In this document: positions 1-22,518 of the stretch, piece by piece
Numbering within the stretch: the first letter of the stretch is position 1
Layout: the number at the start of each line of letters is the position of its first letter
Virus record (IMG/VR): IMGVR_UViG_3300031841_005406
Location: 1-22,518 of that record
From: a virus
Reading direction: 5' to 3' (one strand)
Length of the DNA: 22,518 nt
The notes under the pieces: model-generated
Database searches by the model: none
Told to the model about the DNA's origin: nothing
What the model saw: only the letters and a program-made list of their open reading frames with translations
Position numbers and translations under genes: made by a program

Positions 1-358
1 CTATTGGAGCAGAGAACTGACTTTTTCTAGACGATCTACTATGGTATTTGTCTAGATAATCTACAAACATTTTCCATGAATGTTCCTGGGCCGGATTATT
101 TCTCCATCTCTCCATGATATCAGCTTTTGAACACCCAGAGACTTTTGCATGAAAATCCACCACATCTGTAGTATATTCATATTCTGGATCTTTTTCTATA
201 ACCTCCGGTTTAAAAGTTACATTAAAATCAGAATTGGGAATGATATCTAATTTAATCGGATCAACCATCACCGCAGCCAACTGAACTGGACTGCATACAG
301 AAGGATCAGACCCATCTGTTTCAAAATCGAATACACAAATTTTATTGTAATTTATCAT
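1..358 (-). CDS. DnaQ-type 3'-5' exonuclease (DEDD family), N-terminal part, runs off left edge
   Basis: The frame is open from an ATG at 358 to the left edge, so about 119 N-terminal residues are visible. Residues 8-16 read CVFDFETDG, the Exo I motif of DEDD exonucleases, with likely metal ligands D11 and E13. This is followed by a family-like beta strand (PVQLAAVMV) and a segment around DFHAKVSGCSKADI that resembles the HxxTGI region of DnaQ relatives. The likely role is 3'-5' proofreading during phage DNA replication, because the DNA polymerase III alpha half lies just upstream. Its ATG overlaps the TGA of the preceding 60-residue gene (ATGA), implying translational coupling. The Exo II and Exo III motifs lie outside or near the edge, so activity cannot be judged. 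A general RNase T or oligoribonuclease-like DEDD enzyme is the main alternative. Confidence 0.8.
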   Translation of the reverse strand, partial: MINYNKICVFDFETDGSDPSVCSPVQLAAVMVDPIKLDIIPNSDFNVTFKPEVIEKDPEYEYTTDVVDFHAKVSGCSKADIMERWRNNPAQEHSWKMFVDYLDKYHSRSSRKSQFSAPI

Positions 359-537
359 TGTTCCTCAACTACTGTAACTTCGCTAACAGGTATAATCATC
401 GTTTTTTGATTGGTGTCTGCTGCTAAAACAGCATTATTAACTTTACAGCAAGTAATTCTTTCATCTTTAATCTTGATATAGTCATTGCCTTCAAAACTAA
501 ATTTGGTACCTATTGCTATATCTACAAAACGTGGCAT
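355..537 (-). CDS. Small conserved phage-type protein of unknown function (60 aa)
   Basis: This encodes 60 residues, predicted mostly as beta strands. The N-terminal pattern (DIAIGTKFSFEGNDYIKIKDE) resembles a recurring class of very small phage proteins with an 'IGxxFxxxGxxYxKI' signature whose function I do not know. There is no signal peptide, membrane segment or metal motif. The start is well supported: AAAGGAGATT (551-542) lies upstream of the ATG at 537, inside the end of the polymerase gene. Its TGA overlaps the ATG of the exonuclease. Being sandwiched between polymerase and exonuclease suggests a part in replication, but that is inference from position only. Confidence 0.75.
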   Translation of the reverse strand: MPRFVDIAIGTKFSFEGNDYIKIKDERITCCKVNNAVLAADTNQKTMIIPVSEVTVVEEQ

Positions 538-538
538 A

Positions 539-2413
539 TTAATCTCCTTTTTCTAGTAGGTTTTGTATAGTCATAATTTTATCTAACATAGCTACACCGA
601 GAATATCAAACTTAATAATACCAATTGATTCTAAGTCTTGCATTTCCATGCCAGCAATCATCTGTTTGTTTTTAGAATCATATACCATAGGGCATATTTC
701 GCCAAGAGATTGTGAACTAATAGCAATACCGGCTGCATGTTTGGACTGATTAGACTTAACGCCCTCTAATCTTATAGCCTGCTCAAACCTTTTGGCAAGC
801 GGTCCTTGCAATTCGCCATTTTTATCTATAGAACACCATTCTTTGAGTTTATCCGCATTATTTTCAAGAGTCCATCTAATAATAGAGGCTTCCCCTGTTT
901 CATCTTTCATAGTCTGTAATTCGTCAGCTATTTTTGCTTCATCTGGTATATTTTTGGTAATCTTATTCATTTCCTCAAATGATATATTTCCATAAACCCT
1001 CAAAACATCTTTTAAAGCACCTCTACCTTTAATAGTGTTGAAAGTGATCATCTGAGATACCCTATCATCTCCGTAAGTGTCCTTGATATACTTGATAATA
1101 TTTTCTCTCTTATTGATAGGCACATCTACATCAATATCTGGCATAGAAATATGGTCCTCGGTATTTCTGCCAGCATTATAAAATCTATCAAACATTAAAT
1201 TGTATTGTATCGGATTAATATTGGTAATGCCTATGAGATAGGAAACTAAGCATCCAGCAGCACTACCTCTGCCTGGGCCGGGCAACCAGTTATTGGAACG
1301 AACATAGTCAACAATATCTCTAACAATCAGAAAGTAGCTTGACAGGTCAGCACCCTGCAACACATCTAATTCATATTTAATTCTATTAGCATATTCTTCA
1401 TGATTTTCTTTTGGCACTTGTTGAGCTATTTTATCTCTCCATCCATTTCTACATAATTGACGCAAATATTCTGCATCGTCATATCCTTCTGGACATGGAA
1501 AGGGTGGAAGATTTGGTTTGCTTAGAATATTGTATTCTTCACACATACTATCTACGAGATTAGTATTCTCTATCTCTTCATCAGTATGTAACGCATTAAT
1601 TTCTTCTTGAGATAATATGTGAAAATTATCAGAAGTAAAAAATGCTTCTAGACCAACTTCTTCGTTATTTATAAGTTTGCGATTAACTTCTGGGAATGTA
1701 GTTTTTAAATTATTACACAGTAAGACTCTTTGATCGACAGCATCATCTTTTCGGCAATAGTGAGCATCTGGAGTACAAACTACTTTAGTATTAGTTGACT
1801 TAGCTAGTTGTCTTATGCAGTCAGTTAGGCTAGATTGTATTTGTAGATTATCCTTATCCATTAATTGAGATTCAAGGAAAAAATTATCTTTACCGAATAT
1901 ATCCTTAAATTTTCCTACATATTCTGTACCTATATTTTTCCAGTCAGGAACTATTGTGTCATTTTCTACTAGCTTACTGGCTAGAGTCGAACCAAGATGG
2001 CCGCAAATACCTATAAGGTTACCATCTATCAATTCACCTAGGGTCTTTAAATTAAGTCTGGCCTTGTGATAATAATAATCGGGCCTATTAGATTCAGAAA
2101 CTATTTTTACAAGATTTTTCCAGCCCTTATAGTTTTTGGCTAAAACAAGCAAATGACTTAAAGATCTGTTAGATTTATCTTGTATTGATGGATCATCTTC
2201 ACATATGTAAAGTTCACATCCTAGAATTGGCTTAATCCCAGACTTTTTCATCTGAGTATAAAACTTGATAGCTCCAGCAATATTACCGTGATCAGTCAGG
2301 GCGCATGATCTAGCTCCTATTTCTTGGCACCTCTCTGCTATTTGAGTAGGCTTAGAAAGTCCGTCCAATAAACTGTACATACTATGTACATGCAAAGGTA
2401 TATATTTTTTCAT
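539..2413 (-). CDS. dnaE: DNA polymerase III alpha subunit (DnaE-type), N-terminal half: PHP and palm domains
   Basis: This is a replicative C-family DNA polymerase, but only its first half. The PHP domain spans about residues 1-290 and keeps likely metal ligands: H8 and H10 in HVH, D41 and H42 in TDHG, and D216/H218 in PDAHY. The polymerase palm follows with GPGRGSAAG at 379-387, PDIDVD at 425-430 (catalytic D428 and D430), the HAAG motif at 559-562, and KFDILG at 601-606 carrying the third catalytic aspartate, D603. The protein stops at residue 624, only 21 residues after D603, whereas family members run to about 1,000-1,200 residues. Fingers, helix-hairpin-helix, clamp-binding and OB parts are absent. 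The following gene is not the missing half in another frame. Its ATG overlaps the TAA of the methyltransferase gene (TAATG). The missing half should be encoded elsewhere in the phage. Confidence 0.93.
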   Translation of the reverse strand: MKKYIPLHVHSMYSLLDGLSKPTQIAERCQEIGARSCALTDHGNIAGAIKFYTQMKKSGIKPILGCELYICEDDPSIQDKSNRSLSHLLVLAKNYKGWKNLVKIVSESNRPDYYYHKARLNLKTLGELIDGNLIGICGHLGSTLASKLVENDTIVPDWKNIGTEYVGKFKDIFGKDNFFLESQLMDKDNLQIQSSLTDCIRQLAKSTNTKVVCTPDAHYCRKDDAVDQRVLLCNNLKTTFPEVNRKLINNEEVGLEAFFTSDNFHILSQEEINALHTDEEIENTNLVDSMCEEYNILSKPNLPPFPCPEGYDDAEYLRQLCRNGWRDKIAQQVPKENHEEYANRIKYELDVLQGADLSSYFLIVRDIVDYVRSNNWLPGPGRGSAAGCLVSYLIGITNINPIQYNLMFDRFYNAGRNTEDHISMPDIDVDVPINKRENIIKYIKDTYGDDRVSQMITFNTIKGRGALKDVLRVYGNISFEEMNKITKNIPDEAKIADELQTMKDETGEASIIRWTLENNADKLKEWCSIDKNGELQGPLAKRFEQAIRLEGVKSNQSKHAAGIAISSQSLGEICPMVYDSKNKQMIAGMEMQDLESIGIIKFDILGVAMLDKIMTIQNLLEKGD

Positions 2414-2997
2414 TACGATCGAGTGATTATATATTCGTTATGTTCAGGTAAAAAAACGGTTAAATTATTGCTTTTACTAAAATCTACCACTGCACTTCGT
2501 ACAGTTTCCCATGTCCAATCATCTCCTAAAATTATCAAATTGTCTTGTTTCATTTTTGGATACCACGCATTAAGATCTGTTAAAACACTATCATAATCAT
2601 GAGCAGCATCTAGGTATATAGCATCTATTGAATTATCCTTAAATTGTTGAGATGCTTCTACGGAAGTACTTCTAATAGTTGTTATGTAAGAGTCTATGCT
2701 CTTGATGTTTTCCTTGTATGTATTATATAGGTAGTCCTTATCTTCTACCAATTCTTTAATATACGATGGGTTTGATGGATCAAGATGTTCGGAAGAGCCA
2801 TCGAAAGTGTCTACGGCATATATTTTACCATTTTTATTTCTATTAATCGATTCTACAACAAAATACGATATGCTTCTACCCAAAAAAGTGCCAATTTCTA
2901 CAAACAAAAATTGATCATCTGGTATACGATCTAGTGCATAATTCATTGTTCGAGGATAATTAAACCATCCTCCCAAAGATTTATAGAAGTGTTGCAT
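2413..2997 (-). CDS. Class I SAM-dependent methyltransferase (Methyltransf_24-like)
   Basis: This 194-residue protein has a Rossmann-type methyltransferase core. Motif I reads FVEIGTFLGRS (about residues 32-42). The next acidic strand end is IYAVDTFDG (about 59-67), and a motif-IV-like stretch IDAIYLDAAHDYDSV lies near residues 124-138. The last is typical of the Methyltransf_24 and cephalosporin-hydroxylase-related group, which act on small molecules or sugars. It lies between the Cas4/RecB-like nuclease and the polymerase, so it may act on a nucleotide or DNA base. Equally, it may be a sugar O-methyltransferase matching the glycan cassette far upstream. The sequence does not decide between these. 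It starts two bases before the nuclease stop codon and overlaps the polymerase start by one base. No strong ribosome-binding site is seen. Confidence 0.8.
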   Translation of the reverse strand: MQHFYKSLGGWFNYPRTMNYALDRIPDDQFLFVEIGTFLGRSISYFVVESINRNKNGKIYAVDTFDGSSEHLDPSNPSYIKELVEDKDYLYNTYKENIKSIDSYITTIRSTSVEASQQFKDNSIDAIYLDAAHDYDSVLTDLNAWYPKMKQDNLIILGDDWTWETVRSAVVDFSKSNNLTVFLPEHNEYIITRS

Positions 2998-2999
2998 AT

Positions 3000-3998
3000 T
3001 TACTCTGCGCTACCTGGGGCCTTGTACTGTCCTATATGATAGCCGGGACGTTTGTATTCGTCAACCACATTGTCCATTCCTTTGATTGCTATTTCATGTT
3101 TTATCTGCTCGCATATAGTCATATTTTCACCAACCGTAGTTAGTTGATTATCCCTATATTCTATGCTAGGAAGATAGTCTGTGCCTTCGAAAGTATTTTT
3201 ACCAAAATGACATAGCTTAGTACATTTCCAGCTTTTATTTAGCTTAGGGTTCGTGGTATTTTTTATATCTTCAAATTTTTGTCTTAGCATACTTTCTACT
3301 TGATAAAGATGTGATTTATCAAAGCATACTGAGAAAGTACCTCCATCGTTAATAAAGTTAATTGAAACAATGATATGATCTATCTCTGGGTATAATTTAC
3401 TTAGAGCATAATAATACAGCATCAATTGTGGATCTTTATGTAATTTGTCTAAAGTTTTTTCTTGGCCAGTTGCCCAATCTAATCTTCTTCCAGTTTTCCA
3501 ATCTATGATCTCGTATGTATTGTCATTTACTTTGGTGATAAGATCAACAGTTCCTTTGATTGCTAAATGACCTTTGAGATGTCCCTCATCGGTATGATAG
3601 TCATATTTTGCCCAATCTTTAATGATAGGAATATCGAAATGTTGTTCGGGAGATACTATCTCCTTGTTTCTCGGATCAAACATTCCATCGGCATAATCTA
3701 AGGCCTTATACACCCATTTATCACAGTCTTTAAAATCTCTTACTGTCCATTCATGGTGTGTAAACTGAGACGTATAGTATTGATATACTTGTTCAATAAT
3801 TGTATTCAAATTATAGTTGGTAATATCTACAGGTCCTATAATATCGTCTTCAAAATATCTATTATTTTGCTGTTGATTAAGTTTAATAAAAGCAAGTATT
3901 TCAAAAACCTTATGACATATTGTGCCCTTATCTGCTTTTTTATTAGATGGTGACCTATGGCCTAAATTATATTCGATAAAATATTGCATTGGACACAT
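3000..3998 (-). CDS. Cas4/RecB-type PD-(D/E)XK nuclease; true start probably about 15 codons upstream
   Basis: Numbering is from the first ATG (3998). A CPMQYFIEYNLG stretch at 2-13 matches the CPxxYxxxY region of Cas4/RecB-family nucleases. H29 lies in the KGTICHK helix, D152 in GTVDLI, and D166 and K168 in IIDWKTG (the D...DxK core). QLMLYYYAL at 191-199 is the family's QxxxY helix. C2, C259, C263 and C296 could bind an iron-sulfur cluster as in Cas4, but the spacing is not classical. The likely role is 5'-end resection for recombination with the nearby RecA, or host-DNA breakdown. The frame continues upstream with a family-like YIRSSSYGTHN segment, and there is no ribosome-binding site before 3998. 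AGGTGAT at 4053-4047 instead points to a non-canonical start at ATT (4043) or ATA (4040). Coordinates given are the conservative ATG. Confidence 0.85.
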   Translation of the reverse strand: MCPMQYFIEYNLGHRSPSNKKADKGTICHKVFEILAFIKLNQQQNNRYFEDDIIGPVDITNYNLNTIIEQVYQYYTSQFTHHEWTVRDFKDCDKWVYKALDYADGMFDPRNKEIVSPEQHFDIPIIKDWAKYDYHTDEGHLKGHLAIKGTVDLITKVNDNTYEIIDWKTGRRLDWATGQEKTLDKLHKDPQLMLYYYALSKLYPEIDHIIVSINFINDGGTFSVCFDKSHLYQVESMLRQKFEDIKNTTNPKLNKSWKCTKLCHFGKNTFEGTDYLPSIEYRDNQLTTVGENMTICEQIKHEIAIKGMDNVVDEYKRPGYHIGQYKAPGSAE

Positions 3999-4036
3999 AT
4001 TGTGTGTGCCATATGAACTACTTCTGATATATGTTA

Positions 4037-4618
4037 CTATAATGATATCACCTTTTGATCTATTAGAAAATTGTGAACAATTTTATTTTTATCACCAATA
4101 GATAGGTCTTGATTATCTATAACCAAATCAAAATTTGATTGATCATAAACTTTCTCATCAAGTGCCTTTTCGCTTGCATGTGTTGAGTTGTATAGGTTTC
4201 TATTTAATTTAACAACCAGACCACCGGCATTTTTAATAGCATCGACCTCATTAGGAAAACGACAATCTGCTATTAGTGCTAGTGGTAGTGCTTCGTCTTG
4301 AATTTTACGAATAGTAGCATCTGCCCATACATTATGTTGCATTTTACGAAATATATCTGTCCCAACGATTTGCATAACTTCTCTAGCAGAAAGTTGTTTG
4401 TTATCCCAGTAACAATTGACTAATTCATTTTTTTGTTCATCAGTACCATAACACTGCTCATAGGTTAAACCTAATATAGTTTGGCACATATTTTTTAATG
4501 GATCAGCAAAATTATATATGCAAGAATTTTTACAGACAATTTGACTGAATATATTTTGCACAAATTCACAACTGCTAGTTTTTCCTGATTGTTTTCGTCC
4601 AGCAAATGCTATAATCAT
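4037..4618 (-). CDS. Deoxynucleoside monophosphate kinase (T4 gp1-like)
   Basis: This enzyme would phosphorylate dNMPs to dNDPs for phage DNA synthesis, working with the ribonucleotide reductase and dCMP deaminase upstream. The 193-residue protein has a P-loop GRKQSGKT at residues 7-14. The family signature ADCRFPNEVDAI is at 116-127, a helix reading SAREVMQIVGTDIFR is at 76-90, and THASE is at 145-149. All are features of the phage dNMP kinase family related to T4 gene 1. Length and domain order are normal. Its ATG overlaps the TGA of the primase gene (ATGA). It ends with TAG at 4039-4037, inside the apparent start region of the next gene. Substrate range cannot be read from sequence. Confidence 0.88.
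   Translation of the reverse strand: MIIAFAGRKQSGKTSSCEFVQNIFSQIVCKNSCIYNFADPLKNMCQTILGLTYEQCYGTDEQKNELVNCYWDNKQLSAREVMQIVGTDIFRKMQHNVWADATIRKIQDEALPLALIADCRFPNEVDAIKNAGGLVVKLNRNLYNSTHASEKALDEKVYDQSNFDLVIDNQDLSIGDKNKIVHNFLIDQKVISL
4047..4053 (-). promoter_or_regulatory. Shine-Dalgarno (AGGTGAT) implying a non-canonical start for the nuclease gene
   Basis: AGGTGAT is a seven-base match to the 3' end of 16S rRNA (complement of ATCACCT). The codons after it, in the nuclease frame, are ATC, ATT, ATA and GTA, with no ATG, GTG or TTG at a usable distance. ATT at 4043-4041 or ATA at 4040-4038 is best placed. The site lies inside the last codons of the dNMP kinase gene. Confidence 0.55.
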
Positions 4619-5769
4619 GCTATCCTCTCTATTAGACTTTTTATTTGATCGTTAATTTCGTCAGGAGTCATTTCTCCAACATCTGGCTTATCTATAGTTG
4701 GTATATGCATCTGGTATGTTCGCTTACATTTTTCTACAATGTTTATAGCTGCTTTTCTTCCGGGATCATCATTATCCATAATTATAATAAGATTCATAGC
4801 TCCTGATGCATCCAATAAAAATTTCTGTCTATCACTTAAATTAGTACCAAATATGGCAACGCTATTGTGTATTCCGTTTTCTTCTAATTTCCATACATTG
4901 CCAGGACTTTCTACAATTATTGCTATATTACTTTGTTGAATATGCTTTTTTGCAGACCAGAAGTTATATAGGCAATTCTGGCTTTTGAAATTTGCACTAT
5001 GTTTCCATTTGGAATATAGGTATTTTTTTGTATCTTCAGGACAACTATCCTGATCAGAATGAAAACAATTACATTCTTCACATTTATCAAAGATACTTCT
5101 ACCAGAGCAACCTATCATATATTCATGCTCTGCGTCATAAATAGGTACAACTATTCTATTATTCATTTCTTTGGCTGGATTTGAACATAAGCCAACATCA
5201 TATTTATCCAGTATCTCTGCAGAAAATCCACGATCGACATAGTATTGAGCGGGAATTTGCAGCAGAGGTCTGATATCATCTCTTGTTAAGAAATTATGAG
5301 CGACGGATTTTGTATCATTACTAATATGATTGATAGCGCTAGTAAATCTGTTTTTATTTCTAGCTGCTTTTGATATCTTAATATCTTTTAGATCCTTTTT
5401 AATAAAGGACATGATAAAGTCTATGGTTTCCTTAAAGGTGCATATCTTATCCCCTTCTTGAGACCAATTAAGATTACGATTAGAGAGTAGTCCCCTAACA
5501 AAACCTATGATTGAGCCCTTGAATACTTTTTCGCATTGGTGGGTTCTGCATTTCCAATTACCTCTATAGTTATCTCCTTGAACATATAGATTCAAAGCTC
5601 CAGCATTATCTCCGTCATGTATAGGACATGACATAGCTATCATCTTACCATGATCTTTGTAGTCTAGATCAAAATAATCAAGTAGTTCTTCTATATTGTC
5701 ACAAAGTTCATCACAGACTACCTTTAGTTTAGCCTGATCATTCAAACGGGATTTCTTGGTCATTAGCAT
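4615..5769 (-). CDS. DnaG-type DNA primase with an extra cysteine-rich insertion
   Basis: This would make RNA primers for the adjacent DnaB-type helicase. An N-terminal zinc-binding domain has C48 and H51 (CPIH) plus C74 and C79 (CRTHQC). The DnaG core follows: YYVDRGFSAEILDKYDVG at 177-193 and a basic stretch near 219-225. The TOPRIM domain has E287 in VESPGN and D332/D334/D335 in MDNDDPGRKA, all expected metal ligands. At 384 residues it is shorter than cellular DnaG (about 580) because it lacks the C-terminal helicase-interaction domain. Unusually, C230, C233, C235, H237 and C243 form a cluster between the GRS(I) and KKYL segments of the core, probably a second zinc site. ATG 5769 is favoured by AGAGGAT upstream, and the gene overlaps the helicase end by 32 bases. 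Confidence 0.92.
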   Translation of the reverse strand: MLMTKKSRLNDQAKLKVVCDELCDNIEELLDYFDLDYKDHGKMIAMSCPIHDGDNAGALNLYVQGDNYRGNWKCRTHQCEKVFKGSIIGFVRGLLSNRNLNWSQEGDKICTFKETIDFIMSFIKKDLKDIKISKAARNKNRFTSAINHISNDTKSVAHNFLTRDDIRPLLQIPAQYYVDRGFSAEILDKYDVGLCSNPAKEMNNRIVVPIYDAEHEYMIGCSGRSIFDKCEECNCFHSDQDSCPEDTKKYLYSKWKHSANFKSQNCLYNFWSAKKHIQQSNIAIIVESPGNVWKLEENGIHNSVAIFGTNLSDRQKFLLDASGAMNLIIIMDNDDPGRKAAINIVEKCKRTYQMHIPTIDKPDVGEMTPDEINDQIKSLIERIA

Positions 5770-7222
5770 TGTTATCCTCTACTATAAAGCCATCGTCATT
5801 ATTTTTGACGTTGTTAATCAATTCCAATCTTGTTTTACCTTCACTAATTTTAGCACACCAGCCTTTCATATGGCAGTTGATGTAGTCATTATCATCTAAG
5901 CCGCCACCGTGTCTACTAATAAGAGGAACCAGCTTACGATTTCCATTGTCTGGTCCATCTTCAGCAATTTCTTCTGGTGTCTTCCTTTTGAAAATACTGA
6001 AATTACTACACAGCCAGATAATTCTATCAGAACCGCTAGCTGTGTCTGTACTTTCTTTAGTAATGCCGTCACGGTTTAATTGTACAAATGCTACAACAGG
6101 AACCTTGTATTTTGTAGCAAAATTATGTAGCTGTGTCATCATAAAGCCCAAGACCTGATATTCTTTCAAATCTTGGCTCATTCCTTGACTGTCCATTAAT
6201 TTCAGATAATCATAAAATATCACACAGTCTTTAGCTGTTCCATCATCATTAAGTCCGACCTCTTTAAGCAGCCATCTTCGCATAATAGACAATTGATCTT
6301 CGAAAGGTTTACCGGCTATAGATTTGTAATAAAGCTTAGTGTTCTTTAGATCTTCTACTGCTTGTTTGATTTTTAGTGACTTGCTGGGAGTATCAGCAAA
6401 TTTACCCGTTTCTACATGATTTATTTCTATTTCAGTCATCATAGCAAGTACTCTATTGATATGGTCTTCCTTAGTCATTTCAGTATCCATATTCAAAACA
6501 GGAATTTGCATTTTGTTTGCAATATAGAAACCCATATTATCTGAAAGCAATGTCTTACCAGTTTTAGGTCTAGCCGCTATTACATTAACGGTGCTTTTTC
6601 TAAGTCCACCACCAATAGCTTGATCATATACCGGAAAGCCAGTAGGAATACCTACTTGATCTACTTTACCACTAACTAACTGCGCAATATAGTCTTCTAT
6701 GTCATCGCTAATAGCAACTGGATTATTGTCTACGTCATTCAACAGATTGGTGAAATCGAAGATTGTATCTTCTGCCAGCCCTAATATAGAACCAATAGAC
6801 TCGTTACCTGTCACGTCTAGGATTTTATTTTGTGCTTCACCCAATTGTTCTCTTAGTAATCTAGCTATTTCTAATTTTCTAACTTTAGCTGCAAACTTTC
6901 TAACATTCTCTAGTTTTACAGGAAAGTCCAATACAGCTTTTAGATGTTGTACTTCATCTTTTTTATCAAACACATGGGATAAACCTATTTCTTGTGCAGA
7001 TGAGAATATCGAGGCCACATCTATATTAATCTTCTCTTCTTTATCAAAAATATTTTTAATGCATTGAAAGATGATCTTATTACTATCAATAGTAAAAGAG
7101 GTATCTTTAAGCACATCTGCTATATCCAAATATGCATCTTCACCATATTTACAGATGCCAGCCAATACCGCCCTTTCAGCAGCGGTGTCGCACAAAACCA
7201 TCATCCGGCACTCCTTGAGCAA
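5738..7222 (-). CDS. dnaB: DnaB-type replicative DNA helicase; start most likely at 7204
   Basis: This is the hexameric fork helicase. An N-terminal DnaB domain (AAERAVLAGICKYG..., about residues 14-120) is joined by a linker helix to a RecA-fold motor domain from about residue 185. The Walker A is ARPKTGKT at 217-224, a Walker B-like strand is CVIFYDYLKLMD, and a glutamine motif reads VVAFVQLNRDG. The 488-494 residue length is normal. The longest frame begins at 7222, but AAGGAG at 7216-7211 sits six bases before an ATG at 7204. That ATG overlaps the TGA of the upstream zinc-ribbon gene, so 7204 (or the adjacent ATG at 7201) is the probable start. The C-terminus is acidic. It pairs with the primase immediately downstream, in separate but overlapping genes rather than fused as in T7. 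Confidence 0.92.
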   Translation of the reverse strand: MLKECRMMVLCDTAAERAVLAGICKYGEDAYLDIADVLKDTSFTIDSNKIIFQCIKNIFDKEEKINIDVASIFSSAQEIGLSHVFDKKDEVQHLKAVLDFPVKLENVRKFAAKVRKLEIARLLREQLGEAQNKILDVTGNESIGSILGLAEDTIFDFTNLLNDVDNNPVAISDDIEDYIAQLVSGKVDQVGIPTGFPVYDQAIGGGLRKSTVNVIAARPKTGKTLLSDNMGFYIANKMQIPVLNMDTEMTKEDHINRVLAMMTEIEINHVETGKFADTPSKSLKIKQAVEDLKNTKLYYKSIAGKPFEDQLSIMRRWLLKEVGLNDDGTAKDCVIFYDYLKLMDSQGMSQDLKEYQVLGFMMTQLHNFATKYKVPVVAFVQLNRDGITKESTDTASGSDRIIWLCSNFSIFKRKTPEEIAEDGPDNGNRKLVPLISRHGGGLDDNDYINCHMKGWCAKISEGKTRLELINNVKNNDDGFIVEDNNANDQEIPFE

Positions 7223-7560
7223 TCGTTACATTTGTATCTGTTAGGGTTTTCTGTTATCGAAGGATTAACAGATTCTGTTTTACCGCAAACTCTACACACA
7301 ACTTTAATAGGATCAAACTTCCTAATTCTTGGAGTAGGATCATATTTTTTTAGTTTCTTATCTATTTCAATGTCTTCTTTGTGTAAATGAGCCTCCATCA
7401 TTTGATCAAACTTATTCTCTGTTTGCTGAGGTCTTCTGTTTACAGTCCTAATTGGACTAGAAGATGACTTTTCTTCATCTCCTGGTTCTTCTGTTTCAGG
7501 AAGCATTTGCTTTAACATATTAATCATTTGTTTTATTTGATTCGGAGATAGTTCATCCAT
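7201..7560 (-). CDS. Zinc-ribbon protein of unknown function (119 aa)
   Basis: The 119-residue protein has three visible parts. There is a short N-terminal helix (about 5-21), a low-complexity acidic and serine-rich linker (about 22-50), and a basic stretch leading to a C-terminal zinc ribbon. The ribbon has C89/C92 (CRVC) and C111/C114 (CNDC). The layout, a tethered zinc ribbon at the extreme C-terminus, suits a nucleic-acid or protein adaptor. It lies between the UvsY-like gene and the helicase, and its stop overlaps the probable helicase start. It overlaps the UvsY-like gene by eight bases. I do not recognise a family, and a helicase-loading or recombination-accessory role is positional inference only. 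Confidence 0.75.
   Translation of the reverse strand: MDELSPNQIKQMINMLKQMLPETEEPGDEEKSSSSPIRTVNRRPQQTENKFDQMMEAHLHKEDIEIDKKLKKYDPTPRIRKFDPIKVVCRVCGKTESVNPSITENPNRYKCNDCSRSAG
7211..7216 (-). promoter_or_regulatory. Ribosome-binding site AAGGAG that fixes the helicase start
   Basis: AAGGAG lies six bases upstream of the ATG at 7204. It would fall inside the coding sequence if translation began at 7222, so it argues for the shorter form. Confidence 0.7.
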
Positions 7561-8041
7561 TGCGTAATCCTTTTGATCTTTGAATAGAAATAAGAATATC
7601 TGATAAATTTTTTATTGATGTAGCTAAATAGGTTAATCTGTCTGATCTTTGTTTAGCATATTTTTTGATCTTATTAAGTTTTGAGGCTCTATCATTATGT
7701 TTAATAGCTTGAGTAGATTTCTCTACATAACCATATCCCTTATAGTTATTAATATCATCTGCTATTACCTCTTTTATGGTCTCGTCTGCCCAATTTAATC
7801 TTGCCTGTTCTCTATTAAGAGTTCTTTGTACATGAAAACTAAATTGTGCTAAACGATATGCTATTTGCCCGCAGTCTTCTGGTGTTGTCTTTTCTAAGAC
7901 ATCCCTACTCATTGTAAGATACTTTTGCAATTCTTCTTCTGGTAAAACTTCCTCAATATATCTGGGTAGACCTATACGATTTTCGTATTCATCTAATAGA
8001 CCATCCCATGTTTCTAGTTCTTCTTTAGTGGTCTTATTCAT
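7553..8041 (-). CDS. Helical protein, possible UvsY-type recombination mediator
   Basis: This 162-residue protein has an N-terminal helical region (about 5-60), a helix ARLNWADETIKEVI (about 80-93), and a loop containing YKGYGYVEKS. A basic segment (KHNDRASKLNKIKKYAKQRSDR) follows, with a terminal helix reading LTYLATSIKNLSDILISIQRSKG. T4 UvsY (137 aa), as I remember it, has a comparable order: helix, basic middle, then a C-terminal helix ending in a 'LDAIKSRG' stretch. The likeness is architectural and weak at residue level. Position supports it, because the gene is two genes downstream of recA. If correct, it would help load RecA onto single-stranded DNA coated with a binding protein. It overlaps both neighbours by eight bases. 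A general helical phage protein is the alternative. Confidence 0.8.
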   Translation of the reverse strand: MNKTTKEELETWDGLLDEYENRIGLPRYIEEVLPEEELQKYLTMSRDVLEKTTPEDCGQIAYRLAQFSFHVQRTLNREQARLNWADETIKEVIADDINNYKGYGYVEKSTQAIKHNDRASKLNKIKKYAKQRSDRLTYLATSIKNLSDILISIQRSKGLRNG

Positions 8042-8444
8042 TGCTTAAAATCCTGTTCTTCCACAAATCCACTTTCTCATTATATGGCAATTCTATATAC
8101 TGTATGCCATTCGTTTCACACCACTCTTTTTTTTCTTGGTCTCTTTTTTTATGTCTAAGGAAGCCCAATCTATCTTTATGAAAAAATCTACTAAATTCAT
8201 AGTGCTGCTTGCCATGTATCTCTATACATTTTTTGTTTAATGGTAGATAAAAATCCAAAAAAAGTCTTTCCCTGAACCTTAAAGGAATTGGTATTTCTTC
8301 TAGTACTTGTAGAGTAGGGAAGCATTCTTTGATTAATTTTCTCGCCTTGATATGGAGAGAAGACTTTTCTTCAATAGAACCATGTGCTATACCTCCAATT
8401 AATTTCCAATGATGATAGTTACCGTCTAGGTCTTTGACTTGCAT
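8034..8444 (-). CDS. PD-(D/E)XK endonuclease-fold protein (DUF559/Vsr-like)
   Basis: This 136-residue protein looks like a compact restriction-endonuclease-like nuclease. An N-terminal helix carries E49/E50. The core reads LFLDFYLP (D64) followed by KKCIEIHGKQHYE (E75, K79, Q80, H81). A later helix has RDQEKKEWCETNG, and a final strand IQYIELPYNE. This pattern of D, then E with a following GxxHY, then D-rich helix and strand is typical of DUF559 and Vsr-type proteins. It starts inside the last codons of recA and ends inside the UvsY-like gene, so it is probably made together with the recombinase. A nicking or branch-processing role in recombination is plausible. Homing or defence against competing phages is the alternative. 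Confidence 0.78.
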   Translation of the reverse strand: MQVKDLDGNYHHWKLIGGIAHGSIEEKSSLHIKARKLIKECFPTLQVLEEIPIPLRFRERLFLDFYLPLNKKCIEIHGKQHYEFSRFFHKDRLGFLRHKKRDQEKKEWCETNGIQYIELPYNEKVDLWKNRILSNE

Positions 8445-9454
8445 GATATTCCCATAGTTTCTTTGAGTTCTTCCATTAGTTTATCATAAACTTCTGGATT
8501 GTCAAATACAAACTGTCTGAGTTTTTCGGTTCCTTGGAATTTAGGCTTATCCTTGATTGACGATAGTGTATACCAAGCGCCTCCTTTAGATATAATACCA
8601 AAATCGACACATAGTGTAACTAGCTCCATAGCTTTATCTACACCTTCTCCATACCTAATGAAGCTCTTAATATTGCCTCCTGGTGGACCAAGAGCAGAAC
8701 ATAATACCTGCCAATCTACCTCTTGTCCAATTTGAGGACCATCGGCAGTACTAGACCAAGCTTTAAACATTTTAGCTCTAAGTTTGACATCTGTTTGATA
8801 GGCAATTGCTTGGCCAGATTTTTCTTTCCATTCAACATTACCATACCCAGGATTACCCATGAGATGTGTGATACCAATTACTATATTTTTATTCACAGGA
8901 ATTACATTCGCTACTTTTCTGCAAAACTTAGCCAGTAATTTTGCGCCATCTGCTCTTTGCATTTTGTCCATACTTGATGTAATCTCTGCTTCTGTACAAA
9001 GTGCAGAATAAGAATCTATGATTAATATAGATCCAGGTTCTTCATTAATTATTCTTTCAGCTATTTGTAGATATTCTTCTGCGTGTAATATTTTACCTTG
9101 CTGAGATCCTATAACATTAAATCTTTCTAAATCTAGACCAGGAATACCTTCTAAGTCTCGTTTCTTTAGTCTTCCTTCAATATTAAGATAATATACTTGT
9201 CTAGGATTTTTTAGATCTCCTTGATATTCTGATTTTTGGGCAGTAGACGCGAAGTCTAAGGATGTTGTAGTTTTCCCGCATTTGGGTTGTCCGGTAAAAA
9301 TAATAAAACTACCTTCAGGAATACCTCCATTTAAAACGATGTCCAGTGCTGGGCTTACAGGAATCACTACCGATTCTCTATCTACAATTGATGTAGCAGA
9401 AAGCATGATTTCATCGCCAAATTTTTTCTTTACGTCTTCTTTTAGAGATGTCAT
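8426..9454 (-). CDS. recA: RecA-type recombinase
   Basis: The protein catalyses homologous strand exchange for recombination-dependent replication and repair. It has 342 residues, close to bacterial RecA (about 350). The Walker A is GQPKCGKT at 55-62, the catalytic glutamate region is YLNIEGR at 89-95, and the Walker B is SILIID at 142-147. A sensor strand IVIGITHLMGNPG is near 191-203. The C-terminal section YGEGVDKAMELVTL...GAWYT followed by FDNPEVYDKLMEELKETMG matches RecA's C-terminal domain, so this is bacterial RecA-like rather than T4 UvsX-like. The RecA DNA-binding loop is present, but the usual NQ sensor reads TH. The ATG overlaps the preceding stop (TAATG). Its neighbours downstream are a nuclease and a UvsY-like protein, together forming a recombination module. 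Confidence 0.93.
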   Translation of the reverse strand: MTSLKEDVKKKFGDEIMLSATSIVDRESVVIPVSPALDIVLNGGIPEGSFIIFTGQPKCGKTTTSLDFASTAQKSEYQGDLKNPRQVYYLNIEGRLKKRDLEGIPGLDLERFNVIGSQQGKILHAEEYLQIAERIINEEPGSILIIDSYSALCTEAEITSSMDKMQRADGAKLLAKFCRKVANVIPVNKNIVIGITHLMGNPGYGNVEWKEKSGQAIAYQTDVKLRAKMFKAWSSTADGPQIGQEVDWQVLCSALGPPGGNIKSFIRYGEGVDKAMELVTLCVDFGIISKGGAWYTLSSIKDKPKFQGTEKLRQFVFDNPEVYDKLMEELKETMGISCKSKT

Positions 9455-9870
9455 TATTCTAAATCCTTTAGTCTAGATATTATACCTTTTTTAGTTTTGC
9501 TTTTTGAATAAGATATGTCTTCTTTGCGATCTACCTGTTTGGTGAATGTCTTATTCTCTGCGAGTAGCTTCTTTTCTTCTCTCTCTATTATATCAATTAG
9601 GTATGGAGCCCTCAACGAGTATATAGTTTTACCTTTTGGTGTTAAAAGAGCATTTACAATGGCTTTATCCGAATATTTTTTCAGCAATTTGTATGCTGTA
9701 CCTATCTGATTACGGAAAAAGCCTTGCCATTCTTTTGATAACCAAAATCTATAATGAAGATCTTTCTTATCTTTAATGGCTTTTCTTTCACAAACAAGCT
9801 CTGTGATATATTTTGCAGCAGAGACAGGTTTGTTGTTAGAATACTTTGAGATATAATTATTTTTTGACAT
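9454..9870 (-). CDS. Basic protein of unknown function upstream of recA (138 aa)
   Basis: I do not recognise this 138-residue, lysine-rich protein. The middle part (about residues 40-95) is helical and aromatic-rich (HYRFWLSKEWQGFF, then GTAYKLLKKYSDKAIVNALL). A short turn and a strand-like segment follow (GKTIYSLRAPYLIDII). The tail is highly basic (SKSKTKKGIISRLKDLE). The fold suggestion is a small winged-helix or DnaD/DnaT-like DNA-binding domain, which would suit a replication accessory or helicase-loading role, but no diagnostic motif is present. It overlaps the upstream gene by 14 bases and shares TAATG with recA. The ribosome-binding site is weak (GAGAG close to the ATG). Confidence 0.75.
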   Translation of the reverse strand: MSKNNYISKYSNNKPVSAAKYITELVCERKAIKDKKDLHYRFWLSKEWQGFFRNQIGTAYKLLKKYSDKAIVNALLTPKGKTIYSLRAPYLIDIIEREEKKLLAENKTFTKQVDRKEDISYSKSKTKKGIISRLKDLE

Positions 9871-10303
9871 CTCTCTTTTTTATTTCATCAAAATGTATTT
9901 GATCTGCCAAATCTTGAAATGATGATTCAAGTATATTTCTAAACTTATCTATTTTTTCCTGTATATCTACTTTGGCTGGTACTGGAATATGATAATATCC
10001 ATTTACCAGTGGTTCTACTGATGTAAGTTGTCCTTTTTCGTTAGAAGATGAAACTTCACCCATTATTTGTATTCTTATTTCTCTGGGAAAATCTGTGAGT
10101 TTTCTTTTATGTATAGGATCTTCCCGAAAATATGGGTCTTTATCTATAGCAGCATTCATTTGTTCAATGCTTATTTTTTTTTGTTCTTCTAGGTCATCAT
10201 GAAATCTATTCTGTATTTTTTGTTGTACTTTTTCAAATATGACTTTCTCTTCATCAGTAAGTCCAAAATCAATAAATTCTTCTGTTGTTTTTTCTTCTGA
10301 CAT
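9857..10303 (-). CDS. Acidic protein of unknown function (148 aa)
   Basis: The 148-residue protein begins with an acidic, helical N-terminal half (MSEEKTTEEFIDFGLTDEEK..., about 1-60). A proline-containing segment with strand character follows (LTDFPREIRIQIMGEVSSS, then GYYHIPVPAKVDI, about 68-115), and it ends in a helix and basic tail. No catalytic, metal-binding or membrane motif is visible. AGGAT lies seven bases upstream of the ATG. It is four bases from the preceding gene and overlaps the next by 14. I cannot assign a function. An accessory role in the recombination or replication module is positional inference. Confidence 0.72.
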   Translation of the reverse strand: MSEEKTTEEFIDFGLTDEEKVIFEKVQQKIQNRFHDDLEEQKKISIEQMNAAIDKDPYFREDPIHKRKLTDFPREIRIQIMGEVSSSNEKGQLTSVEPLVNGYYHIPVPAKVDIQEKIDKFRNILESSFQDLADQIHFDEIKKRDVKK

Positions 10304-10307
10304 TGTA

Positions 10308-10643
10308 TTATCCTAATGGTCTAAAAATATTGTCCTCTGAAATTTTAGTATTGTTTTTGTATTTTTTAGCATTATCATCATTAACTTCAGATGCTGCTTT
10401 AGTCATAACGGCAACTTTGTGTTTACCAGATTGGCTTTCTGTTATCATTAAATTTTTGGAGTTAGGATTTTTTGACACCACTGATGATGCAGTTTTGATT
10501 TTGTTTTCATCTTGAGTTTCTTTGATGATTCTTTTAACCTGGCTATCAGTAAGCTCTAATTCGCTGGATATCTTTGATGTGTCCCATCCTTGACTACTTA
10601 GCCACAAGACCGCATATTTCTGTGTTCTATTAATTCTGGGCAT
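10308..10643 (-). CDS. Small protein with N-terminal helix-turn-helix (111 aa)
   Basis: Residues about 7-42 (TQKYAVLWLSSQGWDTSKISSELELTDSQVKRIIKE) form a plausible helix-turn-helix of the sigma-region-4 or resolvase type, with AVLWL as support helix and LTDSQVKRI as recognition helix. The rest is polar linker with one conserved-looking segment (KNLMITESQSGKHKVAVMTKAASEVND), ending in DNIFRPLG. The domain order, a DNA-binding head plus a disordered tail with a short motif, suits a phage transcription regulator or host-RNA-polymerase adaptor, but nothing proves this. AGAGG precedes the ATG by seven bases. The start overlaps the upstream stop (TAATG). Confidence 0.75.
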   Translation of the reverse strand: MPRINRTQKYAVLWLSSQGWDTSKISSELELTDSQVKRIIKETQDENKIKTASSVVSKNPNSKNLMITESQSGKHKVAVMTKAASEVNDDNAKKYKNNTKISEDNIFRPLG

Positions 10644-11035
10644 TATTCAGCCTCTCTTTCAGCATTATAAAGATGTGCCATATTTTTGGTTTTTAGGAAT
10701 TGAGTATACCAAGTGAAAGTTTTCTCATTAACGGTTTTAAACTTGTCGTTAGACTTGCATACGTTGTCAAGGAGAGTACTAGATTTTTCTTTACCATAAA
10801 TAGACATAGGATTGTATAATTTACCATCTGTTCCGGTTCTTATGGATAGTTTGTAACTTCCATCTTTTCTCTGTATTTTTTTTGCATAAACTTTATCATC
10901 TAGTTTTTTTCTGCATGGTTGTTCGTCTAGTATGATATCTTGATCACCTATTAATGTATAGTATTGTTGTTTTAGAAGATCCTCTTCAACACTGGTTTCA
11001 TTTTGGTAAATACTATCTGGTTGAAAGAACGCCAT
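10643..11035 (-). CDS. Protein of unknown function (130 aa)
   Basis: I do not recognise this protein of about 130 residues. From the ATG at 11035 it starts MAFFQPDSIYQNET. A strand-rich middle follows (KVYAKKIQRKDGSYKLSIRTGTDGKLYNPMSIYGKE), and a polar helical end (TFTWYTQFLKTKNMAHLYNAEREAE). A longer form from a GTG at 11047 is possible. However, GGAGAT at 11045-11040 lies six bases before 11035 and would be coding in the long form, so 11035 is preferred. It begins just after the FmdB-type gene ends. The 'N-terminal PDSIYQNET plus C-terminal aromatic helix' pattern may mark a small phage-only family; function unknown. Confidence 0.7.
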   Translation of the reverse strand: MAFFQPDSIYQNETSVEEDLLKQQYYTLIGDQDIILDEQPCRKKLDDKVYAKKIQRKDGSYKLSIRTGTDGKLYNPMSIYGKEKSSTLLDNVCKSNDKFKTVNEKTFTWYTQFLKTKNMAHLYNAEREAE

Positions 11036-11037
11036 AA

Positions 11038-11382
11038 TTATCTCCACTTAATTTTGTTTTTGGGTTTTTTAATCCTTGACATACCTTTTGGTAGTTCTTT
11101 AGCCAAATCTTGATCCTTATATTCGTTATGCTTTTTGTCCAAATAATTTTTCTGGTCATTAGTCATTCTATCTCGATTTCTATTAGCTAAATCACCGATA
11201 GTTTTTAGTTCGCTGTCTGATTTTTTTACAGAACCATTTATAGTTAACATATCCTCTTGGTAAAATCTAGAACATAAAGTCTTGCATTTGTCACATTTTT
11301 GTTTTTCCTTGTATGTTGTAATACTGGAAAAAATCTCAAATGAACTCTGGCACTTGCTACAAAAATAAGTATAGGTTGGCAT
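11038..11382 (-). CDS. FmdB-type zinc-ribbon protein
   Basis: From the ATG at 11382 the protein begins MPTYTYFCSKCQSSFEIF, the classic FmdB-family opening. It has C8/C11 and C30/C33 as zinc ligands (a further Cys at 37) within the first 45 residues. The remaining 70 residues are charged and probably disordered or helical. Family members are small putative regulators of unknown mechanism and are common in phages. The frame could extend to 11415, but the FmdB domain begins at the internal methionine. That ATG overlaps the TAA of the HNH gene (TAATG), as at several other junctions here. A GGAGAT lies a little far upstream (about 13 bases). Probable roles are nucleic-acid or protein binding. Confidence 0.8.
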   Translation of the reverse strand: MPTYTYFCSKCQSSFEIFSSITTYKEKQKCDKCKTLCSRFYQEDMLTINGSVKKSDSELKTIGDLANRNRDRMTNDQKNYLDKKHNEYKDQDLAKELPKGMSRIKKPKNKIKWR

Positions 11383-11957
11383 TATTTTGCTAGATCTCCC
11401 ACATACAGCTGCCATTCTTTAGGAATGTCTCTTTTTATAGTAAGTAGCTGATGGGTCACATGCAAGTATTTTCTAGTTTTTTGCGGTATATATGGCTTAG
11501 TTTTTAGTTTCATATTGGCTTGTTGCAAGCTTTTATTTCCTTTTTTGCAATTGCATTTATAGCAGGCAGTTACGATATTTGTCCATGTTGTTGCTGATTT
11601 ATATTTATGTGTCCATTTAGATTTAGGGACAACATGATCATAAGTTAATTGACCAGATACAAATTTTTGTCCACAATATTGGCATGTGTAATCATCTCTA
11701 ATGAATAAATTCTTTCGAGAAAAATTAACAGCTTGCGTATTAACTTTAAAATATTTTGTGGTTTTAACTACAGCAGGTATATTTATTTGCCTATTCACTC
11801 CAAGAACGAAATCATCTTGATAATATTCCAATATTTCTATACCAGAATATTTACAGTGAGAATATCTAAAAGCCCAAATCATGGACTTTCTCCAACCGAT
11901 AATTCCGATTGGAGAATAGTCCGCATTTAGTACTAAACAATCATTATGATGAATCAT
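11382..11957 (-). CDS. HNH endonuclease
   Basis: The 191-residue protein has a C-terminal HNH domain. C92/C95 (CQYC) and C132/C135 (CYKC) form the zinc knuckles. The DH pair D107-H108 lies in LTYDHVVPKSK. N127 (TNIVTAC) and the downstream CKKGNKS motif complete the signature. The N-terminal 80 residues (VLNADYSPIGIIGWRKS...) match the common HNH proteins of phages and cyanobacteria, whose N-terminus starts 'LNADYxPL'. It could be a homing endonuclease, a terminase-associated nickase, or a nuclease against host or rival DNA. Its position beside phoH and the nucleotide genes does not decide. The ATG overlaps the phoH TGA (ATGA), and it has no clear ribosome-binding site, so translation is probably coupled. 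Confidence 0.87.
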   Translation of the reverse strand: MIHHNDCLVLNADYSPIGIIGWRKSMIWAFRYSHCKYSGIEILEYYQDDFVLGVNRQINIPAVVKTTKYFKVNTQAVNFSRKNLFIRDDYTCQYCGQKFVSGQLTYDHVVPKSKWTHKYKSATTWTNIVTACYKCNCKKGNKSLQQANMKLKTKPYIPQKTRKYLHVTHQLLTIKRDIPKEWQLYVGDLAK

Positions 11958-12676
11958 AATCTATCAACAATATCTGCTATAATTGGATTTCGAACTATAT
12001 CAGAGACTTCAAGCTCAGAGAAGCCTATTCCATGAGTATTCTTTAATCTGTCAATTATTTCTCTAAAACCTTCTTTTTGGTAGCTTTGTAGATCTGATTG
12101 TTCTAAATCGCCAGTTAGAACCATTTTACTTTCGATACCTATTCTAGTCAATAGCATTTTCAACTGGCTGTAAGAAGCATTTTGACACTCATCTGCTACA
12201 ATAAAGGCGTTATGAAAACTTCTTCCTCTCATCAAACCAAGAGGAACTACTTCTATTTGTCTAGTATGTTTAAGCTTACTAAAGTGTTGAGATTTTAGAA
12301 AATAATCTACCTCATCAAACAATGGTAATAAATAGGGATGCAATTTTTCTTCAGCTGTCCCTGGAAGAAAACCTATTTTTTCCCCAGCTTCTACAACTGG
12401 TCTTGTAATCACTATCTTTTTGACCTTACAATCTATAAGATACTCTAAAGCCATTCCAATAGCTATATGAGTTTTTCCGCTACCAGGAACACCTTGACAG
12501 AATGTTATGGTATTTTCAGCAACAGTCCTTATATACTCTTTCTGATTGATAGATCTAGGCTTTAATCTATTTTTAAAACCAATAACAATATCTTCTGGTT
12601 TTTCAAAACCATCTTTCTTATTATCTAAGACACTAAAGTTTCTATCAGTATTACTACGATTTTTGCGCTTTCTCAA
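11954..12676 (-). CDS. phoH: PhoH-like P-loop ATPase, TTG start
   Basis: The 240-residue protein is a PhoH-family ATPase, widespread in phages and of uncertain role (a putative RNA helicase or ribonuclease partner). The Walker A is GVPGSGKT at 62-69. The PhoH signature ITRPVVEAGEKIGFLPG is at 90-106, the Walker B is FIVADEC at 158-164, and the sensor region KMVLTGDLEQSDL is at 184-196. The initiation codon is TTG at 12676-12674, because no ATG or GTG fits and GAGAGGT lies six bases upstream. A basic, asparagine-rich N-terminal extension of about 40 residues precedes the core. It follows the ribonucleotide reductase after 24 bases and overlaps the HNH gene by four. Confidence 0.9.
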   Translation of the reverse strand: MRKRKNRSNTDRNFSVLDNKKDGFEKPEDIVIGFKNRLKPRSINQKEYIRTVAENTITFCQGVPGSGKTHIAIGMALEYLIDCKVKKIVITRPVVEAGEKIGFLPGTAEEKLHPYLLPLFDEVDYFLKSQHFSKLKHTRQIEVVPLGLMRGRSFHNAFIVADECQNASYSQLKMLLTRIGIESKMVLTGDLEQSDLQSYQKEGFREIIDRLKNTHGIGFSELEVSDIVRNPIIADIVDRL

Positions 12677-12682
12677 TGTTGT

Positions 12683-12689
12683 ACCTCTC
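12683..12689 (-). promoter_or_regulatory. Ribosome-binding site for the TTG start of phoH
   Basis: GAGAGGT with a six-base spacer to TTG at 12676 supports the non-ATG start. The site lies in the 24-base gap after the reductase gene. Confidence 0.6.
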
Positions 12690-12700
12690 GGAATAAAAGA

Positions 12701-14899
12701 TTAGATTAGACATGCGCCACCAGCACAACTAATTTCCTCTATTCCTACAGTATTGTCCTCAGTCTCTAATAGTTGTGTATAATCGACCTTGGTAAAACTA
12801 TCGTATAGATCAGTATAGATTTTCCAATTATATACGTCTTTCATACAATAAGTTAAACGTTTAATATCGTCATTAAAGTATTTTTTGGCAAACCTCCTCA
12901 TCTTTATGGCAAATAATTTTTTATCATCACTATCTTTATCTGTTTCTTGATTAAGAGTCATATAGTCACAAGCAGCCCACAAATTATTATCAAAAGCATT
13001 AAGACCTAGTTCAATCAGGCCGGAGCACCATAATGAAGCATCTCCATATTCTTTAGCGATCTCTCTGCTAGTATAAACAGTAGTAAATGGTGCTTGTGGA
13101 TAATCTTTATCTCCGCTCTGTGGGATCAAGCTAATACCAGCAAAGAACTTACGATTATCATAAATGTATTTTGTTACAGCTTCCCACTCATCTGGTTGGA
13201 CTGTTACTGTGTTGCTAACATTATGACTTAAAAAGTCTTGTGTGCATAGTGATCTATTCTTACCAGACTGTACCCAATTTTTTTGAGTATCTTTAACAAC
13301 ACTAAGCATTTCTACTGCTGGTAATTGATTTTTTAGTTTTGAACCATCTGGGACTTCAATAGGAAACTTTACAACCTCATCTGTGTTGTTAGCAGACCAT
13401 GCTGACTTTTCGCAGGCTTGTGGGTTATAACTTTTGAAGTATTGATAGGGTGGCTCAAGAATATTAGCTTGTACATGTCTAATATATCTTTTAGCATGAT
13501 GGGGATGGATACCGGAGCTTGTGCCAAGCATACTGCTGCTAGTGCCTTCTGGTTTTAAGCATGTGACTCTAGCTGCCTGGTTAATGTTAATCTTTTTTGA
13601 CAGTTCTTTATTGGTTTCTACGGCAATCTTGGCTCCAGCTTTTAGTACCTTTTCTGTCAGAACTAATTCATGCTTTTCCATAATGCCAGTTAACGAAACA
13701 CCAAGCAATGCTTCACGATCAAAAATAGCTTTGCTAACATCTCCTAGATAATCAAGATCAGTAAAACCAGCCTGAAGAGTGCCGATAATAGCAGCAGCCT
13801 TGCATCTTTCGTAGAAGTCTTCTTCGTCTGCTACAGAAGAACAGTTGATAGTTGACAGATTACAGCCTTGCCAGCCAGATTTACCCGTCTTCTCATCAAC
13901 AGGCCACATTCCAACCTCAACGCAAGGATTGAAGGTCATTTCTGTTGAATCACTCCAGATAAATCCTGGCTCACCAAACTCTTTGACGCTTTCCATAAGA
14001 TTTTTAAAATCTTCATAAGACGTATCATCTTTTAATAGCAAAGCGGAATTATTACTTCTAGCTCTTTGTGGATTTTCAACATACCAATTGCCCGTTTTGG
14101 CTTTAGCCATCTCATCATCATTTGCACTAAATAAAGCTAACGATGCACTTCTGCGAACGCCACCAGATAATACAGCATCGCTGCTGTGCATAATAATGTC
14201 ATAAGCATCAATAGGTCGGAGTTTTTTTTGTTCATTTTCAACACACTTATCCAATAATTCACGAATTTTTTCTAGACCACTTTGTAACGGTTCAAAGCCT
14301 GGGGCCTTGCCAACACCAGAAGATAATTGTGCGCCTTTTTCACGAATATTAGAATAATCGAATACAATATACTTGTCTTTATATTCTGCAAATCGTGATT
14401 CGCTAGGTTTGTTAAAATATGAGCTTAATAACACACCCAATGAATCGGCCCAACCTTCAATACTATCTTCTATCTTATATTTTACACCTTTACGCTTGTC
14501 TTTCTTTTCTGATGTAAGATTTGGCAACTTAGATACATGATGTTTTTGTACGCTAAAGCCAGTACCACTACCACAGAGCAGCAACCAGAAACATTCTTGG
14601 AAAAATCTTAAACGGTCACAATATGAACTGGTGCAGTTATAGATCTTTGCGTGACGCTTTAGGATCGGCTCTCCGCCGAATTGTAATGCTCTTTGACTTC
14701 CGAGTACCTTCTTTTTAAACATAAGGTCATATGCCCAATCAATGTCTTCAGATATATTTTTATCCGAATAGTATGTATGCATCATATTCCTAACACGATC
14801 GACGGCTTCTTTCCAAGTTTCTCTTCTGTTCTCGCTCTCTATCCAACGAGCATACTTGCTAACAAATGTGTAATTCTGTAGTTCATTTAATGCCGACAT
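12701..14899 (-). CDS. nrdJ: Adenosylcobalamin-dependent (class II) ribonucleoside-triphosphate reductase
   Basis: This monomeric enzyme makes dNTPs from NTPs using a coenzyme-B12 radical and needs no beta subunit or iron. The 732-residue length matches the Lactobacillus RTPR type (about 739). Catalytic residues are visible. C326 and E328 in FNPCVE are the thiyl-radical cysteine and its glutamate. C89 (YNCTS) and probably C346 (QGCNLST) are the redox pair, and C725/C730 at the C-terminus (SCAGGACLI) are the re-reducing cysteines. Other signatures are SGTGFSV at 111-117 and GGVRRSASLAL at 246-256. AAGGAG lies five bases upstream of the ATG. It is preceded by the only large non-coding gap in the window, so it may have its own promoter or control site. 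Confidence 0.95.
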   Translation of the reverse strand: MSALNELQNYTFVSKYARWIESENRRETWKEAVDRVRNMMHTYYSDKNISEDIDWAYDLMFKKKVLGSQRALQFGGEPILKRHAKIYNCTSSYCDRLRFFQECFWLLLCGSGTGFSVQKHHVSKLPNLTSEKKDKRKGVKYKIEDSIEGWADSLGVLLSSYFNKPSESRFAEYKDKYIVFDYSNIREKGAQLSSGVGKAPGFEPLQSGLEKIRELLDKCVENEQKKLRPIDAYDIIMHSSDAVLSGGVRRSASLALFSANDDEMAKAKTGNWYVENPQRARSNNSALLLKDDTSYEDFKNLMESVKEFGEPGFIWSDSTEMTFNPCVEVGMWPVDEKTGKSGWQGCNLSTINCSSVADEEDFYERCKAAAIIGTLQAGFTDLDYLGDVSKAIFDREALLGVSLTGIMEKHELVLTEKVLKAGAKIAVETNKELSKKININQAARVTCLKPEGTSSSMLGTSSGIHPHHAKRYIRHVQANILEPPYQYFKSYNPQACEKSAWSANNTDEVVKFPIEVPDGSKLKNQLPAVEMLSVVKDTQKNWVQSGKNRSLCTQDFLSHNVSNTVTVQPDEWEAVTKYIYDNRKFFAGISLIPQSGDKDYPQAPFTTVYTSREIAKEYGDASLWCSGLIELGLNAFDNNLWAACDYMTLNQETDKDSDDKKLFAIKMRRFAKKYFNDDIKRLTYCMKDVYNWKIYTDLYDSFTKVDYTQLLETEDNTVGIEEISCAGGACLI

Positions 14900-15048
14900 A
14901 CTAGCTCCTTAGAAGTAATGAATTTGGTCCTGGTAGAAGAAAGATTTGGTCATATGATATGATAAATCGTTGGTTAGAGGAAGCAAGGACCATGTTAGTA
15001 TCAGTTATCTAATAAATACACCGTCAAGACGAATGATAAAAACCTTTT
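14900..15048 (-). promoter_or_regulatory. Non-coding leader of the reductase gene with a weak promoter and repeat motifs
   Basis: This 149-base gap is the longest non-coding stretch. On the minus strand a TTGACG at 15027-15022 is followed, after 19 bases, by GATACT at 15002-14997. This is a weak sigma-70-like pair. Nearer the gene, ATTTGGTC (plus strand) occurs at 14922-14929 and 14944-14951, a 22-base spacing, and the inverted AGGACCA lies at 14986-14992. AAGGAG at 14910-14905 is the ribosome-binding site. No tRNA, terminator hairpin with T-run, or B12-box was seen. Confidence 0.45.
14922..14951. repeat. Direct repeat ATTTGGTC x2 (22-base period)
   Basis: Two exact eight-base copies (14922-14929 and 14944-14951) are spaced about two helical turns apart. 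A third, inverted copy of the core (AGGACCA, 14986-14992, matching TGGTCCT at 14925-14931) lies upstream. They are small enough to be chance, but they sit in the one real regulatory gap before the reductase gene. Confidence 0.4.
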
Positions 15049-15513
15049 TTAAAAATCTATTTCTCTAATCCAATCAAAATTTGGTGTATATCGAACAACC
15101 TCTATTCCTGTTTGTTCAACAAAAAAATCGAATCTATTTTTGGATTCTTTATCAAAAAGTTTTGTGCCGTGACTATTTGACATGACAACTTTTTTTATTC
15201 CCTCTTGCCATAGAGCCATAATGCAATCATTACAGCTTTGTCCAGTTACATAGGCAATACCATTATCTGGTCTGATCACACAGTTACTTAAAGCATTTCT
15301 TTCTGCATGGATCATCCAGTGGTATTTTTCTGGTCTATGGATGGGTAATTTAGAATCTTCCATGCCTTTTGGGAAACCATTATAGCCAACACCTAAAATT
15401 CTATGATTTTGATCTGTAATTACGCAACCGTGTTGGGTGTGTATATCGTGACTTCTTTGAGAAATCACTTTCGCTAATCCTAAAAAATAATCTATCCAGT
15501 TTGGTCTGCTCAT
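15049..15513 (-). CDS. dCMP deaminase (cytidine/deoxycytidylate deaminase family)
   Basis: The enzyme converts dCMP to dUMP, feeding thymidylate synthesis. The 154-residue protein has the zinc-dependent deaminase motif: H69-A-E71 (IHAERN) and C94/C97 (SCNDC), with E71 as proton shuttle. The N-terminal part (DIHTQHGCVITDQNHRILGVGYNGFPKG) is the typical dCMP deaminase beginning. It has PCxxC replaced by SCNDC, which does not remove a ligand. The predicted transcription start lies at or next to the ATG at 15513, and there is no good Shine-Dalgarno, so the message may be leaderless. It is the first gene of the nucleotide/replication unit and is followed by the 149-base gap and the reductase. Confidence 0.9.
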   Translation of the reverse strand: MSRPNWIDYFLGLAKVISQRSHDIHTQHGCVITDQNHRILGVGYNGFPKGMEDSKLPIHRPEKYHWMIHAERNALSNCVIRPDNGIAYVTGQSCNDCIMALWQEGIKKVVMSNSHGTKLFDKESKNRFDFFVEQTGIEVVRYTPNFDWIREIDF

Positions 15514-15519
15514 ACAACT

Positions 15520-15547
15520 AATATAACCTAGTGTGTCGAGTTGTCAA
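15520..15547 (-). promoter_or_regulatory. Strong sigma-70-type promoter upstream of dCMP deaminase
   Basis: Reading the minus strand, TTGACA (15547-15542, perfect -35) is followed by a 16-base spacer and TATATT (15525-15520, one mismatch to TATAAT). Transcription would begin about six to seven bases further on, near 15513, the first base of the dCMP deaminase ATG. It lies in the 41-base gap after the sulfotransferase gene, dividing the glycan cassette from the replication unit. Confidence 0.7.
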
Positions 15548-15554
15548 TACCGTT

Positions 15555-16349
15555 CTATAAGAACATCAGTTTTTTTTGCAAATCGAACACTGGCTCACAA
15601 AATATAGCAGGCCAATTCTCTATTGTTACATCATCATTAAGAAAAACTTCCAAGTCAATTTTTTTAACATAGTCCATAAATTGTAGTGGATTTACAAAAT
15701 TATTTTGTATGTTATTGTCGGATATTTTCATTGTGGTCATATTTTCAAGCATTTTTGGATCAAAATCCACTTCAAGAAAGTTACATATTGAAAGTATCGT
15801 CTCTTCTGTTTGAGTGCATAATTCTTCATAATTAATTGTGATTACGTTCGGTTTATTAATTAGTAATTCATATATTAACTTTGTTGACATCATATAGTAT
15901 GTTATATATTGATAAAAGAAAGCTTGTGCTTGTGGATCAAATAAGATTTTTGGAATAGATCTTTCTTGTTGTATATTCGCTTCTTTATAGATTTCTATTA
16001 ATTTGAGTTGATTGATTTTTGAGATATATTGTTTGATGGCATTTTTTCTATACAAGAATACAACTTTAATATCATCATTTGAATATAGATATTTAGTTAC
16101 TTCTGGATAATAATTATGCTGGTTAGGATACTTGAATTTAAAGCCAACATTTTTTCCATTAGGAATATGGTAATGTTTTAGTATTTCATATAGAGAATTT
16201 TTAGGATGATAAGCTTGTTTATTCTTGATACGTTCATCTGGAGTAGCTAGAAGTTCAAAGAAACATTTAATATCTGGATGTTTATTCAGAATATGGCATA
16301 GCATTGTTGAGCCAGTACGCTCATAAAAAGATATAAAAAACTTTTTCAT
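15555..16349 (-). CDS. Sulfotransferase
   Basis: The 264-residue protein is a PAPS-dependent sulfotransferase of the Stf0/carbohydrate type. The N-terminal ERTGSTMLCHILNKHPDI (about 10-27) is the 5'-phosphosulfate binding loop. A second region VVFLYRKNAIKQYISKIN (about 95-112) resembles the 3'-phosphate binding motif (R...S). The fold is cytoplasmic, with no signal or membrane segment. It is the last gene of the glycan cassette, overlaps the large glycosyltransferase (ATGA at 16349), and could add sulfate to the sugar or to a host or phage surface glycan. The coding sequence is very rich in Asn, Ile and Lys, apparently more AT-rich than the replication genes, a possible sign of separate acquisition. 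Confidence 0.83.
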   Translation of the reverse strand: MKKFFISFYERTGSTMLCHILNKHPDIKCFFELLATPDERIKNKQAYHPKNSLYEILKHYHIPNGKNVGFKFKYPNQHNYYPEVTKYLYSNDDIKVVFLYRKNAIKQYISKINQLKLIEIYKEANIQQERSIPKILFDPQAQAFFYQYITYYMMSTKLIYELLINKPNVITINYEELCTQTEETILSICNFLEVDFDPKMLENMTTMKISDNNIQNNFVNPLQFMDYVKKIDLEVFLNDDVTIENWPAIFCEPVFDLQKKLMFL

Positions 16350-18553
16350 ATTAATGCTACTTTTTTATTATGGGTTATTAGATATCCTATATATCTTTCA
16401 ATAGCATGATCAAACATATAGTCTGGTATGCCGATTTTATGATAGCGGTCTTGTAATTCAAAGAAGTTTTTAGGTTGGTATTTTAAAAATATGTCTCTAG
16501 CATCCTGGTCTATTTTTTTATATATTGGATGATTTTTTCTATCTATATAGCATTTATCAAAAAGGTCTTTATTGGCCATGCATTGTTGCCAGAATTTATC
16601 ATCAGTATTAATATCTGTTAAATTGCTTTTGATATATTCTATGTTGTTCTTAAGATCATTTAGATTTTTCATTTGTGTCATAAAACATGTACCAGAAATA
16701 TATTTAAACGAAATATTTGCCAGATGCTGCATGAAATTGTGTTCTAGGAATATCTCTGTATTCATATCATTTTCATCGCAATTGGAATAATAGTTTTTGG
16801 AAACAACTGTATCAAATTTATCATAGTCTAAAACATAAAGTATCTTATATAGTTCTTCTCTCCATAAAAAATTGGTTTTATTATGTATATACGTAATGTA
16901 TTCGTCATCTGGAATTGAAAATTTATCTACTAAATCTAGCAGGCCTCCTATATCAAATCCCTTATTCTCTCTTTTTAGTATATGTATTCTTTCTTTAAAT
17001 TCATGATCAAACTTTTGAGCTATGATATCTATATTGTCCAAATTTGATACCGCTAAGTAAATATTCTCAATATTCTGGTCTAGAATTAATTTATTGTGTA
17101 TCAAGTTAACAAAATATTGTATCTCAGCATCATTTTTATGATAGTAAGAAATTAGTAGATTATTTTTGTGTTTCTGTAGGTTGGAGAATTTGAATCTCGG
17201 ATAACCAATGAAGCTATCTAATATGTAGTTCTTATTTTTAGATGTCTGATTTTTTATCTTGTTAAGGGGCATTTTCTTCAGTGCTTTTGTTATTTTTTTG
17301 GGATCGTTATTATGATCAGTAATTACTGTTACATTTTCTAGGTTATCAATATCGTGCTTATATTTAATATTTTCATCTAGTAAAATTATCTTATTATTCA
17401 TTAATAGATTTTCTAATATCACTATAGGACAAGGATCTCTTTTACTAGTAAGCAAGAAATAGTCTATGTTATTAAAATGATCAAAGGGATCAGCTGTTTC
17501 TTCTATACATATTAAATTTGGCGGTGTGTTATCGGATACTATGTTGCCTCCGATCCAAATAAAATCATATGATGGATTGAGCTTAGAAAGAGCTACAAAT
17601 AGTTCTGGATTCTTTCTCCTGCAGTTAGTGCCGCACATTCCTATTTGAATTCTTTTTGTCTGTTTAATATCTGTGTTGATAGATAATATTTTCTCAGATC
17701 TACTATGTGATAAAAATTCTGGACACAGCAAAACTTTTTTATGTCTATAAACACCAAGATCTTCGGCAATCTGCTTTGCAACAAATATTGTACTATATGA
17801 CTGATCAATTATATTCTTAAACTTATTTTGTTCGTCAGTTTTTAGAGATCTGTATATGTCCTCTTTACATTCGTGAAAATGAAAGATAGTCTTATGTAAA
17901 TATGTTGTGAAATTATCTATGTGTTTAAATATGGGACTTAGTGAATTAGAATAGACAATATTGATAGAAGCAATATTATCTAATATATTTTTTAGTTTAA
18001 GTGGGTCATTAAAATGATAATATCTTTTGATGTTCTTATTTATATCATAATATTCATTCGGTACACAGTCTACAAAAATCAAATTTTTATTGTATCTATA
18101 TAGCCAATTAGCGAAGTCCTGCAAAAACATTGGAGCGCCGGTTAGACTAGATTGATGATTGATTAATACTGTATAGTTTTCATATCTAGATTTATTCTCT
18201 TGTGTGGGCAGTCTTAATAGATTACGAATCTGCTCGTAGTTAAACGAGGATCTAAATTGACGATTTTCTCTATGTCCATATGATCTATAGTGCATTTCTA
18301 GCTTCGATTTATCATTACGAAAATGATGATCTAAATCAGGATTTAATATGCCATAGATTCTATAATCAAAATCTTCTGGTAGTTTATCTAAAAAATGATC
18401 AAGTCGATAGATCCTGCCTTCATCTATACCATGTTTTAGGTAGTGTGTTTCTGCTTGTTGCTGATTGCATAAACCATTTTTTGTAAGATCATGATTAAGC
18501 TGAAGATAAATTTTCCAGTCAAAATCTGGTGGTATACTACTTTCTTTTTTCAT
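16346..18553 (-). CDS. Multidomain glycosyltransferase: N-terminal repeats, GT4-like domain, RgpF-like C-terminus
   Basis: This 735-residue protein has three parts. Two tandem repeats of a motif often attached to surface-glycan enzymes lie at about 11-50 (DFDWKIYLQLNHDL...HYLKHGIDEGR) and 61-100 (DFDYRIYGILNPDL...HYRSYGHRENR). A GT-B glycosyltransferase region (about 125-440) follows, with VLINHQSSLTGAP near 129-141, GMCGTNCRRKNPELF at 305-319, and RDPCPIVILENLL at 372-384 (the family-4 donor-site acidic motif). The rest (about 465-735) matches the RgpF rhamnan-synthesis family, with LLISYYHKND, KRENKGFDIGGLLD at 527-540 and ITYIHNKTN at 553-561. It may build a rhamnose-like polymer or side chain from the sugar nucleotide made by its neighbours. 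Acceptor and linkage are unknown. Confidence 0.85.
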   Translation of the reverse strand: MKKESSIPPDFDWKIYLQLNHDLTKNGLCNQQQAETHYLKHGIDEGRIYRLDHFLDKLPEDFDYRIYGILNPDLDHHFRNDKSKLEMHYRSYGHRENRQFRSSFNYEQIRNLLRLPTQENKSRYENYTVLINHQSSLTGAPMFLQDFANWLYRYNKNLIFVDCVPNEYYDINKNIKRYYHFNDPLKLKNILDNIASINIVYSNSLSPIFKHIDNFTTYLHKTIFHFHECKEDIYRSLKTDEQNKFKNIIDQSYSTIFVAKQIAEDLGVYRHKKVLLCPEFLSHSRSEKILSINTDIKQTKRIQIGMCGTNCRRKNPELFVALSKLNPSYDFIWIGGNIVSDNTPPNLICIEETADPFDHFNNIDYFLLTSKRDPCPIVILENLLMNNKIILLDENIKYKHDIDNLENVTVITDHNNDPKKITKALKKMPLNKIKNQTSKNKNYILDSFIGYPRFKFSNLQKHKNNLLISYYHKNDAEIQYFVNLIHNKLILDQNIENIYLAVSNLDNIDIIAQKFDHEFKERIHILKRENKGFDIGGLLDLVDKFSIPDDEYITYIHNKTNFLWREELYKILYVLDYDKFDTVVSKNYYSNCDENDMNTEIFLEHNFMQHLANISFKYISGTCFMTQMKNLNDLKNNIEYIKSNLTDINTDDKFWQQCMANKDLFDKCYIDRKNHPIYKKIDQDARDIFLKYQPKNFFELQDRYHKIGIPDYMFDHAIERYIGYLITHNKKVALI

Positions 18554-19038
18554 TAATTACAAATATTTTGATCTTTTGTTGATATAATCTCAGGTTGCAT
18601 TGGCCAATTGATGTCGTAATTTTTCCAACAATATGCCTCATCTAAATTTTTATCATATTCTTGATCTTGTTGGTACACAAGTACGCTATCTTCCAAAGCA
18701 AGAAACGCATGGCCACAATACGGAGGAATATATAGACTATTGAGTACTTGCTCGCTAAGACACAAACCAAAATATTGATTATGTGTTTTGCTATCAGGTC
18801 TTAAGTCAACACAAACATCGTACACTGTTCCTTTTACGCATGTTACTAGTTTTGCGTATGGAGTCCTATGTATGCCTCTTAGAACTCCTTTTTTAGAAAA
18901 ACTGTAATTAGACTGAGCATTTTTAAGCTGTGGCAATTTAGAAACCTTAAATATTTCCGAAAAAATTCCCCTATCGTCTTTAAATTGTTCTGGTTCGATC
19001 CAGACGCAATCAGATATATGTGTAGTATTTATCTGCAT
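18553..19038 (-). CDS. RmlC-type dTDP-4-keto-6-deoxyhexose 3,5-epimerase
   Basis: The 161-residue protein has the RmlC cupin signatures. EQFKDDRGIFSEIF lies at 17-30, KGVLRGIHRTP near 50-60 with the likely catalytic His, VYDVCVDLRPDSKTH near 72-86, and IPPYCGHAFLALED near 104-117. It would epimerise the 4-keto-6-deoxy sugar produced by the RmlB-type dehydratase two genes upstream. It is shorter than bacterial RmlC (about 180 residues) and has a compact C-terminus. Its product may therefore be an epimer at one centre only (FdtA/RmlC relatives differ), which sequence alone does not settle. AGGT precedes the ATG. Its stop overlaps the next start (TAATG). Confidence 0.87.
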   Translation of the reverse strand: MQINTTHISDCVWIEPEQFKDDRGIFSEIFKVSKLPQLKNAQSNYSFSKKGVLRGIHRTPYAKLVTCVKGTVYDVCVDLRPDSKTHNQYFGLCLSEQVLNSLYIPPYCGHAFLALEDSVLVYQQDQEYDKNLDEAYCWKNYDINWPMQPEIISTKDQNICN

Positions 19039-19046
19039 TTAATTAC

Positions 19047-19907
19047 CTATATTTCGACTACTAGAGTATTCATTATGTGGTAATGACATAATCCTCCTAA
19101 ATTTTTAAATACAAAATTCTTATGACTACCATCATGAACATGATGTTTATGTACTATGTTCAAAAGCTTGGTTAGGTCTTCTGGAGATAGAAGTTGTTGT
19201 TTTTTGATATCCTGAGACAGTATTGTTTTAGCTAAGTATGCTTCGCAAGCACAACCCTCTCCTTCAGATAAACCAGCATCTTGACCTTGCAGGACATCCC
19301 AAGGATAACATGCAGGATTTTCCTGTTTAGCGAGATCATACCTTTCTTTCATATTTAGTATATCTTTATGTTCTGGCAACCATTTTGGTAAATTATTTCT
19401 GTAGATATAGTGATTAGTCTGTGGATAAAAATATGTTTGATCTAGTATAGCGGCGTGAGCCTCTTCCAATGTATACTTGTCAAATATCGCATATCCAATA
19501 TTATTTACATAAAAGAAATCACATGTTTCATCTATGTCTATGTCTAGTATGGTTTCATTTGCGAGTACATCCATAGAAAATTTCCATACATATTCTACAT
19601 TTGGATCACCTTTGCAATATTCATAAATTTGTCTGTCTAGATCCATTGCTCCAAATGCAAGTCCAAGATTAGTCTCCGCAAACACTAATATGGGAACAGG
19701 CCTAAAGTCTTCCTGTTTAAATCTATCAATCAAAAAATCGCAATATTTACGATCGCCATTTGCACTAAAAAGAATATGAGTAAAGTTTTCTAGCCAGTGC
19801 ATATTTGCTCGTAAATAGCCTAGAGTTTTGTCTACATTCTTAGATTCTTCTATTGTTAAGACAAAAGCCGCAATAGAATCAGAAATTATATTTTTTAGTT
19901 TCATCAT
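19047..19907 (-). CDS. Probable glycosyltransferase (GT-A-like), family uncertain
   Basis: The 286-residue protein resembles GT-A enzymes: an early strand (AAFVLTIEESKNVDKTLGYL), a middle ETNLGLAFGAMDLDR, and YVWKFSMDVLANETILDIDID, where acidic residues could serve as a metal-binding DxD-like motif. The C-terminal part is rich in His and Cys (CACEAY, HKHHVHDGSH), which could bind metal but is not a known motif. A second ATG three bases downstream (19904) is equally possible. It overlaps the RmlB-type gene by 29 bases and lies between it and the epimerase gene. The exact family is unrecognised; a phage-specific sugar transferase is the best guess. Confidence 0.65.
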   Translation of the reverse strand: MMKLKNIISDSIAAFVLTIEESKNVDKTLGYLRANMHWLENFTHILFSANGDRKYCDFLIDRFKQEDFRPVPILVFAETNLGLAFGAMDLDRQIYEYCKGDPNVEYVWKFSMDVLANETILDIDIDETCDFFYVNNIGYAIFDKYTLEEAHAAILDQTYFYPQTNHYIYRNNLPKWLPEHKDILNMKERYDLAKQENPACYPWDVLQGQDAGLSEGEGCACEAYLAKTILSQDIKKQQLLSPEDLTKLLNIVHKHHVHDGSHKNFVFKNLGGLCHYHIMNTLVVEI

Positions 19908-20886
19908 TTATCATCCAGTCTATTGTTGTTTTAAGTGATGTTTGAAAATCTATTGGCTGTTTCCAACCCATATCTCTTAGTTTTGACCCATCTAAACTAT
20001 ATCTTCTATCATGTCCTGGTCTAGCTTTATCGCAATCGACATATTGTATGCGAGCTTCTTTGTTCATAAGTCTAGCTATCTCTTTAACTAGATCATCATT
20101 GTTCATTTCACGATCACCTACTACATTATAATGCTCTCCAGGCTTACCATGATTTAGTAAAAACAGAGTAGCATTTGCAGCATTACGGGCATGTAGCCAA
20201 TGTCTTTGTCCAACATATAAAACCCTATTATTGTCATCCATCTTGGCATGAATCTGTACAATCTTATCTTCATTAATTAGTCCTATGGCCTTAGCTACTA
20301 ATTTTTCTTTGTGTTGTCTAGCTCCATATAGATTCATCGTATATGTGTGAATAATTGGTAGATTATATGTATTCCAATATGCAATACCTGCTGCTCCTTG
20401 ACCAGCCTTACTGGCGCTATAAGGATTACTAGGTCGCCACCTATCATCTTCTTTAAAGTCATAACCATCTGGAGCGGGACCGAAAACTTCGTCTGTTAAG
20501 TAGTTAATAAATAAGGCATTTGGATTGGTTTGTCTGTACCATTCTAATAAATTAACAGTACCCATCACATTGTCTTCAAAAAATTGTTTAGGATGTTCTA
20601 TGCTTCTAGTAACATGACTGTTTGCTGCTATATGAGCCACGTAATCAACTGCACCGATTGCTTCTATCGTATGAGGAGGTAGTTCAAATTTTAGATCATG
20701 AAAAATCAATTTAACTCTGTCTGCATGTTCTCTTACATGTAAGCTGTTAAGCAGCCTTTCTAAATCTCCAACATAAGTTAATCTACATAAGCATTTGATA
20801 TCCCAATCAGTATTTAGAAGCAACTCTTCAACAAAATGAGACCCTAAGAAGCCTGCGGCTCCTGTTACTAGAATAGACTTTGGCAT
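19879..20886 (-). CDS. RmlB-type NAD-dependent dTDP-glucose 4,6-dehydratase
   Basis: The enzyme removes water from a nucleotide-hexose to give the 4-keto-6-deoxy sugar, the step before the RmlC-type epimerase. It has 335 residues, close to RmlB (about 350). The NAD-binding loop GAAGFLG is at 9-15. AANSHVTRSIEHP at 87-99 matches the substrate-site stretch of RmlB. TDE at 131-133 are the RmlB-type active-site acids, and Y156/K160 (NPYSASK) complete the catalytic triad. The TDE triplet favours RmlB over other epimerases and GDP-mannose dehydratase. The ATG overlaps the upstream stop (TAATG) and is preceded by AAGGAA. The rest of a rhamnose pathway (RmlA, RmlD) is not in the window, so the host may supply it. 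Confidence 0.9.
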   Translation of the reverse strand: MPKSILVTGAAGFLGSHFVEELLLNTDWDIKCLCRLTYVGDLERLLNSLHVREHADRVKLIFHDLKFELPPHTIEAIGAVDYVAHIAANSHVTRSIEHPKQFFEDNVMGTVNLLEWYRQTNPNALFINYLTDEVFGPAPDGYDFKEDDRWRPSNPYSASKAGQGAAGIAYWNTYNLPIIHTYTMNLYGARQHKEKLVAKAIGLINEDKIVQIHAKMDDNNRVLYVGQRHWLHARNAANATLFLLNHGKPGEHYNVVGDREMNNDDLVKEIARLMNKEARIQYVDCDKARPGHDRRYSLDGSKLRDMGWKQPIDFQTSLKTTIDWMINDETKKYNF

Positions 20887-21665
20887 TATATGTTCCTTAG
20901 TAATTTTGAATTATTTATTGGGTTATGTTGTGCTAGCTGACCCCATTTGTATTTAAAATATAAATGACACTGTTTTTCGTCTTCTTGTGATTTAGCAATT
21001 TTTTCAGGAGTCTTATGAGTAACTGATACAAAATGGTAAAACATACATTGGTAGGTTCTTAGCATTTTAAGACCATTCATTTCACACTTCATAAAAAATT
21101 CCCAATCTGCAACCATCCCAGGCAATCCAGGATAATCGCTATCAAATCCTCCACATCTTAAATAGTTTAATTTATTGATTAGGATAGGGAATGTTGATCC
21201 TGTATATTCGATTATATTTTTTCTGTTCTCAAGTTCATATTTCCAAAATTTTTCTAGATCAAAGACACTAGGATCTCTACCAAGATCGCAAATGTGAAAT
21301 TGTCTGAACATACTATTATAAGGTTCTATTTGATTTGGCGTAACCACGCTTTCGTCTAAGTTTAGTTTAGACAATATAGTATCCCAGTTTTTTGGAAAAA
21401 CATTATCATCATTAACTATAAGAATATTATTGTACTGTGCATTATACACACCTATATTTGTTGCTTTACAAGTACCAACATTTTTTTCTAAAACAACTGC
21501 CTTCACATATGGTATATATTTACTAAGAGTATCTTTATTACTATCTATATCTCCATCTACTACAACAAGGATTTCATTGTTTGATTCTTGTCCTTCAGTA
21601 GCAGACTTTAGGCACAAATCTAAAGCACTAGGTGAATTTAGTGTGGGAATAATGACACTAATCAT
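20886..21665 (-). CDS. Family-2 glycosyltransferase
   Basis: The 259-residue protein has the GT2 nucleotide-binding opening (ISVIIPTLNSPSALDLCLKS, 2-21), a VVVDGDID strand, KNVGTCKATNIGV near 61-73, and the metal-binding acids in VNDDNVFPKNWD near 84-95. The later WEFFMKCEMNGLKMLR segment fits the acceptor-site ED/WD region. There is no membrane helix, so it is a soluble transferase. It overlaps the oxygenase upstream by eight bases and shares TAATG with the RmlB-type gene. It is likely to transfer the sugar made by the cassette, but donor and acceptor are not readable. Confidence 0.88.
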   Translation of the reverse strand: MISVIIPTLNSPSALDLCLKSATEGQESNNEILVVVDGDIDSNKDTLSKYIPYVKAVVLEKNVGTCKATNIGVYNAQYNNILIVNDDNVFPKNWDTILSKLNLDESVVTPNQIEPYNSMFRQFHICDLGRDPSVFDLEKFWKYELENRKNIIEYTGSTFPILINKLNYLRCGGFDSDYPGLPGMVADWEFFMKCEMNGLKMLRTYQCMFYHFVSVTHKTPEKIAKSQEDEKQCHLYFKYKWGQLAQHNPINNSKLLRNI

Positions 21666-22302
21666 AAAGCTCGTAATATTCTCCTATTTTAAATTTCTTC
21701 TTCAGATTGATAGATCCATGCTCGCTAGGTAAATAGTTTTTGTATTCTATTACTCTGAAATCTATACTGATTCTGGTCTTGCCAGTTTCATTAAGTTTAT
21801 TCCCATGTAGTAAATTTGGGCCATCCCATTGAATAAATTCTCCATATTTGCAGTTCATTGGAGCAAAGTCTTTTTTATCTTCTTCAGACTCTACCCATAT
21901 AGTATTGGTATCGAAGGCATCTGTAAAGGGCAAGAAGAAATTAAGTTCTTTGACTTGTTCGGCCCATTCTCCGTCTCTATACCATTTATCTTTATGATAC
22001 TCACCTACTGCGATATTGTTTGGATAACATATTCTGAATGTAGGCTTCTTTTGTACAACTATTTTGTTTGAATAAAGTGGTCTAACATGTTCACTAATAA
22101 ACCTTTGATATTTATCTAAAAAGGAACTGTTTGTCATCCATTCATAAAAAAGTTTGTGATGTATTGTTGATTGATCGCTTTCTCTTTTTAATATTTCTAT
22201 ATCACTACTAATATTTGCAAGATTCTGTACATTAAATATCTTTGCCAATTCATTTGCAAAATTATACTTGGATACATCATATGTATTTTTAGATATATAC
22301 AT
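21658..22302 (-). CDS. StrG-like Fe(II)/2-oxoglutarate-type oxygenase
   Basis: The 214-residue protein resembles StrG-type proteins (named from streptomycin biosynthesis). The likely iron triad is H103 and D105 (YHKDKWY) and H166 (LLHGNKLNETGKTRISIDFRV). R177 or R183 is a candidate 2-oxoglutarate ligand, and NNIAVGEYHKDK precedes the first pair. The double-stranded beta-helix core spans about residues 85-185. It could hydroxylate a sugar, nucleotide sugar or peptide. Location beside glycosyltransferases and the RmlB-type dehydratase favours a sugar. It overlaps the preceding gene by 14 bases. Its exact substrate is unknown, and a phytanoyl-dioxygenase relative is the alternative. Confidence 0.8.
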   Translation of the reverse strand: MYISKNTYDVSKYNFANELAKIFNVQNLANISSDIEILKRESDQSTIHHKLFYEWMTNSSFLDKYQRFISEHVRPLYSNKIVVQKKPTFRICYPNNIAVGEYHKDKWYRDGEWAEQVKELNFFLPFTDAFDTNTIWVESEEDKKDFAPMNCKYGEFIQWDGPNLLHGNKLNETGKTRISIDFRVIEYKNYLPSEHGSINLKKKFKIGEYYELYD

Positions 22303-22518
22303 TATTATCCCATTCTGTTAGAGGTGTTAACCATTGTGTTTCACCATGAGTAGAATAACCTGGAATAGAAGAAATCAAAAATCTATTATTGGAACGTAAT
22401 TCTAAAAACATTTTAAAATCGTCAGGGTGTGTTCCAGATGTCCACTTACGGATGATGGATTCATCAATCTTTAGGTCTTTGACTTTTGATGCAAATGTCA
22501 TTGTTGTAGAATTTGTTA
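22289..22518 (-). CDS. C-terminal end of an unrecognised gene running off the right edge
   Basis: The frame is open to the window edge. The first ATG (22501) has no ribosome-binding site, and codons upstream of it (ACA, AAT, TCT, ACA, ACA) continue the frame. I therefore read this as the C-terminal end of a larger gene rather than a complete 70-residue one. The visible part has WTSGTHPDDFKMFLELRSNNRFLISSI and ends WLTPLTEWDNNVYI, with no motif I can assign. It overlaps the oxygenase gene by 14 bases and probably belongs to the same glycan cassette. Confidence 0.6.
   Translation of the reverse strand, partial: TNSTTMTFASKVKDLKIDESIIRKWTSGTHPDDFKMFLELRSNNRFLISSIPGYSTHGETQWLTPLTEWDNNVYI

What the first reader, a model, noticed from the sequence alone, without database searches (positions are those of the whole stretch)
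539..2413. Naturally split DNA polymerase III alpha, cut at the palm/fingers junction
The protein carries PHP and palm with all three catalytic aspartates (D428, D430, D603) and stops 21 residues after the third. Fingers, clamp-binding and OB parts are missing. The next genes (a 60-residue protein and a DnaQ-type exonuclease) are intact and in other frames, so a simple frameshift of one long gene is unlikely. There is no intein-like ending, unlike the split cyanobacterial DnaE. A working enzyme would need a separately encoded second half that assembles without splicing. A two-piece replicative polymerase divided within the catalytic domain would be unusual.
Basis: partly seen in the sequence, partly recalled or inferred. 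Interest (0 to 1): 0.82.

Follow-up and report, generated by a model that had tools for sequence, protein, structure and literature searches.

The report
Phage DNA polymerase in two genes
This virus fragment carries the front half of a bacterial-type replicative DNA polymerase; in over a hundred related viruses the back half is a separate gene two genes further on, so these phages very probably copy their DNA with a polymerase assembled from two proteins, though this has not been tested in the laboratory.

Summary
The gene (minus strand, 2413..539, 624 aa) encodes PHP + palm + thumb of a DnaE-type PolIII alpha and stops 21 residues after the third catalytic Asp. The second half is not in the window because this 22.5-kb virus contig ends inside the downstream DnaQ gene. 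In IMG/VR relatives (140 distinct N-halves) none is fused. Of 125 with more than 1.5 kb downstream, 121 carry a ~540-aa fingers-HhH-OB gene, usually ~870 nt away: N-half, ~60-aa protein, ~230-aa DnaQ exonuclease, C-half, SSB. Sixteen long records each hold exactly one palm gene and one fingers gene. Both halves are under strong purifying selection; the usual junctions carry no intein and leave no room for an intron. Best reading: an intein-free two-subunit phage replicase, assembled non-covalently at the palm/fingers boundary (assembly inferred). Broken phage polIII-alpha genes are already known: Microbacterium cluster EF phages have two such genes, jumbo phages a minimal split version, and phiT1 is cut at the same place. 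So this is a new variant of a known kind: a fixed palm/fingers split in an abundant uncultured clade, with a conserved Cys-containing extension on the new N-terminus. Side findings: inteins and split inteins within the halves; Planctomycetota-type genes in some members.

The parts
539..2413 (-). N-half of DnaE-type DNA polymerase III alpha (PHP + palm + thumb), 624 aa
   Evidence: TIGR00594 profile 1-573 of 1022 matched by residues 4-622
1865..2395 (-). PHP domain (residues 7-183)
   Evidence: PF02811 E 4.9e-36
596..1471 (-). palm/thumb region (residues 315-606)
   Evidence: PF07733 E 7.8e-73, full profile length
1130..1138 (-). catalytic D426 and D428 (E. coli D401, D403) in the motif PDIDVD
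   Evidence: invariant in 46 aligned sequences
605..607 (-). catalytic D603 (E. coli D555), 21 residues before the C-terminus
355..537 (-). conserved small protein S, 60 aa, invariant CC pair, predicted small beta-barrel; lies between the halves in 116 of 121 relatives
2..358 (-). DnaQ-like 3'-5' exonuclease, cut by the contig end (119 of ~230 aa); in relatives the C-half of the polymerase usually starts at or overlapping its stop codon
3000..7222 (-). replication neighbourhood upstream: DnaB helicase, Toprim primase, dNMP kinase, PD-(D/E)XK nuclease

Best explanation
The gene is the first of two that together encode one phage-borne, DnaE-type replicative polymerase. The N-half supplies PHP, thumb and palm with the catalytic Asp triad. 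The C-half, ~0.9 kb downstream in relatives and just off this contig, supplies fingers, HhH and OB domains. The two are translated separately from one gene cluster (N-half, ~60-aa protein S, DnaQ-type proofreader, C-half, SSB) and, as I infer, associate non-covalently across the natural palm/fingers boundary into one active site that neither half could form alone. A ~28-residue Cys-containing beta-strand segment added at the new N-terminus of the C-half is a candidate docking element. The window lacks the C-half only because the contig ends inside the exonuclease gene. Shown: the break, its position, the conserved gene order, both halves kept under purifying selection, no fused form in the clade. 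Inferred: assembly, activity, use as the phage's replicase.
For: Same end point in 140 distinct relatives, 0 fused; C-half found in 121/125 with >1.5 kb downstream, median gap 868 nt. Exactly one PF17657 and one PF07733 match in each of 16 long records up to 230 kb, so no second complete polIII alpha gene in them. The C-half aligns to E. coli DnaE 588-897 (2.8e-51) with a weak OB match 945-1055, has PF17657 + HHH_6 + OB (OB just under its cut-off), and its AlphaFold model (mean pLDDT 86.7) hits only C-family polymerase chains at E<=0.001. All catalytic Asps invariant. dN/dS mostly ~0.03-0.12 in both halves. Separate genes: median intergenic distances +1, -8 and -4 nt, SD-like motif before 117/135 S starts against 12% of random positions. 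No Rfam intron; no intein at the usual junctions. C-halves carry a conserved extra N-terminal segment with CxC (119/128).
Against: No biochemical evidence and no predicted complex (tools could not fold two chains). The window's own C-half has not been seen. Four of 125 loci show no C-half before their contig ends, although relatives of that subgroup carry it several kb away. No bacterial-type beta clamp found in 22 records; the T4-type clamp search had no positive control. Records are incomplete, so another replicase of a different family cannot be excluded.
Confidence: 0.82

Rival explanations
1. The two halves are joined before use: by RNA splicing, translational bypass, or a trans-splicing intein, giving one ordinary polymerase chain.
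For: Inteins, split inteins and an intron-like interruption do occur inside these genes in some relatives.
Against: Those elements sit elsewhere (FNK^S and RPG^C in the C-half, before MPDID in the N-half). At the palm/fingers break the next gene starts a median of 1 nt after the N-half stop and the C-half overlaps the exonuclease stop by a median of 4 nt; no intein sequence at the usual ends; no Rfam intron match in the window, L006 or L028. A joined product would also need to skip two conserved genes. Rfam also missed the intron-like breaks in L104 and L113, so its silence alone is weak.
Confidence: 0.06
2. The gene is a decaying or truncated polymerase, or an assembly error.
For: In the window alone the second half is missing.
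Against: 140 distinct relatives share the same end point, all catalytic residues are invariant, dN/dS mostly ~0.03-0.12.
Confidence: 0.02
3. The two genes are not halves of a polymerase any more: the N-half works alone (for example as a PHP nuclease) and the C-half as a DNA-binding protein, while the host or another polymerase copies the genome.
For: The PHP metal-ligand motifs look complete in the N-half (residues, assignment from my own knowledge). Some jumbo phages carry a minimal split PolIII alpha next to a family B polymerase (PMC7824862).
Against: The palm Asp motifs and the finger motifs are kept, and the halves stay linked in one cluster with a proofreader and SSB.
Confidence: 0.08

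Closest known systems
Rossellomorea phage phiT1 PolIII alpha genes gp20 + gp18 (PV767480)
   Same: DnaE cut at the same place (E. coli 574/584), small gene between the halves, no intein
   Different: 49-aa intervening protein without clear likeness to S, no exonuclease between, no added segment on the C-half; one shared origin is not rejected (p-AU 0.205) but the tree places it among fused polymerases
Microbacterium cluster EF-type phages (Krampus) and Gordonia phage Sienna, Rhodococcus phage ChewyVIII
   Same: two genes for PolIII alpha in one cluster; noted for Microbacterium cluster EF in PMC7302621
   Different: in the three phages mapped here the cut is between PHP and palm (E. coli ~271-275 / 287-316), so the polymerase core stays in one chain
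Split minimal PolIII alpha of group 2.2 jumbo phages (PMC7824862)
   Same: catalytic module divided into separate proteins, proposed to reassemble
   Different: according to that paper: minimal, in distantly located genes, beside a family B polymerase; here a near full-length DnaE in one cluster
Bacillus phage KLEB27-3
   Same: DnaE in two genes
   Different: cut at E. coli 612/619 with an HNH endonuclease gene between, as in a homing-endonuclease break
Cyanobacterial split DnaE (Ssp/Npu)
   Same: DnaE in two genes
   Different: joined by a split intein at another site (own knowledge); no intein at this break

Membership tests
C-family DNA polymerase (DnaE-type PolIII alpha) | palm with three catalytic Asp | tested here: met
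   D426, D428, D603 invariant; PF07733 complete
C-family DNA polymerase (DnaE-type PolIII alpha) | N-terminal PHP domain | tested here: met
   PF02811 E 4.9e-36
C-family DNA polymerase (DnaE-type PolIII alpha) | fingers, HhH and OB domains | tested here: met
   met in relatives as a separate gene; off the contig in the window
C-family DNA polymerase (DnaE-type PolIII alpha) | one continuous polypeptide (usual, not strictly defining) | tested here: not met
   0 fused ORFs among 140 distinct N-halves
C-family DNA polymerase (DnaE-type PolIII alpha) | binding to a beta clamp | tested here: inconclusive
   no PF00712 in 22 records; a host clamp could be used; no clear QxxLF-type motif seen by eye
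Intein-split DnaE | intein N- and C-fragments at the break | tested here: not met
   N-half ends 0-12 residues past the aligned region; usual C-half starts carry no intein. Split inteins occur elsewhere in L060, L073, L080
PolC | exonuclease inserted within PHP, PolC domain order | tested here: not met
   TIGR00594 489 bits against PolC models ~110 bits; exonuclease is a separate gene

The most novel reading that the evidence does not exclude
An obligate multi-subunit replicative polymerase: N- and C-halves plus the conserved 60-aa S protein form one enzyme, with the Cys-containing segment at the new N-terminus of the C-half (CxC and a third Cys) and the invariant CC of S acting as a lineage-specific docking or metal-binding joint that replaces the lost peptide bond.
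Probability: 0.15. Interest if true: 0.75.

Novelty: new variant of a known kind. Interest (0 to 1): 0.56.

Why it matters
Replicative polymerases are normally one chain whose palm and fingers must move together. A clade with hundreds of contigs in public metagenomes that has kept them as two proteins, apparently through deep divergence, would show that this hinge can be a protein-protein interface, and gives natural parts for a split polymerase. It also makes testable whether gene breaks left by mobile elements can become fixed subunits.

Tried and rejected
Sequencing error or frameshift: rejected. Intron at the junction: Rfam found none in the window, L006 or L028. Fold of protein S: confident model but no PDB match below E 1e-3, so no function claimed. 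Common origin of the phiT1 split: unresolved. Bacterial genomes: only 3 close matches, in MAG contigs labelled as three unrelated groups, probably mis-binned viral contigs. Clamp: PF00712 absent, PF02916 uninformative. Literature: Kazlauskas/Venclovas 2011 and Dassa 2009 not held; no paper found on this clade.

Full report
What is in the window. The window is a 22.5-kb virus record, with its main genes on the minus strand. The gene at 2413..539 encodes 624 aa: PHP at residues 7-183 and the complete PolIII alpha NTPase/palm family at 315-606. It aligns to E. coli DnaE 5-565. The protein stops 21 residues after D603. Next come a 60-aa gene (537..355) and a DnaQ-like exonuclease (358..2) that is cut by the contig end after 119 residues. 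Upstream lie a methyltransferase, a PD-(D/E)XK nuclease, dNMP kinase, Toprim primase and DnaB helicase.

The second half. The N-half ends at the same point in every locus that reaches that far. Over 140 distinct N-halves there is no fused ORF. Of 125 with more than 1.5 kb downstream, 121 have a C-half; S and the exonuclease were both recognised between the halves in 116 of them, with a median gap of 868 nt. The four exceptions belong to a subgroup in which extra genes are inserted and the contig ends; a relative (L037) has the C-half 3.5 kb away. Sixteen long records (57-231 kb) hold exactly one fingers match and one palm match each. In the window the C-half would start roughly 0.3 kb beyond the contig end (inferred from exonuclease length).

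What the C-half is. It has the PolIII finger family, HhH and an OB fold, aligns to E. coli 588-897 and weakly to 945-1055, and its predicted structure (mean pLDDT 86.7) matches PolIII alpha chains from Thermus, M. tuberculosis and E. coli, plus PolC more weakly. N-half and C-half thus cover DnaE from PHP to OB with the cut at the palm/fingers boundary. Compared with uncut polymerases and phiT1, which have 51-56 residues between the KFD and FQ motifs, this clade has 74-84. The surplus is mainly a segment at the start of the C-half with a CxC motif (119/128) followed by a third conserved Cys.

How it probably works. Both halves evolve under strong purifying selection; dN/dS is mostly ~0.03-0.12. 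The genes abut or overlap (median +1, -8, -4 nt), and an SD-like motif precedes 117/135 S starts, 47/140 N starts and 46/128 C starts, against 86/705 random positions. This fits separate, partly coupled translation. No room remains for an intron at the usual junctions; Rfam finds none in the window, L006 or L028, although it also missed intron-like breaks elsewhere. No intein is present at the usual ends. I infer non-covalent assembly. Function of S is unknown: a confident small beta-barrel model without a significant structural match.

Comparison with known cases. Mapping on E. coli DnaE: phiT1 is cut at 574/584, the same place; KLEB27-3 at 612/619 with an HNH gene; Sienna, ChewyVIII, Krampus and BpsS-140 between PHP and palm; Jayan at 401, inside the PDIDTD motif, which looks like an intron; MVC_VPHSA1 in several pieces. 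Hydra, 019DV002, BpsS-36, MTATph1, Cyrano, DAC20 and others are uncut. The literature notes two PolIII alpha genes in Microbacterium cluster EF (PMC7302621) and a split minimal PolIII alpha in jumbo phages (PMC7824862). The window's clade is one well-supported branch (100/100) in trees of joined halves; whether phiT1 shares its split by descent is not resolved (p-AU 0.205). Hence: a new variant of a known kind.

Limits. No wet-lab data, no two-chain model, no complete genome; the host is unknown. DUF1501/DUF1559 genes in a few members hint at Planctomycetota (the taxonomic meaning of these families is from my own knowledge). The coverage of the literature is limited to the open-licence library; two likely relevant papers were not held.

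Noticed in passing
L060:15967-18847, L073:12330-15340, L080:12730-15674: The C-half itself is cut by a split intein at FNK^S, with an endonuclease gene between the parts (DUF559/Vsr-like in L060; LAGLIDADG in L073, and a similar protein in L080): a 'fractured gene' and a polymerase in three genes.
   Followed up: partly
L023:12726-15089, L168:8732-11128: Contiguous intein in the C-half at RPG^C; an HNH endonuclease is weakly detected in the L023 one.
   Followed up: partly
L113:1942-4932: N-half interrupted just before MPDIDID by a LAGLIDADG ORF, intron-like, no Rfam match; the neighbouring PD-(D/E)XK gene (L113:2-1942) holds an intein-like insert with LAGLIDADG.
   Followed up: partly
L060:12725-15077; L037:13175-14245; L053:13193-14068: L060 carries DUF1501 and DUF1559 genes between exonuclease and C-half; L037 and L053 carry DUF1559-like ORFs there (by sequence likeness). 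These families are typical of Planctomycetota: a host hint. DUF1559 found in 2 of 22 records searched.
   Followed up: partly
L104:3980-7384: Bacillus phage Jayan polymerase is annotated as two genes but is cut inside P^DIDTD with extra residues on the first ORF, which suggests an unannotated intron; Rfam found none.
   Followed up: partly
window 15555-22302, minus strand: Block of sugar genes in a phage: sulfotransferase, dTDP-sugar epimerase, GDP-mannose dehydratase-like, glycosyltransferase-like proteins.
   Followed up: no
window 12701-14899, minus strand: 732-aa ribonucleotide reductase (phrog_367, 1.4e-107) with the insertion domain of the B12-dependent class.
   Followed up: no
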